Shown: one piece after another, positions 1-64,000 of the stretch
Numbering within the stretch: position 1 is the first letter of the stretch
How the letters are laid out: every line of letters begins with the position of its first letter
Assembly (NCBI RefSeq): GCF_000411295.1
Contig: NZ_KE150421.1
Location: 193,265-257,264 of the forward strand
Length of the DNA: 64,000 nt
From: Paenisporosarcina sp. HGH0030
GTDB taxonomy: Bacteria; Bacillota; Bacilli; Bacillales_A; Planococcaceae
Direction of reading: 5' to 3'
Made by a program: the position numbers and the translations under genes
Notes under the pieces: model-generated
Databases searched by the model: none
The model's input: the letters and a program-made list of their open reading frames with translations, nothing else
Told to the model about the DNA's origin: nothing

Positions 1-40
1 TATAATGACTATACATAATTATAAAGAGGAGTGAATATTT

Positions 41-1006
41 ATGAAATTACTTGAATTCGTAAATCTTGAAGTAGTAGAAAGTGTGAAAAATAAAGACTTG
101 TTAACATGGCTCGACTATACTTCAATGGAAGTAAAACAATTGTTGGAACTAGCAACCAATCTGAAGAAGTTGGCTAAAAACAACGTGCACCCTCCACTAC
201 TGGCAGGAAAGACGGTAGGGCTCATATTTGAAAAACACTCAACCAGAACGCGTATTTCATTTGAAGTTGGAATCAATCAATTAGGTGGTCATGCAATGTA
301 TATGCATGCAAGAGACTTGCAAATCGGACGTGGGGAGCCTATTTCAGATACTGGAAAAGTATTATCGGGTTACATGGACGGCATTATGATTCGTGCCCAT
401 TCACATAAAATGGTCGAAGAATTAGCTGAAGCTGCGAGTATTCCTGTCATCAATGGCTTAACAGATCTATTCCATCCCTGCCAGGCTTTAGCCGATGTCC
501 TGACGATTCATGAAGTGAAAGGCTATTTAGCAGGTTTAAAACTTGCTTACGTGGGGGACGGGAATAATGTAGCACATTCTCTCGTTATTGCGTGTGCTCA
601 TTTAGGAATTGATGTATCCATTGCAACTCCTAAAGGTTTTGAAATTGATTCCACGATTCTTAACAAGGCTCAAAAACTAGCCGCTTCAAATGGTTCAAGC
701 ATCCTGGCGACTAACAATCCAATTGAATCTGTATCAGGTGCGGATGTCATTTATACAGATGTCTGGACCAGTATGGGGCAAGAAGAAGAGACAGCCGCGC
801 GACTTGATGCTTTCAAAGAGTATCAAATTAATGAAGATCTCGTGAAACACGCTAAAACGGATTATTTATTCTTGCACTGCTTGCCCGCGCATCGTGAGGA
901 AGAAGTCGCAACATCTATCATCGATGGTCCGCATTCAGCTGTATTTGAACAAGCAGAAAATCGACTCCATGCTCAAAAAGCCATATTAGCATCGTTTCTG
1001 TCATAA
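41..1006 (+). CDS. argF: Ornithine carbamoyltransferase
   Basis: Transfers the carbamoyl group of carbamoyl phosphate to ornithine to give citrulline in cytoplasmic arginine synthesis. The 321-residue product has the carbamoyl-phosphate motif STRTRISFE, an HPCQ motif near residue 145 and the ornithine-loop HCLPAHR near residue 280, all hallmarks of the OTCase family at normal length. The ATG follows a good ribosome site (AAAGAGGAG). Only 40 bases lie upstream, so whether it ends an arg operon cannot be seen; TATAAT at bases 1-6 could be a -10 element. An intrinsic terminator follows at once. A catabolic OTCase (arcB) is the alternative, but no arc gene is visible. Confidence 0.95.
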   Translation: MKLLEFVNLEVVESVKNKDLLTWLDYTSMEVKQLLELATNLKKLAKNNVHPPLLAGKTVGLIFEKHSTRTRISFEVGINQLGGHAMYMHARDLQIGRGEPISDTGKVLSGYMDGIMIRAHSHKMVEELAEAASIPVINGLTDLFHPCQALADVLTIHEVKGYLAGLKLAYVGDGNNVAHSLVIACAHLGIDVSIATPKGFEIDSTILNKAQKLAASNGSSILATNNPIESVSGADVIYTDVWTSMGQEEETAARLDAFKEYQINEDLVKHAKTDYLFLHCLPAHREEEVATSIIDGPHSAVFEQAENRLHAQKAILASFLS

Positions 1007-1011
1007 AGTAG

Positions 1012-1045
1012 AAAAGCTCCTGATTAATTTTTCAGGAGCTTTTTT
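1012..1045 (+). terminator. Intrinsic terminator of argF
   Basis: Perfect 12-bp stem AAAAGCTCCTGA with its complement, 7-nt loop, ending in a run of T, 6 bases after the argF stop. Confidence 0.9.
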
Positions 1046-1085
1046 ATGGAAAAAATTACATTAAATTTGTTAATGATACTTTACT

Positions 1086-1119
1086 TAATGTTAACTATAG
1101 TTTACATTATGAATATAAT
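1086..1119 (+). promoter_or_regulatory. Promoter with palindromic operator for the XRE operon
   Basis: A near-perfect palindrome (arm TAATGTTAAC at 1086-1095, TATA centre, arm GTTTACATTA at 1100-1109, one mismatch) covers a plausible -35 (TTAACT 1091-1096), 17 bp before a consensus -10 TATAAT at 1114-1119. An operator in this place would let the downstream HTH protein repress its own operon. The palindrome is seen; that it is the operator is inference. Confidence 0.6.
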
Positions 1120-1143
1120 ACTTAACATGAAGAGGTGGAAGGC

Positions 1144-1353
1144 ATGCTCCATAACCGAGTCAAAGAGCTTCGTGCCCGATTTGGTTTTTCGCAAGGTGAA
1201 CTGGGTGAAAGGGTGGGTGTTACACGACAAACCATTGGATTTATCGAAAAAGGAGATTTTTCACCATCGATAACATTGGCATTAAAACTGTCACGAGAGT
1301 TTGAAATAAGTGTAGACCAATTATTTTGGTTAGAAGGGGATAAACCATTATGA
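1144..1353 (+). CDS. XRE-family HTH transcriptional regulator (short)
   Basis: A 69-residue protein that is almost only a Cro/C1-type helix-turn-helix: the segment FSQGELGERVGVTRQTIGF is the DNA-binding pair of helices, followed by EKGDFSPSITLALKLS. Short stand-alone XRE proteins of this type usually control the adjacent membrane-protein gene. I chose ATG 1144 because AGAGGTGG lies 6-12 bases upstream; a GTG at 1135 sits inside that site. The stop codon overlaps the next start (ATGA), so the two are translationally coupled. Its likely target is the palindrome 35 bases upstream. Confidence 0.88.
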   Translation: MLHNRVKELRARFGFSQGELGERVGVTRQTIGFIEKGDFSPSITLALKLSREFEISVDQLFWLEGDKPL

Positions 1354-1850
1354 AAAAAGATTTACGCGTGCAGTATCCTTTATGGCAAATGGCGTTTATT
1401 GTATTGTTTGGTTTTATAGCATTTAGTTTAACAGGTGCCTCCACAGAGCTATACAAAACATCTGAAGAATTCAGTTTTTCCGTAGAGCTCGATGCATTGG
1501 AATCATTTTTATTGTTGGGTGCTCTTTTTATTACAGTTTTGATGATCACAATTTTTTCGATGAAAATCTCTAAACATAACAAGCAAAATCCATCTCAAAA
1601 ACTATCACTGTGGCAGATTCGACCATTGGAATACTTGGAGCAAGATGAAGGCATGATGTACATTACGAGAAGAGCTGCACAAAAAGTTTATACATTCTTT
1701 GTGTGGGCACTGCCGCTTATGGCAACGATTTTCCTAGTATTTGAATTATCTAGATTCTGGATGATTTTCGGTATATTGATCTTGGCGTGGATGCAATATT
1801 TAATTTATTACATTGAAGTACGAAAACATTTTTCGGATGGGGAAGAATAA
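1350..1850 (+). CDS. Four-TM membrane protein, partner of the XRE regulator
   Basis: A 166-residue protein with hydrophobic segments at about residues 14-33, 50-72, 108-129 and 132-152 and basic linkers, so a small polytopic membrane protein. No catalytic motif is visible. It is coupled by overlap to the XRE gene before it (ATGA) and to the next membrane gene after it (TAATG). HTH-plus-small-membrane-protein pairs are common in Firmicutes, but I do not recognise a specific family and give no function. Confidence 0.75.
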   Translation: MKKDLRVQYPLWQMAFIVLFGFIAFSLTGASTELYKTSEEFSFSVELDALESFLLLGALFITVLMITIFSMKISKHNKQNPSQKLSLWQIRPLEYLEQDEGMMYITRRAAQKVYTFFVWALPLMATIFLVFELSRFWMIFGILILAWMQYLIYYIEVRKHFSDGEE

Positions 1851-2296
1851 TGTGGGAATATTTTTTAGTGTTTTTAGGGGCGGCCATTCCATGGCTTGAA
1901 ATGGCCGTGGTAATTCCACTAGGTATCATAACGGGACTAAATCCTTTTTGGGTAGTCGTCATTGGCTTTATCGGAAATATGGTAACGGTCTTGGCATTAA
2001 TCATCGGATACAATAAATTTAAAATATGGTTAGCGAAAAGACGCGAGGGGAAAGTACAGAAAGAATCCAAGCGCAGTGAACGTGCAAAAAGGATTTGGAA
2101 TAAATATGGGCTACCTGGAATGTTGTTGCTTGGACCCATACTGATTGGGACCCACATTGCTGCATTTATCGCGATGACATTGGGGGGGAGCAAAAAACAG
2201 ACGACCATATGGTCTGCTATCAGCATTGCTTTGTGGGCATTGATATTCGGAATATTAACAGCACTCGGCTTTGATTTCTTTGTCCGGGAAATATAA
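1850..2296 (+). CDS. Small multidrug-export family membrane protein
   Basis: A 148-residue protein resembling the Sm_multidrug_ex (PF06695) family: N-terminal membrane segments with AAIPWLEMAVVIPLGI, a basic cytoplasmic loop (KRREGKVQKESKRSERAKR, about residues 62-80), then the conserved GLPGMLLLGPILIGTHIAAF and a final helix. The family name is historical; transport of drugs is not established. Last gene of the operon, starting within the previous stop codon; a shared terminator follows 6 bases later. Confidence 0.8.
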   Translation: MWEYFLVFLGAAIPWLEMAVVIPLGIITGLNPFWVVVIGFIGNMVTVLALIIGYNKFKIWLAKRREGKVQKESKRSERAKRIWNKYGLPGMLLLGPILIGTHIAAFIAMTLGGSKKQTTIWSAISIALWALIFGILTALGFDFFVREI

Positions 2297-2301
2297 ATGA
2301 A

Positions 2302-2328
2302 AAAGTCTCCGTGCAATACGGAGACTTT
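2302..2328. terminator. Bidirectional terminator between converging genes
   Basis: Perfect 11-bp stem AAAGTCTCCGT/ACGGAGACTTT with a 5-nt loop, serving the operon to the left and sspI on the minus strand to the right. Confidence 0.8.
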
Positions 2329-2330
2329 AC

Positions 2331-2540
2331 TTATCCTTGGAAAGATTGTTCCAAGTGTCTTAATACTGATTCTTTTTCAGGTTCACCAGCTGTTTTCCAC
2401 CATTTTTCAAAAAACACACCAAGTCCAGGGAGTAAATGTTCTTCACCCCGTTTGATGGCATCTTCAACTACTTCACGAATTTCTGTAGCACTATTGCCAA
2501 CCATGTTGGCTGTGATTGCATCTCGAATTTGAAAGTTCAT
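2331..2540 (-). CDS. sspI: Small acid-soluble spore protein SspI
   Basis: A 69-residue protein matching the SspI family: it starts MNFQIRDAITANMVGNSA and carries the signature GEEHLLPGLGVFFEKWWK. SspI is a minor SASP made in the forespore; its exact role is unclear. It occupies the same place as in B. subtilis, next to the ysgA-pheST genes and divergent from ysgA. GAGGAGAG precedes the ATG. The gene shows that the host makes endospores. I could not place a convincing SigG promoter upstream. Confidence 0.9.
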   Translation of the reverse strand: MNFQIRDAITANMVGNSATEIREVVEDAIKRGEEHLLPGLGVFFEKWWKTAGEPEKESVLRHLEQSFQG

Positions 2541-2633
2541 AATCTCTCCTCCTCACACCTCATTTTGTCCGCTACTATCGCCACTTATACATGAATTTGA
2601 TACACTTAAAAGAAAAAGGCGGTCGTACAATCG

Positions 2634-3404
2634 ATGAAACGTATTGAATCATCACAAAACTCACAAGTGAAACATTGGAAAAAGCTTGTTTCCGTTCGAA
2701 AAGAACGTGATAAATCTGGAGAATTTTTAGTCGAAGGCTTCCATTTGGTTGAAGAGGCATTAAAGAACAAGTCGAATGTGTTAGCCATGATTGTAAGAGA
2801 AGGAACAACAATTCCAACTGGCTTGAATGTAGATGATGTAGACATTATTGAAGTCACAATGGATATTGCGAAAGAAATTGCCGAAACAGAGCACTCACAA
2901 GGAATATACGCATATTGTAGTCAACAAGTGGCAACAGAGGAGCAACAACAAACTTGGAAAAAACTTCTCTTTATTGATGCTGTTCAAGATCCAGGGAATG
3001 TCGGGACAATGATTCGCACAGCTGATGCTGCCGGAATGGATGCCGTCATTTTAGGAAAAGGATCGGCAGACGCTTATAATCCGAAAACGGTTCGTTCCGG
3101 TCAAGGTTCGCACTTTCATATTCCGATAGTCAAAGGCGATTTATCTCAATGGGTTCAAATCTGCAAGGCGCAGGAAATACCTGTGTACGGTACGTCATTG
3201 GACGAATCGGTACTGTATAACCAAGTGAAACCTCAAGCGCGATTTGCATTGATTATGGGCAATGAAGGAAGCGGGCTTTCGCCAGAGCTTCTTGTTCAAA
3301 CAGATACGAATTTGAAAATTCCATTGCTAGGACAAGCTGAATCATTAAACGTAGCGGTCGCGACAGGTATTCTTTTATACACATTAATTCCTCAATCAAA
3401 TTGA
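2634..3404 (+). CDS. TrmH/SpoU-family RNA 2'-O-methyltransferase
   Basis: A 256-residue SPOUT methyltransferase (YsgA-like). The N-terminal part (to about residue 90) is the SpoU substrate-binding domain (FLVEGFHLVEEAL). The C-terminal knot domain has motif 1 DAVQDPGNVGTMIRTADAAG, motif 2 IMGNEGSGLS and motif 3 PLLGQAESLNVAVATGI. These proteins methylate ribose in rRNA or tRNA with S-adenosylmethionine; the target base cannot be read from sequence. It lies directly upstream of the pheS leader as in B. subtilis. AAAAGGCGG precedes ATG 2634 by about 9 bases. Confidence 0.9.
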   Translation: MKRIESSQNSQVKHWKKLVSVRKERDKSGEFLVEGFHLVEEALKNKSNVLAMIVREGTTIPTGLNVDDVDIIEVTMDIAKEIAETEHSQGIYAYCSQQVATEEQQQTWKKLLFIDAVQDPGNVGTMIRTADAAGMDAVILGKGSADAYNPKTVRSGQGSHFHIPIVKGDLSQWVQICKAQEIPVYGTSLDESVLYNQVKPQARFALIMGNEGSGLSPELLVQTDTNLKIPLLGQAESLNVAVATGILLYTLIPQSN

Positions 3405-3407
3405 ATG

Positions 3408-3436
3408 TTGATGAAACCGTAATTCGAGCGTATAAT
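3408..3436 (+). promoter_or_regulatory. SigA-type promoter of pheST
   Basis: TTGATG (3408-3413), 17-bp spacer, consensus TATAAT (3431-3436), immediately upstream of the T-box leader. Confidence 0.8.
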
Positions 3437-3454
3437 AGTATCTAATTTGATACA

Positions 3455-3710
3455 TTCAAAAGCTGTGACCGGGAAGAGTACATGAAACCCTTTATTTCAG
3501 GAAGTTTGCACCGAGACTGTGAGTGCAAATAATAAAGATTCATCGAAGTTCACCCCGTTAGCTGCCATCAGGACCAGCAATTGCTGTAAAGGTGCGCCGG
3601 TGAAGAGCCGTTAATTCAATGAAGTGATTACGTCTGGATACTCAGCGTAGTAATCAGGGTGGTACCGCGAAAATGTTCCTCGTCCCTTTTTTAGGGGCGG
3701 GGTTTTTTTT
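3455..3710 (+). promoter_or_regulatory. T-box leader (Phe) with terminator
   Basis: Typical T-box riboswitch: a long stem I region, a specifier-like TTC (Phe) at 3549-3551 in the context GAAGTTCACC, the diagnostic T-box GGTGGTACCGCG around 3659-3669, and an intrinsic terminator (3679-3710, CCTCGTCCC pairing with GGGGCGGGG, then eight T). Uncharged tRNA-Phe would pair with the specifier and the T-box and stabilise the antiterminator, raising pheST expression. The 547-base stretch between ysgA and pheS is filled by promoter, T-box and the hairpin listed next. Confidence 0.93.
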
Positions 3711-3760
3711 ATTTTTTACTATGTTAATGAATGTTGTTGATGTTGAAAAACGAAATAGTG

Positions 3761-3894
3761 CATTTGCGCCTTGCATGAAAAGGAACGAAGGTAAAAAACG
3801 CCACGTTCTACTCCTGCGGTTACTCGTCGCAAAAAAAAATTGTGGCAACACCTTCATGACCCACTTCATGCGGGACATGCGGCTAGCGCAAATG
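3761..3894 (+). repeat. 134-nt nested inverted-repeat element between T-box and pheS
   Basis: Four pairs of complementary arms occur in nested order: CATTTGCGC (3761) with GCGCAAATG (3886-3894), GCATGAA (3773) with TTCATGC (3865), GAAGGT (3787) with ACCTTC (3850), GCCAC (3800) with GTGGC (3842); TGCG/CGCA may close the top. The structure lies after the T-box terminator, in the part of the leader made only on readthrough. It could be a decayed small insertion or a second RNA control element. No protein is called here. Confidence 0.65.
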
Positions 3895-3951
3895 TAAGAT
3901 AAACAACAGTATTATTAAACATTGCTTTACTTCATGGAAGGAGATGTACAC

Positions 3952-4989
3952 ATGCAAGAACAATTACAACAATTGAAAGACGAAGCGATCGGCAAAATTC
4001 AAGCCGCTTCAACTGTGAAAGAACTGCAAGACGTACGTGTTGCGTATTTAGGGAAAAAAGGACCGATTACCGATTTGTTAAAAGGGATGGGTAAACTTCC
4101 GGCTGAAGAACGTCCGCAAATGGGTGCCTTGGTCAATGTAGTACGTGAAGAAGTAACTGCCGTACTCGATGAGCGCCTAGTTATTTTAGAAGACGCTGCC
4201 ATTCAACAACAACTTGAAAATGAATCAATTGATGTGACATTGCCGGGTCGTCCAGTGAAAACAGGAAATCATCATCCACTGACACGTGTCGTGGAAGAAA
4301 TCGAAGACCTGTTCATCAACATGGGCTATGAAATTGCTGAAGGACCCGAAGTAGAAAAAGACTACTACAATTTCGAAGCATTGAACTTGCCAAAAGGGCA
4401 TCCTGCTCGTGATATGCAAGATTCATTCTACATTTCGGAAGATATTTTACTGCGTACTCATACATCCCCAGTGCAAGCACGCACAATGGAAGCAAAAGGT
4501 GGAGAACCCATCAAAATTATTTGTCCTGGTAAAGTGTATCGACGTGATAATGATGACGCGACGCATTCACACCAATTCACACAAATCGAAGGACTTGTGA
4601 TTGGCGAAAACATTCGTATGAGTGATTTAAAAGGAACGTTATCAGTATTTGCGAAGAAAATGTTTGGAGACGATCGTGAAATTCGTCTGCGTCCAAGTTT
4701 CTTCCCCTTCACTGAGCCTTCGGTTGAAATGGATATTTCTTGTTTCAAATGTGGCGGCAGTGGCTGTAATGTTTGTAAAAAAACAGGCTGGATTGAAATT
4801 TTAGGTGCCGGTATGGTACATCCAAATGTATTGGAAATGGCAGGATACGATTCAAAACGTCTGTCAGGATTTGCATTTGGTATGGGACCAGAACGCATTG
4901 CGATGTTGAAATATGGAGTGGAAGACATTCGTCATTTCTATACAAATGATGTGCGATTCGTATCGCAATTCCACCGGACGGAAGTGTAA
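3952..4989 (+). CDS. pheS: Phenylalanyl-tRNA synthetase alpha subunit
   Basis: Catalytic subunit of the alpha2beta2 PheRS that charges tRNA-Phe. 345 residues, normal for Bacillales. N-terminal coiled-coil arm (about 1-90), then the class II core: motif 2 region [19 protein letters not shown] and motif 3 [17 protein letters not shown] near the end. A Cys cluster [17 protein letters not shown] near residue 265 is usual for bacterial PheS. The start is ATG 3952, with GGAAGGAG about 8 bases upstream; longer readings lack a ribosome site. pheT follows after 12 bases; both are under the upstream T-box. Confidence 0.97.
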
Positions 4990-5001
4990 GGAGGAGATCA
5001 C

Positions 5002-7413
5002 ATGCTCGTTTCTACAAAATGGCTAGCAGATTATATTGATACTAAAGGGTTGGCTCCGGCTGAACTCGCTGAAAAAATTACTCGTTCAGGAATCGAAGTG
5101 GACGCAGTTATCGACCGCTCACATGGCATGACAAACGTAGTTGTAGGTCATGTATTGGACTGCGGCAAGCATCCTGAAGCGGATAAATTATCGATTTGCC
5201 AAGTGGATGTCGGAGAAGAAGTGACACAAATTATTTGTGGCGCACCGAATATCGCAGCAGGTCAAAAAGTAATTGTTGCACGTCCTGGCGCTGTATTACC
5301 AGGCGGCATGAAAATCAAAAAAGCGAAGCTTCGTGGCGAAGAATCGAACGGGATGATTTGTTCCCTTCAAGAACTTGCGATTGAAGGGAAACTTGTACCT
5401 AAAAAGTATGCTGAAGGAATATACGTTTTACCTGCAGATATACAAGCTGGTGCTGATGCACTTGAAATTTTAGGATTAAACGATACGGTACTTGAATTAG
5501 GCTTGACGCCTAACCGTGCTGATGCGATGAGCATGCTTGGTGTAGCGTATGAAGTCGGTGCCATTCTTTCTGAAGATATGAAATATCCTGAAATCAACTA
5601 TGCTTCGTCAAGTGAAGTAGCAGAAAACGTCTTGAAACTTCGCGTAGAAGATGTAGATGCAAACCCGATGTACGTGGCAAAAGTAGTCAAAAATGTTGTC
5701 ATCGGCGAATCGCCATTATGGTTACAACAACGCTTGATGGCTGCAGGTGTACGACCTCATAACAACGTTGTGGACGTAACGAACTACGTCTTAATGGAAT
5801 ATGGTCAACCGCTACATGCATTTGATTACGACCGTTTACAAACGGGAGAAATCGTTGTCAGAGCAGCACATGCAGGCGAAAAAATCACCACTTTGGATGA
5901 CCAAGAGCGTGAATTACAAGCTCATCATTTAGTCATCACAAATGGTCAAGAACCAGTGGCAATCGCAGGTGTTATGGGTGGGGCAAACTCAGAAGTACAT
6001 GAAGGCACGACAACAGTGGTTATTGAGTCAGCTTATTTCAAACCAGCTTCTGTCCGTCAAACTTCAAAAGATCACAACCTACGTAGTGATGCGAGTTCTC
6101 GCTTTGAAAAAGGCGTGGATCCTAACCGTGTAGAAGCAGCTGCAGAAAGAGCTGCTCAACTGATTGCCGAACTTGCAGGAGGAGAAGTGCTGCATGGAAG
6201 TGTGAAATTTGATGAGCTGGATAAATCTCAAAAAGAAGTCATTGTATCACCTGACTTTATTAACAATCGTTTAGGAATGAAAATTTCTTTAGAAGAAATG
6301 ACGTCAATTTTAAACCGTCTGAAATTTGATTTCGAAGCAGCGAATGGATTGCTTTATATTAAAGCACCAACTCGTCGCCAGGATATTCAAATAGAAGAAG
6401 ATATCGTGGAAGAAATTGCGCGTATCTACGGATATGATGATATCCCGATGACCTTGCCTGAAGGTGAATCAACACCGGGTGGTTTAACACCTTATCAAGC
6501 ACAACGTCGCTTAGTTCGCAACTTCCTTGAAGGTGCAGGCTTGCATCAAGCAATTACGTACTCATTAACTTCAAAAGAACTTGCACAGCGATTTGCTCTT
6601 GAAACGGCTCCAGTAACAGAATTGTTGATGCCAATGAGCGAAGATCGTAGCACTTTGCGTCAGTCATTAATTCCGCATTTATTGGAAGCAGCAAGCTACA
6701 ACATTGCGCGTAAAGCTGATTCGGTGACATTGTTTGAAACGGGTTCAGTGTTCCTTGGTGAAACAGCAGAAGGACTTCCATCTGAAGAAGAGCATGTGGC
6801 GGCAGTAATGACTGGCAAATGGCTTGACCATAGCTGGCAAGGCGAACGCAAAACAGTCGATTTCTTTGTATTAAAGGGAATCATTGAAGGGCTATTTGCG
6901 AAGCTAGGATTAGAAAAACATGTATCATTTGAGCAAGTTCAAGTGGATGGATTACATCCAGGGCGAACTGCGTCAGTGAAGTTGGCAGATGAAGTGATTG
7001 GTGTTGTCGGTCAATTGCACCCAAGCGAACAAAAGAAACGTGATTTGAAAGAAACGTATGTAATGGAATTGAACATGGTGAAAATACTGAATTTCGCATT
7101 AGAGCCATTATTGTATACACCAGTACCACGTTTCCCATCCATTTCACGTGATATCGCTTTAGTCGTAAATCGCACGCAAGCTGCAGGCAAATTACAACAG
7201 ATTATCCGTTCAGCTGGTGGGAAGTTATTGAAAGATATCCGCGTCTTCGATTTATACGAAGGAGAGAAAATGGAACCAGGTCAAAAATCGGTTGCATTCT
7301 CACTAACTTATGAAGATCCAGAACGTACATTAACAGATGAAGAAGTCGTGAAGGCTCATTCGAAAGTGCTAAAAGCACTTGAAGAAGAAGGCAACGCACA
7401 ACTTCGAGGATAA
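5002..7413 (+). CDS. pheT: Phenylalanyl-tRNA synthetase beta subunit
   Basis: 803 residues, standard for the bacterial beta subunit. In order: N-terminal tRNA-binding OB domain (about 40-150, with GHVLDCGKHPEADKLSICQV), B3/B4 editing region (about 210-400), B5 domain, the catalytically inactive class II-like core, and a C-terminal ferredoxin-like anticodon-binding domain (about 705-800, YTPVPRFPSISRDIALVVN). Hydrolyses mischarged Tyr-tRNA-Phe and positions tRNA. AAGGAGGAG sits before ATG 5002. Co-transcribed with pheS; a terminator follows 4 bases after the stop. Confidence 0.97.
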   Translation: MLVSTKWLADYIDTKGLAPAELAEKITRSGIEVDAVIDRSHGMTNVVVGHVLDCGKHPEADKLSICQVDVGEEVTQIICGAPNIAAGQKVIVARPGAVLPGGMKIKKAKLRGEESNGMICSLQELAIEGKLVPKKYAEGIYVLPADIQAGADALEILGLNDTVLELGLTPNRADAMSMLGVAYEVGAILSEDMKYPEINYASSSEVAENVLKLRVEDVDANPMYVAKVVKNVVIGESPLWLQQRLMAAGVRPHNNVVDVTNYVLMEYGQPLHAFDYDRLQTGEIVVRAAHAGEKITTLDDQERELQAHHLVITNGQEPVAIAGVMGGANSEVHEGTTTVVIESAYFKPASVRQTSKDHNLRSDASSRFEKGVDPNRVEAAAERAAQLIAELAGGEVLHGSVKFDELDKSQKEVIVSPDFINNRLGMKISLEEMTSILNRLKFDFEAANGLLYIKAPTRRQDIQIEEDIVEEIARIYGYDDIPMTLPEGESTPGGLTPYQAQRRLVRNFLEGAGLHQAITYSLTSKELAQRFALETAPVTELLMPMSEDRSTLRQSLIPHLLEAASYNIARKADSVTLFETGSVFLGETAEGLPSEEEHVAAVMTGKWLDHSWQGERKTVDFFVLKGIIEGLFAKLGLEKHVSFEQVQVDGLHPGRTASVKLADEVIGVVGQLHPSEQKKRDLKETYVMELNMVKILNFALEPLLYTPVPRFPSISRDIALVVNRTQAAGKLQQIIRSAGGKLLKDIRVFDLYEGEKMEPGQKSVAFSLTYEDPERTLTDEEVVKAHSKVLKALEEEGNAQLRG

Positions 7414-7416
7414 AAT

Positions 7417-7462
7417 AAAGGCTATTTCCACTTACCAATTGGTGAATGGGAATAGCCTTTTC
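7417..7462 (+). terminator. Terminator of pheST
   Basis: AAAGGCTATT at 7417 pairs with AATAGCCTTT at 7451, with further inner pairing around ACCAATTGGT, then a T-rich tail. Confidence 0.8.
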
Positions 7463-7556
7463 ATTTTGGCATTGCTTTACTCTACGACAGATATTAACAT
7501 TCGTAAAAACAAAGTACATAGTAACGGATGAAGGTATATAACCTTGTAGGAAACAA

Positions 7557-7590
7557 AACAATCCACCTCGTATAATAAAGGTGGATTGTT
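7557..7590 (-). terminator. Terminator of rnhC
   Basis: 11-bp stem AACAATCCACC/GGTGGATTGTT; read on the minus strand it follows the rnhC stop by 5 bases and ends in a T-rich stretch. Confidence 0.75.
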
Positions 7591-7595
7591 TGCTC

Positions 7596-8534
7596 TTATT
7601 GTCTTCTTTTCTTGTTAGCAATAGCCATTGCTTTACCTGTGTTGGCGAAATGTTTTTTCGTAATGGATGAAAGAAATTCCTCGCCATTGCTCAAGTAAAT
7701 TCGGGCAGCGACTTCATCCACTTTCGAACTCGCACCTTTTGGAATAGTCACTCCTGCTTTTAAACTGAGCTTATCCATTTCCTCCAAAAAGGCGACACGC
7801 GCCAATATGGAAGCGGCTGCCACAGATACATGTAATTGTTCAGCTTTTGTTGAGAAAAGCACATTCTCACGAATGATTTCTTTTTCTGCTTTCACATGAT
7901 TGTAGTAAATGCCACGTTCGGCAAATTGGTCGATTAAAATGAACTCTGGTTTTTCAGGAGCTATTTTTGAGAGCACATGCTTCAACGCCTGATTGTGCAA
8001 CAAGGCTTTTATTTTCCCTTGTGACCAGCCTTTTGCTTGGACGGTATTGTACTTCTCGTTGCCAAGAATCAATATGCTGTGTGTCAGTGTGTTTTTTAAG
8101 TCGGGTGCTATTTTCCGCATGAGGTCATCTGTCAGCATTTTGGAATCCTTTACACCAAGGAAATGAATAAGTTCGATTTTATCAGCAGGCACGTAACATG
8201 CGGCAACCGTCATAGGGCCAAAGAAATCACCGGTTCCCGTTTCGTCAGAACCAATAACAGATTTTAAAGCAAAACCTTCAGGTAGAGTATCTCCTTTTGC
8301 GGAACTCACTTTTTTACCTGCTTTCTCCTCTAATGTTCCCCAGCGCATCGCTTCGCGTGTAGAACCACTCCCTTGAAACAATACTTTGCCAGATTTATAG
8401 GCTGTGATGGAGGTGTCTGGTAGTTTTGCTGCGAAGACGACACCTGGTGCGTTTCGCTCAATTCTATTATTTGCATAATGAGTAAAAACTTCTTTTAATT
8501 GTATAGGAGATAGTTGCAACACTTCGTTCGACAT
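7596..8534 (-). CDS. rnhC: Ribonuclease HIII
   Basis: Cleaves the RNA strand of RNA-DNA hybrids, acting in removal of R-loops and primers. 312 residues. N-terminal TBP-like substrate-binding domain (to about residue 85, with ITAYKSGKVLFQGSGSTREAMRW), then the RNase H fold with GSDETGTGDFFGPMTVAAC, where RNase HIII has its first Asp/Glu pair, VKDSKML, and the later acidic residue in FILIDQF. I prefer ATG 8534 over GTG 8540, because AAAGGA is only 2 bases from the GTG but 8 from the ATG. It faces pheT tail to tail, as in B. subtilis. Confidence 0.95.
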   Translation of the reverse strand: MSNEVLQLSPIQLKEVFTHYANNRIERNAPGVVFAAKLPDTSITAYKSGKVLFQGSGSTREAMRWGTLEEKAGKKVSSAKGDTLPEGFALKSVIGSDETGTGDFFGPMTVAACYVPADKIELIHFLGVKDSKMLTDDLMRKIAPDLKNTLTHSILILGNEKYNTVQAKGWSQGKIKALLHNQALKHVLSKIAPEKPEFILIDQFAERGIYYNHVKAEKEIIRENVLFSTKAEQLHVSVAAASILARVAFLEEMDKLSLKAGVTIPKGASSKVDEVAARIYLSNGEEFLSSITKKHFANTGKAMAIANKKRRQ

Positions 8535-8561
8535 GAACACTTTCCTTTCTTTGGCTACTTA

Positions 8562-8591
8562 TTCACATGTGCAGGTATTTCATGGTATGAT
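8562..8591 (+). promoter_or_regulatory. Promoter of zapA
   Basis: TTCACA (8562-8567), 18-bp spacer, TATGAT (8586-8591) with an upstream TG giving an extended -10 (TGGTATGAT). Confidence 0.55.
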
Positions 8592-8624
8592 AATTTATAG
8601 GATTTTTGATGAGGAGGGTAACCT

Positions 8625-8885
8625 TTGTCAGAGCAACATAAAATACGAGTTTCAGTAGATATATATGGTCAAACGTATAAAATGCTAGGTTCGGAAACTA
8701 GCGGTCATATGCGTCTGGTTGCCTCTATGGTTGACGATAAAATGCGAGAAATCAATTCGCACAATCCCTCATTAGATAGTTCTAAGTTGGCTGTTCTTAC
8801 AGCGGTCAATACAGTCCATGAATATGTTAAATTAAAAGAACAAGTAGAACAACTAGAAGAAGAAATCAAAAGGTTAAAGGGTTGA
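8625..8885 (+). CDS. zapA: Cell division protein ZapA
   Basis: 86 residues. ZapA binds and bundles FtsZ protofilaments at midcell. The N-terminal globular part ([19 protein letters not shown]) and the C-terminal coiled coil ([18 protein letters not shown]) match the family. The start is TTG 8625, preceded by GAGGAGGG at a normal distance. A CvpA-family gene follows after 4 bases, as in B. subtilis (yshA-yshB). Confidence 0.93.
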
Positions 8886-8889
8886 ATAC

Positions 8890-9429
8890 ATGTTAGATAT
8901 ACTGATTATAGTTTTATTAGCAGCAGGATTATTTGTAGGTGCAAAACGAGGATTAATCGTCCAATTGATTCATATGACTGGATTCATTATTGCACTCATC
9001 GTTGCCTACTCCTATTATAAACCACTCGCTGAAAAATTTGTGTTGTGGATTCCATATCCTACTGTCGACTCGAGTTCAAGGCTGACATTTGCAATCGACA
9101 AATTGGATCTGGATCAAACGTTTTATCAATTAATTGCATTTGCACTTATCTTTTTTGTCGTGAAATTCGCATTACAACTAGTTGCATCCATGTTTGATTT
9201 CCTTTCTTACTTACCGGTACTGGGATTCATCAGCAGGATTGCAGGTGCAATTTTAGGCTTTATCGAATTCTACATATTGTTGTTTATCGTAATGTACGTA
9301 ATTGCATTATTGCCGATAGACCCGTTCCAAAATTTGATCGAGAATTCAAATTTAGCGGAGTCCATGCTTAAAAGTACGCCAATTTTATCAGAGACGGTTA
9401 AAAACTGGTGGTACATCTATACTGAATAA
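8890..9429 (+). CDS. yshB: CvpA-family membrane protein
   Basis: 179 residues with four hydrophobic segments (about 3-38, 78-100, 105-125, 130-152), beginning MLDILIIVLLAAGLFVGAKRGLIVQ, which is the typical CvpA N-terminus. Named after colicin V production in E. coli; in Bacillales the role is unknown, possibly linked to the cell envelope or division given its place after zapA. Start ATG 8890 has only a weak site (AAAGGG); coupling with zapA is likely. A clear terminator follows. Confidence 0.88.
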   Translation: MLDILIIVLLAAGLFVGAKRGLIVQLIHMTGFIIALIVAYSYYKPLAEKFVLWIPYPTVDSSSRLTFAIDKLDLDQTFYQLIAFALIFFVVKFALQLVASMFDFLSYLPVLGFISRIAGAILGFIEFYILLFIVMYVIALLPIDPFQNLIENSNLAESMLKSTPILSETVKNWWYIYTE

Positions 9430-9432
9430 GTG

Positions 9433-9461
9433 ACTTCTCTCTTCTCGAGAGAAGTTTTTTT
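9433..9461 (+). terminator. Terminator of zapA-yshB
   Basis: 9-bp stem ACTTCTCTC/GAGAGAAGT, 5-nt loop, then seven T. Confidence 0.85.
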
Positions 9462-9596
9462 AAAGCGTCAGAATCTTGCTTTGCCTGTGAGTATTCATAA
9501 CCGATAAATTCGTATTTAATACAAAACTCATTCTGCTGCTATTTCACGGTCATAATTGCCCGTGAAAATCAAATTATCAGGGACGAGGGAAGATAT

Positions 9597-11297
9597 ATGA
9601 ATAAGAAAATCATCATTCGAACGTTGGAAAAAATCGCTTTATATATGGAGCTTAAAGGAGAAAACCCTTTTAAAGTATCGGCTTTCCGAAAAGCAGCACA
9701 AGCCCTTGAACTGGATGCAAGAAGTTTGGCTGAAATGGATGATGTCACGAAAATAAAAGGCATCGGAAAAGGCACAGCTGCTGTTATCGAAGAATTGATT
9801 GAAACGGGGAATTCGACTGTACTGGAAGAGTTGGAATCTTCGGTCCCAAGTGGACTCTTACCTTTATTGAAATTGCCTGGTCTCGGTGGGAAAAAAATAG
9901 CCAAGCTGTACCAGGAACTAGGGGTAGATTCTGCTGAGTCTTTAAAACAAGCCTGTGGCGAAGGGAAAGTCCAGTCACTTGCCGGATTTGGAGCAAAAAC
10001 GGAAGAGAAAATCCTGAAAGAACTTGAACAGTTCAATTCTAGACCGGACCGTTTGCCAATTTGGCGTTTGGAATCAGCCGTATCAATAATCGAAGCAGTA
10101 TTAAGTGGAATTAAACAAATTGATAAATTCTCTGTGGCTGGCAGTTTCAGACGTGTAAAAGAAACAAGTAAAGATTTAGATTTTATCATTGCTACCTCAG
10201 ATGTGGTTACTGTTCGGGAAACTTTATTGAAAACCTTGCCCGTATCTGAAATTATCGCAGCTGGAGATACCAAAGTATCCGTTACGCTTGATTATGAAGA
10301 AATGATCGATGTGGATTTTCGATTGGTTGAACCTGCTGCATATACCACTGCGTTACACCATTTTACTGGATCGAAAGATCATAATGTGAAGTTGCGTCAA
10401 ATCGCTAAAGCTCAAGGAAAGAAAATTAGTGAGTATGGAGTGGAGCAAGAAGATGGCTCGAATCAAACTTTTGAGTCTGAAGAAGATTTTTTTTCCCATT
10501 TTGGCCTTCCTTATTTTCCGCCACCAGTACGGGAAGATTCCCGAGAGTTTGACCGACAAGATGAATTGGAAACACTTATTCAAGTGAATGATATTCAATG
10601 CGATTTGCATATGCACACAACGTGGTCAGATGGTGCACATTCATTGAGTGAAATGATTGAAGCTTGCCTTGCAAAAGGATACACACATGTTGCCATCACC
10701 GATCATTCTCATTACTTGCGTGTAGCAAATGGGTTGTCTGCTGATCGGGTACGTCAGCAAATGGCTGAAATTAAAGAAATTCAAAAGTCATTTCCTGATA
10801 TTAAATTGTTGGCTGGTACCGAAATGGATATACTGCCTGACGGTTCTCTCGACTTTGATGATGAGCTGTTAGAACAACTCGATTTTGTCATAGCATCCAT
10901 TCATTCAAGCTTCAGCCAACCGCAGGAAAAGATCATGGATCGTCTATTGACGGCCATGAAAAATCCACATGTTGATATGATTGCGCATCCGACTGGCCGT
11001 ATAATCGGACAACGAAATGGCTATGATCCAGATGTCCACCAGTTAATCAAATGGGCTGCTGAGTACGGAAAAATCCTTGAGTTGAATGCAAATCCTCATC
11101 GCTTGGATTTGGCGACTGAATATTTAGTTGAAGCTCAGAAGTTAAATGTACCGATTGCAATTAATACCGATGCACATAGCATCGACCATTTGCGATTCAT
11201 GGATATCGGCGTGAAATATGCCCAAAAAGCATGGCTGAAACAGGACACGATCGTTAATACGTGGTCTTATGAGAAATTGATAAAATATTTGAAGTAA
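9597..11297 (+). CDS. polX: Family X DNA polymerase/3'-5' exonuclease PolX
   Basis: 566 residues. N-terminal family X polymerase: HhH motif [16 protein letters not shown] (about 50-65), second Hh[19 protein letters not shown], nucleotidyltransferase motif [18 protein letters not shown] (about 182-200). C-terminal PHP domain from about 335 with [27 protein letters not shown] and INTDAHS, the metal ligands of the 3'-5' exonuclease. Acts in base-excision and gap repair. GAGGGA precedes ATG 9597. mutS2 follows after 13 bases, the same pair as B. subtilis yshC-yshD. Confidence 0.96.
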
Positions 11298-11310
11298 TGG
11301 AGGTGTTGAA

Positions 11311-13674
11311 ATGATCGCCAAACGCGCATTGAAAACACTTGAATTTGATAAAGTGAGAGACCAAGTTGCGAGTTTTTGTACATCATCACTTGGCAAAACC
11401 CATTTGGATTTACTTGAACCATCCATTGAGCTTGATACTGTGGTAAAACTTTTAGACGAAATGGATGAAGGGTTATCCGTTCTGCGTGTCCGGGGGAATG
11501 TTCCGATGGGTGGCATTTTTGATGTGCGCGGACATGCAAAACGTGCACAAATCGGTGGCATGTTAAGCCCGACTGAATTGATGGAAATCGCCAGCACCAT
11601 TCGTGCCAGCCGTATATTACGTCAATTTTTTGAAGCCGTAGAGGAGTCGGAAGATATAAATATTCCGTACTTCCTGGAACGAAAACAAGCTTTGCCGATT
11701 CTTACTGCGCTGGAACATGAAATCATCGCATGTATAGATGACAACGGGGCTGTCCTGGATAGTGCCAGCACACAGCTTAGGACAATCCGCCAGCAATTAC
11801 GGGCGCAGGAAAGTCGCGTTCGTGAAAAACTGGAAAGTTATACACGGGGAAAAAATGCATCGAAAATGTTATCAGATTCAATCATCACGATCCGCAATGA
11901 TCGATTCGTTATTCCTGTAAAACAGGAGTATCGCGGAAACTACGGAGGCATAGTCCATGATCAATCTTCATCTGGTCAGACGTTGTTCATCGAACCGGAT
12001 GCTGTCGTACAGGCAAACAATGAAATTCGCCGACTGAAAATGAAAGAGCAGGAAGAAATCGAACGTATATTGTTGGCGTTGTCCCTCGAGGTACAAGCAG
12101 TTGCTCATGATATATTTGTTCTGGTCCAAATTTTAGGTGAAATTGATGTGATTTTAGCGAAAGCAAAATACGGACAAGCAAACAAATGTACAAAGCCAGC
12201 TGTCAATGACCGTGGAATTATTCGGTTAGTGAAGGCTCGTCATCCTCTGTTAAACATCGAAGAAGCGGTAGCCAACACGATTGAATTCGGTGACGATATT
12301 ACAGCGATTGTCATTACAGGACCGAACACAGGTGGTAAAACTGTCACCTTGAAGACCGTAGGACTGTGTACATTAATGGCACAGGCAGGACTGCCGATTC
12401 CTGTATTGGATGGATCAGAAATAACAGTGTTTGATCAAATTTTCGCCGATATCGGAGACGAACAATCGATTGAACAAAGTTTGAGTACATTCTCATCACA
12501 TATGGTCAACATCGTGGATATATTATCTAAATTTGATGAACGTAGCCTCGTGCTATTTGATGAGCTCGGAGCAGGAACAGATCCACAGGAAGGTGCTGCT
12601 TTGGCCATCTCGATTTTGGACGAAGTGCACGGAAGAGGCGCTCGTGTAATGGCGACGACTCATTACCCTGAACTTAAAGCATATGGATACAATCGACCAG
12701 GTGTGGCAAATGCCAGTGTTGAATTTGATGTTGAATCGTTAAGTCCGACATACAAGCTGTTAATTGGTGTACCCGGTCGCAGTAATGCATTCGAGATTTC
12801 CAAAAGACTAGGTTTGCCTCTGCACATTATTAAACATGCACAATCATTTACAGGGACCGACCGTCATGAAGTGGAGTCAATGATCGCTTCACTTGAAGAA
12901 AGTCGCAAGCAGTCGGAAAGAGATGCAGAAAAATCGCATGCTTTACGGGTAGAATCCGAAAAAATACAAGCAGATTTGACAAGCCAGTTGCATCAGCTTG
13001 AAGAACAAAAAGAAAAGCTTGAACAAAAGGCGAAAGACAAAGCTAGAAAATTAGTGGATGAAGCGAAGAGAGAAGCCGAAAGTATTATCAGTGAACTTCG
13101 AAGCATGCAAAAAAATGCACAACTTGTAATTAAAGACCATGAATTGATCGATGTGCGCAAGCGACTTGAAAAAGCGGCACCGGAAAATTCAGTACTGAAG
13201 AAACAAAAACAAATTAAAGAACGAGAAATGACATTAACAGTTGGCGACGAAGTCAAAGTGTTAAGTTATGGACAAAAAGGTATTCTGCTTGATAAAGTTT
13301 CCGACTCCGAATGGAGTGTTCAAATCGGGATTCTGAAAATGAAACTACCTGAATCCGACCTGGAATATATCAAACCAGAAAAACCCAAACAAACTGTTGC
13401 AATGACCCATGTAAAAGGGCGCGACACATATGTGAAACTGGAACTAGATTTACGTGGAGAACGGTATGAAGACGCCATCCTGCGAGCGGAGAAATATATT
13501 GATGATGCTGTATTATCTAGTTACCATCAAGTATCGATTATTCATGGGAAAGGCACGGGAGCGTTAAGACAAGGAATTCAACAGTTTCTAAAGAATCACT
13601 CTCGCGTGAAAAGCTATCGCTTTGGAGAAGCAGGAGAGGGCGGACACGGCGTTACGGTTGTGGAATTAAAATAA
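11311..13674 (+). CDS. mutS2: Endonuclease MutS2
   Basis: 787 residues, usual length. MutS-like core and clamp (about 1-320), ATPase with Walker [14 protein letters not shown] (about 336-348), Walker [14 protein letters not shown] and [12 protein letters not shown]; a charged coiled coil at about 520-630; KOW-like stretch; C-terminal Smr nuclease domain (about 710-787) with [11 protein letters not shown] and [11 protein letters not shown]. In B. subtilis MutS2 splits collided ribosomes; in other species it limits recombination. It lacks the MutS mismatch domain. TGGAGGTG precedes ATG 11311. Confidence 0.96.
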
Positions 13675-13676
13675 GC

Positions 13677-13717
13677 GTTATCCTTAAACTCATTCTCATA
13701 TCGGATAAAAGTTTTTT
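13677..13717 (+). terminator. Weak terminator after mutS2
   Basis: TTATCC (13678) can pair with GGATAA (13703) over a 19-nt loop, followed by AAAGTTTTTTG. Short stem, so only a candidate. Confidence 0.4.
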
Positions 13718-13773
13718 GAAACCTAAATCCATTTCAATCGTACAAGCTACAAAACGTCTAAAGGAGTTAACAT

Positions 13774-14187
13774 ATGTTAGGGATGGATTTTTGGCAACAC
13801 CCATTAGTTGAAACAGCCGGCTATTTCAGTGTGGTCATCTTATGTTTGATATTGACCATGATTGTTTTTGAAATTGTCACAAAATATAAGAATTGGGAAG
13901 AAATCCAAAAAGGTAATTTAGCAGTCGCTCTGGCGACAGGTGGGAAAATTTTTGGTGTTGCAAACATTTTTCGTTACTCCATCGAAAATCATAATTCTTT
14001 ACCTGAAATGATAGGCTGGGGTTTATACGGTTTCGGATTGCTAATCATTGCATATTTCCTGTTTGAATTTTTAACGCCAAAATTCAATATTGACCGTGAG
14101 ATTGAGAATGACAACCGATCTGTGGGATTCATTTCATTATCGATATCGGTCGGCCTGTCATTTGTCATAGGGGCGAGTATTTCTTAG
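13774..14187 (+). CDS. yshE: DUF350 membrane protein YshE
   Basis: 137 residues, four TM segments (about 18-38, 55-75, 85-105, 115-135), consistent with the DUF350 family and with the position of yshE after mutS2 in B. subtilis. Conserved points include LAVALATGGKIFGVANIFRY and the acidic stretch NIDREIENDNRSVGF between helices 3 and 4. Function unknown. AAAGGAG precedes ATG 13774. A 26-codon membrane peptide gene follows after 12 bases. Confidence 0.85.
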   Translation: MLGMDFWQHPLVETAGYFSVVILCLILTMIVFEIVTKYKNWEEIQKGNLAVALATGGKIFGVANIFRYSIENHNSLPEMIGWGLYGFGLLIIAYFLFEFLTPKFNIDREIENDNRSVGFISLSISVGLSFVIGASIS

Positions 14188-14199
14188 GAGCGGATTCAT

Positions 14200-14280
14200 T
14201 TGGAAAAATTATCGAAAATATTGCTCGGTGTTTGCGTTGCTTTTATCGTAGTAGGCATCGTGTATTTATATTTACAATGA
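14200..14280 (+). CDS. 26-residue single-TM peptide
   Basis: A very short reading frame starting TTG 14200, with TAGGAG 9 bases upstream (overlapping the yshE stop). The product begins MEKLSKILLGVCVAFIVVGI and ends YLYLQ: a positively charged N-terminus, then one hydrophobic helix of about 18 residues. The spacing, start site and the terminator 8 bases after the stop fit a real small gene in the yshE operon. Function unknown; the alternative is a chance frame. Confidence 0.55.
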   Translation: MEKLSKILLGVCVAFIVVGIVYLYLQ

Positions 14281-14288
14281 CTTTAGTT

Positions 14289-14321
14289 GCGTGGGGTGTG
14301 TAAAATGTCCCATGCTTTTTT
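14289..14321 (+). terminator. Terminator of the yshE operon
   Basis: GCGTGGGG pairs with TCCCATGC (two G-U pairs), 11-nt loop, then six T. Confidence 0.75.
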
Positions 14322-14330
14322 CTTATTTAA

Positions 14331-14359
14331 TTGTAAGCGGATTCATTTTTCTTTATAAT
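14331..14359 (+). promoter_or_regulatory. Promoter of lcfA
   Basis: TTGTAA (14331-14336), 17 bp, TATAAT (14354-14359). I found no clear FadR palindrome overlapping it, unlike the site before fadR. Confidence 0.65.
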
Positions 14360-14404
14360 AAAGAATAGGAATATTCAAACGATTAAAAAAGGGGGAAAAT
14401 AGAA

Positions 14405-16102
14405 ATGACGGCAAAACCATGGTTGGCTCAATATCCACCGGAGATTCCACATACGCTTTCGTACGATCCGATTCCGGTTCAAGCATATTTGACACATGCT
14501 TATCGTGATTATCCGGAAAAGATTGCGATTCATTTTCTGGGAAAAGACATTACCTACCGAGAACTCTATGAATCTTCGTTGAAGTTTGCTAATTATTTGC
14601 GGTCACTTGGTATTCAAAAAGGTGACAGAGTGGCAATCATGTTACCAAACTGTCCTCAAAACGTTATTGGGTATTATGGAATTCTTTACGCAGGTGGCAT
14701 CGTCGTCCAAACTAATCCGCTTTATACAGAGAGAGAAATTGCTTACCAAATGAAAGATTCTGGCGCTAAAGCAATCTTATCGCTCGATATTTTATTTCCT
14801 CGTATTTCTAAAGTTATTAAAGAAACGAATCTTGAAAACATAATTATAACGGGTATTAAAGACTATTTACCATTCCCGAAAAATTTGGTTTACCCATTTA
14901 TACAAAAGAAACAATACGGTTTTTCAGTAAAAGTGGAGCATAGAGGGATGAATCACTTGTTCCCGGAAGTCATGAAGGTTGGCAAAGCAGAAGAAATAGA
15001 AATTCCTTTTGACTTTGAAGAGGATGTTGCGATATTGCAATACACTGGAGGCACAACTGGATTCCCCAAAGGTGTTATGTTGTCGCATAAAAACCTGATA
15101 GCCAATGCTTCGATGTGTGATGCGTGGTTATATCGCTGCAAAAAAGGCGAGGAGACGATTTTGGGCATCCTGCCATTTTTCCATGTATATGGCATGACTG
15201 CCGTCATGATTCTTTCCGTCATGCTTGGAAACCGCATGGTATTATTACCTAAATTCGATGTGGACTCTGCTTTGAAAACGATAGATAAACAGAAACCGAC
15301 GTTATTCCCAGGAGCACCAACTATTTATATTGGTCTGTTAAATCATCCGGATATCGCAAAATATGATTTATCGTCCATTCAAGCTTGTTTAAGTGGTTCT
15401 GCACCATTACCAGTCGAGGTTCAGGAAAAGTTCGAAAAGGTAACTGGTGGGAAACTTGTGGAAGGCTATGGTTTAACCGAAACCTCTCCAGTAACACACG
15501 CTAATTTCATATGGGATAATGAACGAATTAAAGGGTCTGTCGGTGTACCTTGGCCAGATACTGAAGCAGCAATTTTCCAAGTTGATTCAACTGATCCAAT
15601 GTCTCCACATGAAATTGGTGAAATTTGTGTACGTGGTCCACAAATCATGAAAGGTTATTGGAACCGTCCTGAGGATACTGAAAATACAATGCGCGATGGA
15701 TGGTTATTAACTGGTGACTTGGGGTATATGGATGAAAAAGGGTTCTTCTATGTTGTAGATCGTAAAAAAGATTTGATCATTGCAGGGGGATTCAATATTT
15801 ATCCGCGTGAAATTGAAGAAGTGCTATACGAACATCCAGCCATCCAGGAATGTGTTGCCGTCGGTGTACCTGATCCTTATCGAGGGGAAACCGTGAAAGC
15901 ATATGTTGTCCTAAAAGAAAACGAGCATGTTTCAGAAGAAGAATTAAATACTTTCTGCAGAGAACATCTGGCAGCGTTTAAAGTGCCTAGAATCTATGAA
16001 TTTAGAAAAGAGTTACCGAAAACAGCAGTCGGAAAAATTCTTCGACGGAATTTAGTTGAAGAAGAAAAAGATAAATATAGAGAAGCTAGTGCAACGTCGT
16101 AA
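14405..16102 (+). CDS. lcfA: Long-chain fatty acid-CoA ligase
   Basis: Activates fatty acids to acyl-CoA with ATP, the first step of beta-oxidation. 565 residues of the ANL adenylate-forming family: A3 P-loop YTGGTTGFPKGVMLSH (about 215-230), motif GYGLTETSPVTH, adenylate motif GWLLTGDLGYMDEKGF, hinge DRKKDLIIAGGFNIYPREIEE and the C-terminal catalytic Lys in PKTAVGKILRR. GGGGGA precedes ATG 14405. fadR, fadB, etfB and etfA follow on the same strand, as in the B. subtilis lcfA operon, but a new promoter separates them here. Confidence 0.95.
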   Translation: MTAKPWLAQYPPEIPHTLSYDPIPVQAYLTHAYRDYPEKIAIHFLGKDITYRELYESSLKFANYLRSLGIQKGDRVAIMLPNCPQNVIGYYGILYAGGIVVQTNPLYTEREIAYQMKDSGAKAILSLDILFPRISKVIKETNLENIIITGIKDYLPFPKNLVYPFIQKKQYGFSVKVEHRGMNHLFPEVMKVGKAEEIEIPFDFEEDVAILQYTGGTTGFPKGVMLSHKNLIANASMCDAWLYRCKKGEETILGILPFFHVYGMTAVMILSVMLGNRMVLLPKFDVDSALKTIDKQKPTLFPGAPTIYIGLLNHPDIAKYDLSSIQACLSGSAPLPVEVQEKFEKVTGGKLVEGYGLTETSPVTHANFIWDNERIKGSVGVPWPDTEAAIFQVDSTDPMSPHEIGEICVRGPQIMKGYWNRPEDTENTMRDGWLLTGDLGYMDEKGFFYVVDRKKDLIIAGGFNIYPREIEEVLYEHPAIQECVAVGVPDPYRGETVKAYVVLKENEHVSEEELNTFCREHLAAFKVPRIYEFRKELPKTAVGKILRRNLVEEEKDKYREASATS

Positions 16103-16108
16103 CATTTC

Positions 16109-16137
16109 TTGACAACGTTAGTACTTCAGTTTAAGAT
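16109..16137 (+). promoter_or_regulatory. Promoter of fadR-fadB-etfBA
   Basis: Consensus TTGACA (16109-16114), 17 bp, TAAGAT (16132-16137), starting 7 bases after the lcfA stop. Confidence 0.8.
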
Positions 16138-16144
16138 GAAATTG

Positions 16145-16162
16145 TGAATGAACACTCATTCA
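16145..16162 (+). promoter_or_regulatory. FadR operator
   Basis: TGAATGAACACTCATTCA: 7-bp perfect arms with a 4-bp centre. It agrees at all but one position with the known B. subtilis FadR consensus TGAATGAMTANTCATTCA. It covers the expected transcription start 7 bases after the -10, so FadR bound here should block its own operon until acyl-CoA releases it. Confidence 0.88.
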
Positions 16163-16191
16163 TAATTTCATCTTTTTTGGTGGTGGTATCT

Positions 16192-16773
16192 ATGAAACGA
16201 GACAAACCGAAATTCAAACAAATAATTGACGCAGCCGTAGTAGTGATTGCAGAAAATGGGTATCACCAAGCGCAAGTTTCTAAAATCGCGAAACAAGCAG
16301 GCGTCGCTGATGGAACCATATATTTGTACTTTAAAAACAAGGAAGACATCTTAATTTCCGTCTTCCACGAAAAAATGGGCTTATTTGTAGAAAACCTGAA
16401 AAAAATTATAACTGATGGAACGACATCATCCGAAAAATTATTAAAAATGGTAGAAAATCATTTTCGCGTATTAGCAACAGATCATCATTTAGCCATCGTG
16501 ACTCAATTGGAACTTAGACAGTCCAATAAAGATATTCGCTTGAAAATCAATGAAGTGTTAAAAGAGTACTTAATGTTGCTCGATGATATTTTAATTGAAG
16601 GATTGGAAAATGGTGAATTTCATGAAGAATTAGATATTCGTCTTGCGCGACACATGGTCTTTGGTACAATTGATGAGACGATTACTACTTGGGTGATGAA
16701 TGAACAGAAGTACGATTTGATGAAATTGGCACCGAAAGTTCATCATTTATTAATGAGTGGTATGAAATCATAA
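16192..16773 (+). CDS. fadR: TetR-family fatty-acid regulator FadR
   Basis: 193 residues, closely matching B. subtilis FadR (YsiA), the acyl-CoA-released repressor of beta-oxidation genes. HTH at about residues 28-47 (VSKIAKQAGVADGTIYLYFK); the ligand domain contains LAIVTQLELRQSN and ARHMVFGTIDETITTWVMNEQKYDL. I take ATG 16192 with GGTGGTGG upstream; a GTG at 16144 would put the operator inside the coding region and adds a tail absent from the family. fadB follows at once. Confidence 0.93.
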   Translation: MKRDKPKFKQIIDAAVVVIAENGYHQAQVSKIAKQAGVADGTIYLYFKNKEDILISVFHEKMGLFVENLKKIITDGTTSSEKLLKMVENHFRVLATDHHLAIVTQLELRQSNKDIRLKINEVLKEYLMLLDDILIEGLENGEFHEELDIRLARHMVFGTIDETITTWVMNEQKYDLMKLAPKVHHLLMSGMKS

Positions 16774-16791
16774 GTGAAGGGATGGACGTGT

Positions 16792-17565
16792 ATGGAGTTT
16801 TTGAGTTGGACTGTAGAAAATTACGTTGCGAAAGTAACGATTAATCGACCGCCGGCAAATGCATTATCACGAGCACTTATTCTCGAGGTAAACGAATTAC
16901 TGAATGCTGTTGAACATGATGACAGCGTTCGTGTCATCGTCTTACACGGAGAAGGACGTTTCTTCTCAGCGGGCGCGGACATTAAAGAGTTTACTTCAAT
17001 CAAAACAGGGGAAGAGTTTTCAGAATTGGCTGCAAGTGGACAAGAAATCTTTGAACGCGTTGAAAGATTCTCAAAACCGGTGATTGCTTCCATTCATGGA
17101 GCTGCACTTGGTGGAGGACTGGAACTCGCAATGAGTTGTCACATTCGCATCGTATCTGAAAATGCTAAACTTGGATTGCCAGAATTACAACTTGGTCTGA
17201 TTCCAGGTTTTGCGGGCACTCAGCGCCTACCACGTTTAGTTGGGATGCCGAAAGCAGCAGAAATGTTGTTTACGAGCGAACCAATCAGCGGTTTGGAAGC
17301 GGTTCAATGGGGCTTGGCGAACCGTGCCTATGCGGAAGAAGAGTTGCTGGCCAATACAATGGAAATTGCAACTAAAATTGCTAAGAAGAGTCCGGTTGCA
17401 TTAAAAGCTGCAATTGACATGTTACAATTCGCTAAAACGTATGCCTATGATGAAGGTGTGAAAGCTGAAGCACACTCTTTTGGAACCGTTTTCATTTCAG
17501 AAGATGCACAAGAAGGCATTTCAGCATTTATCGAAAAGCGCGAACCATCGTTCAAAGGAAAATAA
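16792..17565 (+). CDS. fadB: Enoyl-CoA hydratase
   Basis: 257-residue crotonase-family protein hydrating trans-2-enoyl-CoA to 3-hydroxyacyl-CoA. Oxyanion-hole segments [16 protein letters not shown] (about 50-65) and [13 protein letters not shown], then [21 protein letters not shown] with the catalytic Glu positions of hydratases. Start ATG 16792 with AAGGGATGG upstream; the GTG 18 bases before lacks a site. 18 bases after fadR and 25 before etfB, so one operon supplying electrons from beta-oxidation to ETF. Confidence 0.93.
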
Positions 17566-17590
17566 TGAAAAGTATTGGGAGGTCTGCATC

Positions 17591-18364
17591 ATGAATATTT
17601 ATGTGTTGGTAAAACGTACATTTGATACAGAAGAAAAGATTGTCGTTTCTGGTGGCAAAATTCAGGAAGACGGCGCTGAATTCATCATTAACCCTTACGA
17701 TGAATACGCAATTGAAGAAGCGATTCAAGTCCGCGACGCACACGGTGGCGAAGTGACTGTATTGACAATTGGTGGGGAAGAAGCTGAAAAGCAACTTCGT
17801 ACAGCTCTTGCAATGGGGGCTGATAAAGCAGTTCTGATTAACACTGAAGATGATTTGGACGAAATGGACCAATTTACAGCTGCTCAAATATTGGCAGATT
17901 ACTTGAAAGATAAAAACCCAGATTTAATATTAGCTGGTAACGTTGCCATCGATGGTGGATCTGGACAAGTTGGACCACGTGTTGCCGACTTGTTGGACAT
18001 CAACTATGTAACAACTATTACTAAATTAGAAATTAACGGAACACAAGTTAGTATCGTTCGTGATGTGGAAGGCGATTCTGAAGTACTTGAAACGTCATTA
18101 CCTTTACTTGTTACCGCTCAACAAGGTTTGAACGAACCTCGTTATCCTTCTTTACCGGGTATTATGAAAGCGAAAAAGAAACCACTTGAAGAAGTGGAAT
18201 TGGATGATTTGGATATCGATGAAGATGATGTAGAAGCAAAAACGGAGACAATAGAAATTTATTTGCCTCCTAAAAAAGAAGCAGGTCGCGTACTTCAAGG
18301 CGATCTTTCAAACCAAGTACAAGAATTGGTGCAATTACTTCGTACAGAAGCAAAAGTCATTTAA
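17591..18364 (+). CDS. etfB: Electron transfer flavoprotein beta subunit
   Basis: 257 residues, starting MNIYVLVKRTFDTEEKI. Binds AMP and pairs with EtfA to pass electrons from acyl-CoA dehydrogenases to the quinone pool. The signature VAIDGGSGQVGPRVADLL and the beta-subunit recognition loop QQGLNEPRYPSLPGIMKAKKK are present. ATG 17591 has GGGAGG 9 bases upstream. The acidic stretch at about residues 206-222 is normal for Bacillus EtfB. Confidence 0.95.
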   Translation: MNIYVLVKRTFDTEEKIVVSGGKIQEDGAEFIINPYDEYAIEEAIQVRDAHGGEVTVLTIGGEEAEKQLRTALAMGADKAVLINTEDDLDEMDQFTAAQILADYLKDKNPDLILAGNVAIDGGSGQVGPRVADLLDINYVTTITKLEINGTQVSIVRDVEGDSEVLETSLPLLVTAQQGLNEPRYPSLPGIMKAKKKPLEEVELDDLDIDEDDVEAKTETIEIYLPPKKEAGRVLQGDLSNQVQELVQLLRTEAKVI

Positions 18365-18401
18365 TCGAATCTGAAGATTTGTAATTGGAGGGAATCACAT
18401 C

Positions 18402-19376
18402 ATGACAAAAAAAGTAATCGTACTGGGTGAAGCACGTGAAGGTGCTTTACGTAATGTATCTTTTGAAACTATCGCTGCAGCTAAGAAAATTTCAGGCGGT
18501 GGAGAAGTTGTAGCAGTTCTTCTTGGAGACTCTGTACAATCATTAGCAGCAGAAATGATTCATTATGGAGCTGACCGTGCTGTCACTGTTGAGCATCCAC
18601 ATTTGAGATCTTATACATCTGATGGCTTCAGTCAGGCATTCATGGCAGTTGTTGAAAGTGAAAGCCCAGATGCAGTTGTTTTCGGACATACAGCATTAGG
18701 CAAAGATTTGTCACCAAAAGTGGCAAGTAAACTAAAATCAGGTCTTATTTCTGATGTTACTGATATCGAAGGAGAAGGCGCTGACGCTGTATTTATCCGT
18801 CCGATTTTCTCAGGTAAAGCATTCGAAAAAGTGAAAATCAAAGATGGTATTGATTTCATTACAATCCGTCCTAACAATATTGAACCTTTAGCTCACGATG
18901 CTAGTCGTTCAGGCGATGTTTCATCTTTATCTGTGGATATCACGAACCTTCGCACTGTCATCAAAGAAGTTGTTCGTAAATCAACTGAAGGCGTAGATTT
19001 ATCAGAAGCGAAAGTTATCGTTGCTGGTGGTCGTGGCGTGAAGAGTGAAGATGGATTTGAGCCGTTAAAAGAGTTAGCAAATCTTTTAGGTGGTGCTGTT
19101 GGTGCATCTCGTGGTGCATGTGACGCTGACTACTGTGACTACTCTCTTCAAATTGGTCAAACAGGTAAAGTGGTAACACCTGACCTTTATATTGCTGCAG
19201 GTATTTCTGGGGCAATCCAACATTTAGCTGGTATGTCAAACTCGAAAATCATTGTTGCAATCAATAAAGATCCTGAAGCAAACATTTTCAAAGTAGCTGA
19301 CTATGGTATTGTTGGTGACTTGTTCGAAGTCATTCCAATGTTGACTGAAGAATTCAAGAAAATGAAAGCTAACTAA
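18402..19376 (+). CDS. etfA: Electron transfer flavoprotein alpha subunit
   Basis: 324 residues, FAD-binding partner of EtfB. N-terminal Rossmann-like domain, then the FAD domain (from about 200) with VIVAGGRGVKSEDGFEPL, GGAVGASRGACDADY, IGQTGKVVTPDLYIAAGISG and NKDPEANIFKVADYGIVGD, the conserved ETF-alpha signature. GGAGGG precedes ATG 18402. Last gene of the fad/etf operon, with a strong terminator 10 bases after the stop. Confidence 0.96.
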   Translation: MTKKVIVLGEAREGALRNVSFETIAAAKKISGGGEVVAVLLGDSVQSLAAEMIHYGADRAVTVEHPHLRSYTSDGFSQAFMAVVESESPDAVVFGHTALGKDLSPKVASKLKSGLISDVTDIEGEGADAVFIRPIFSGKAFEKVKIKDGIDFITIRPNNIEPLAHDASRSGDVSSLSVDITNLRTVIKEVVRKSTEGVDLSEAKVIVAGGRGVKSEDGFEPLKELANLLGGAVGASRGACDADYCDYSLQIGQTGKVVTPDLYIAAGISGAIQHLAGMSNSKIIVAINKDPEANIFKVADYGIVGDLFEVIPMLTEEFKKMKAN

Positions 19377-19386
19377 TTTAAATACG

Positions 19387-19417
19387 ACTCCGCGAAGCGA
19401 AAGCTTGCGGAGTTTTG
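19387..19417 (+). terminator. Terminator of the etf operon
   Basis: ACTCCGC/GCGGAGT outer stem with an inner AAGC-GAAA-GCTT hairpin, then TTTTGTTTTGG. Confidence 0.88.
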
Positions 19418-19445
19418 TTTTGGCAATAAAAAAGAATACTAGAAG

Positions 19446-19529
19446 ACGAGAGAGTGCGTAGGGACTGGCATTTAGAGAGCGAGAAGCGGTTCCCTTTCCG
19501 CGGACGAACTTGCAAGTATCATCTCTCGT
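19446..19529 (+). repeat. 84-bp element with terminal inverted repeats
   Basis: ACGAGAGA (19446) and TCTCTCGT (19522) bound a GC-richer segment with an internal hairpin GCGG-TTCCCTTT-CCGC. It lies between the etfA terminator and the short repeat array. It resembles a small dispersed intergenic repeat, but no second copy is in this window. Confidence 0.4.
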
Positions 19530-19532
19530 GTA

Positions 19533-19611
19533 AATTAGGAGGAAATTGGTTAGTTGCTACTAAATCGCGAAAGTTGATCTCATTTTCAAAAAGTTGCTCC
19601 AAAGAATGAGC
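19533..19611 (+). repeat. Short phased repeat array A (leader plus three 20-bp units)
   Basis: A 26-bp leader (19533-19558), also found at 28088 with one internal difference, runs into cores AGTTGCTAC (19552), AGTTGATCT (19572) and AGTTGCTCC (19592), exactly 20 bp apart; the bases between cores differ. With the terminator, the IR element and the trxA promoter it accounts for most of the 349-base gap between etfA and trxA. Confidence 0.6.
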
Positions 19612-19679
19612 AGTGTTCATTATGTTCATTTTTAGCTATTATAAGGTTGAGCAAAAAAGTAGAAGCACTATTTACCACA

Positions 19680-19688
19680 TGCTATACT
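19680..19688 (+). promoter_or_regulatory. Extended -10 promoter of trxA
   Basis: TGCTATACT is an extended -10 (TG-N-TATACT) 37 bases before the trxA ATG. No good -35 at the right distance, which extended -10 promoters tolerate. Confidence 0.55.
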
Positions 19689-19725
19689 ACGTTTAGAGTT
19701 TGTATTTAGAGGAGGATGTTTTAAT

Positions 19726-20040
19726 ATGGCAATTGTACACGGAACAGATCAAAGCTTTTCAAGTGAAATTTCAGACGGCTTAGTTTTAGTCGATTTTTGG
19801 GCACCTTGGTGTGGACCATGTAAAATGATCGCTCCAGTTCTTGAAGAATTAGATGCTGACATGAATGGCAAAGTAAAAATTGTAAAAGTTGATGTAGATG
19901 AAAACCAAGAAACAGCTAGCAACTTCGGTATTATGTCAATTCCGACATTGGTACTTTTCAAAGATGGGCAACCTGTCGATAAAGTAGTTGGATTCAACCC
20001 GAAAGAAGCTTTGGCTGAATTAGTAAACAAACACGCATAA
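19726..20040 (+). CDS. trxA: Thioredoxin
   Basis: 104 residues with the active site WCGPC (about residues 28-32, in FWAPWCGPCKMIAP), the cis-Pro segment MSIPTLVLFKDG and the C-terminal GFNPKEAL. Reduces disulfides of cytoplasmic proteins including ribonucleotide reductase. AGAGGAGG sits before ATG 19726. Single-gene unit between its own promoter and terminator, in the B. subtilis position before uvrC. Confidence 0.97.
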   Translation: MAIVHGTDQSFSSEISDGLVLVDFWAPWCGPCKMIAPVLEELDADMNGKVKIVKVDVDENQETASNFGIMSIPTLVLFKDGQPVDKVVGFNPKEALAELVNKHA

Positions 20041-20087
20041 TCTTTTCAATTGGCGTTCTAGTCTTATATTGTAAAAGAAATATTATT

Positions 20088-20122
20088 AAAACCGGGTACC
20101 CATGGGCACCCGGTTTTTTTTA
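20088..20122 (+). terminator. Terminator of trxA
   Basis: AAACCGGGT pairs with the ACCCGGTTT segment around CCATGG, then eight T. Confidence 0.9.
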
Positions 20123-20138
20123 ACAGGTGATGAAAATG

Positions 20139-21929
20139 ATGAATGATTTAATTCAACAGAAATGTGCGATTTTACCTGATCAACCAGGTGTTTACTTAAT
20201 GAAAGATCGCCAAAGCACTATTATTTATGTGGGCAAAGCCAAAGTGTTGAAAAATCGTGTACGTTCTTATTTTACGGGGAGTCATGATGGAAAAACACAG
20301 AGACTCGTCCAGGAAATTGAAGATTTTGAGTACATCGTAACATCTTCAGATATTGAAGCTCTCATTCTGGAATTGAATTTAATCAAGAAGCATGATCCGA
20401 AATATAACATCATGCTAAAAGATGATAAAACGTATCCTTATATAAAAATAACAGGTGAAAATCATCCGAAATTGATAACAACCAGAATCGTTAAAAAGGA
20501 TAAAGGGAAATATTTTGGTCCTTATCCAAACGCATATGCGGCGAGTGAAACGAAAAAATTACTAGATCGTTTATACCCGTTACGCAAATGTCCGACATTA
20601 CCAGATCGGGTTTGTTTGTATTATCATTTGGGCCAGTGTCTAGCACCTTGTGTTAAAACAATCGAGCAAGACGCATACAGAAAAATTATTGATGAAATCA
20701 CACGGTTCTTAAACGGTGGCTATCAGCAAGTCAAACAAGAATTGACGGAAAAAATGTCATCGGCAGCAGAGAACTTAGAGTTTGAAAGAGCAAAAGAATA
20801 CCGTGATCAAATCACACATATTGAAACGGTTATGGAAAAACAAAAAATGACGACCAATGATTTTACCGATCGTGATATTTTTGGTTATGCCATCGATAAG
20901 GGCTGGATGTGTGTGCAAGTATTCTTTGTACGCCAAGGGAAGTTAATCGAGCGAGATGTTTCATTATTCCCGTTATATCAAGATCCAGAAGATGAATTCC
21001 TGACGTTCCTCGGTCAGTTTTATGATAAACCGAATCATATCAAGCCAAAAGAAGTATATTTGCCAAGTGCGGTGGATTTGCAACTGGCAAGCCAGCTTCT
21101 TGAAGTAAAAGTGGCTTCTCCGAGTCGTGGGCAGAAAAAACAAATGATTGATCTGGCGACGAAGAATGCAGAAATCGCTATCCGTGAAAAATTCCAGCTC
21201 CTAGACCGACAGGAACAACGAACGATTGGTGCAGTGGAAGAACTGGGGATTGCAATGGATATTGCGCCTCCTCTTCGAATTGAGGCATTCGATAATTCAC
21301 ATATTTATGGAGCAGATGCCGTCTCAGCAATGGTATCGTTTATTGATGGAAGACCGAATAAAAAGGACTATCGAAAATACAAAACGAAAACAGCTGCCCG
21401 TCATGATGATTACGGAGCCATGCGTGAAGTCATTCGTAGACGTTATACTCGTGTGCTGAAGGATGAATTGCCTCTCCCCGATTTAATTGTCATTGATGGT
21501 GGGAAAGGGCAAATGGAAATCGCCCGTGAAGTGATTGAAGATGAACTCGGTTTGTCTATTCCGATTGCAGGATTAGCCAAGGATGCGAAGCACCAGACAT
21601 CTTCGTTGTTATATGGGGAACCCCCACAGATCATTCCCTTGAAACGAACAAGTGAGGGGTTTTATTTGCTACAACGGATTCAGGACGAAGTGCATCGATT
21701 TGCGATTACATTCCATCGGCAACAGCGTGGGAAACAGACGATTGCTTCCGCTTTGGATGGGTTTGAAGGAATCGGTCCTAAACGCAAAAAAATGTTGTTG
21801 AAGCATTTTGGCTCTGTAAAACGAATCAAAGAAGCATCAGTGGAAGAGCTGAAACAATCAGGTTTGCCATTGCAAATCGCGGAATCCATGTCTGAATATT
21901 TTCAAAATGAGTCATTGTCAAAAGAGTGA
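20139..21929 (+). CDS. uvrC: Excinuclease ABC subunit C
   Basis: 596 residues. Makes both incisions around a UvrB-marked lesion. N-terminal GIY-YIG nuclease ([19 protein letters not shown], about 15-35), Cys cluster region [23 protein letters not shown] split over about 150-172, UVR motif near 205-235, C-terminal RNase H-like domain with [10 protein letters not shown] and VIDGGKGQ, and a tandem HhH at the end ([18 protein letters not shown]). Of several clustered starts I choose ATG 20139, which aligns with B. subtilis UvrC and lies 8 bases from AGGTGA. Confidence 0.95.
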
Positions 21930-22015
21930 GTATATGATATTCTTGACTCACTGAAATTGAATCACTGATGTATGTTCAATAAGGAGCATCCGCTTCCTTT
22001 TGAACAAACATCGAA

Positions 22016-22271
22016 TAAGTGGTGATAGAGGCGCGGAAATCAACAGTAGCTTTCTCGAGGATGAACAGATCCGTTGAAGGAAAGTGAAAGGGAAATTCGC
22101 CGAAGTTCGACATCCTGTATCAGATGTCGTGCTGGTTTTGCATTGAATAAATGCAGGATTGTCAGAATCTAATCGATTCTGGAGGGCTATCTCACATGGA
22201 CGCTTCTTTTGAACGTGCATGCATGGAGACAGCTTTTCACGGATTACCCGTAGATAAGGCTGTCTTTTTTA
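22016..22271 (+). promoter_or_regulatory. Lysine riboswitch (L-box) with terminator
   Basis: Aptamer about 22016-22195: the conserved GTGATAGAGGCGCGG, then AGTAGC, GAAAGGGAAATTCGCCGAAG region, and the closing CTATCTCAC. A terminator follows at 22227-22265 (AGACAGC/GCTGTCT, then T run to 22271). Lysine binding should favour termination before lysC. TTGACT at 21943 is a likely -35, but I see no good -10 at standard spacing. The riboswitch fills the 371-base gap between uvrC and lysC. Confidence 0.92.
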
Positions 22272-22300
22272 GCTTCTTTGGAAATAAGGGAGAGTTTACA

Positions 22301-23524
22301 TTGAGTCGCATTGTCATGAAATTTGGTGGTACGTCCGTAGGCAACACTGAACGGATCCGTAATGTCGCAAAACGCATAATCGGTGAAACAGCAAAAGGCC
22401 ATGAAATCGTAGTAGTCGTATCAGCGATGGGGAAAACGACAGATGAATTAATGAGTCTGGCTGGGGATTTATCAGCAGAACCTTCAAAACGTGAAATGGA
22501 CATGTTGCTGTCAACAGGGGAACAAGTAACAATTGCTTTGTTGACAATGGCACTTCAACATATGGGGCAAGATGCGGTTTCGTTTACGGGATGGCAGGCA
22601 GGAATCGGAACGGAATCCGTTCATCGCAATGCTCGAATCGAACATATAGATACTGTTCGTATGGAGCAGGCTTTGACGGATGGAAAAGTGGTTGTTGTAG
22701 CCGGATTCCAAGGGATGGATACGTATGGAGAAATTACGACACTCGGACGTGGTGGGTCGGATACGACGGCGGTTGCAATTGCAGCATCGCTAGGAGCGGA
22801 CCAGTGTGATATTTACACGGATGTCGATGGCATCTATACGTCAGACCCTCGATATGTGGATGGGGCAAGAAAATTGCAGGAGCTATCCTATGACGAAATG
22901 CTGGAACTTGCTAACTTAGGAGCTGGGGTTTTGCATCCTAGGGCAGTGGAATTCGCTAAAAATTATTGCATGCCACTAAGTGTCCGTTCTAGCTTAAGTG
23001 AAGATACAGGAACCATATTATTGGAGGAACCTACTATGGAAAAAAACTTGATAGTGCGTGGTGTCGCATTCGAACCGGAAATTGTAAGGGTTACGGTAGG
23101 CTATGAAGTGCCTTTTAACGGCTCACTAGCCAAAATTTTCACTACTCTTGCAAAACATCATGTAAACGTTGATATCATTGTTCAAAGCATTATGGAAGGC
23201 GTGCAGCCAAGTGTTTCTTTCTCCATTAAGAAAGAAGATTATGCAGAAACTGTTCAAGTCTTGGAAAGTAAAAAAACGGAGTTGGGATACCAATCTACCA
23301 ATTTTGAAGTTGGATTGGCCAAAGTGTCGATTGTTGGGTCAGGAATGGTTTCAAATCCAGGGGTTGCTGCACAAATGTTCGATCGCCTCCGCAAAGAAGG
23401 AATTCCTGTGAAAATGGTCAGTACTTCGGAAATTAAAGTTTCGGTTGTTGTACCTGAAAGTGCGATGCTACAAGCCACAAATGCATTGCATGATGAATTT
23501 GGATTAGCTGTTGTTCGAGTATAA
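22301..23524 (+). CDS. lysC: Lysine-sensitive aspartokinase (alpha subunit)
   Basis: Phosphorylates aspartate, first step to diaminopimelate and lysine. 407 residues. Kinase domain with VMKFGGTSVG (about 4-14), VVVSAMGKTTDEL, TLGRGGSDTTAVAIAASL and YTDVDGIYTSDPR; two C-terminal ACT domains from about 260. Start TTG 22301 with AGGGAGAG 6 bases upstream; anything longer would run into the riboswitch terminator. It carries an internal start for the beta subunit at Met246. Controlled by the upstream L-box. Confidence 0.95.
   Translation: MSRIVMKFGGTSVGNTERIRNVAKRIIGETAKGHEIVVVVSAMGKTTDELMSLAGDLSAEPSKREMDMLLSTGEQVTIALLTMALQHMGQDAVSFTGWQAGIGTESVHRNARIEHIDTVRMEQALTDGKVVVVAGFQGMDTYGEITTLGRGGSDTTAVAIAASLGADQCDIYTDVDGIYTSDPRYVDGARKLQELSYDEMLELANLGAGVLHPRAVEFAKNYCMPLSVRSSLSEDTGTILLEEPTMEKNLIVRGVAFEPEIVRVTVGYEVPFNGSLAKIFTTLAKHHVNVDIIVQSIMEGVQPSVSFSIKKEDYAETVQVLESKKTELGYQSTNFEVGLAKVSIVGSGMVSNPGVAAQMFDRLRKEGIPVKMVSTSEIKVSVVVPESAMLQATNALHDEFGLAVVRV
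23036..23524 (+). CDS. lysC: Aspartokinase beta subunit from internal start
   Basis: Inside lysC and in frame, ATG 23036 is preceded by TTGGAGGA at about 7 bases. The predicted 162-residue product (MEKNLIVRGVAFEPEI...) is the two-ACT-domain regulatory part. In B. subtilis aspartokinase II the beta subunit is made from an internal start at the same residue, Met246, with nearly the same N-terminus. Start and site are seen; expression is inferred from that homology. Confidence 0.75.
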   Translation: MEKNLIVRGVAFEPEIVRVTVGYEVPFNGSLAKIFTTLAKHHVNVDIIVQSIMEGVQPSVSFSIKKEDYAETVQVLESKKTELGYQSTNFEVGLAKVSIVGSGMVSNPGVAAQMFDRLRKEGIPVKMVSTSEIKVSVVVPESAMLQATNALHDEFGLAVVRV

Positions 23525-23583
23525 AAACATTTCATGATATGATGAAAATAGTTTCATAATCATCATGAGAGGCAGTGAGATAA

Positions 23584-23955
23584 ATGAACTGGCATATCGT
23601 GGAGGATTTAATTAAAAAAGCACAACGTGATGGACAGTTTGACAATTTGCCGGGAGCTGGGAAACCGTTACCGCCGGATGAATTTGATCATTATCCAGAA
23701 GACATTCGTATGGTAATGCGCATTTTAAAAAACTCAGGGCATGATGAAGAAGCTCAGTTCGTGAAAGAAGAAATGAGTGACTTAGAGCATCAAATGAAAA
23801 AAGCCACACAACGCGAAAAAACAGAACTTGAACAGCAATATAATCAAAGACTCACCCAATTGAACCGTATGTTATCTCAAAAAGGAATCAAAACAAATAG
23901 TAATGTTTTTAAACAATATCAGTCTCAATTGGATAACAGATTGAATTGGGATTGA
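23584..23955 (+). CDS. DUF1992 (DnaJC28-like) protein
   Basis: 123 residues. The N-terminus has the DUF1992 pattern: IVEDLIKKAQRDGQFDNLPGAGKPL, then DEFDHYPEDIRMVMRILKNSG. The rest is a highly charged predicted coiled coil (about 65-105). The domain is shared with DnaJ homologue C28 but there is no J domain here. Function unknown. GAGGCAGTGAG precedes ATG 23584. It lies between lysC and yslB, a slot that is empty in B. subtilis as I recall it. Confidence 0.85.
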   Translation: MNWHIVEDLIKKAQRDGQFDNLPGAGKPLPPDEFDHYPEDIRMVMRILKNSGHDEEAQFVKEEMSDLEHQMKKATQREKTELEQQYNQRLTQLNRMLSQKGIKTNSNVFKQYQSQLDNRLNWD

Positions 23956-23957
23956 AA

Positions 23958-24003
23958 AAAGCGGGCAGACACTCCATTTGGAAGTGACTGCCCGCTTTCT
24001 TTT
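23958..24003. terminator. Bidirectional terminator
   Basis: 11-bp stem AAAGCGGGCAG/CTGCCCGCTTT between the converging DUF1992 gene and yslB, T run on the plus strand. Confidence 0.9.
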
Positions 24004-24042
24004 CAGCTTCAACTCGATTTTTACTATCGAGTCAGTGAAGCT

Positions 24043-24456
24043 TTAAACTTTTTCTTTTAGATCCCATTTCACATGGAATTGAACGGAGTTTTTCTTCAGT
24101 TGTTTTTCTTCAAAGCATTCTGTCATAAAACCACCCAGTTTTTGTTGCTGCTGAGCCAGGAATCCTGCTTCCAGGCGGAAACATCGTTTCTCGAACTGCA
24201 GGGCATCGGGTTCTCCAGTCAATACATAAAATGCTTCATCTTTTGTACTTTGTTCAAGTGTTAGAATGCCCCAGCCCGCTTCTTGAAAAAAAGATGTCGT
24301 TTCTTCCATGGAAAACATCTGGAACTTGCGGGCTAAATCTTTTCCGGCCCAATATAAAATATCTTCTTCGTGTTTCCCTAAAATTGTCGAAAGTACATGA
24401 TCTCGAATTAATTCGTAACCAAAAGTGGGTACCTTTTTTGTCTCTGTCATTGTCAT
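24043..24456 (-). CDS. yslB: DUF2507 protein YslB
   Basis: About 137 residues, matching the YslB/DUF2507 family: YELIRDHVLSTILGKHEEDILYWAGKDLARKF, FFQEAGWGILTLEQ, and a C-terminal FRLEAGFLAQQQQ...VKWDLKEKV. The fold resembles the V4R/TRAPP-like family; cellular role unknown. Start uncertain: ATG 24456 (MTMTETKK) is chosen, but TTG 24489 and ATG 24450 are possible and no ribosome site is strong. Lies between lysC and sdhC on the opposite strand. Confidence 0.8.
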   Translation of the reverse strand: MTMTETKKVPTFGYELIRDHVLSTILGKHEEDILYWAGKDLARKFQMFSMEETTSFFQEAGWGILTLEQSTKDEAFYVLTGEPDALQFEKRCFRLEAGFLAQQQQKLGGFMTECFEEKQLKKNSVQFHVKWDLKEKV

Positions 24457-24591
24457 CTGAATCCCGCTTTCTGGCTTAATTGCCTTCAAACTTTTTTAAT
24501 ATAAGAATTTTTCATGGACAAGGTAGTTAAAATAGTACAACACCGAGAATTTACCTGATTTAAATTGCCTTATGTAGTGGGCTTCCTTGCC

Positions 24592-24620
24592 TTGACGCTC
24601 CCTTATGATGGGAGTACAAT
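24592..24620 (+). promoter_or_regulatory. SigA-type promoter of sdhCAB
   Basis: TTGACG (24592-24597), 17 bp, TACAAT (24615-24620). It leaves an untranslated leader of roughly 100 bases before sdhC, a place where sRNA control is known for B. subtilis sdh (FsrA); I did not identify such a site. Confidence 0.8.
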
Positions 24621-24731
24621 AAACATGTCATAATATTGTACCATGATGAGATATGCAGTCAATGTTGCTTTCGTTCCATACGAAGGTCTGATCTTGTCTG
24701 CCTATTTTCAGTACTGAGGGGGGTAACAGTC

Positions 24732-25343
24732 TTGTCGAAAGATCGTGAATTTTATTTGCGCCGTTTACATTCTTTACTTGGAATCATTCCAGTAGGATTG
24801 TTCGTGACGCAGCATTTGGTTGTTAACCATTTTGCTACAAGAGGAGAAGAGGCTTTTAACAAAGCATCTCACTTCATGGAAAGTTTACCATTCGTATTGT
24901 TTTTAGAATGGTTTGTCATCTACATTCCATTGATGTTCCATGCGTTCTATGGTGTGTACATAGCCTTTACTGCGAAAAATAACACACAGCGTTATGGTAC
25001 ATTCCGTAACTGGATGTTTGTTTTGCAACGTATTACCGGGGTCATTCTAGTCGTGTTTATCGCATGGCATTTATTCGAGACACGATTCCAAAAAGCAATT
25101 GGTGCTGATGAAGTTAACTTTGACATGATGGCTGATATATTAGCAAATCCATTAATGTTTGTATTCTACGTGGTTGGTGTAGTATCTGCAACATTCCATT
25201 TAGCTAACGGTATTTGGTCATTCTTGGTAAGCTGGGGTATCACTCAATCACCTAGGTCACAACGAATTTCAACTTACGTGACGATCGGTATCTTCTTAGC
25301 ATTGACAGTAATCGGCGTTCGTGCACTTCTTGCATTCGTGTAA
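24732..25343 (+). CDS. sdhC: Succinate dehydrogenase cytochrome b558 subunit
   Basis: 203 residues, five membrane helices, diheme membrane anchor of succinate:menaquinone reductase. Heme-ligand His residues lie in RRLHSLLG, QHLVVNHF, FHAFYGVY and AWHLFETR, as in B. subtilis SdhC. TTG 24732 is the start, with GAGGGGGG 7 bases upstream; longer readings extend toward the promoter. sdhA begins about 50 bases downstream. Confidence 0.95.
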   Translation: MSKDREFYLRRLHSLLGIIPVGLFVTQHLVVNHFATRGEEAFNKASHFMESLPFVLFLEWFVIYIPLMFHAFYGVYIAFTAKNNTQRYGTFRNWMFVLQRITGVILVVFIAWHLFETRFQKAIGADEVNFDMMADILANPLMFVFYVVGVVSATFHLANGIWSFLVSWGITQSPRSQRISTYVTIGIFLALTVIGVRALLAFV

Positions 25344-25394
25344 TAAGTTTCTGAAATTGCTTGATTACTATTAAAAAGAGGAGTGAGAAGAATC

Positions 25395-27149
25395 ATGGCG
25401 AAAAGTAAATTGATTGTTGTCGGCGGTGGTCTAGCTGGTTTAATGGCAACAATGAAAGCAGCAGAAGAAGGAACAACAGTAGAATTATTCTCATTAGTTC
25501 CTGTTAAACGCTCACACTCAGTGTGTGCTCAGGGCGGAATTAACGGAGCATTAAATACAAAAGGTGAAGGCGATTCAACTGACAATCACTTTGATGATAC
25601 AGTATACGGCGGGGATTTCCTTGCGAATCAACCACCAGTAAAAGCATTGGCAGAAGCAGCACCTGGAATCATTCGATTATTCGATCGTATGGGTGTTATG
25701 TTTAACCGTACACCTGAAGGGTTATTAGATTTCCGTCGTTTCGGGGGAACAATGTTCCATCGTACAGCTTTCGCAGGCGCTACAACTGGTCAACAATTGC
25801 TTTATGCACTTGATGAACAAGTACGTCGCTACGAAGTTGACGGTCTTGTAACGAAATACGAAAACTGGGAATTCCTAGGTGCAATCTTAGATGACGACGG
25901 CGTTTGTCGCGGAATCATGGCTCAAAACTTGAAAACTATGGAAATCCGTCCTTTCCGTGGTGACGCTGTCATCATGGCAACAGGTGGTCCTGGTATTATT
26001 TTTGGAAAATCAACAAACTCTATAATCAATACAGGCTCTGCAGCTTCAATTGTTTATCAACAAGGTGCAACCTACGCAAATGGCGAATTCATTCAAATTC
26101 ACCCTACAGCGATTCCAGGAGATGACAAACTTCGTTTAATGTCCGAATCAGCGCGTGGTGAAGGTGGACGTATTTGGACATATAAAGACGGTAAACCTTG
26201 GTACTTCCTTGAAGAAAAATATCCTAGTTACGGGAACTTGGTACCTCGTGATATCGCAACTCGCGAAATTTTTGATGTGTGTGTTAACCAAAAACTTGGG
26301 GTTAACGGCGAAAACATGGTATTCTTGGATCTTTCACACAAAGACCCGAAAGAATTGGATATCAAGCTTGGCGGAATCATTGAAATTTATGAGAAATTCA
26401 CAGGTGAAGATCCCCGTAAACTTCCAATGAAAATCTTCCCAGCAGTCCATTATTCAATGGGTGGACTATGGGTTGACTACGATCAAATGACAACTATTCC
26501 TGGTTTATTTGCTGCAGGTGAGTGTGATTACTCTCAACATGGCGCAAACCGACTTGGAGCAAACTCATTACTTTCTGCAATTTATGGCGGAATGGTTGCA
26601 GGTCCTAACGCAGTTAAATATATGAGTGGACTAAAAACTCATGCTGAAGATATGCCATCAACAATTTTTGATGCACACACGGCTGCAGAGCAACAAAAAT
26701 GGGATGAAATTATGTCTCTTGACGGTACTGAAAATGCATATGTCTTGCATAAAGAGCTTGGCGAATGGATGACAGATAACGTAACAGTAGTTCGTTATAA
26801 CGACCGTTTACAAGCAACTGATGAAAAAATTCAAGAACTTCTTGAGAGATTTAATAATATCAACATTAATGACACTCAAAAGTGGTCCAATCAAGGTGCT
26901 ACTTTCGCGCGTCAATTGAAAAATATGCTATACTTAGCTCGCGTTATTACGCAAGGTGCATTGTTACGTGATGAAAGTCGTGGTGCTCACTACAAGCCAG
27001 ATTTCCCAGAACGAGATGATGAGCAATTTATGAAAACAACTATGGCGAATTTTGATCCAGCTACTGGAGCGCCGGTCATTCATTATGAAGAAATAGATGT
27101 TTCATTAATTCCACCACGTAAACGTGACTATTCATCGAAAGGGGATTAA
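25395..27149 (+). CDS. sdhA: Succinate dehydrogenase flavoprotein subunit
   Basis: 584 residues. FAD-binding Rossmann motif VVGGGLAGLMATMKAAEEG at the N-terminus, the covalent-FAD site RSHSVCAQGGINGAL (His near residue 39), substrate-site HPTAIPGD and SARGEGGRIW, and GECDYSQHGANRLGANSLLS. Oxidises succinate to fumarate in the TCA cycle. ATG 25395 has AGAGGAG upstream. The sdhB gene starts 5 bases after the stop. Confidence 0.97.
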   Translation: MAKSKLIVVGGGLAGLMATMKAAEEGTTVELFSLVPVKRSHSVCAQGGINGALNTKGEGDSTDNHFDDTVYGGDFLANQPPVKALAEAAPGIIRLFDRMGVMFNRTPEGLLDFRRFGGTMFHRTAFAGATTGQQLLYALDEQVRRYEVDGLVTKYENWEFLGAILDDDGVCRGIMAQNLKTMEIRPFRGDAVIMATGGPGIIFGKSTNSIINTGSAASIVYQQGATYANGEFIQIHPTAIPGDDKLRLMSESARGEGGRIWTYKDGKPWYFLEEKYPSYGNLVPRDIATREIFDVCVNQKLGVNGENMVFLDLSHKDPKELDIKLGGIIEIYEKFTGEDPRKLPMKIFPAVHYSMGGLWVDYDQMTTIPGLFAAGECDYSQHGANRLGANSLLSAIYGGMVAGPNAVKYMSGLKTHAEDMPSTIFDAHTAAEQQKWDEIMSLDGTENAYVLHKELGEWMTDNVTVVRYNDRLQATDEKIQELLERFNNININDTQKWSNQGATFARQLKNMLYLARVITQGALLRDESRGAHYKPDFPERDDEQFMKTTMANFDPATGAPVIHYEEIDVSLIPPRKRDYSSKGD

Positions 27150-27154
27150 TAATC

Positions 27155-27928
27155 ATGAACGCAACAGCAACTAAAACCGTCGTTTTTGAGATCCTTCGTC
27201 AAGACTCTACGGATTCTACCCCGTATTGGGAAAAATTCGAGTTAGATTATCGTCCAAATATGAACGTTATTTCTGGATTAATGGAAATTCGTCGTAATCC
27301 AGTAAATACAGATGGTAAACACACAACACCTGTAAACTGGGATATGAACTGTTTGGAAGAAGTATGTGGAGCATGTTCGATGGTCATCAATGGCCGTCCA
27401 CGTCAATCATGTACAGCTCTAGTTGATAAATTGGAGCAACCTATTCGCTTAGAACCAATGAAAACATTCCCTGTTGTACGCGACTTAATCGTTGACCGTT
27501 CACGTATGTTTGATTCATTGAAAAAAGTTAAAGCTTGGGTTCCAATAGATGGATCTTATGATCTAGGTGATGGACCACGTATGCCTGAACGTAAACGTCA
27601 ATGGGCATATGAACTATCTAAATGTATGACTTGTGGCGTTTGTTTGGAAGCATGTCCAAACGTAAACACAAATTCAGATTTCATGGGCCCAGCACCGTTA
27701 TCACAAGTACGTCTTATGAATGCGCATCCAACGGGTGCCATGAATAGAGACGAGCGTCTAAATTCCATCATGGGTGATGGCGGACTTGCAAACTGTGGTA
27801 ACTCTCAAAACTGTGTAGTAGCATGTCCTAAAGGAATTCCTTTGACTACTTCTATCGCAGCTCTAAACCGTGACACTACGGTTCAAATGTTCAAAAACTT
27901 CTTCGGAAGCGACCACATGGTTGACTAA
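27155..27928 (+). CDS. sdhB: Succinate dehydrogenase iron-sulfur subunit
   Basis: 257 residues carrying the three clusters: [2Fe-2S] Cys in CLEEVCGACSMVINGRPRQS, [4Fe-4S] in CMTCGVCLEACP, and the third in CGNSQNCVVACPKG. Passes electrons from SdhA to the SdhC hemes. AAAGGGGA precedes ATG 27155. End of the sdhCAB operon, followed by a strong terminator. Confidence 0.97.
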   Translation: MNATATKTVVFEILRQDSTDSTPYWEKFELDYRPNMNVISGLMEIRRNPVNTDGKHTTPVNWDMNCLEEVCGACSMVINGRPRQSCTALVDKLEQPIRLEPMKTFPVVRDLIVDRSRMFDSLKKVKAWVPIDGSYDLGDGPRMPERKRQWAYELSKCMTCGVCLEACPNVNTNSDFMGPAPLSQVRLMNAHPTGAMNRDERLNSIMGDGGLANCGNSQNCVVACPKGIPLTTSIAALNRDTTVQMFKNFFGSDHMVD

Positions 27929-27943
27929 GAAGAGCTTAATTTG

Positions 27944-27980
27944 TCAGCCTCCCGCATTTTGCGAGAGGCTGCTTTTTTGT
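27944..27980 (+). terminator. Terminator of sdhCAB
   Basis: CAGCCT at 27945 with AGGCTG at 27966, extended by an inner CCGC/GCGA pairing, then seven T. Confidence 0.85.
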
Positions 27981-28005
27981 TTAAAGAAGTGTGCAGGGAG
28001 CGTTA

Positions 28006-28169
28006 AGTTGCTAAAATCGCTCCGAAATACCGAAAGTTGCTCCAAAATCGAAGCGAAGCCAATTTATTAATCCAATAATTCCGTCAGAATTAGGAGGTAA
28101 TTGGTTAGTTGCCCTAATCATGGCAGAAGTTGCCCCAATAACTCATAAAGTTGCCCCTATCCAAAAAAA
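28006..28169 (+). repeat. Short phased repeat array B
   Basis: Cores AGTTGCTAA (28006) and AGTTGCTCC (28035), 29 bp apart; then, after a leader (28088-28113) almost identical to that of array A at 19533, cores AGTTGCCCT (28107), AGTTGCCCC (28128) and AGTTGCCCC (28149) exactly 21 bp apart with unlike linkers. It occupies most of the 365-base gap between sdhB and ysmA. Confidence 0.6.
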
Positions 28170-28247
28170 TCCCTCTCTAAATTTATCCATTTCTATCCAT
28201 TAAATTCTTTCCCCTTCAGAAGAAACTTTGTTACAATATCATCAACA

Positions 28248-28263
28248 ATGAATCACCATTCAT
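28248..28263 (+). promoter_or_regulatory. Palindrome upstream of ysmA
   Basis: ATGAAT-CACC-ATTCAT, 6-bp perfect arms, just after a -10-like TACAAT (28232-28237) and 31 bases before the ysmA ATG. It looks like a small operator. It is related to, but shorter than, the FadR site, so the binding protein is unknown. Confidence 0.35.
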
Positions 28264-28293
28264 AAAATACATAAACCAAAGGAGAAATTCATT

Positions 28294-28740
28294 ATGCGTG
28301 CATCTTATATCCAAGACCCAGAGCAATGGGTAAGTGGGTTTCATTTTTCAGTACCGGTTCAAGTTCGTTTCAGTGAAACGGATATGTATGGACATCTGAA
28401 CAATACATATAACTTTTCTTATTTCGAGTTTGCGCGAATTGAATATCTTAAACAAATCGGCTTGATGAATGATTGGTTGGATCCAAAAGGTAAGACGATT
28501 CCGGTTGTTGCCGATTTACAATGCGATTATGTAAAACAAGTATTCTTTGATGAAAAGCTTCAGATTCATGTGAAAGCTGATTCGGTGGGTACTTCATCAG
28601 TGGATATCCATTACCATGCCACGAATGAAAAAGGGGAAACTGTTTTCACGGGTAGGGGAACTGTTGTGCAAATAAGCAAGGCAACTGGTAAGGGATCGCC
28701 TTGGACAGAAGAAGAAAAATCGTTATTCCTACCCAATTAG
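28294..28740 (+). CDS. ysmA: Acyl-CoA thioesterase-like hotdog protein
   Basis: 148 residues of the 4-hydroxybenzoyl-CoA thioesterase (4HBT) hotdog family: VRFSETDMYGHLNNTYNFSYFEFARIEYL holds the usual Asp/His/Asn active-site region at about residues 29-45. It sits before gerE exactly like B. subtilis ysmA. Substrate unknown; acyl-CoA hydrolysis is inferred from the family. AAAGGAG precedes ATG 28294. Confidence 0.88.
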   Translation: MRASYIQDPEQWVSGFHFSVPVQVRFSETDMYGHLNNTYNFSYFEFARIEYLKQIGLMNDWLDPKGKTIPVVADLQCDYVKQVFFDEKLQIHVKADSVGTSSVDIHYHATNEKGETVFTGRGTVVQISKATGKGSPWTEEEKSLFLPN

Positions 28741-28744
28741 CCGT

Positions 28745-28773
28745 CACCGCCTTTTATCTTCTGACATACGTTA
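28745..28773 (+). promoter_or_regulatory. SigK-type promoter of gerE
   Basis: CACC (28745-28748), 16 bp, CATACGTTA (28765-28773), an exact match to the known SigK pattern AC-N16/17-CATANNNTA, 30 bases upstream of gerE, which is a SigK target in B. subtilis. Confidence 0.75.
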
Positions 28774-28802
28774 CTAGGAAGAGTGGATAGGAGGGGCGTA
28801 TT

Positions 28803-29027
28803 TTGTCAGAACGAGCACATCATCGTTCATTATTAACAGGACGAGAAAGAGAAATTTTTCAATTGTTAGTGCGTGATTATTCAACGAAAGATATTTCCAT
28901 TCAACTCAATATCAGTGAGAAAACCGTGAGAAATCACATCTCGAATACCATCCAAAAGTTGGGCGTATCAGGCAGATCACAAGCGATACTCGAACTTTTA
29001 CGACTTGGCGAATTAGCACTAGACTGA
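28803..29027 (+). CDS. gerE: Spore-coat transcription factor GerE
   Basis: 74 residues, a stand-alone LuxR/GerE-type HTH: LTGREREIFQLLVRDYSTKD followed by ISEKTVRNHISNTIQKLGVSGR. It controls late mother-cell coat genes with SigK. Length and sequence match GerE closely and the neighbours (ysmA, ysmB) are the same as in B. subtilis. Start TTG 28803 after ATAGGAGGGG. A SigK-type promoter lies directly upstream. Confidence 0.96.
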   Translation: MSERAHHRSLLTGREREIFQLLVRDYSTKDISIQLNISEKTVRNHISNTIQKLGVSGRSQAILELLRLGELALD

Positions 29028-29103
29028 GTATGTCTTGCCAATTTCCGCAAAAGACGTCACAATGAATACACAAGTAATCGTATTCAGGGAGTGGATTCAG
29101 CAC

Positions 29104-29568
29104 ATGACAGAGCAAATTTCGAGCAATGAACATAACCATAACCAGGAGCAAGTAGCTTTTCTGGAAAAAGAACTTCGTTATATATCAGGCATTATCAAAC
29201 AAAAAGGTCGCCAAATTTTAAGTAACTATACTGTGACGCCACCTCAATTTGTTGCGTTGCAATGGTTGTTTGAACATGGTGACATGACCATTGGTGATCT
29301 TTCTACCAAAATGTATTTGGCATTCAGTACGACAACGGATTTAGTCGACCGGATGGAAAAGAACCAACTTGTCATGCGTGTTCGTGATGAGCAAGATCGA
29401 CGTGTCGTTCGCATTCATTTATTAAAAGAAGGCGAGCGCGTGATTGAAGAAGTTATTCAAAAACGTCAAGATTATTTGCAAGATATTTTGTCTGATTTTG
29501 ATGCTGTAGAAGTGCAACAGTTGTCGAGCCTTCTCCAAAGACTTCATGTAGAAATGAAAGAGGATTGA
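29104..29568 (+). CDS. ysmB: MarR-family regulator YsmB
   Basis: 154 residues. Winged HTH: TPPQFVALQWLFEHGDMTIGDLSTKMY, then STTTDLVDRMEKNQLVMRVRDEQDRRVVRIHLL, the DxRxxR wing of MarR proteins. Target and ligand unknown. I choose ATG 29104 with AGGGAGTGG upstream; an earlier ATG (29062) lacks a site. racE follows after 10 bases, so the two are likely co-transcribed. Confidence 0.88.
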   Translation: MTEQISSNEHNHNQEQVAFLEKELRYISGIIKQKGRQILSNYTVTPPQFVALQWLFEHGDMTIGDLSTKMYLAFSTTTDLVDRMEKNQLVMRVRDEQDRRVVRIHLLKEGERVIEEVIQKRQDYLQDILSDFDAVEVQQLSSLLQRLHVEMKED

Positions 29569-29578
29569 GGCGAATCTC

Positions 29579-30376
29579 GTGAATACACCAATCGGCGTGA
29601 TCGATTCAGGTGTTGGCGGCTTAACGGTTGTCAAAGAACTTATGCGACGGTTGCCCAATGAGCAATTTCTCTACATTGGAGATACAGCGAGATGTCCATA
29701 TGGACCGCGTTCAGCAACTGAAGTGCGGAAATTCACATGGCAAATGGCGGAAGCACTGAAAGCGCAATCCATAAAAATGCTCGTTGTCGCGTGTAATACA
29801 GCAACAGCGGTCGCACTTGAATCCTTACAAAAATATTGCCCGTTCCCAGTCGTGGGGGTAATTTTCCCAGGGGCGCGAGCAGCTATAAAAGCAACAAGAC
29901 GTTCTGAAGTCTGTATATTGGGGACTGTAGGTACTATTCAAAGTGGTGCTTACGAGAAGGCTTTGAAGGCTTTATCATCTTCCTGTCATACCGTTCCACT
30001 TGCTTGCCCGGCATTTGTTCCACTAGTTGAAAGTGGCGAATATGAAGGCGAATTTGCGAAGGAATTGGTTGAAAAGACACTCGAACCATTGCAAAAAGAA
30101 TCATTTGATACGTTAATATTGGGATGTACTCATTACCCTTTATTACAGGATCTTATTGAAAAGGCGGTTGGTCCGCATGTGAAGGTTCTTTCATCAGCCG
30201 AAGAAACGGCCGATGAAGTGGATGCTATCCTCAACTATTACCAGAAGCAAAGAGAGCAACCGAGTAAGGTACCGCACATTTTCTATACAACGGGTTCCAT
30301 ACCAATGTTCAGGACCATTATTACGAAATGGCTTGAAATCGAAAACCCAACAATTCAACAAATATCATTTAAATAA
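29579..30376 (+). CDS. racE: Glutamate racemase
   Basis: 265 residues. Interconverts L- and D-glutamate for peptidoglycan. IGVIDSGVGGLTVVKEL at the N-terminus, first catalytic Cys in VVACNTATA (about residue 73), second in LGCTHYPLLQ (about 184). GTG start 29579 after TTGAGG. In B. subtilis the next gene is gerM; here a terminator and then rph follow directly. Confidence 0.96.
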   Translation: MNTPIGVIDSGVGGLTVVKELMRRLPNEQFLYIGDTARCPYGPRSATEVRKFTWQMAEALKAQSIKMLVVACNTATAVALESLQKYCPFPVVGVIFPGARAAIKATRRSEVCILGTVGTIQSGAYEKALKALSSSCHTVPLACPAFVPLVESGEYEGEFAKELVEKTLEPLQKESFDTLILGCTHYPLLQDLIEKAVGPHVKVLSSAEETADEVDAILNYYQKQREQPSKVPHIFYTTGSIPMFRTIITKWLEIENPTIQQISFK

Positions 30377-30414
30377 AACCTGGAATTCCTTGAAAAAGGA
30401 ATTTCCGGGTTTTG
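30375..30414 (+). terminator. Terminator of racE
   Basis: AAAACCTGGAATTCCT pairs imperfectly with AGGAATTTCCGGGTTTT, directly after the racE stop codon. Confidence 0.85.
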
Positions 30415-30441
30415 ATTCGTTTAAAGCTTATGTGATACGAT
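30412..30441 (+). promoter_or_regulatory. Candidate promoter of rph-ysnA-ysnB
   Basis: TTGATT (30412-30417), 18 bp, TACGAT (30436-30441), 35 bases before the rph ATG. Confidence 0.5.
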
Positions 30442-30476
30442 AAGTGCGCGAATGTATACGAGGAGGAAACAAACAC

Positions 30477-31235
30477 ATGAGACAAGATGGACGAAATTCA
30501 AAACAACTGAGACCTGTGACGATAGAGACCGATTACTTGGTGCATCCAGAAGGTTCCGTATTGATAACAGTAGGACAGACGAAAGTAATCTGTACAGCAA
30601 CCATTGAAGAACGCGTACCGCATTTTTTACGTGGGCAAGGTAAAGGATGGATTACGGCTGAATATTCAATGCTTCCAAGAGCGACAGGTTCACGAACACA
30701 ACGTGAAGCGTCGAAAGGTAAGATTGGTGGCCGTACAATGGAAATACAACGTCTCATTGGACGAGCACTGCGAGCAGTAGTCAATCTGGAAACATTAGGA
30801 GAGCGAACGCTGTGGATTGACTGTGATGTGATCCAGGCAGATGGCGGCACACGTACTGCTTCGATTACCGGTGCATTTGTTGCGATGACAATGGCTATTG
30901 CAAAGCTACAAGATGAAAAACAGCTCCCTGAATTTCCTGTAACAGATTTCCTTGCAGCGACGAGCGTAGGAATTGATGGTGAGCTCGGTGCAATTCTTGA
31001 CCTAAACTACATTGAAGATTCCTCTGCAAATGTCGATATGAATATTATCCAGACTGGTTCTGGTCAATTTGTGGAACTTCAAGGTACTGGAGAAGAGGCT
31101 ACATTTACAAGACAGCAGTTAAATGAATTGCTTGATCTAGGTGACGAAGGCATTCAGCAGTTGATCGCCATTCAGAAAGATGTGCTTGGGGAAATGGCTC
31201 ACCGAATCGGCAAAAAGCTAGGTGATTTATCATGA
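30477..31235 (+). CDS. rph: Ribonuclease PH
   Basis: 252 residues. Phosphorolytic 3'-5' exonuclease that trims tRNA 3' ends. Conserved [48 protein letters not shown] and the phosphate-site [11 protein letters not shown] 30477 with GAGGAGG upstream. Its last bases overlap the start of ysnA (ATGA), indicating coupling. Confidence 0.96.
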
Positions 31236-31828
31236 AGCAAGTAATTATTGCAACGAAAAATAAAGGCAAGGCGAAAGACTTCGAAGCGATTTTCAATCCC
31301 TATGGTTTTGAAGTTTTGACTCTCCATGATGTAGCGAATGACATGGATATTGAAGAAACAGGCACAACGTTCGAAGAAAATGCCGTTCTTAAAGCTGAGG
31401 CCCTTGCTGAACGCTTACAAACTTTCGTGATAGCTGATGACAGCGGTCTAGCAATTGACGCTTTAAATGGCGCTCCAGGCGTCTATTCTGCACGCTATGC
31501 CGGAGAAGAAAAAAGTGATGATGCAAACATGCAAAAAGTTCTGACTGAACTTAAAGACGTGGTAGACGAAGAACGGACAGCTCGTTTTTGTTGTGCCATT
31601 GCGTTGGCAGGTCCTAATATGGAGACGAAGACTGCTTTCGGAACTTGTGAAGGCGTCATTGCCCATGAGAAAATGGGCACAAACGGCTTTGGTTATGATC
31701 CGATTTTCTTTGTGCCGACACTTGGCAAAATGATGGCTGAGTTATTGCCTTCAGAAAAAGCAGCAATTTCCCACCGTGGAAATGCCATCAAAAAAATTGA
31801 AGCGGAATTACCCAACTTGTTGAAATAA
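31232..31828 (+). CDS. ysnA: dITP/XTP pyrophosphatase (RdgB/HAM1)
   Basis: 198 residues. Hydrolyses dITP, XTP and related non-canonical nucleotides to monophosphates. [15 protein letters not shown] at the N-terminus, [24 protein letters not shown] with catalytic acidic residues, [12 protein letters not shown], and [10 protein letters not shown] near the end, all family signatures. Overlaps rph by 4 bases and is followed by ysnB after 12. Confidence 0.95.
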
Positions 31829-31840
31829 GGTGGCGAGTAC

Positions 31841-32350
31841 ATGCGTATTTTAGTAATGAGTGATACCCATGGAGAAGTTAATTCGATTGATCAGGTAAGA
31901 CAACATGTCGGTTCAGTGGATGCAGTATTTCATTGTGGGGATAGCGAACTTGATGTAAATCATACATCGCTACAATCTGCTTTTGTCGTCCGAGGAAATT
32001 GTGATTGGGATTCCTCATTTCCTGAAGAAGTATTCGCTGAGATTAACGGTGTGAAAATATTTATGGCGCATGGTCATGTATTACAAGTGAAATCGACCAT
32101 GCTGCCGATTAGTTACCGTGCTCAGGAACTTGGAGCAGATGTGGTTTTGTTCGGACATTCGCATTTATTGGGTACTGAACAGATTGAAGGCACCCTATTT
32201 GTAAATCCGGGAAGTTTGGAATTGCCAAGAGGACGCCTTGAAAAGAGCTATGCAATCATCGAAAAGTCACCAGTTCAGTGGACCGTAACATTCTTTTCGA
32301 ATGAAAATGAAACTCTTGAAAAAGTAACATTTAAAATTACTGAAAAATAA
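31841..32350 (+). CDS. ysnB: YfcE/MJ0936-type metallophosphoesterase
   Basis: 169 residues with metal-site motifs in order: MSDTHGEV (residues 6-13), FHCGDSEL, VRGNCDW, MAHGHVL and FGHSHLL. A small phosphodiesterase of the YfcE class; the natural substrate is unknown. Third gene of the rph operon, same as in B. subtilis. The tRNA-Arg promoter begins 2 bases after its stop. Confidence 0.92.
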   Translation: MRILVMSDTHGEVNSIDQVRQHVGSVDAVFHCGDSELDVNHTSLQSAFVVRGNCDWDSSFPEEVFAEINGVKIFMAHGHVLQVKSTMLPISYRAQELGADVVLFGHSHLLGTEQIEGTLFVNPGSLELPRGRLEKSYAIIEKSPVQWTVTFFSNENETLEKVTFKITEK

Positions 32351-32352
32351 CG

Positions 32353-32381
32353 TTGACTTTTGGCTGTAGCATTTCTATAAT
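32353..32381 (+). promoter_or_regulatory. Promoter of tRNA-Arg
   Basis: TTGACT (32353-32358), 17 bp, TATAAT (32376-32381), about 40 bases before the tRNA. Confidence 0.85.
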
Positions 32382-32421
32382 AAATATTGTCTTCATTTCT
32401 GAAAAGAACTGAAAATCACAA

Positions 32422-32495
<74 letters not shown>

Positions 32496-32514
32496 TATGT
32501 AAGACTTTGAGCAA

Positions 32515-32549
32515 AAAACTCCCTAAATTATATTTAGGGAGTTTTTTTG
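32515..32549 (+). terminator. Terminator of tRNA-Arg
   Basis: AAAACTCCCTAAA pairs perfectly with TTTAGGGAGTTTT around TTATA, ending in a T run. Confidence 0.9.
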
Positions 32550-32747
32550 TGACCAATTATAGGCATGTTCAATGATTCAATCCATTTGCTGATGAAATAT
32601 ATTTGAGTCTAAAACAGAGTTGTTGAAGTGATGATATAATAGGGTAATCAGAAAGATTAGGTAGTCACGTGCCAAATTGTAAAGAAGGTATCCGAAACTT
32701 CTTCCTGTGTTAAAATTCGGAACCAGTATCTATTGGAGGGTGTTAAT
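32550..32747 (+). other. Intergenic stretch after tRNA-Arg
   Basis: No gene or RNA recognised. TGATATAAT at 32632-32640 is an extended -10 and may start transcription of the zinc-ribbon gene; no -35 is evident. Confidence 0.35.
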
Positions 32748-32957
32748 GTGAATAAAAAATGGACTATTGAAAATATCAGAGAATATGTCAAGAAGAATTC
32801 AGATTGTGAATTACTTTCTAATGAGTATGTAGGATACTCTCAAAAACTACTGTTTAAATGTTCATGTGGAAATAATTTCGAAAAAACTTTTACTAAATTT
32901 AAAGGTAGTAATCAGAAAAAATGTCCAAATTGTTCAGAAATTAGGGCTTCTCGTTAA
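32748..32957 (+). CDS. Truncated zinc-ribbon protein
   Basis: 69 residues: an N-terminal helix (KKWTIENIREYVKKN), LLSNEYVGYSQKLLFKCSCG and CPNCSEIRAS. CxC-G and CPxC make one four-Cys zinc ribbon/treble clef of the type repeated at the N-terminus of phage and mobile-element proteins, often HNH endonucleases. Those proteins are longer and carry several copies or a nuclease domain; here a stop comes right after the first, so it is probably a remnant. GTG 32748 has GGAGGG 7 bases upstream. A long terminator follows. Its place beside the tRNA supports acquisition by integration. Confidence 0.6.
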   Translation: MNKKWTIENIREYVKKNSDCELLSNEYVGYSQKLLFKCSCGNNFEKTFTKFKGSNQKKCPNCSEIRASR

Positions 32958-33010
32958 ATTTTTCGGGGTATTGAAAAGTTTGAAGAGTCGCAGAAACTGT
33001 GTCAATTAAT

Positions 33011-33079
33011 CCTTCTTTATCTAAAAGTGAATTGATCACATAACGCATGTGACTTCACTTTGGTAAAGAAGGTTTTTTT
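33011..33079 (+). terminator. Long hairpin terminator
   Basis: CCTTCTTTA/TAAAGAAGG, then AAAGTGAA/TTCACTTT, then TCACAT/ATGTGA around loop AACGC, followed by seven T: about 23 base pairs in three nested blocks. Confidence 0.8.
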
Positions 33080-33171
33080 ATTACAAAATTCGACATATTG
33101 GAAATGTCTATTGCGGAAGAAGTATAATTCTCCCTAGAAGAACTTTGGTTCCAAGGAAAGGAGGAAATTCA

Positions 33172-34407
33172 GTGTTAGAAACGTTGTTGTTAAATATCTT
33201 ATTTTTAATTTTCCCTCTACTATTGTTCGTGATTTTCTTTGATAATCGCAAACATTTTTATAATATTGTATTCCTCATTGCCTTTGCCACGATTTCGATG
33301 ATTTTATGTATGGTTTATCCAATTCATCTGGATATTGGTTTTATTTTTGATTTGCGGTATATCCCGTTTATTATCGTTGCGTTATATGGAGGTTTTTGGA
33401 AGGTTCTGCCTCTTTTTATTGTCTTGAACGTTTATCGTTTTATTATTGGTGGGGAGGGAACAATTCAATCCCTTTTATTTTCATCCTCCATTTTCATTAT
33501 TGTGCCTTTTTTGAGTAAAATATTTCTTCGAGTAAACACGCAAAAACGAATACTTATTGGTGTTTCGGCAGCGATATTCACGATGGGATTTTACTTAACG
33601 ACGCTCAGTACATTTTTTGATGTATTAACACAGGAGTTCTGGTTGCTGGCATTTTATTCCCTTACCACTCATGTTGTTGTCATTATCCTGATTATGTTGA
33701 TGATCGAAAAAGCACTCGATAATATTAAGAGCCGCGAAAATTTCCTTCACGCAGAACGGCTTCATGTGATGAGTGAGCTTACGGCAAGTGTGTCGCATGA
33801 GATTAGAAACCCTTTGACTGTGACCAATGGTTTCTTGCAGCTATTGAAGGAATCAAAGAATGTATCGGTAGCTGAAAAAATGTACATCGATTTTTCGTTG
33901 AAAGAATTGGAACGTGCCGAACAAATTGTGAGTGATTTTCTAGCATTTGCGAAACCGCAATCTGAAAACATGGTGTATGCCAATTTAGAAGAAGAATTTA
34001 GGTACGTGAAAAATATTCTAATGCCTTATGCTAAAATGAATCGTGTCGAAATTGAATGTCATTTTACAAATACACTGAAGTTGAAATACGATAAAAATCA
34101 AATGCAACAGTGTCTTTTGAATCTATTAAAAAATGGAATAGAAGCAATGAAAGAAAACGGTGGGATTTTGACAATTGAGGTCTGTGATTTCGATCAAAAC
34201 ATTATCATAACCGTTCAAGATAGTGGCATTGGAATGACGAAGGATGAAATAAAGAACTTGGGTAAACCTTATTACTCAACAAAAAAAGAAGGTACAGGCC
34301 TTGGCATGTTGATGGTGTATGGAACGATCTGCAAAGTTAAAGGTAAAATTGATGTTGAAAGTAAAAAAGGTAAAGGAACTACTTTCACGATTACAATTCC
34401 AGTTTGA
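33172..34407 (+). CDS. KinB-like membrane sensor histidine kinase
   Basis: 411 residues. About six N-terminal membrane helices (residues 5-190) with the YPIHLDIGFIFDLRYIPFII pattern of 5TMR-LYT/KinB sensors, then a kinase core: H box ELTASVSHEIRNPLTVTNGF with His209, N box CLLNLLKNGIEAMKEN, G1 DSGIGMTKDEI, G2 GTGLGMLMVYG. No response regulator is adjacent, and its KinB resemblance suggests a feed into the Spo0F/Spo0A phosphorelay; that is inference. GTG 33172 has AAAGGAGG 7 bases upstream. TATAAT at 33123 could be its -10. Located in the accessory block after tRNA-Arg. Confidence 0.85.
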   Translation: MLETLLLNILFLIFPLLLFVIFFDNRKHFYNIVFLIAFATISMILCMVYPIHLDIGFIFDLRYIPFIIVALYGGFWKVLPLFIVLNVYRFIIGGEGTIQSLLFSSSIFIIVPFLSKIFLRVNTQKRILIGVSAAIFTMGFYLTTLSTFFDVLTQEFWLLAFYSLTTHVVVIILIMLMIEKALDNIKSRENFLHAERLHVMSELTASVSHEIRNPLTVTNGFLQLLKESKNVSVAEKMYIDFSLKELERAEQIVSDFLAFAKPQSENMVYANLEEEFRYVKNILMPYAKMNRVEIECHFTNTLKLKYDKNQMQQCLLNLLKNGIEAMKENGGILTIEVCDFDQNIIITVQDSGIGMTKDEIKNLGKPYYSTKKEGTGLGMLMVYGTICKVKGKIDVESKKGKGTTFTITIPV

Positions 34408-34429
34408 AATCTAGTTTGAAAAGTATGAA

Positions 34430-34457
34430 GGGGTGTGCATAAATGCGCACTCTTTTT
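34430..34457 (+). terminator. Terminator of the KinB-like gene
   Basis: GGGTGTGC pairs with GCGCACTC (two G-U pairs), 6-nt loop, T run. Confidence 0.8.
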
Positions 34458-34619
34458 CTATTTTCTTCTACATGTAAATTTCCCTTTTATAGTGTTTAGA
34501 GGAAGTAATTACTATATTAAAATATCTTTACAATTATATTACAGTCTTTTAATATGAATTTTGAAGATTATAAGAAATCACTATAATTTTACATTTTTGG
34601 ACCAGGGAGAGTACATAGC

Positions 34620-35315
34620 GTGAAAAAAACATTAAAAGCATTGCTTCCATTAATTTTGCTTGTCACCGGAGTTTTAGTGGGGTGCAGTGAAGATCAAACA
34701 ACTGCTAAAGAAGTCGATCCTTCAAAAGCGGAACAGAAAGAAGTTTCCAATAAAAAAGAAGATGTCAGCGAACCGGTAACGGATGAAAATGGCCGAGTAC
34801 TTTTAACAGAAGTTGGGCAAAAAGTGAAGGAAGAGGATGGAACTTCTGTAGAATTGCTGAAAATTAAAGAGATCAATCAAAGTGTGGACATAGCACCTGT
34901 AAAAGTTGTTGTGACAAACATGAAAGTCATCCAACTAACAGATATTCATCCTGATAACACAGACTATTTACTCCAATTCATGAATGCTTCGGAATTGCCA
35001 GAGAAACTTAATTATATTCAAATAAATTATACAGCTGAAAATACATCTGATAAAAATATTGGATGGAACGGAATCAGTACAATCGTTACGAATACGGGCG
35101 AGCAACTGGATGCAATGGGTAATGACTTTATTTGGGAAGAAAATGGCTTTGACAGTACTTTTTATGGTAAGACCAAACATGAAGGAACAATCGGAGTTTT
35201 TACCACCAGCAATGTTGATGAATTGAAATCATTGAAGTTCATTATCAGCTCAAGCTATGACGAAGACACGTATGAAGATATTACTAGTGAACAACAAGCT
35301 GAATTCGGTTTTTAA
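34620..35315 (+). CDS. Putative lipoprotein
   Basis: 231 residues with a lipoprotein signal: KKTLKALLPLILLVTGVLVGC, split as basic start, hydrophobic core and lipobox LVGC with Cys near residue 22. A charged linker (about 25-60) leads to a mature domain with NYIQINYTAENTSDKNIGWNG, the pattern of DUF4352/DUF5068-type immunoglobulin-like domains. Function unknown; expected on the outer face of the membrane. GTG 34620 has AGGGAG upstream. It stands alone between the kinase and ysoA. Confidence 0.75.
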   Translation: MKKTLKALLPLILLVTGVLVGCSEDQTTAKEVDPSKAEQKEVSNKKEDVSEPVTDENGRVLLTEVGQKVKEEDGTSVELLKIKEINQSVDIAPVKVVVTNMKVIQLTDIHPDNTDYLLQFMNASELPEKLNYIQINYTAENTSDKNIGWNGISTIVTNTGEQLDAMGNDFIWEENGFDSTFYGKTKHEGTIGVFTTSNVDELKSLKFIISSSYDEDTYEDITSEQQAEFGF

Positions 35316-35360
35316 TCACTGATTGAGCTTTTTACTCAAAGAAGAATAGAAATAATGAAG

Positions 35361-35391
35361 AAAGGATGTGCTGAGAAGCGCATCCTTTTTT
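35361..35391 (+). terminator. Terminator of the lipoprotein gene
   Basis: GGATGTGC/GCGCATCC inside an AAA...TTTTTT frame, 7-nt loop; 45 bases after the stop. Confidence 0.75.
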
Positions 35392-35434
35392 CAATTTGTG
35401 CTACTATAAACGCAAGAGAAAGGCGGAATCCACA

Positions 35435-36436
35435 TTGCGAAAAAAGTACGGAAAACTTCAAAAAAAAGAAAACATCATTGTCTTTCCGGGCATGGTGGAC
35501 AGACTCATATCCGAAGGACTGAAACATGCTGAAGATTTTCAATATGATTTAGCTGTGGATTCAATTAGACAGGCCCTGACATACATAGAAGCTGATGAAC
35601 AAACACTGGGTGTCTATGCATATTCATTGTATGAAATTCGGGAATTCACTGAGGCTAAGACAGTTTGTGAGGAACTTTTGAAATTAGGTCCTACCTATTA
35701 CTTTGAAACGATGGAGTTGTATGTAACGATCCTGATGGAGCTCCGCCAGTTCGGTGAGGTAAAAGAAATTTTGGAATCATTGCTTGAAGAAGGCGTTGTT
35801 TCTGAAGATAAAATAGATAAATTTGAACAACTTCTCACATTGAATGAACGCGTGGCCAAACAAAAAAGTGATCGGATATTGGAAGATGTTCCTCATAACA
35901 ATCAAATTGATGCAAGCTTATTTCAATACGAAACATTTTCTCGTTTCCCAGAAGATAAGCAACAGCAACTATTGGTTGAACTGGAAGGGGAAGATCTGAC
36001 GCCAATAGAAAATGAACTGGTGACCATTATTGAAGATGACCTAATATCACCCATAACGAAATCCTTCGCCCTGTTATTGATGGTACACAAAAGAATAGAT
36101 CGGAACATAACCATTGAAAAGTTCGGTTATGGAACAGATATTATCCCTAAAGAGCTGTTAGACCCTTCCCAAACACCGATGGTCGAAGCTGTCCTAAACA
36201 TGACGGAAGATGACCTCATTCAAAATCCAACCAAACTGGAAATGGTTCATGATTTAATCATTCGTCACTCATTTGCAACGTATCCATTTGAATGGTTTTC
36301 GTTCGATGAGCAAGAAGTGGCTGAAGCTTATATAAATTACGTAGGTGGCATGTTAGGGGAAGAAGTGACTTGCGAAGGGAAGTTGTATGACTTGCTCGTT
36401 AGGATTGATGTCCTCTTCGAAATGCGGAACATGTGA
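35435..36436 (+). CDS. ysoA: TPR-repeat protein YsoA
   Basis: 333 residues rich in helix-turn-helix repeats: HAEDFQYDLAVDSIRQALTYI, EADEQTLGVYAYSLYEIREF and the following segments at about 25-140 fit TPR spacing; the C-terminal half is a conserved helical domain with ITKSFALLLMVHKRI. It precedes tig exactly as B. subtilis ysoA does. Function unknown, probably protein binding. I choose TTG 35435 (MRKKYGKLQKK), 8 bases after AGGCGG. Confidence 0.82.
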   Translation: MRKKYGKLQKKENIIVFPGMVDRLISEGLKHAEDFQYDLAVDSIRQALTYIEADEQTLGVYAYSLYEIREFTEAKTVCEELLKLGPTYYFETMELYVTILMELRQFGEVKEILESLLEEGVVSEDKIDKFEQLLTLNERVAKQKSDRILEDVPHNNQIDASLFQYETFSRFPEDKQQQLLVELEGEDLTPIENELVTIIEDDLISPITKSFALLLMVHKRIDRNITIEKFGYGTDIIPKELLDPSQTPMVEAVLNMTEDDLIQNPTKLEMVHDLIIRHSFATYPFEWFSFDEQEVAEAYINYVGGMLGEEVTCEGKLYDLLVRIDVLFEMRNM

Positions 36437-36442
36437 AAAAAG

Positions 36443-36470
36443 TTGAAAGTATCGGCGGTTATGCTATACT
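36443..36470 (+). promoter_or_regulatory. Promoter of tig
   Basis: TTGAAA (36443-36448), 16 bp, TATACT (36465-36470) with extended TG (TGCTATACT), 6 bases after the ysoA stop. Confidence 0.8.
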
Positions 36471-36539
36471 AGAATGGTTGTCAAAATCATAGATAAGAAT
36501 GATACTAAACAATTGAAATTAATGATGGAGGTTGAATAT

Positions 36540-37826
36540 ATGTCAGTGAAATGGGAAAAACAAGAAGGTAACACAGGTATTCTAACTGTAGAAGTAGAAG
36601 CAGCAAAAGTTAATGAAGGTTTAGATAAAGCTTTCAAAAAGGTTGTTAAAGAAATCAACGTACCAGGTTTCCGTAAAGGAAAAATGCCACGTAAAATGTT
36701 CGAACAACGTTTTGGTGCTGAGTCTTTATACCAAGATGCTTTAGATTTCATTCTACCTGATGCATATGCTTCAGCAGTTGAAGAAGCTGGAATCGATCCT
36801 GTTGATCGTCCGGAAATCGACATCGAAAAAATGGAGCAAGGTGAAAACTTGATTTTCAAAGCTACTGTTACAGTACGTCCTGAAGTAACTCTTGGAGATT
36901 ACAAAGGCATTGAAGTTTCTAAACAAGACTCAAATGTAACTGATGAAGACATCGAAGCTCAATTAAAAGAACAACAAACACGTTTGGCTGAGCTAGTTGT
37001 TAAAGAAGACGAAGCAATCGTTGAAGGCGATACAGCTGTTATCGATTTCGAAGGATTCCTTGGAGAAGAAGCATTTGAAGGCGGCGCTGGTGAAGACCAC
37101 GCACTTGAAATTGGTTCTGGATCATTCATTCCAGGTTTCGAAGAGCAATTGGTTGGCTTAAAAGCTGGCGAACAAAAAGATGTAGTTGTTACTTTCCCTG
37201 AAGAATACCATGCAGCTGAACTTGCTGGTAAAGAAGCTACTTTCAAAGTAACTGTGAAAGAAGTAAAAGGAAAAGAACTTCCTGAATTAAACGATGATTT
37301 CGCAAAAGAAATCGATAGCGAAATTGAAGGTATCGATGCTCTTCGTACGAAATTAAAAGTACAAGCAATTGAAGAAAAGAAAAATGCGGCTGAAGCTGGA
37401 TTCAAAGATGAGTTAGTTGAGAAAGTTGCTGAAAACGCAACAATCGATATTCCTCAAGCAATGATCGATGCAGAAGTAGATCGTATGTTAAATGACTTCG
37501 CACAACGTTTACAATCACAAGGTATGAACCTTGACCTTTACTACCAATTCTCAGGTCAAGATGAAAACGCACTTCGTACACAAATGATTGAAGATGCTAA
37601 CAAGCGTGTGAAAGTTTCCTTGACACTTGAAGCGATCGCTGAAGCAGAAGGCTTAACAGCTTCTGAAGAAGAAGTAAATGCTGAAATCGAAAAAATGTCT
37701 GGTCAATTCAACATGACTGCTGAACAAATCCATACAGCACTTGGTGGTACTGGCGCACTTGAAAACGATATCCGTATGCAAAAAACAATCGACTTCTTAG
37801 TTGAAAACGCTAAAGTTACAGAATAA
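36540..37826 (+). CDS. tig: Trigger factor
   Basis: 428 residues. Ribosome-bound peptidyl-prolyl isomerase and chaperone for new chains. Ribosome-binding signature GFRKGKMPR (about 42-50), FKBP-type PPIase domain (about 160-245, with [20 protein letters not shown]), and the helical C-terminal chaperone arms. ATG 36540 after ATGGAGG. Codon use is strongly biased, as expected for a highly expressed gene. Confidence 0.96.
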
Positions 37827-37844
37827 TTTTTATCACTGCTTTTT

Positions 37845-37883
37845 AAAACAAGGCGCGGACATATTGCCCGTGCCTTGTTTTCT
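37845..37883 (+). terminator. Terminator of tig
   Basis: 13-bp stem from AAACAAGGCGCGG to CCGTGCCTTGTTT (one G-U), then TTCTC. Confidence 0.88.
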
Positions 37884-38024
37884 CTCATACATAGGTAATG
37901 TCTGGTGATTGATCCAAAAGATACTTGAACGATGAAAAATAATGATCTAAGTTTTCATTAATCTTATTAGTTGATTCTAGTAGGAGAATCTTGTAAGATT
38001 GTGGCTTGAATAGGGGTGAATATT

Positions 38025-39293
38025 TTGTTCAAATTTAATGATGAAAAAGGGAATTTAAAGTGTTCCTTCTGTGGAAAATCCCAAGAACAAGTTCGTAAAC
38101 TGGTCGCAGGACCTGGTGTATATATTTGCGATGAATGTATTGAATTATGTACGGAAATTGTGGAAGAAGAACTCGGTACAGAAGAAGAAACTGAGTTTAA
38201 GGAAGTTCCAAAACCAAAAGAAATCCTTTCCATTCTTGATGAATATGTAATTGGTCAGGAGCGAGCAAAAAAATCACTCGCTGTAGCTGTTTATAATCAT
38301 TACAAACGCATCAATTCCGACAGCAAAATCGATGATGTGGAATTATCAAAATCAAATATCGTTATTTTGGGACCAACTGGTAGCGGTAAGACGTTACTGG
38401 CTCAAACACTTGCGCGCATTCTGAATGTGCCATTCGCGATTGCTGATGCAACATCATTAACTGAAGCTGGATATGTTGGGGAAGATGTAGAAAACATTCT
38501 CCTGAAATTGATTCAATCGGCTGATTATGATGTTGAAAAAGCGGAAAAAGGTATTATTTATATCGATGAAATCGATAAAGTAGCACGTAAATCCGAAAAT
38601 CCATCCATCACGCGTGACGTTTCAGGTGAAGGTGTGCAACAGGCACTTCTGAAAATTTTAGAAGGCACAGTTGCAAGCGTTCCTCCTCAAGGTGGGCGTA
38701 AGCATCCTCATCAGGAATTCATTCAAATCGACACAACGAACATCTTGTTTATCGTTGGTGGAGCATTTGATGGAATTGATCAAATCATTAAACGTCGTTT
38801 AGGACAAAAAGTAATCGGTTTCGGTTCAGATCCAAACAAAAAAGATCCTGAAGAATCTTCATTATTATCACAATTAATTCCTGAAGATTTGTTGAAATTC
38901 GGATTGATTCCTGAATTCATTGGCCGTCTGCCAGTATTGGCAAGTTTGGAACAGCTAGACGAGAACGCTCTTGTTCAAATTTTAACTGAACCCAAAAATG
39001 CTTTAGTGAAGCAATACCAAAAAATGATTGAATTGGATAATGTCAAATTGACATTTGAAGATGATGCACTGGTTGAAATTGCGAAATTGGCAATCGAACG
39101 CAAAACGGGTGCACGTGGACTTCGTTCGATTATTGAATCATTAATGTTGGACGTGATGTATGAATTGCCTTCACGTGAAGATATTATAGAGTGTGTTATT
39201 ACGAAAGAAACGGTTACTGATTCTACAAATCCGCGTTTGGTTTTGGAAGACGGTACCGTACTGAATCAAAATGATGAAAAAACTTCAGCGTAA
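38025..39293 (+). CDS. clpX: ClpX ATPase subunit of ClpXP
   Basis: 422 residues. N-terminal zinc-binding domain with [11 protein letters not shown] and CDECIELC (about 12-40), AAA+ domain with Walker A GPTGSGKT, Walker [18 protein letters not shown] pore-loop region and sensor 2 GARGLRSI. Unfolds substrates for ClpP. The start TTG 38025 gives [18 protein letters not shown], which matches B. subtilis ClpX; a GTG 9 bases earlier is less likely. TAGGGG lies upstream. Confidence 0.97.
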
Positions 39294-39307
39294 ATTTAGC
39301 TGAATGA

Positions 39308-39364
39308 GAAAAGCTGGCTTCGAACGTGCGTATGCTACGCGCAGCTCGGATGTCAGCTTTTTCT
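39308..39364 (+). terminator. Terminator of clpX
   Basis: AAAAGCTG with CAGCTTTTT outside and an imperfect inner stem around CGTGCGTA-TGC-TACGCG, T run at the end. Confidence 0.8.
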
Positions 39365-39421
39365 TCCATATGTTTGATTTATGGAGAAATCGGACAAAAT
39401 TGGACGGAGGTGACTTTCCAA

Positions 39422-41752
39422 ATGTCAAAGAAAAATGAAGAAAAAATCGTTCCATTATTACCTTTACGTGGTTTGCTAGTATTTCCGACGATGGTGTTAC
39501 ATATTGATGTAGGTCGTGAGCGTTCTGTTGCAGCATTGGAACAGGCATTATTGACTGATAACATCGTCTTTCTGGCAACCCAAAAAGATATGAATGTTGA
39601 ACAACCAGTAGAAGAGGATTTGAACGGAATAGGAACGTTGGCACATGTTAATCAAATGATTAAACTGCCAAACGGAACAATCCGTGTATTAGTAGAAGGT
39701 TTGGAGCGTGCAACGTGGGCTAGTTACACGGAAGGTGATAACTACGCAACTGTGACCGTTACTGCTTCACCGGATGATACTGAGAAAACGCCGGAACATG
39801 AAGCCCTTATGCGCATGCTACTTCAGTATTTTGAAAAGTACTCTAAAATTTCGAAAAAAGTAACATCAGAAACATATGACACAGTCTCTGATATTGAAGA
39901 ACCAGGCCGTTTGGCGGATATGATCGCGTCTTACTTGCCGCTGAAGGTTAGTGGGAAACAAGAAGTGCTTGAAATTTTCGACGTAAAAGACCGCTTGGAA
40001 TGGTTAATCAATCGCTTGCACAATGAACAAGAAGTGTTGGATATGGAAAAGAAAATATCTGCACGGGTAAAACAGGCGATGGAACGTACACAAAAAGAAT
40101 TTTATTTGCGTGAGCAAATGAAAGCGATTCAAACGGAACTTGGCGATCGAGAAGGTAAAACAGGAGAAGTAGCTGACCTTCGTAAGAAAATCGATGAATC
40201 AGGAATGCCTGAATCTACGTTAAAAGTGGCTTTGAAAGAGTTAGACCGATATGAAAAACTTCCGGCTGCGGCTGCTGAAAGTGGCGTCATTCGCAATTAT
40301 TTGGACTGGCTAGTGGCCATTCCATGGACGGATGCTACGGCTGATCGATTGGATATCAACCGAGCGGAAGCTATTTTAAATCGTGACCACGATGGACTGG
40401 AGTCAGTAAAAGAGCGTGTGCTCGAATATTTAGCTGTTCGTCAATTGACCAAATCATTACGCGGCCCGATTCTTTGTCTAGCTGGACCTCCAGGTGTCGG
40501 AAAAACTTCGCTTGCCCGTTCCATTGCAGAATCATTAGGACGTCAGTTCGTTCGTATTTCACTGGGTGGTGTACGAGATGAATCAGAAATTCGTGGACAT
40601 CGTCGTACGTATGTAGGTGCAATGCCTGGACGCATCATTCAGGGGATGAAAAAAGCCGGAAAAATTAATCCGGTCTTCTTGTTGGATGAAATTGATAAAA
40701 TGTCAAATGACTTCCGTGGGGATCCTTCATCAGCGATGCTTGAAGTATTGGATCCAGAACAGAACCACAATTTCAGCGACCATTACATCGAAGAAACATA
40801 TAACTTATCAAACGTGTTATTCGTTGCAACTGCTAATGATTTAAGCACGATTCCAGGACCACTCCGTGATCGCATGGAAATCATTTCTATTGCAGGCTAT
40901 ACGGAGATGGAAAAGCAATCCATTGCAAAAAATCATTTATTGCCGAAGCAGTTGAAAGAACATGGTTTGACGAAATCGCAACTGCAACTTAAAGATGATG
41001 CGATTCTTGACTTGATTCGCTATTACACACGTGAAGCGGGTGTACGTAGTCTCGAGCGCCAAATTGCTGCTATTTGCCGTAAAGCTGCTAAACAAGTGGT
41101 ATCCACTGATAAAAAACGCATTGTCATCAAAGCTTCTTCTTTGGAAGATCTAATCGGCAAACATAAATTCCGTTATGGACAAGCCGAAACAGAAAACCAG
41201 GTAGGTGTTGCGACGGGCTTGGCCTATACCACTGTTGGTGGAGACACACTTCAAATTGAAGTATCTCTTTCACCTGGTAAAGGAAAGCTGATTTTGACTG
41301 GTAAATTGGGCGATGTCATGAAAGAGTCTGCTCAGACAGCCTTGTCATTCGTTCGATCGAAAACCGAAGTATTAGGACTGGATGCGAATTTCCATGAATC
41401 GCATGATATTCATATTCACGTGCCTGAAGGGGCGGTTCCGAAAGACGGACCTTCTGCCGGAATTACCATTGCAACGGCGCTTGTATCGGCTTTGTCAAAA
41501 CGTCCTATTCGACGTGAAGTGGGCATGACTGGTGAGATCACATTACGTGGTCGCGTGTTGCCAATCGGTGGAGTTAAAGAAAAAACGTTAAGCGCTCACC
41601 GTGCAGGATTAACAACGATTATTTTACCGAAAGAAAATGAACGAGATATAGAAGATATACCGGGAAGTGTGCGCGAGGACTTAACATTCAAATTTGTCTC
41701 GCATGCTGACGAAGTGCTGGAAATAGCACTAGAAGGAGGCGGCGTGAAATGA
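39422..41752 (+). CDS. lonA: ATP-dependent protease LonA
   Basis: 776 residues. N-terminal substrate-binding domain (about 10-205), coiled coil, AAA+ module with Walker [14 protein letters not shown] and [20 protein letters not shown]-terminal serine protease with the catalytic Ser678 in KDGPSAGIT and a Lys in [11 protein letters not shown] 39422 is chosen with GGAGGTG 10 bases upstream; longer readings cross the clpX terminator. In B. subtilis lonB lies between clpX and lonA; here only 128 bases separate them. ysxC overlaps its end. Confidence 0.97.
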
Positions 41753-42345
41753 AAGTGCATAACGTGGAATTAGTAATCAGTGCAGTACGACCAGAGCAAT
41801 ATCCGGAAGATGGTTTTCCGGAGTTTGCTCTTGCTGGTCGTTCAAATGTAGGAAAATCTTCATTTATTAATAAAATGATAGGCCGAAAGAGTATGGCACG
41901 TATTTCTTCAAAACCGGGGAAAACGCAAACATTGAACTTCTATAAAATTGAAGAACAATTGTTTTTCGTTGATGTTCCTGGATACGGCTATGCAAAAGTT
42001 TCGAAAAGCGAACGTGAAGCTTGGGGTAAAATGATCGAAACGTATATTACGAGTCGTGACGTGCTGAAAGCCGTTATCCAGATTGTGGATCTTCGTCATC
42101 CACCATCCGATGATGATTGCATGATGTATGATTTCCTGAAGTATCACAACATTCCTTGTATCGTCATTGCCACAAAAGCGGATAAAATCCCGAAAGGCAA
42201 ATGGGAGAAGCATAAGAAAATGGTTCGTGACGAACTTGATATGGAAGCACATGATACGATGATTCTGTTTTCTTCGGAAACGGGACTTGGATTTGATGCG
42301 GCATGGGCAGAAATCAAACGTCGTATGGTACTAGAAATAGAATAG
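41749..42345 (+). CDS. ysxC: Ribosome-biogenesis GTPase YsxC (EngB)
   Basis: 198 residues. G1 [14 protein letters not shown] (about 29-42), G2 region [12 protein letters not shown]3 [11 protein letters not shown]4 [12 protein letters not shown]5 SSETGLG. Essential GTPase of late 50S assembly. ATGA overlap with lonA gives translational coupling; AAGGAGG lies 11 bases before the ATG. Confidence 0.96.
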
Positions 42346-42353
42346 AACGGTTA

Positions 42354-42393
42354 CACTCTCTAAGAAGCCTAATGCTTTTTAGGGAGTTTTTTT
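42354..42393 (+). terminator. Terminator of lonA-ysxC
   Basis: ACTCTCTAA pairs with TTAGGGAGT, then seven T. Confidence 0.85.
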
Positions 42394-42463
42394 AATGATT
42401 TGTGAATCTGGAGGATTGAAGTTTTTGTCAGGGAGATAATATAAAGGTTGTGGGGATTTTGTG

Positions 42464-42568
42464 CAACCTGGAATGGCAAACTGTCTACCTGGAAGTCGTT
42501 TCTATCTACTTGGAACCGCAAACGGTCAACCTGGCACGCGATATTGTCAACCTGGAGCAACAACCATT
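42464..42568 (+). repeat. Short phased repeat array C (five 21-bp units)
   Basis: Cores CAACCTGGA (42464), CTACCTGGA (42485), CTACTTGGA (42506), CAACCTGGC (42527), CAACCTGGA (42548): start-to-start distance is exactly 21 bp each time and the 12 bases between cores differ. On the minus strand the core reads TTCCAGGTTGAC-like. All frames show 7-residue periodicity only because 21 is a multiple of 3; no ribosome site supports a gene. Together with the terminator and hemA promoters it fills the 435-base gap. Confidence 0.75.
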
Positions 42569-42635
42569 CCGATTTGCTCAACCATTAACAGACAATTCCG
42601 CCTACAAGCGAAACGATTGTATGCGTTCAGACGTT

Positions 42636-42664
42636 TTGATACACTTACATTATAATTATTATAA
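42636..42664 (+). promoter_or_regulatory. PerR box overlapping a candidate hemA promoter
   Basis: TTATAATTATTATAA at 42650-42664 is a perfect 7-1-7 palindrome identical to the known PerR box consensus TTATAATNATTATAA. A candidate promoter TTGATA (42636-42641), 17 bp, TTATAA (42659-42664) overlaps it. In B. subtilis PerR represses hemAXCDBL and is relieved by peroxide. Fur and Zur boxes are related, so PerR is the best but not the only reading. Confidence 0.78.
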
Positions 42665-42714
42665 AGTAGCAAACCAATCAGCCTTGATTTCATAGCTTGT
42701 TCACATTTAAAACC

Positions 42715-42741
42715 TTGTTTTTAAAAACGTTATGCTATAAT
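42715..42741 (+). promoter_or_regulatory. Second candidate promoter of hemA
   Basis: TATAAT (42736-42741) with extended TG (TGCTATAAT) and TTGTTT (42715-42720) at a short 15-bp spacing, 40 bases before the hemA ATG. Confidence 0.6.
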
Positions 42742-42780
42742 AAAAGGCGTGAAATAGAACGTGAAAGGTGTCATGAAGCC

Positions 42781-44145
42781 ATGCATACCATCGTAGTGGG
42801 TGTTAATTATCGTACAGCGCCGGTAGAGATTCGCGAACGATTGTCCTTCGTTGAGTCCGATTTACCGCAGGCGATGCAAGCACTGCAAGAGCAGAAAAGC
42901 ATATTGGAAAACGTGATTGTCTCTACATGTAACCGTACCGAAATCTATGCGATTGTCGATCAGTTACATACCGGACGTTATTATATAAAGCAATTCCTTG
43001 CGACATGGTTCAAGTTACCGATTGAATCGTTTTCGTCGTACCTATTCATTTATGAAAATGATGGGGCGATGGAGCATCTATTCCGAGTAACTGCTTCGAT
43101 CGATTCAATGGTGCTTGGAGAAACACAAATTCTTGGACAAGTACGCAAAAGTTTCTTGGATGCCCAAGAACGGGGGACAACTGGAACAGTATTCAACCAA
43201 TTGTTCAAACAAGCGATTACTCTTGCAAAGCGTGCACATGCTGAAACAGCAATCGGTGAGAACGCGGTTTCTGTTTCTTATGCTGCCGTTGAACTAGGAA
43301 AGAAAATTTTCGGTTCATTGAAGCAAAAGCATGTTGTCATTTTAGGGGCAGGGAAAATGGGTGAACTGGCGATTAAGAACCTTCACGGAAGTGGAGCAGA
43401 GAAAATCACAGTCATCAACCGCACCTTCGAGAAAGCTCAATTACTTGCAGAGAAATTTGATGGTCAGGCGAAATCGATGCAAGAACTTCAATGTGCATTG
43501 CTTGAAGCTGACATATTAATTAGTTCAACAGGTTCAACTGAATACGTTATTGACTTGGAATTGATGCAATTTGTGGAGCGCATTCGTAAAGGAAAGCCAC
43601 TATTCATGGTGGATATCGCAGTGCCGCGTGATTTGGATCCGCGCATTGGTGAGCTTCCAAATGTGTTCCTATATGATATAGATGATTTGCAAGGCATTGT
43701 GGAAGCGAACTTAGCGGAACGACAACTTGCTGCTAATGACATCATGTTGATGATTGAACAGGAACTTGTCCAGTTCAACAATTGGCTCGGTACATTGGGA
43801 GTCGTTCCTATCATCTCGGCACTTCGTCAAAAAGCGATGCAAATACAAGCAGAGACTATGGTCAGCATTGAAAATAAAATGCCTGAACTGACGGATCGAG
43901 AACGCAAGGTATTAAGCAAACATACTAAATCAATTATCAATCAATTGTTAAAAGATCCAATCCTGCAGGCGAAAGAACTTGCAGTTTCATCAAATTCACA
44001 TGAACAACTGCAATTATTCCAGCAGATATTTGGTATTGTAGAAGAGGTTCAGCAAGAAAAACAACGTCAAATGATGGCTGTCAAACAACAGCTAGAAGTT
44101 GTTGAAGAAAAAAAGATAGCAGTTAATCCAGGGTATTCATATTAA
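42781..44145 (+). CDS. hemA: Glutamyl-tRNA reductase
   Basis: 454 residues. Reduces Glu-tRNA to glutamate-1-semialdehyde, the first committed heme step. Catalytic Cys50 in [16 protein letters not shown]-binding [17 protein letters not shown] (about 182-198), C-terminal dimerisation helices. ATG 42781 follows AAAGGTG; upstream in-frame readings have no site and cross the promoter. First gene of hemAXCDBL, behind the PerR box. Confidence 0.96.
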
Positions 44146-44158
44146 TTCATGTTAGGGG

Positions 44159-44205
44159 GCGTTTTCGTATCTGTATGGTAAACTATACATGCGAAAACGC
44201 TTTTT
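44159..44205 (+). terminator. Terminator-like hairpin between hemA and hemX
   Basis: GCGTTTTCG (44159-44167) pairs perfectly with CGAAAACGC (44192-44200), with an inner TGTAT/ATACA pairing, then TTTTTA. It lies inside the hem operon and would be expected to reduce readthrough into hemXCDBL. Confidence 0.75.
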
Positions 44206-44231
44206 ATTTCTGAGGGAAAAGGGGTAAGGTA

Positions 44232-45062
44232 GTGGCGGATTTGACCATGACAAGGCTGCATGAAGGTATGGTTATCCTCTACGCAATCAGTCTTGTATTT
44301 TACTTCATTGATTATTTAGATAAAGATTCAAAAGCTCACCGCATTGCGTTTTGGCTACTCAGCATTGTGTGGCTATTGCAAACGGTTTTTTTAGTCCTAT
44401 ATATTGTTGAGACGAAAAGGTTTCCGATATTGACTTTGTTTGAAGGCATTTATTTTTATGCCTGGTTATTAATCTCGTTATCCATCGGACTTCATCTTAT
44501 ATACCGTGTGATGGTTCCCGTGTTTTTCCTAAATGTCATCGGTTTTATTTTCATGACCATTCATACATTTTCTCCTGTTCAGATTGAACGCTCACCTGTT
44601 GGGGAAACACTGATATCAGAGTTGTTATTCATCCATGTGACTTTTGCGATCCTGTCGTATGTAGGATTCTCGTTATCTTTTGTCTTTTCGGCGTTGTATC
44701 ATATTTTGTATCGCTTATTAAAGAAAAAGAAATGGACGAAACAATTCGGGAAACTGCCTTCTCTTGATCAAACGGAGAAGGGGATGACCGTGTCAATCGT
44801 CATAGGCATTCCATTCCTGTTCGTCAGTCTGATTCTTGGGCTGCAATGGGGATACGTTACACTCAATGAATTTTCGCTCATTGATGTGAAAATCATAGGT
44901 TCATTTATTTTATTATTTGTTTACGGCTATTTATTTTATCGAAGAAAAAAAGGGACACTTTACGGAACAAGTTATGCATGGGGTCATGTTTATGCCTTCC
45001 TGCTCGTGTTGGTGAATTTTTTCTTAGGAAGTCGATTATCCGACTTTCATTTTTGGTACTAA
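44232..45062 (+). CDS. hemX: HemX membrane protein (cytochrome c assembly family)
   Basis: 276 residues with eight predicted membrane helices, of the CcsA/CcmC-like family. B. subtilis HemX lowers HemA level; a heme-related transport role is not proven. The WGHVYAF segment near residue 252 and His in LLFIHVTFAILSYVGFSLSF are typical. GTG 44232 after GGGGTAAGG. It follows a terminator-like hairpin rather than continuing directly from hemA. Confidence 0.9.
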   Translation: MADLTMTRLHEGMVILYAISLVFYFIDYLDKDSKAHRIAFWLLSIVWLLQTVFLVLYIVETKRFPILTLFEGIYFYAWLLISLSIGLHLIYRVMVPVFFLNVIGFIFMTIHTFSPVQIERSPVGETLISELLFIHVTFAILSYVGFSLSFVFSALYHILYRLLKKKKWTKQFGKLPSLDQTEKGMTVSIVIGIPFLFVSLILGLQWGYVTLNEFSLIDVKIIGSFILLFVYGYLFYRRKKGTLYGTSYAWGHVYAFLLVLVNFFLGSRLSDFHFWY

Positions 45063-45096
45063 AATCTAATTAATCGGTTAAGTGGGGTTGTTAATA

Positions 45097-46026
45097 ATGA
45101 GGAAAATTATAGTAGGTTCGAGAAGAAGTAAATTGGCATTGACACAAACAAATTGGTTTATCGATCAAATGAAACAAGCGGGAGCACCATTTGAGTTTGA
45201 AGTAAAAGAAATCGTCACAAAAGGTGATCAAATCCTGGATGTTCAACTTTCAAAAGTTGGGGGCAAAGGATTGTTTGTTAAAGAAATTGAACAAGCCTTG
45301 TACGACAAAGAAATCGATTTTGCTGTTCACAGCATGAAAGACATGCCTTCGGAATTGCCAGAAGGACTTGTCATCGGGTGTATTCCTCCGCGTGAAGATG
45401 CACGTGATGCTTTTATTTCAACAGGGCATGTGAAATTTATGGACTTACCGGTAGGAGCAGTTGTCGGAACAAGCAGTTTACGCCGTTCAGCTCAACTTCT
45501 GTTATTGCGTCCAGACCTTGAAATCAAATGGATTCGCGGAAATGTAGATACACGTCTCGCGAAACTTGAAACAGAAGAGTACGATGCGATTATTTTAGCT
45601 GCAGCTGGACTCAAGCGTCTTGGGTGGAGCGATGATGTGGTGACGGAATATTTATCAACTGAAGATTGTCTTCCAGCTGTGGGTCAAGGTGCTTTAGCAA
45701 TCGAATGCCGTGGAGACGACGCGGAATTATTAGGAGAGCTTGGCAAACTGACACATGAAGAAACTTGGAGAGCCGTTCATGCAGAGCGTGCGTTTTTACA
45801 TGCAATGGATGGCGGTTGCCAAGTACCGATTGCTGGTTTTGCAACAGTGGAAAACGGAGATGTTCATTTTACAGGATTGGTTGCTTCACCTGATGCTGAA
45901 CAAGTTTTCAAACAAACTTCTAAGAATGTTGTACCAGAAACGGCAGGAAAAGAAGTGGCAGTGACATTAAGCGAGCAAGGTGCTTACGATTTGATTCAAC
46001 AAGTAAGAGCCGATTTAAATGTCTAA
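45097..46026 (+). CDS. hemC: Hydroxymethylbilane synthase
   Basis: 309 residues. Joins four porphobilinogen units. [34 protein letters not shown]-type phosphate-binding motif ([12 protein letters not shown]), and the dipyrromethane-binding Cys241 in [15 protein letters not shown] 45097 is preceded by GTGGGGTT. The end overlaps hemD by 8 bases. Confidence 0.96.
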
Positions 46027-46783
46027 AAAAGGTGATTTGCAAGGACAAACGATTGTCTTTACAGGTCAACCAAAGTCTGACGAAGCATTTCTTGAAGTGA
46101 CAAGGCTGGGTGGAGAATTCATTTCTTTCCCGCTCATCCGAACTCAGGAATTAACGTTTCAAGACGAACAATTTATTAATAGTCTCCACACTTATGACTG
46201 GTTGATTTTCACGAGCCAAAATGCAGTAGTTGCATTCGAACAAAAAGTGCTGCGACACAAGATTCTCGTGGATTCCTTGCCTTGTAAGATTGCAGCAGTT
46301 GGCAGTAAAACTGCGACTGCTTTAGAACGCATAGGTTTTCATGTGACGTTTACGCCAACTACGTTCAGTGCGGATACATTTGTTCAACAATTCCCGTTGG
46401 TAGCCGGTTACTCAGATACTTGTTTGTTTTTACGTGGATCACTTGCTAAAGCTACGATAAAAGATGGCCTATCACAATCCGTGGACGAATGGACCGTATA
46501 TGAAACTCTGCCTGATGAGGGTAACGCAAAAAGTTTAGGTGACTATCTCACTCAACATCCACATGTTTTTGTGGCATTTGCGAGTCCCTCATCAGTGGAA
46601 GTATTCACACGTGAAATTGCGCCAAAAATCGGTTGGAACGAAATGACGATTACTGCAATTGGTCATGTGACTGCAACTGCATTGAAAAAACAAGGTGTTG
46701 CAGTTCATATACAGCCAACAACTTACACATGGCTTGCACTCATTCAAGAAATTGCTAAATGGAAGGATGACTCATACAAATGA
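46019..46783 (+). CDS. hemD: Uroporphyrinogen-III synthase
   Basis: 254 residues. Closes and inverts ring D to give uroporphyrinogen III. The family is poorly conserved; the two-lobe layout is visible with [47 protein letters not shown], and in the second lobe [17 protein letters not shown] and [17 protein letters not shown]. Starts inside hemC and ends inside the hemB start (ATGA), so strong coupling. Confidence 0.92.
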
Positions 46784-47760
46784 AAGAACTTCAATTCAAT
46801 AGACACCGACGCTTGCGTCACAGCGAAACTTTGCGAGCAATGGTACGCGAAACTAAATTACATACAGATGATTTGATTTACCCGATTTTCGTTGCAGAAG
46901 GCGAAAATATTAAAAATCCGATCGCTTCAATGCCAGGCGTATACCAATTTTCTATGGATCACTTAGGTGAGGAAGTGGACGAAGTTGTATCACTTGGTAT
47001 CCCATCGGTTATTTTATTCGGCATACCTCTTGAGAAAGATGCAGAAGGCACACAAGCTTACCATGATCATGGCATCATTCAAGAAGCGATTCGCTTTGTA
47101 AAAGAACGTCACCCACATTTGGTTGTCATTGCTGATACGTGCTTATGTGAGTATACGGACCATGGTCACTGTGGAATTATTGAAAACGGACAAGTCCTAA
47201 ACGATCCAACTCTTGATTTATTGGCACGTACTGCCATTGCACAAGCGAAAGCGGGTGCTGACATTATTGCTCCGTCAAACATGATGGATGGATTCGTAGC
47301 GGCTATTCGTTACGGTTTGGATGAAGCAGGCTTTTCACATCTTCCTATTATGTCGTATGCAGTGAAATATGCATCCGCTTATTACGGTCCATTCCGTGAT
47401 GCGGCAAACAGTACACCTCAATTTGGTGACCGCAAGTCGTATCAAATGGATTTTGCAAATCGCAATGAAGCGATGCGCGAAGCAACATCTGACGTTGAAG
47501 AAGGAGCAGATTTCCTGATTGTTAAACCAGCACTATCCTACTTGGATATCGTGCGTGACGTGAAAAATAATTTCGACTTACCGGTCGTGGCTTACAATGT
47601 GAGCGGGGAATATGCCATGGTGAAAGCGGCAGCTCAAAACGGATGGATAGACGAAGAAAGAATTGTCATTGAAACACTTACAAGCATGAAGCGCGCAGGC
47701 GCGGATTTAATCATGACGTACCACGCGAAAGATGTGGCTCGTTGGTTGGGGGCGAAATAA
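46780..47760 (+). CDS. hemB: Porphobilinogen synthase (ALA dehydratase)
   Basis: 326 residues. Condenses two ALA to porphobilinogen. Metal-site Cys in [17 protein letters not shown] (about 116-132), first Schiff-base Lys in [16 protein letters not shown], second Lys in [14 protein letters not shown]. Overlaps hemD by 4 bases and hemL by 1. Confidence 0.97.
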
Positions 47761-49049
47761 TGGAACGTTCTTACGATAAATCAAAACAAGCATTCAGCGA
47801 AGCCGTGAAATTGATGCCAGGTGGTGTCAATAGTCCGGTTCGTGCATTCAAATCGGTTGATATGGATCCGATTTTCATGGCAAGCGGAAAAGGTGCAACA
47901 ATTACAGACATCGATGGTAATGACTATATCGACTATGTACTTTCATGGGGACCACTCATTTTAGGTCACTCTCATCCTGACGTCGTGGCAGCTATTCAAA
48001 AAGTAGCTGAAACGGGCACAAGTTTCGGTGCACCTACAGTCGTTGAAAATGACTTGGCAAAATTGGTCATGGAACGTGTGCCATCGATTGAAATGGTACG
48101 TATGGTATCTTCAGGAACAGAAGCAACGATGAGTGCACTTCGTGCAGCACGTGGTTACACTGGACGTAATAAAATCCTGAAATTCGAAGGTTGTTACCAT
48201 GGACATGGTGATAGCTTATTGATTAAAGCAGGCTCAGGTGTTGCGACACTTGGTTTACCGGATAGCCCAGGTGTGCCGGAATCAGTGGCTAAAAACACGA
48301 TTACAGTCGCTTACAATGATTTGGAGAGTGTACGTGCAGCATTTAAACAGCACGGAGATGACTTGGCAGCAATTATCGTAGAACCAGTGGCAGGGAATAT
48401 GGGCGTAGTCGGACCTCAACCTGGCTTCCTCGAAGGTCTTCGTGAACTATCAACAGAAAACGGAACAGTTCTTATCTTTGACGAAGTAATGACGGGCTTC
48501 CGTGTCGGTTATAACTGTGCCCAAGGTCACTTCAACGTAACACCGGATTTGACGTGTCTTGGTAAAGTAATCGGCGGAGGACTTCCAGTCGGTGCGTACG
48601 GCGGGAAACTTGAAATTATGTCGCGAATCGCGCCAAGTGGCCCGATTTATCAAGCAGGCACACTTTCAGGTAATCCATTAGCGATGACGGCAGGTCTTGA
48701 AACCCTATCTCGCTTAACTCCTGAAACGTATGAGCATTTCAACAGACTTGCGGATCAGTTGGAAGCGGGCTTCCGTGAAGCGGCTTCGAAATACCACATC
48801 CCGCACACAGTGAATCGTGCGGGATCAATGATTGGATTCTTCTTTACGAACGAAACAGTAACGAACTACGACGTGGCGAAAACGTCTGATCTTAAACTGT
48901 TTGCAAAATATTACCGCTTGATGGCTGAGGAAGGCATTTTCTTGCCACCTTCACAATTTGAAGGCATGTTCCTATCTGCCGCTCATACATCTGAAGACAT
49001 TGCGAAAACCGTGGAAGCATTCCATAAAGTATTTAAACAACTAGCTTAA
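47760..49049 (+). CDS. hemL: Glutamate-1-semialdehyde 2,1-aminomutase
   Basis: 429 residues. PLP enzyme making 5-aminolevulinate. [15 protein letters not shown] near the N-terminus, [29 protein letters not shown], and the PLP Lys269 in [17 protein letters not shown]. The ATG shares its A with the hemB stop (TAATG). Last gene of the hem operon, with a terminator 8 bases after the stop. Confidence 0.97.
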
Positions 49050-49056
49050 TACTCAT

Positions 49057-49091
49057 GTCCTGGTACTCACTCGAGTATCAGGGCTTTTTTC
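49057..49091 (+). terminator. Terminator of the hem operon
   Basis: CCTGGTACTC pairs with GAGTATCAGG (one G-U) around a 4-nt loop, then six T. Confidence 0.88.
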
Positions 49092-49110
49092 AATGAAGAA
49101 AGGTGTGGTC

Positions 49111-50175
49111 TTGTTGCAACAGTCTTGGATAATCATACGTACTTTTATAATTGCAGCAGCGGCTGGTTTCATATTTGACCGAATCGGCATCTTTTTGCCA
49201 TGGTTGCTAGGACCGATGGTTTCATTACTGCTTTTAAGGCAATATACAAAATTGCAATTTGAGTGGCCACGAATATATCGACAGATCGGTTTGATTTTCC
49301 TAGGTATTCAAATCGGCTCGTCTTTTACGAAAACATCCATTGAACTTATGTGGTTTGATTTTCCCCTAATGGTATTGATGACGATGTCAGTCTCAGGTGT
49401 AGCACTATTATTAAGCCTGCTTTTCATGAAAATGTCTGGGGAAACCATAGCAACCAGCGTGTTAGGTTCTTTGCCAGGTGGGCTATCCCAAATGGTGTTG
49501 CTGAGTGAAGAAGTGGAATCAGCGAATTCCACCATCGTGACATTGATGCAGACGTTTCGGATTTTTGTGGTCGTGACGGTTGTCCCTTTTTTAACTGCCT
49601 GGATTCCAAAAGGCAGTCATTTCAATGAAGTGACACTGACTGAGTTGCCGACATTTAATGTTACTCACTTCGTCATAGCTGTCTTGCTTGGTACTTCCTT
49701 TTTTATCGCAATGAAAAAAATACATTTTCCTTTGCCTGAAATGATGGCCCCTATTTTATCAATGGCCATTGTGCAGTTCGTGACAGATCATCCAGTTGTC
49801 GAAGTGCCTTCCATCGTATTAATTCTGTCTCAAATATTTGTGGGTGCTCATTTAGGCTTACAGCTCGAAAAAGTAAGAAATCAATTATCGATACGACTGT
49901 TCGCGGCGATTGTGCTGACAAACTTGGCGCTTATTGCATTTTGTGGATTCATTGCATACACACTGACAAACATTCATCCAGTTAACACGTTTCTAGATTT
50001 CTTTATTAGTGCAGCGCCTGGAGGAATTGCCGAAATGTCCATTACAGCATTGGAAACGGGTGCAGATTTGTCGACCGTCACCAGTTTTCATTTATTCCGG
50101 ATTTTCTTTATCCTGCTGATTGCAGGGCCTGTGATGACGTATGCATTGAAAAAATGGTTGAAAGCCGATGTTTGA
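49111..50175 (+). CDS. AbrB-family (ammonia monooxygenase-like) membrane protein
   Basis: 354 residues with about nine to ten membrane helices in two similar halves. Each half carries the family signature: LGSLPGGLSQMVLLSEE in the first and ISAAPGGIAEMSITALE in the second (PF05145). The name comes from annotation habit; it is a transporter-like protein of unknown substrate, unrelated to the DNA-binding AbrB. I choose TTG 49111, 7 bases after AAAGGTG; ATG 49093 lies inside the hemL terminator. Inserted between hemL and the spoVID slot relative to B. subtilis. Confidence 0.82.
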   Translation: MLQQSWIIIRTFIIAAAAGFIFDRIGIFLPWLLGPMVSLLLLRQYTKLQFEWPRIYRQIGLIFLGIQIGSSFTKTSIELMWFDFPLMVLMTMSVSGVALLLSLLFMKMSGETIATSVLGSLPGGLSQMVLLSEEVESANSTIVTLMQTFRIFVVVTVVPFLTAWIPKGSHFNEVTLTELPTFNVTHFVIAVLLGTSFFIAMKKIHFPLPEMMAPILSMAIVQFVTDHPVVEVPSIVLILSQIFVGAHLGLQLEKVRNQLSIRLFAAIVLTNLALIAFCGFIAYTLTNIHPVNTFLDFFISAAPGGIAEMSITALETGADLSTVTSFHLFRIFFILLIAGPVMTYALKKWLKADV

Positions 50176-50297
50176 TAGTGAGCGGTTGCTCAGACTAACT
50201 TTTCGGAATTGTCATCTGAAATAGAGCTGATGACGTCTTAAAAAATAGTGAATTACGTCTGAGAAACTTTAGGAACAACGAGAAGTTCTTCACGAAA

Positions 50298-50326
50298 GCA
50301 TAAAGGCTCGTTCACTCGCATAAAAT
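50298..50326 (+). promoter_or_regulatory. Candidate SigE promoter of the SpoVID-like gene
   Basis: GCATAAA (50298-50304), 14 bp, CATAAAAT (50319-50326) resembles the SigE pattern KMATATT-N14-CATACAHT, 33 bases before the gene. spoVID of B. subtilis is SigE-dependent. Confidence 0.5.
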
Positions 50327-50358
50327 CTTTCACATAGCTTTGTGAAGGAGGACAAGAA

Positions 50359-50910
50359 GTGAATCAAGTTAATTGGAAGCTTCAAGAAGTTTTTTATTTC
50401 CCGGAAAGTTTTGGGGTGCCGACAAATGCTGCACGAATTGAGGTCAAGCCACAAGTAGAGTTTCAGCAAGTTAAAGGAGTAAGTAGTTTATATGGCATTT
50501 ACCATATTGCAGCACATGTAGCTTTCCAACCAGGTGAATGTGAGCACCACGGAACGTCTGAATGGGTTTCAATCGAGGACTTGGACATGAATGGGGAAAA
50601 CGGCTACTTTGAATATGCGGTGCCTTTATTCGTGGAATTACCTCCAAATTATGTTCATGGCAAAGTAGAACCTGAAATCCATCTGTCGGACGTTAATGCA
50701 TCTGTCACCGATGAAAAAACATTGAAAGTGGAATGGAGCGTTACTTGCTCGTATGAACTTCCTGAACCACGGGAATCCTCTTCCGTAGAAGTATTCACTG
50801 AGCCTGTCAATTCCACTTCCGAGGAAAATCCGGTGGTCAAAGAAAATGTAGCATTGCCATTCTTCCTGAGTGATTTAAAAGACGGCTACTCCGTCTATGA
50901 AGTTAAATAA
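50359..50910 (+). CDS. Short SpoVID-like spore coat morphogenetic protein
   Basis: 183 residues. The first 130 or so (WKLQEVFYFPESFGVPTNAA..., SLYGIYHIAAHVAFQPGE, FEYAVPLFVELPPNYVHG, EPEIHLSDVNASVTDEKTLKVEWSV) read as the beta-rich N-terminal domain of SpoVID, and the gene sits between hemL and valS where spoVID belongs. B. subtilis SpoVID is about three times longer, with an acidic middle and a C-terminal LysM domain; both are absent here, the tail being only about 45 residues. GTG 50359 after GAAGGAGG. The similarity is by eye and the family call rests partly on position. Confidence 0.62.
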   Translation: MNQVNWKLQEVFYFPESFGVPTNAARIEVKPQVEFQQVKGVSSLYGIYHIAAHVAFQPGECEHHGTSEWVSIEDLDMNGENGYFEYAVPLFVELPPNYVHGKVEPEIHLSDVNASVTDEKTLKVEWSVTCSYELPEPRESSSVEVFTEPVNSTSEENPVVKENVALPFFLSDLKDGYSVYEVK

Positions 50911-51094
50911 TATCTTTTTGAAATAAAAATAAGATGAAAATTAACAAGCACAGCAGCAAGAAATCGAAGGTCGTCGGGATGAAAATGGTACGGATAAGTT
51001 CGAAAACTGTGATCGGCAAAATGATGTCTTTGCAGTAGAAGCGGGTTTTTCGAAGCCACGGTGGAAGCAGATAAGGATTATATCCTCTTCGCAT
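50903..51094 (-). CDS. Small conserved-looking membrane protein
   Basis: 63 residues: N-terminal MRRGYNPYLLPPWLRKTRFY, then two hydrophobic stretches (about 26-40 and 43-60). AAAGGAGG lies 7 bases before ATG 51094, one of the best ribosome sites here, which argues for a real gene. It converges on the SpoVID-like gene and overlaps its end by 8 bases; its start faces away from the valS leader promoter. Function unknown. Confidence 0.65.
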   Translation of the reverse strand: MRRGYNPYLLPPWLRKTRFYCKDIILPITVFELIRTIFIPTTFDFLLLCLLIFILFLFQKDII

Positions 51095-51118
51095 TGAGAT
51101 TCCTCCTTTCAAAAATAC

Positions 51119-51148
51119 TTGACGAGTTGTCGTGCAGTCCTATACAAT
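51119..51148 (+). promoter_or_regulatory. Promoter of valS
   Basis: TTGACG (51119-51124), 18 bp, TACAAT (51143-51148), upstream of the T-box leader. Confidence 0.75.
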
Positions 51149-51194
51149 AATCTCATCTTGGAAATACAATATGTTACAAAACTAAATAACAATG

Positions 51195-51440
51195 CATTGA
51201 TTGGGAAGAGTAAAGTGGTGCTGTTTTCACAAGAGAGGGAACGTTTGGTGAGAGTTTCCGTTAACACACATTTGAATGTCGCCCATGAGCAGTTTCTGTG
51301 AACCTGTAAGTAGCAGAAACCGGTTAAAAGCCGTTATATAAACTTGAGAGCGTGATGATTTTTTTGTCATCTGCGAATAAAGGTGGTACCGCGAACAACT
51401 CCTTCGTCCTTTTTGTGACGACAGGAGTTTTTTTGTTTTC
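51195..51440 (+). promoter_or_regulatory. T-box leader (Val) with terminator
   Basis: Stem I region from about 51195, specifier-like GTC (Val) at 51278-51280 in GAATGTCGCC, T-box AGGTGGTACCGCG at 51381-51393, terminator 51397-51437 (AACTCCT with AGGAGTT and inner TCGTC/GACGA, then T run). It controls valS by the charge state of tRNA-Val and fills the 366-base gap. Confidence 0.93.
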
Positions 51441-51460
51441 AAAAAAAGGAGGAATCGATT

Positions 51461-54106
51461 ATGACTGAACAAAAACCAGAACTTTCAACGAAGTATGATC
51501 CGAAGTCCATCGAACAAGGACGCTACGAATGGTGGCTTAAAGGAAAGTATTTTGAAGCACAGCCTGAAAGCGGCAAAGAACCATACACCATTGTAATCCC
51601 ACCACCAAACGTAACAGGTAAATTACACTTGGGCCATGCTTGGGACACAACACTTCAAGATATTTTAATCCGCATGAAACGCATGCAAGGATATGATGCA
51701 CTATGGTTGCCAGGAATGGACCATGCAGGTATTGCGACACAGGCAAAAGTAGAAGAAAAACTTCGTTCTGAAGGTAAGTCACGTTACGATTTAGGACGTG
51801 ATGAATTTGTTAAAGAGACTTGGAAGTGGAAAGAAGAATATGCAGGTCATATTCGTACGCAGTGGTCAAAAATTGGATTAGGTCTTGATTACTCACGTGA
51901 ACGTTTTACACTCGATGATGGCTTATCAAATGCTGTTAAAGAAGTATTCGTTAAGCTTTACAACAAAGGGCTTATTTATCGCGGCGAACGTATCATCAAC
52001 TGGGATCCAGCAACGAAAACAGCGTTATCTGATATCGAAGTAATCCATCAAGACGTACAGGGTGCTTTCTATCATATGCGATACCCGCTCACAGATGGCA
52101 CAGGTCATATTGAAGTTGCGACAACTCGACCGGAAACGATGCTGGGCGATACTGCAGTAGCAGTTCACCCGAAAGACGAACGCTACATGCACTTAATTGG
52201 CAAAACCGTTACATTGCCGATCGTAGGACGCGAAATTAAGATTGTTGCAGATGATTATGTGGATATGGAATTTGGAAGCGGTGCTGTTAAAATCACCCCT
52301 GCACATGACCCGAATGACTTTGAAATCGGAAACCGTCACGACTTAGAGCGCGTATTGGTTATGAAAGAAGACGGAACGATGAATGACAATGCGGATAAAT
52401 ATGCAGGGATGGATCGCTTCGAATGCCGCAAGCAAATTGTTGGGGATCTTCAAGAAGCGGGAGTCTTGTTTAAAATCGAAGAGCATATGCATTCAGTTGG
52501 GCACTCAGAGCGTAGCGGCGCAGTAGTTGAACCGTATCTTTCGACACAGTGGTTCGTAAACATGCAGCCACTCGCAGACGAAGCAATTAAATTGCAGCAA
52601 GGCGAAGACAAAGTTCAATTCGTACCGGAACGCTTTGAAAACACCTATATGCGCTGGATGGAAAATATCCGTGACTGGTGTATTTCACGCCAATTATGGT
52701 GGGGTCACCGAATTCCAGCTTGGTACCACAATGAAACAGGCGAAATTTACGTAGGTCATGAAGCACCAGCAGACATCGAAAACTGGAAGCAGGACGAAGA
52801 TGTATTGGATACATGGTTCTCATCTGCACTATGGCCGTTTTCAACAATGGGCTGGCCGGACGAATCAAACGAAGAATTCAAACGTTACTACCCGACCGAT
52901 GTATTAGTAACAGGATATGACATTATATTCTTCTGGGTATCACGTATGATTTTCCAAGGAATTGAGTTCACGGACCAACGTCCATTTGACGATGTATTGA
53001 TTCACGGACTTGTACGTGCTGAAGACGGACGTAAAATGTCTAAGTCATTAGGCAACGGAGTAGACCCAATGGACGTAATTGATAAATACGGTGCGGATGC
53101 ACTTCGTTACTTCTTATCAACTGGTTCATCACCAGGGCAAGATTTACGTTTCTCAATCGAGAAAGTGGAATCGGTTTGGAACTTCGCGAATAAGATCTGG
53201 AACGCTTCACGTTTTGCCATGATGAACATGGAAGGCATGAAGTTTGAAGATATTAATTTAAGCGGAGAAAAATCTGTTGCGGACGCATGGATCTTGACTC
53301 GCTTGAATGAAACAATTGACCAAGTAACAAAACTGGCAGAGAAATATGAGTTTGGTGAAGTAGGGCGCGCCCTTTATAACTTCATCTGGGATGACTTCTG
53401 TGACTGGTACATCGAAATGGCGAAGTTGCCATTATACGGCGAAGATGAAGATGCGAAGAAAATGACTCGTTCAGTGTTGGCATACGTTTTAGATAACACG
53501 ATGCGTTTACTACATCCATTCATGCCGTTCATCACGGAAGAAATCTGGCAGAGCCTGCCGCATGAAGGCGAATCAATTACGATTGCTGCATGGCCGACTG
53601 TTAATGAATCATTGACGGACAGCACAAAAGCATCAAGCATGAAATTACTTTCGGATATCATCCGTTCAGTACGTGCGATCCGTGCGGAAGTACAAACGCC
53701 AATGAGCAAAAAAGTGCCGTTATACATCTCTGCTAAAGATTCAGAAACATTAGCAGTACTCGAAGCAAATGCGATGTACTTGGAGAAATTCTGTAACCCA
53801 GAACCATTGGTTTTAGGTCAAGGAATTGAAGCACCAGGTCAATCAATGTCAAGTGTCGTTTCAGGTGCAGAACTATTCTTACCACTTGAAGGCTTAATCG
53901 ACGTAGCAGCTGAAACTGCACGATTGGAGAAAGAGCTGGAGAAATTGGCGAAAGAAGTTAAGCTTGTAACAGGCAAACTTTCAAATGAACGTTTCGTTTC
54001 GAAAGCACCTGAAGCAGTTGTTGCAGAAGAACGCGCAAAACAACAGGATTATATCGAAAAACACGCAACCGTTGAAAAACGCTTGGCTGAATTGAAGAAT
54101 TTATAA
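51461..54106 (+). CDS. valS: Valyl-tRNA synthetase
   Basis: 881 residues, class I. HIGH motif in [16 protein letters not shown] (about 46-61), editing CP1 domain (about 190-340), KMSKS in [14 protein letters not shown] (about 525), anticodon-binding helical domain, and the C-terminal coiled coil typical of ValRS (about 815-880, [17 protein letters not shown]). AAAGGAGG precedes ATG 51461. Controlled by the T-box upstream. Confidence 0.97.
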
Positions 54107-54117
54107 GTTAGTGATAA

Positions 54118-54152
54118 TGCCTCAAAAGCTTAGGCTTTTGGGGTGTTTTTTA
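54118..54152 (+). terminator. Terminator of valS
   Basis: CCTCAAAAGC pairs with GCTTTTGGGG (one G-U), 4-nt loop, then TGTTTTTT. Confidence 0.85.
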
Positions 54153-54177
54153 TTTGTGAAGAATAGTTTATCTGCAT

Positions 54178-54219
54178 TTCGATGGATGAAATCTAGGATT
54201 CGAGGGAAGATATCTAGAT
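54178..54219 (+). repeat. Two-unit 21-bp repeat D1
   Basis: TTCGATGGATGAAATCTAG at 54178 and TTCGAGGGAAGATATCTAG at 54199 start exactly 21 bp apart and match at most positions. A third unit may follow in decayed form. Confidence 0.5.
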
Positions 54220-54267
54220 TGCATTCTCGAAAGGTTATTAAAGGTCGACTTCTTAAGCGATTTAGAG

Positions 54268-54351
54268 TTTAGTTGGAAAATATGGAACTTTAGTTGGAAA
54301 TATATCGCGTTTAATCGGAAAATTTGAACCTTTAGTTGGAAAAAGCTGTTG
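54268..54351 (+). repeat. Short phased repeat array D2 (four 21-bp units)
   Basis: Cores TTTAGTTGGAAA at 54268, 54289 and 54331 and TTTAATCGGAAA at 54310, each start exactly 21 bp after the last; the 9 bases between cores vary. The reverse-strand core TTTCCAACTAAA begins like the reverse core of array C (TTCCAGGTTGAC). The 408-base gap between valS and folC holds the terminator, D1, D2 and an AT-rich stretch to 54498 in which I see no gene. Confidence 0.75.
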
Positions 54352-54514
54352 CGTGTAACCACGCTATATTCAAGGGGGTTACTTAAAGATATCTCAGTAT
54401 AAAAATTTCATTAGTAACTAGAAATAATTTCATATCTTTTCAGTAATTGAACATGATAGAATAGAGTGAATTCTCAGATGTTCTGGGAGTATTGAGTTTG
54501 AGGAGTGACCAAAT

Positions 54515-55819
54515 GTGTTTACATCAGTTGATAAAGTAGTTGAATACATATATTCCATGGATCAGAAAACGGAGCGAAATGGTCGATTAAGTCGTATCAC
54601 TTCCATCCTGGCGGTCCTCGGGAATCCACATAAAGGATTCCGTTCTGTTCACATTGCAGGGTCAAACGGCAAAGGTTCAACTTTGAATGCTCTTAAAGAA
54701 ATATTAATTGCTGAAGGCCTCCAAGTCGGAAGCTTCATTTCTCCTCACCTTGAAAAAGTAAACGAACGCATCATGATGAATGATGTAATGATCACAGACG
54801 AACAATTTATCCAATATATGAACGATATCTTTGCACTTCTGCAAAAAGGTCAAGTTGGAGAAGGCTCGAACTTCTTCGAAATTTTGACGGTCATTGCATT
54901 TATGTACTATAACGACATGAAAGTGGATATTGCCTTAATTGAAACAGGGATTGGCGGGAAATTCGATTCAACGAACGTACTGACACCACTGCTATCAATT
55001 TTAACGTCCATTTCGCTTGATCATACGCAAATCTTAGGTGACACCCTTGAAGCCATCGCTGAAGAAAAAGCGGGAATCATCAAACCACTCGTTCCGGTGA
55101 TCAGTGCAGTCAAAGACAAACAGGCTGTTGCGGTTATCGAACAGAAGGCCGAATTGGAACAAGCGCCGATTTACCAATTATATAAAGATTTTCTTATTGG
55201 AAATGTAACTCAGGAAATAAATCAACAAAGTTTTTCATATCAATTAAACAGTGAAAAAATGGTAGATATATCCCTGAAAATGATGGGGCATCACCAAGTT
55301 GAAAATGCGTCGCTTGCCATTACAGCTGCGTTGTTTTTGAACAAACATCACGGTTTTACCATTTCTGAAGAGAGTATCCGCCATGGTCTAATCACCTCTA
55401 GCTGGGCAGCGCGTTTTGAAGAAGTTTTACCTAACGTCATCATAGACGGAGCACATAATCCGGCAGGTATGGAAGTGCTTATTCAAACCATTCAGCAACG
55501 CTACGCGACAAAAAATATTCACGTCGTCTTTACCGCACTTCAAGATAAAGACATTGCATCCGTGCTTCATATGCTGGATGAAATTTCAGCAAGCATTACT
55601 GTCACAGAAATTCATGTGAAAAATGCGGCAGCTGGAAAAGATATTTTTGAAGCGACAAAGCATCCAGAAAAACAATTGATCTTGAATTGGCAAGAGGCAC
55701 TCGAGCAGATTCTAGTAAAAGTAGACGAGTCAAATGTTGTTCTAGTAACCGGCTCGCTATACTTCATGTCGCTTGCTCGTCCTTATTTAAAACAAAAAGC
55801 ACAAACGAAAGTACTTTAA
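54515..55819 (+). CDS. folC: Folylpolyglutamate/dihydrofolate synthase, copy 1
   Basis: 434 residues, Mur-ligase fold. P-loop IAGSNGKGSTLNALKE (about 47-62), ALIETGIGGKFDSTNV, ISLDHTQILGDTLEAIAEEKAGIIKP with the carbamylated-Lys segment, and IDGAHNPAGMEVL opening the C-terminal Glu-binding domain (about 310). Adds glutamates to folates. GTG 54515 lies 7 bases after GAGGAGTG. It sits in the valS-folC position of B. subtilis, followed by a second paralogue. Confidence 0.92.
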   Translation: MFTSVDKVVEYIYSMDQKTERNGRLSRITSILAVLGNPHKGFRSVHIAGSNGKGSTLNALKEILIAEGLQVGSFISPHLEKVNERIMMNDVMITDEQFIQYMNDIFALLQKGQVGEGSNFFEILTVIAFMYYNDMKVDIALIETGIGGKFDSTNVLTPLLSILTSISLDHTQILGDTLEAIAEEKAGIIKPLVPVISAVKDKQAVAVIEQKAELEQAPIYQLYKDFLIGNVTQEINQQSFSYQLNSEKMVDISLKMMGHHQVENASLAITAALFLNKHHGFTISEESIRHGLITSSWAARFEEVLPNVIIDGAHNPAGMEVLIQTIQQRYATKNIHVVFTALQDKDIASVLHMLDEISASITVTEIHVKNAAAGKDIFEATKHPEKQLILNWQEALEQILVKVDESNVVLVTGSLYFMSLARPYLKQKAQTKVL

Positions 55820-55824
55820 TATGT

Positions 55825-55855
55825 GACCCTGCCTTTATTATGAAGGTGGGGTTCT
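55825..55855 (+). terminator. Weak hairpin between the two folC genes
   Basis: ACCCTGCCTT can pair with AAGGTGGGGT (G-U pairs included); the following tail TCTTTTCTC is only moderately T-rich. Confidence 0.45.
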
Positions 55856-55884
55856 TTTCTCGTTTATAGAAAGGAGATGTAATT

Positions 55885-57135
55885 ATGATTCCGAAGTTTA
55901 ATGAATACAAAGAACGTTTTCAAATGGAAAGCAAAAACACAATAGAGCCAGGGCTGGATGCAATCCGTAATGCATTAGAAAAAGTAGGAAATCCTCACTT
56001 GAAACTCAAATTCGTCCATGTTGCAGGGACGAACGGCAAAGGTTCGACCATTAGCATGATGAATAGTATGCTTCAGGCACACGGAGTAAAGACGGGATGT
56101 TTTTATTCGCCTTGCTTCATGGATGTGCATGATCAAATTCAGCAGAATGGGGAGTATATTTCACCCATTGACTTGAGTAAGGCTTTCAGTCGTGCAAAAG
56201 AAGCGGGACTCAGCGGGATGCTGACGGATTTTGAATTATTAACAGTTCTTGCATTTCTGGCATTCGAACAATTTCAACCTGATGTTGTACTGTTGGAAAC
56301 GGGGATGGGGGGCAGGTTTGATAGCACGAATGTCATTACTCCACTCATTTCAGTCATTCCGAGCATTGCAGTTGAGCATGAACAATTTTTAGGAAACTCA
56401 ATTGAAGAAGTGGCTTCTCATAAAGCGGGAATCATTAAACCAGGTCGTCCAGTTGTCATTGGTCCAATGGAAGAGCCTGCTGAACAAGTACTTATAAAAG
56501 AAGCAAATGAAGGCAATTCTCCACTTTGGAAAATAAATAAAGATTTCACTTTATTGAATGGATTGTACCAAGACAATGAAGGTCATGAATTCATGAATAT
56601 GATTGTTCCACTCAAAGGTTCCCATCAAGTAAATAATGCAGCGCTTGCGATTCGAGCTGTACTCCATGTAGCCAATTCGCTCCAAGTAGAAGTGGAAGAA
56701 GAAACCCTTCGTAATGGATTGAGTAAAACATTTATTCCAGTACGATTTGAAAAAATTACAGATTATTTATATTTCGATGGAGCGCATAATCCAGCAAGTG
56801 CTCGTGCTCTCATTGAAACTGTGAAAGAATACTTTCCAGATACACCCATTCATTTTTATTTAGGCATGATAAAAGGGAAAGATGCCAAAAAAATATTGCG
56901 CATTTATGAAGAAATTTCATCAAAATTTACTTTTGTGGATTTCGAAGATGAGCGCGCAATGTCCGCAATCAGTTTGTCGAAAATGAGCGAATCGACTAAC
57001 GTAACAATGACGAAAGACCTACTAGAATCATTGCGAATTACAATTTCGGAAAAACAAGTGACTATAGTATCGGGTTCGCTCTATCTCTTGTCTAGCTTGC
57101 GTTTGGAGGCTATTAAAGTGTTTAAAATTATTTGA
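55885..57135 (+). CDS. Folylpolyglutamate synthase-like protein, copy 2
   Basis: 416 residues, a clear paralogue of the gene before it: VAGTNGKGSTISMMNSML (P-loop, about 47-64), LLETGMGGRFDSTNVITPL, IAVEHEQFLGNSIEEVASHKAGIIKP and FDGAHNPASARALIETV. The Walker site, Lys and DGAHNP are kept, so it looks active. The S-L-D-H segment of copy 1 reads A-V-E-H here and the glycine-rich loops differ, so specificity could differ (for example one copy acting on dihydropteroate, the other on folates). AAAGGAG precedes ATG 55885. Two FolC-like genes in tandem are unlike B. subtilis. Confidence 0.88.
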   Translation: MIPKFNEYKERFQMESKNTIEPGLDAIRNALEKVGNPHLKLKFVHVAGTNGKGSTISMMNSMLQAHGVKTGCFYSPCFMDVHDQIQQNGEYISPIDLSKAFSRAKEAGLSGMLTDFELLTVLAFLAFEQFQPDVVLLETGMGGRFDSTNVITPLISVIPSIAVEHEQFLGNSIEEVASHKAGIIKPGRPVVIGPMEEPAEQVLIKEANEGNSPLWKINKDFTLLNGLYQDNEGHEFMNMIVPLKGSHQVNNAALAIRAVLHVANSLQVEVEEETLRNGLSKTFIPVRFEKITDYLYFDGAHNPASARALIETVKEYFPDTPIHFYLGMIKGKDAKKILRIYEEISSKFTFVDFEDERAMSAISLSKMSESTNVTMTKDLLESLRITISEKQVTIVSGSLYLLSSLRLEAIKVFKII

Positions 57136-57217
57136 ATATTAAAGATGACAAAACTTTCTAATTTTGATAGGATGTATTTAGTACTAGATAAATTGAACCA
57201 TTTCGAAAGGGGCGTAT

Positions 57218-58924
57218 ATGGACATTTCTAAACGAACACAACGATTGATTTGGGCCATATGGGTTCTGGTTGTACCATTTGGCATTTATTCGATTTACCA
57301 GTTCGCAGAGCCTACTGAAATTAATTGGCCAATTTTATTGGGATATGCAGCTCTGGCAATAATAACGACATACTTTCCATTTAAAGTAGCTGGAACAACC
57401 CTTTTCTTAGTTCAATGGATCAACCTTGCCATATTTTTGAAATATGGAGTGTTTGTTGAAATGTTGGTCATGCAATTGGCAATTATTCCACTGGCCATAC
57501 AACTCAAAATCGGGCTCAGCGATTTCTATCGAGCACTATTTAACTCATTTATGTTTTTCATGGTATCGGTCATTAGTGGCGTTTCTGTCATTTTAATGGG
57601 CTATGATATTGGTTCGATCGAGTTAAAACATATTCTTTTATTCGGTTTTCTCTATCAAATCATTAATACTTTTTCTAATCATGTAATTTTGCACTTATAT
57701 CTGGTTTTAACAAAGCAAGAACACACAGGCTTCTTTGGAAGAGATTCACTTTGGGATTATGCAGGTTTAGTCGTGACATTCCCATTCGGCTTTACTCTTT
57801 ATTTGCTAAATGAATATGTTGGACCTGTTGCGTTCTTACTAATAGGTATCCCATTCTTAATCATTACATTCCTAGTCCGCTTATACAGTAATTCCGAACG
57901 CGTCAACGAAGACTTAAACCAAGCGACTGAAATAGGACATGAACTGGCAGATCGACTCAGCAATGATGCAATTATCGATTTATTCTTATCAAGAATCAGC
58001 AAAATGTTACCAGTTGATTATTCCTATATCATTGATATTGACCAAGGTAATATGTACTTCTTAAAGTCGAAGGAAAAAGATATCAATGTAGAAATTTTGC
58101 AAACTCACGAAGAATTACTAAAAAGTATAGCTGGAATTGTCTATAAAAAAGACAAGTCGATTCTTTTCAACAAACAAAAAGAATGGCGTAAGTCAGGATC
58201 GGATTTTCTTCCAACGGATACAGAGAGCATCATTTCTGTCCCAATTAGTCGGAATCAAAAAATGGAAGGAATTCTGGTCATAGCTTCAAGGAAAAAATAC
58301 GCATTTGAAACCTATCAACTTCAGATTATCAGCTTGCTTTGTTCCTATTTTGCGGTATCTCTTGAAAAAGCTCGATACGTACAAGATGCAGTATCTAAAA
58401 GTGAACGATGCGGCCTAACGAAATTATACAATTACCGGTATTTAGATCAGCAACTTGAAACCAATATGAGCCAATTGCTAAATGGAGAGCTTCGTCAATT
58501 ATCATTATTGATGATGGACATAGACCACTTCAAAGCCATCAATGATACATATGGACATCAAAGTGGAAACGATATACTCTTTGGACTGGCAAGATTGTTG
58601 GAAAATGAACTTGGGGACGCCGGGATCATTGCTAGGTATGGCGGAGAAGAATTTGTTATCATCTTACCAAACTACTCCAAACAACAATCACTAGCACTTG
58701 CAGAAGAATTACGTGAGAAGATCGAAACCACGCGTTTTGAAATTCGGACAGACCTGGAAGATGAACCCGTGCTGTCCTTTGTCAACATCACAACAAGTAT
58801 CGGTGTCTCAACTGCACCAGAAGACTGTGACGATGCCATGGCATTGATTCGTAATGCGGATAGAGCGCTATATATTGGGGCGAAACGAGAAGGACGTAAT
58901 CGTGTTGCGGAATATGTGAAATAA
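57218..58924 (+). CDS. Membrane diguanylate cyclase (TM-GAF-GGDEF)
   Basis: 568 residues. Seven to eight membrane helices (about 10-225), a GAF-like domain (about 240-380, with IISVPISRNQKMEGILVIAS), and a GGDEF domain (about 395-565) with the intact active site RYGGEEF, GGEEF at 475-479, and MMDIDHFKAINDTYGHQSGN. It should make cyclic di-GMP from GTP. The inhibitory RxxD site expected 5 residues before GGEEF reads ELGD, so product feedback is probably absent. GAAAGGGG precedes ATG 57218. It lies directly before the type IV pilus genes, whose function is often c-di-GMP-controlled. Confidence 0.9.
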   Translation: MDISKRTQRLIWAIWVLVVPFGIYSIYQFAEPTEINWPILLGYAALAIITTYFPFKVAGTTLFLVQWINLAIFLKYGVFVEMLVMQLAIIPLAIQLKIGLSDFYRALFNSFMFFMVSVISGVSVILMGYDIGSIELKHILLFGFLYQIINTFSNHVILHLYLVLTKQEHTGFFGRDSLWDYAGLVVTFPFGFTLYLLNEYVGPVAFLLIGIPFLIITFLVRLYSNSERVNEDLNQATEIGHELADRLSNDAIIDLFLSRISKMLPVDYSYIIDIDQGNMYFLKSKEKDINVEILQTHEELLKSIAGIVYKKDKSILFNKQKEWRKSGSDFLPTDTESIISVPISRNQKMEGILVIASRKKYAFETYQLQIISLLCSYFAVSLEKARYVQDAVSKSERCGLTKLYNYRYLDQQLETNMSQLLNGELRQLSLLMMDIDHFKAINDTYGHQSGNDILFGLARLLENELGDAGIIARYGGEEFVIILPNYSKQQSLALAEELREKIETTRFEIRTDLEDEPVLSFVNITTSIGVSTAPEDCDDAMALIRNADRALYIGAKREGRNRVAEYVK

Positions 58925-58928
58925 TGAA

Positions 58929-58956
58929 GAGAGCTGATCTAATCAGCTCTTTTTTC
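58929..58956 (+). terminator. Terminator of the diguanylate cyclase gene
   Basis: Perfect 9-bp stem AGAGCTGAT/ATCAGCTCT, 3-nt loop, six T. Confidence 0.88.
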
Positions 58957-59055
58957 CTAGGATAGAATAAGAGATTAAATATAGTATAAAAATAATGACA
59001 ATTTTACTAAAACAATACATAATACGTATAAACAACATGAAATGAGAAAAATTAT

Positions 59056-59583
59056 ATGAAACTATTTCCAAATAAATCTAAACAAAATGGACTGACACTC
59101 GTGGAAGTTCTGGCAGCTCTTGTCATAATGGGAATTGTTTTCGTGGGTATCATGACTGTGTTTCCGCAAATGACTTTATTTAATACGAAGACAGAGACAA
59201 AGTTGGATACGATGAATATAGCGCGGCAGGAAATTACGGAGTTTATTGAAAATAGCAAAGGGAAATATATTCCCCATACTTCAACAAAAATAATTCCTTT
59301 TGAACAGATTAAACCTATTATTGAATTGCAATTTGAAGAAACGACAACAATAGCTAATAGCCACGTAATTACAGATGATCCGGCAACTAATAAAGACGAT
59401 TACAATTCATTCAAATTTAATAGCACAGTTGATTCAGGCGAAGAATTTAAATTCGAAATTCAAGTATTCGATGTGCCTGATCTTTCAGGAACTATTTCTT
59501 TATATAAGACCATTCTTAAAATTTATACGCTCGGAGGTCAATTGAGTAGTGAAACTTATGGCTATATTGAGGTGACCTCATGA
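59056..59583 (+). CDS. Type IV prepilin-like protein (PilV-like)
   Basis: 175 residues. Basic leader KLFPNKSKQNG then the class III prepilin cleavage site G/LTLVEVLAALVIMGIVF, with Glu at mature position 5, and a 20-residue hydrophobic helix. The rest is a variable beta-rich pilin head without recognisable motif. Likely a minor pilin needing a PilD/ComC peptidase, whose gene is not in this window. First gene of a cluster; the next gene overlaps its stop (ATGA). No strong ribosome site before ATG 59056. Confidence 0.85.
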   Translation: MKLFPNKSKQNGLTLVEVLAALVIMGIVFVGIMTVFPQMTLFNTKTETKLDTMNIARQEITEFIENSKGKYIPHTSTKIIPFEQIKPIIELQFEETTTIANSHVITDDPATNKDDYNSFKFNSTVDSGEEFKFEIQVFDVPDLSGTISLYKTILKIYTLGGQLSSETYGYIEVTS

Positions 59584-60041
59584 TCAAATATATTAAAAAT
59601 AATCAAGGCATAACACTCGTGGAATTAATAGCGGCTCTAGCCTTAGTTTCAATGGTAGCTATATTAATTATGACAACTTTGGGAATTGGCTTTAAGCATT
59701 CAATAGCGGAATCCAATAAGACTTCCGCTCAACAGGAAGCGAATTTAATTGTTTCGAAATTAATGAACCAGCACCGTAAAGGGGATTGTTATTACATTAA
59801 AGGGGGTTCAGGTGGAATTATGATTGCTCCTGTATCTTCTACATTATGTACAAGTACAACTGAGCCACCTGCCAGTTCATTCAAGCCAGTTTCAGATACT
59901 CGTTTCAATGTGACTATGACAAGTGTAAATCAAATGATTAACCCAACGAAAGATGACTACACATTTGCTGCTGCAGTGAAATATAAAAATGCAACCTACA
60001 AAATAAACACGATACTTACGAGATATAAAACAACTAATTAA
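59580..60041 (+). CDS. Type IV prepilin-like protein (PilW-like)
   Basis: 153 residues. Leader IKYIKNNQG, cleavage site G/ITLVELIAALALVSMVAIL with Glu5, one membrane helix, then a head with a Cys pair (GDCYYIKGGSGG and SSTLCTS). Position and type fit a PilW/ComGF-like minor pilin. Translationally coupled to the previous pilin; the PilX-like gene follows after 14 bases. Confidence 0.83.
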   Translation: MIKYIKNNQGITLVELIAALALVSMVAILIMTTLGIGFKHSIAESNKTSAQQEANLIVSKLMNQHRKGDCYYIKGGSGGIMIAPVSSTLCTSTTEPPASSFKPVSDTRFNVTMTSVNQMINPTKDDYTFAAAVKYKNATYKINTILTRYKTTN

Positions 60042-60055
60042 AGAGGAGGATTCAA

Positions 60056-61507
60056 ATGAAGTATGTAAAAAACCATAAAGGTTATGCTTTGTTACTTGTC
60101 CTACTTTTAGTTGTTGTTTTTGTTGGTTTATCAGCAGTATTTGTTGCCGCATCTTTTAATAATGCCAAGCAGGAAAGTACTGTCGACGTCCGCAATCAAT
60201 CCGTTGTCGCGGCCGAAATGGGTGTGAAATATAATATCAACAATCTAAAGAATGAAATAAAAATAATAAATCAGGATTATAAGAGTTTCATGAATACCAG
60301 TTTAAATACTTTGGTGGATAAAGCAACAGCAGTTACCACTGCAAAGGATAATAACTTACCACTCCCTAACGGAATGTCAACTGCCGCATGCAGTGTCTTT
60401 TATTCCAATGTCCACATTAATGACTGGATTGATTGTGAAACGAAAGAAATAGAAAGAGCCGGCGTTGATATGTATATGTCCGAGGTTAATCGGGTGTACG
60501 CAGACTTAGCTCCCCAAGAAAATAGAGTTGACACAAAAACGAAATATGAGTTAATGCCACTTGCCGTAAACCTGGTGTTTGATCAAGCAACTCGCAGAAT
60601 TGAAATACCTCTTTCCGTACAAGGGAAACAAAATGCTTCAGTTAAAAATCTGAATGCTAAATTGATTGTAACCATCCCGGATCATACATCCGAAACGAAT
60701 GATATTGTAATCAAAACGATTTTAAGTGAAAAAGAAACGGTCGATCGCATTTTCATTCCACCAAATGACAATACGACCATTTGTCCTACCCAAGCTAGTG
60801 AAATGACTTCAGGTGTCTGCAAATATACTGGCACCAATCTTGAAAGTTATTTAGCTAGTTTGCCAGATCCTTCGAAAGTAAGTATCAAAGTTGAGGATTT
60901 ATGTTATGCAGTAAAAGACAAGACCAAATGTAATTTGAACATTCTAGATGGTAGTGGCGGAACAGTATACATAAAACCGTCAAATCAAACGGTAAATGTA
61001 GATAATTTAAATAATTTAGAAGACATTTCCATGTACGTGGATGGCGACTTAATCATTAAAAACAGTAATTCAGCAGATAACAATACAATCGTCAGTCGTT
61101 CGTACTCATTCCATGTAAGTATGAACTTGACGAACAGTAATCTAGTTGTTTTAGGGAATGAAGCAAAGACTGGTTATATAGATTGGAAATCAACAGGAAA
61201 AAGCGTAACGGTCTCGACTAATTCTAAGATGTGTATTAATTTGAATGGCATAAGTTTAGCGAATTCTTCTGATTTAACTGACCCCTCTATATTAAGTGGC
61301 AATGGAAAATTAATTCTTTACCCTGGGCGAACAGATATGGATAAACTACCCGCAGCCGTTGAGGATAAGATAATTTACATGAATGATTTCGTGGCATTTT
61401 TAAATGAATGTAATGTAAATACTTCCGGTTTACCAGAAGGGCATTCAATGAAACAATTTATCGATAGCACGAGTGAAATTGAAGCGACAGTTGATTATGG
61501 TAACTAA
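60056..61507 (+). CDS. PilX-like large minor pilin, copy 1
   Basis: 483 residues. Begins KYVKNHKGYALLLVLLLVVVF: a prepilin-like G/Y-A-L-L-L site without Glu5, as in PilX/GspK-type proteins, then SAVFVAASFNNAKQES and a helical neck with VVAAEMGVKY. The large C-terminal part (about 150-483) is beta-rich and has paired Cys; it contains KMCINLNGISLANSS, shared with the next gene. AGAGGAGG precedes ATG 60056. Probably a tip or initiation component of the pilus; the beta-rich head could be an adhesin, which is inference. Confidence 0.75.
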   Translation: MKYVKNHKGYALLLVLLLVVVFVGLSAVFVAASFNNAKQESTVDVRNQSVVAAEMGVKYNINNLKNEIKIINQDYKSFMNTSLNTLVDKATAVTTAKDNNLPLPNGMSTAACSVFYSNVHINDWIDCETKEIERAGVDMYMSEVNRVYADLAPQENRVDTKTKYELMPLAVNLVFDQATRRIEIPLSVQGKQNASVKNLNAKLIVTIPDHTSETNDIVIKTILSEKETVDRIFIPPNDNTTICPTQASEMTSGVCKYTGTNLESYLASLPDPSKVSIKVEDLCYAVKDKTKCNLNILDGSGGTVYIKPSNQTVNVDNLNNLEDISMYVDGDLIIKNSNSADNNTIVSRSYSFHVSMNLTNSNLVVLGNEAKTGYIDWKSTGKSVTVSTNSKMCINLNGISLANSSDLTDPSILSGNGKLILYPGRTDMDKLPAAVEDKIIYMNDFVAFLNECNVNTSGLPEGHSMKQFIDSTSEIEATVDYGN

Positions 61508-61508
61508 A

Positions 61509-61545
61509 AGAAAAGAGTCGAATAACTTGACTCTTTTCTTTTTAT
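61509..61545 (+). terminator. Terminator after PilX-like copy 1
   Basis: Perfect 10-bp stem GAAAAGAGTC/GACTCTTTTC, 9-nt loop, then TTTTT; splits the pilin cluster into two units. Confidence 0.85.
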
Positions 61546-61652
61546 GTATTTTTTCCTATTTTTAACATGACATTTTACGCAAATAGTATGATAATAGGGT
61601 GAGTCGGTTTGAAAAAATCACACCAAAAGTCTCGGTGGGGGTTATCGGAAAA

Positions 61653-63023
61653 ATGAAAAAATTATTGAATGATAGAGGATATGCTCTTTTAATAGTTTTA
61701 TTTACCATTATAATATTCTTAAGCATGTCAGCGGTGTTCATGAGTGCCTCGCTCAACCATGTGAAACAAGAGCAAACGGTTGATCAGAATAATCAAGCGG
61801 TTGTTGCTGCAGAATTAGGCGTAAAATATGTTGAAAGTCATATGCAGAATCAAATTTCTTTGTTATATAGAAAACATGTTACGGAATTAGAAGCTGCTGT
61901 GAATAATTTGGCTATTTGTAACGAAAATATTGTACATAGTAATTGTAAATCCCAAACAAAAATTAATTCACTAACAACTGAACAAATAGAAAAGTTCTTT
62001 ATTGAACTTAATACATCCTACCAATCCATTAAAACTATTGATAACAAGATTATAGATAATGATGTAACATATTCCGTCTTAGATCAATCTGTTGTTCAGG
62101 TAAATACAACTCTTTTTAATGGAGTAAACTATTATAAATTACCTTTTTCAGTTGAAGGAATTTCAGATGATAAGCCAGCAGTTTTGAAAAACGAACTATT
62201 AGTACCAATACCAACATTTGTTTCTAGTATCACTTCAAAAAACAAGCCAGCTCCAGAACCAAACCCAAACGACTCAACAGAAATGAATAGATATTTATTT
62301 ACTCCCCCAGCAACTAATAAAAATTGTAAAGATATTAAGCCTTTAACTGAGGGAGTAATTTGTAAATTGAGTAAGACAGAGAATATAGCATCTGTTTTTG
62401 TAAATTCACAGAATGGTATTGATTTTAGTAAAATAACAATACTAGCAGAGGATATCGAGATTTCATTTTGTCCTAAAGGTAGTTGTGCAACTGGATATAA
62501 TAATTTGAAAGTATATTCAAACAAGGATATTTCCATAGATCAAATTAAAGCACTAAGTCAGTTAACTTTATTCCTGGATGGGATTATTAATATTGATACA
62601 AACGGCAATAATTACGCAGGTACTGCAATTGTTAAAGGCGTTAATTCAGATAATCATTTTAAAAATATTAGAGGGAATGTTTTTATCACTGGCGACAATA
62701 ACAACCCCATAAGATTAAAAATTGATAAACATACAGATGCTAAATTTGGTAAGTTATGCATTAATTTAGACGGGATTGATGTTCTTAACAGCTCATTTGA
62801 AGTTAAGGGCGGAAATTCAAAGCATGAAAATGTCTATTACTTCACATCAAATTCAACAAAACAGATTCCCGATGCTGAGAGATTCATAGGAACCTATAAG
62901 GATTTTGTAGGATTTTGCATAAATAGTGTTAACGTCCCAATACCGCCACCTGTAACTGAGGTGACAGCATCATATATTGATAAACAGCAGAATGCAAAAG
63001 TAATTGTTAATTATAATCCCTAA
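61653..63023 (+). CDS. PilX-like large minor pilin, copy 2
   Basis: 456 residues, paralogue of the gene at 60056: KKLLNDRGYALLIVLFTIIIF lines up with the same spacing, then MSAVFMSASLNHVKQEQTVD, NNQAVVAAELGVKYVE, and KLCINLDGIDVLNSS in the C-terminal part; the heads otherwise differ strongly. No Glu5. I choose ATG 61653 because it gives the same leader length as copy 1; GTG starts upstream cannot be excluded. The gene is visibly more AT-rich than its neighbours. Likely a second or alternative tip pilin. Confidence 0.75.
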   Translation: MKKLLNDRGYALLIVLFTIIIFLSMSAVFMSASLNHVKQEQTVDQNNQAVVAAELGVKYVESHMQNQISLLYRKHVTELEAAVNNLAICNENIVHSNCKSQTKINSLTTEQIEKFFIELNTSYQSIKTIDNKIIDNDVTYSVLDQSVVQVNTTLFNGVNYYKLPFSVEGISDDKPAVLKNELLVPIPTFVSSITSKNKPAPEPNPNDSTEMNRYLFTPPATNKNCKDIKPLTEGVICKLSKTENIASVFVNSQNGIDFSKITILAEDIEISFCPKGSCATGYNNLKVYSNKDISIDQIKALSQLTLFLDGIINIDTNGNNYAGTAIVKGVNSDNHFKNIRGNVFITGDNNNPIRLKIDKHTDAKFGKLCINLDGIDVLNSSFEVKGGNSKHENVYYFTSNSTKQIPDAERFIGTYKDFVGFCINSVNVPIPPPVTEVTASYIDKQQNAKVIVNYNP

Positions 63024-63033
63024 GAGGTGAAAC

Positions 63034-63438
63034 ATGATTAAATTTCTTATTCTTATCTTGGTTGCATTCATCGTGTTTCCAATCGTGATAATATCCGTGA
63101 AAAAAATAGATTTAAAAACTAAGCTAATGTTTCTTTTCGGCGGATTCATCATCGCTCTATTAGGCTTGTTGGCACAATCCAAGCTAAGTCTCTATTATTC
63201 TGTTTTGATTATGTTAGGTTTGTTATTTGCAGGGGCCGTAATTATAACGAAACGGTTGGAAAATGAAAAACTTCAAGAAGAAGAATTGCATTTATATGTG
63301 CCTAAATCTATTCAAGAAGCGATAGAAAAACCTTCAGAATCCTATGTTGCAGCAACTTCTCCGACACCGAAAGTTCAACCTGTTATTGAATCTCAAGCTG
63401 AAGACTGGTTAAAACCTTCAAAAAAGGAGGACCAATAA
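63034..63438 (+). CDS. Membrane protein of the pilus cluster
   Basis: 134 residues. Three hydrophobic segments (about 3-22, 30-47, 52-70) followed by a hydrophilic C-terminal half (EKLQEEELHLYVPKSIQEAI..., ending KKEDQ) presumed cytoplasmic. I do not recognise a family. AAGAGGTG precedes ATG 63034, 10 bases after the PilX-like gene, and the next gene's ATG lies immediately after its stop, so it belongs to the pilus operon. Confidence 0.65.
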   Translation: MIKFLILILVAFIVFPIVIISVKKIDLKTKLMFLFGGFIIALLGLLAQSKLSLYYSVLIMLGLLFAGAVIITKRLENEKLQEEELHLYVPKSIQEAIEKPSESYVAATSPTPKVQPVIESQAEDWLKPSKKEDQ

Positions 63439-64000
63439 ATGAACAATAAATTATTTGGGACGACTTTTGTAGCGCTACTGGGCTCAACAGTTTTATTTTT
63501 CGGTGTAACGCAAGCTGGTACATATGTAATCGATGAAGTTGTTTTCCCATCAAAAGGTTTCGGGGAGCAAACATACATAGGTCCTTACGATGTTTCAAAT
63601 TTGCCTGAAAACGAGGCTGCGGTAACCGTGCAAACAGGTGTTAAAGGGTGGTACGGCGAAGCGAGTGTCCAAATTAAATTGCAAGATGCAGTCGTTCCTT
63701 TCCCGGTGGAAGTTGTACAATTCAATACGGATAGCACGTTAACTAACGCACAAGATGGAGCTAAAAATGAACTGCAATTTGATGTGACGAAAGAATCCGT
63801 TGGCACATTCCTGAATCAACAATTTGCTCCAATGGTGTTTAATGATGAAGAAATAGCAATTGTCACGGAAACGATTCGTGAACAATTGGCCGCTGGACGA
63901 AAAGATCAAATCATCGATATTACAAGTGCTTTACTGGCAAATTCTACAGTCGAAACTGCAGTTACTAATGTGACATTCAACAATATTGAATCGTCAGTGG
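63439..64000 (+). CDS. Secreted/membrane-anchored protein, possibly VanW-like (partial)
   Basis: Open to the window end, at least 187 residues. N-terminal signal/anchor KLFGTTFVALLGSTVLFFGV, then GEQTYIGPYDVSNLPENEAA and WYGEASVQIKLQDAVVPF, which resemble the PG_binding_4 region of VanW/YoaR-type proteins (G-x-D-V-S-x-L-x-x-x-E-A). The diagnostic VanW domain would lie beyond the end, so the family is only suggested. Such genes occur in type IV pilus loci of Firmicutes. AAAGGAGG precedes ATG 63439. Confidence 0.5.
   Translation, partial: MNNKLFGTTFVALLGSTVLFFGVTQAGTYVIDEVVFPSKGFGEQTYIGPYDVSNLPENEAAVTVQTGVKGWYGEASVQIKLQDAVVPFPVEVVQFNTDSTLTNAQDGAKNELQFDVTKESVGTFLNQQFAPMVFNDEEIAIVTETIREQLAAGRKDQIIDITSALLANSTVETAVTNVTFNNIESSV

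Follow-up and report, generated by a model that had tools for sequence, protein, structure and literature searches.

Dispersed arrays of 20-21-bp direct repeats at gene 3' ends in Paenisporosarcina and other Planococcaceae

Results

Arrays in the window

The window is the whole analysed stretch of DNA, 64,000 nucleotides from Paenisporosarcina sp. HGH0030. Array A lies 3' of etfA and its terminator and 5' of trxA. Its leader (19533..19557, + strand), which ends in the 6 bases of the first AGTTGC core, is followed by a class A (TCC-type) array with 20-bp steps (19552..19603, + strand). The array has three cores at 19552, 19572 and 19592, and the second is degenerate (AGTTGATCT), reading AGTTGA. 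Orthologues of array A are present in genomes G006 and G004. Array B lies 3' of sdhB and its terminator and 5' of a thioesterase gene. Its leader (28088..28112, + strand) is followed by class B (CCC) units with 21-bp steps (28107..28160, + strand), whose three cores are at 28107, 28128 and 28149. A degenerate, leaderless pair of class A (TCC) cores, at 28006 and 28035 (28006..28049, + strand), is found directly after the sdhB terminator and just upstream of array B; at this site G004 has a full TCC array and then one CCC unit. A third AGTTG array, of class C (AGTTGGAAA) with 21-bp steps, follows a terminator at 54271..54343 (+ strand), and the class C pattern has 4 matches in the own genome, 46 in G005 and 28 in G007. 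Both the degenerate pair and the third array had been overlooked in the sequence-only reading of this DNA.

That reading had described a leader at 19533 and 28088 with one internal difference, merging into phased AGTTGC units with 20-bp steps in array A and 21-bp steps in array B, and all of this was confirmed. The leader is 25 bp long, AATTAGGAGG[A/T]AATTGGTTAGTTGC, and its expected number of copies in shuffles is 0. The difference is A/T at leader position 11, where A and T each occur in 43% of 103 genus copies. It was also reasonable to dismiss the AGGAGG as a usable ribosome site, and we rejected a coding function: the TTG frame is not kept open, being open in 46 of 81 arrays compared with 41 for the +1 frame.

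Several other features were noticed in the window. A second dispersed repeat with GCGGTTCCCTTTCCGCGGAC occupies 19473-19530, between the etfA terminator and the leader of array A, and parts of it recur elsewhere in G000 and G006, at several places. A short 21-bp tandem repeat (TTCGAGGGAAGAAATCTAGGA) is found at 54178-54217, just upstream of the class C array, and a further 21-bp phased array at 42464-42515 has the core CTACCTGGAA, which is unrelated to AGTTGC. A lysine riboswitch (RF00168) at 22018-22197 (+ strand) scored 126.6 bits, well above the gathering score, while a match to the SR1 small RNA family at 23958-24149 (- strand) was sub-threshold, with 31.1 bits against a gathering score of 45.

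Spread of the leader and anatomy of the units

With up to 3 mismatches allowed, the leader occurs 10 times in the own genome (3.52 Mb), and the reversed-pattern control gave 0. In the genus, the leader was found in 7 of 9 genomes, with 37 copies in G005, 18 in G007, 14 in G001, 11 in G004, 10 in the own genome, 9 in the other genome of the same species and 2 in G003. It is absent from G002 and G008 at up to 3 mismatches, and therefore the leader is dispensable. In a scan of 84,980 named species, from which entries close to the window's own genome may be missing, the exact leader is listed only in Paenisporosarcina. Ten places in the genome and most of the genus support the earlier view that leader plus phased units make a defined element, and the same counts refute its alternative, a recent local duplication with the leader absent elsewhere. 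Chance low complexity is ruled out by the zero expectation in shuffles, by the genome and genus copies and by the period peaks at 20/21 described below, so that we attach practically no probability to either origin. Arrays A and B belong to a non-coding repeat family that is dispersed between the genes of Paenisporosarcina.

At the 103 leader sites the leader is followed by 1-9 units, which begin AGTTGCNNC... and recur at 20-21 bp steps; 301 of the 309 units are 20 bp (n=111) or 21 bp (n=190) long, and 8 have other lengths. The AGTTG core is retained across units. Class A units, of about 20 bp, read AGTTGC-NNN-SAAATCNNGAA, and class B units, of 21 bp, read AGTTGC-NNN-AATMANNNNNAAA, so the variable part of a unit is only about 5-8 bp. 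The triplet after AGTTGC (CCC, TCC, AAC, GAC or ATC) differs by genome and class: the own genome and G004 have TCC and CCC, G005 has AAC and CCC, G007 has GAC, and G003 has a GATC type. The prevailing forms are AAC units in G005 and TCC units in G004, while the leaders of G007 are mostly GGAT with GAC units. A short palindrome, GTTGCAAC, exists in the AAC class only, and the units are otherwise direct repeats. The leader strand of the arrays is A-rich in all six genomes tabulated.

Fixed sites with changing sequence

The arrays stay at orthologous sites yet change their unit class in concert. For example, the 3' end of sdhB carries the TCC remnant and CCC array in the own species, TCC with one CCC unit in G004, a GAC array in tandem with a duplicated terminator in G007, a CCC-like array in G001 and the GATC type in G003; no array is present at this site in G005, G008 or G002. 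At locus L008, the units are CCC in the own species but TCC in G004. In G005 and G007 the terminator, leader and array are duplicated together in tandem. Between two strains of the own species, from alignments judged by eye, units were gained or lost, and the differences within arrays are mostly at positions where the family is polymorphic. Sites copied from one another would give this concerted change, and so would adaptation of the arrays to a partner that itself changes; the data do not distinguish these.

Unrelated families with the same period

A pattern of three AAGTTG cores 20-21 bp apart was found in 46 of 261 Planococcaceae genomes, belonging to 9 of 19 genera; controls were near zero in most genomes with matches in a few (e.g. 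G223 and G244), and some pattern matches may be coding repeats. The out-of-genus matches of a narrower pattern, AGTTGCNCC, resemble by eye collagen-type coding repeats with 18-bp spacing. An unbiased period scan counted 8-mers that reappear at each step length, and it gave a 20/21 peak in all the Planococcaceae sets studied closely (G001, G007, G138, G061, G096, G105 and the own genome), some of the stretches having been selected for the arrays in them. G105 had 23 recurrences at 20/21 in 100 kb compared with 0-2 at neighbouring periods; the own genome had 13 at 20/21 in 464 kb compared with at most 6 elsewhere. The background of G096 was higher, with 3-8 at many periods, and part of it came from masked N runs that correspond to long arrays. 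Clustering of 65 arrays gave 30 core families, which include AGTTG sub-variants, so the independent number is lower. Several Planococcaceae genomes thus hold many families with unrelated cores, all with 20–21 bp units and mostly intergenic, and the AGTTGC arrays are one family within a much broader phenomenon. In G105 (contig C1, 20001-80000), CTATACGACAC arrays form very dense clusters, in tandem about every 230 bp (L307-L309).

The phenomenon is patchy within Planococcaceae, since randomly taken 20-kb stretches of several other genera gave no arrays. In 359 kb from other Bacilli families, covered by 20 kb or less per genome so that absence there is weak, only two arrays (at least 2 chains) were found, both coding-like by eye. 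We found no description of the phenomenon in the literature searched, which covered few subscription journals.

Position relative to genes

Arrays are enriched between convergent genes and depleted between divergent genes: the de novo arrays have a convergent to divergent ratio of 25:6 compared with 72:82 in the background (Fisher p 6e-4). Twenty de novo arrays fall inside ORFs of more than 150 codons, as called by simple ORF picking, and some of these ORFs may be spurious through the stop-poor arrays. Of the leader arrays, 26 are convergent, 26 co-directional, 12 opposite and 5 divergent, and they favour the strand of the upstream gene by 26:12. In these location counts the genes were called by simple ORF picking, and orthologous loci enter repeatedly. 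The neighbours identified by Pfam are ordinary genes. Across families, the strand of the arrays shows no skew with respect to the genes (17 of 31).

This arrangement bears on whether the arrays are 3' UTR elements, with units that bind a protein or small RNA or affect mRNA stability. Leader arrays mostly follow a gene in the same orientation; at L006, L007 and L008 the stop codon directly adjoins the leader or falls inside it; and the A-rich leader strand also fits such an element. On the other hand, many copies sit 3' of an intrinsic terminator, and RNA folding of ten arrays gave mixed z-scores from +1.8 to -4.95 with no shared structure. The covariance models of Rfam 15 had no match at array A or B (window 18000-30000). 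A mixture of 20- and 21-bp steps, found with unrelated cores, is better explained by DNA, and DNA action is favoured over RNA because there is no strand skew over the families. We therefore regard an RNA element as unlikely. We also considered Rho sites; an excess of C over G is seen in five genomes and is missing in G007, so the idea is not general.

Curvature and transposase

20–21 bases correspond to two turns of the DNA helix, and phased tracts might bend the helix unaided. Some other array families score high in a wedge model, while the AGTTG arrays have a mean z of -0.1 over 81 arrays. Intrinsically curved DNA is thus a very improbable explanation of these arrays. An AT/GC sub-period of about 10 bp inside the units was found by permutation (p 3e-4), and it is weak under a stricter control with real 20-mers (p 0.015). 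The Y1 transposase domain (Y1_Tnp, PF01797) is absent from G000, G006 and G007, all of which carry arrays, and we therefore rejected the RAYT/REP model, as the transposase is not required.

Discussion

The best reading is that these are dispersed in-phase arrays at gene 3' ends, of the REP/STAR-like kind, and the comparison with known systems shows both likeness and difference. The STAR element of Staphylococcus is a 14-bp repeat, T(G/A/T)TGTTG(G/T)GGCCC(C/A), whose copies stand 40 bp or more apart (PMC3532100). Like STAR, the arrays are dispersed intergenic direct repeats of Bacillales with unit number varying by locus, locus-specific spacers and no assigned function, and the STAR core also has TGTTG (PMC3532100). 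The arrays are not STAR elements: their AGTTGCNNC... units recur at 20-21 bp steps and follow a leader, and the class at the same site depends on the species.

REP/BIME elements bind gyrase and are located at gene 3' ends. REPs are palindromes tied to RAYT transposases (PMC3733652). The arrays are similarly intergenic and numerous, lie close to 3' ends and in convergent gaps, and have species-specific sequences. They differ in being direct repeats that are mostly non-palindromic and present where PF01797 is not found. For BOX, a leader-like part is combined with a variable number of an internal unit, and our family resembles it in this and in being dispersed and limited to certain species. However, BOX of Streptococcus pneumoniae forms extensive secondary structure (PMC3049150), and no common structure appeared over the ten arrays folded. 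The arrays are unlike CRISPR arrays, in which spacers are about 25-40 bp, compared with a variable part of about 5-8 bp here. Plasmid iterons are direct repeats about two helical turns long, set in rows. Unlike them, the arrays are scattered over the chromosome behind ordinary genes and not gathered at a replication origin.

We account for the arrays, with a probability of about 0.4, as non-coding repeats that act as in-phase double-stranded DNA sites at gene 3' ends. Double-stranded DNA action is favoured because of the strict two-turn step in unrelated cores, the absence of strand skew and the weak 10-bp sub-period. The arrays would then be rows of putative sites two helical turns apart, on which a DNA-binding or DNA-wrapping protein might sit along one face of the helix by the 3' ends of transcription units. 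Candidate roles, by analogy with REP/BIME, are absorbing supercoils or stopping read-through. Copies would change together by copying between sites or through a changed specificity of the binding partner. Several results stand against in-phase DNA sites: the bias towards the strand of the upstream gene is not predicted by an orientation-free DNA function, curvature is not raised, the stricter control leaves only a weak 10-bp sub-period, and G002 and G008 do without the leader.

Nearly as likely as in-phase protein sites is a selfish or neutral non-autonomous repeat that has no function for the host and has spread and expanded by recombination or by an enzyme whose step is fixed at 20-21 bp. 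The species-specific bursts (GGAT with GAC in G007, AAC in G005 and TCC in G004), the tandem duplications and the gain and loss of units between strains are consistent with it, and pneumococcal BOX, RUP and SPRITE were judged parasitic from their distribution (PMC3049150). Against this, the arrays persist at orthologous sites over genus-level divergence, families with unrelated cores have the same period, and no transposase requirement was found. The avoidance of divergent (promoter) gaps also argues against a neutral repeat, although purifying selection against insertion would give the same result.

A broader proposal is that a Planococcaceae-wide system makes or maintains unrelated, two-turn-locked intergenic arrays, and that a trans-acting factor or a fixed-step copying enzyme shifts its specificity between species, leading to concerted class switching. 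We put this forward as a doubtful idea. Dispersed intergenic repeats are common, and it is the sharing of one strict two-turn period by unrelated sequences that sets the Planococcaceae families apart; within one bacterial family, this points to a constraint on the shape of the DNA and not on its letters. Class switching at fixed sites offers a natural experiment through which the reader or copier of the arrays could be found, and the arrays make the role of STAR- and REP-like repeats testable in easily grown bacteria.
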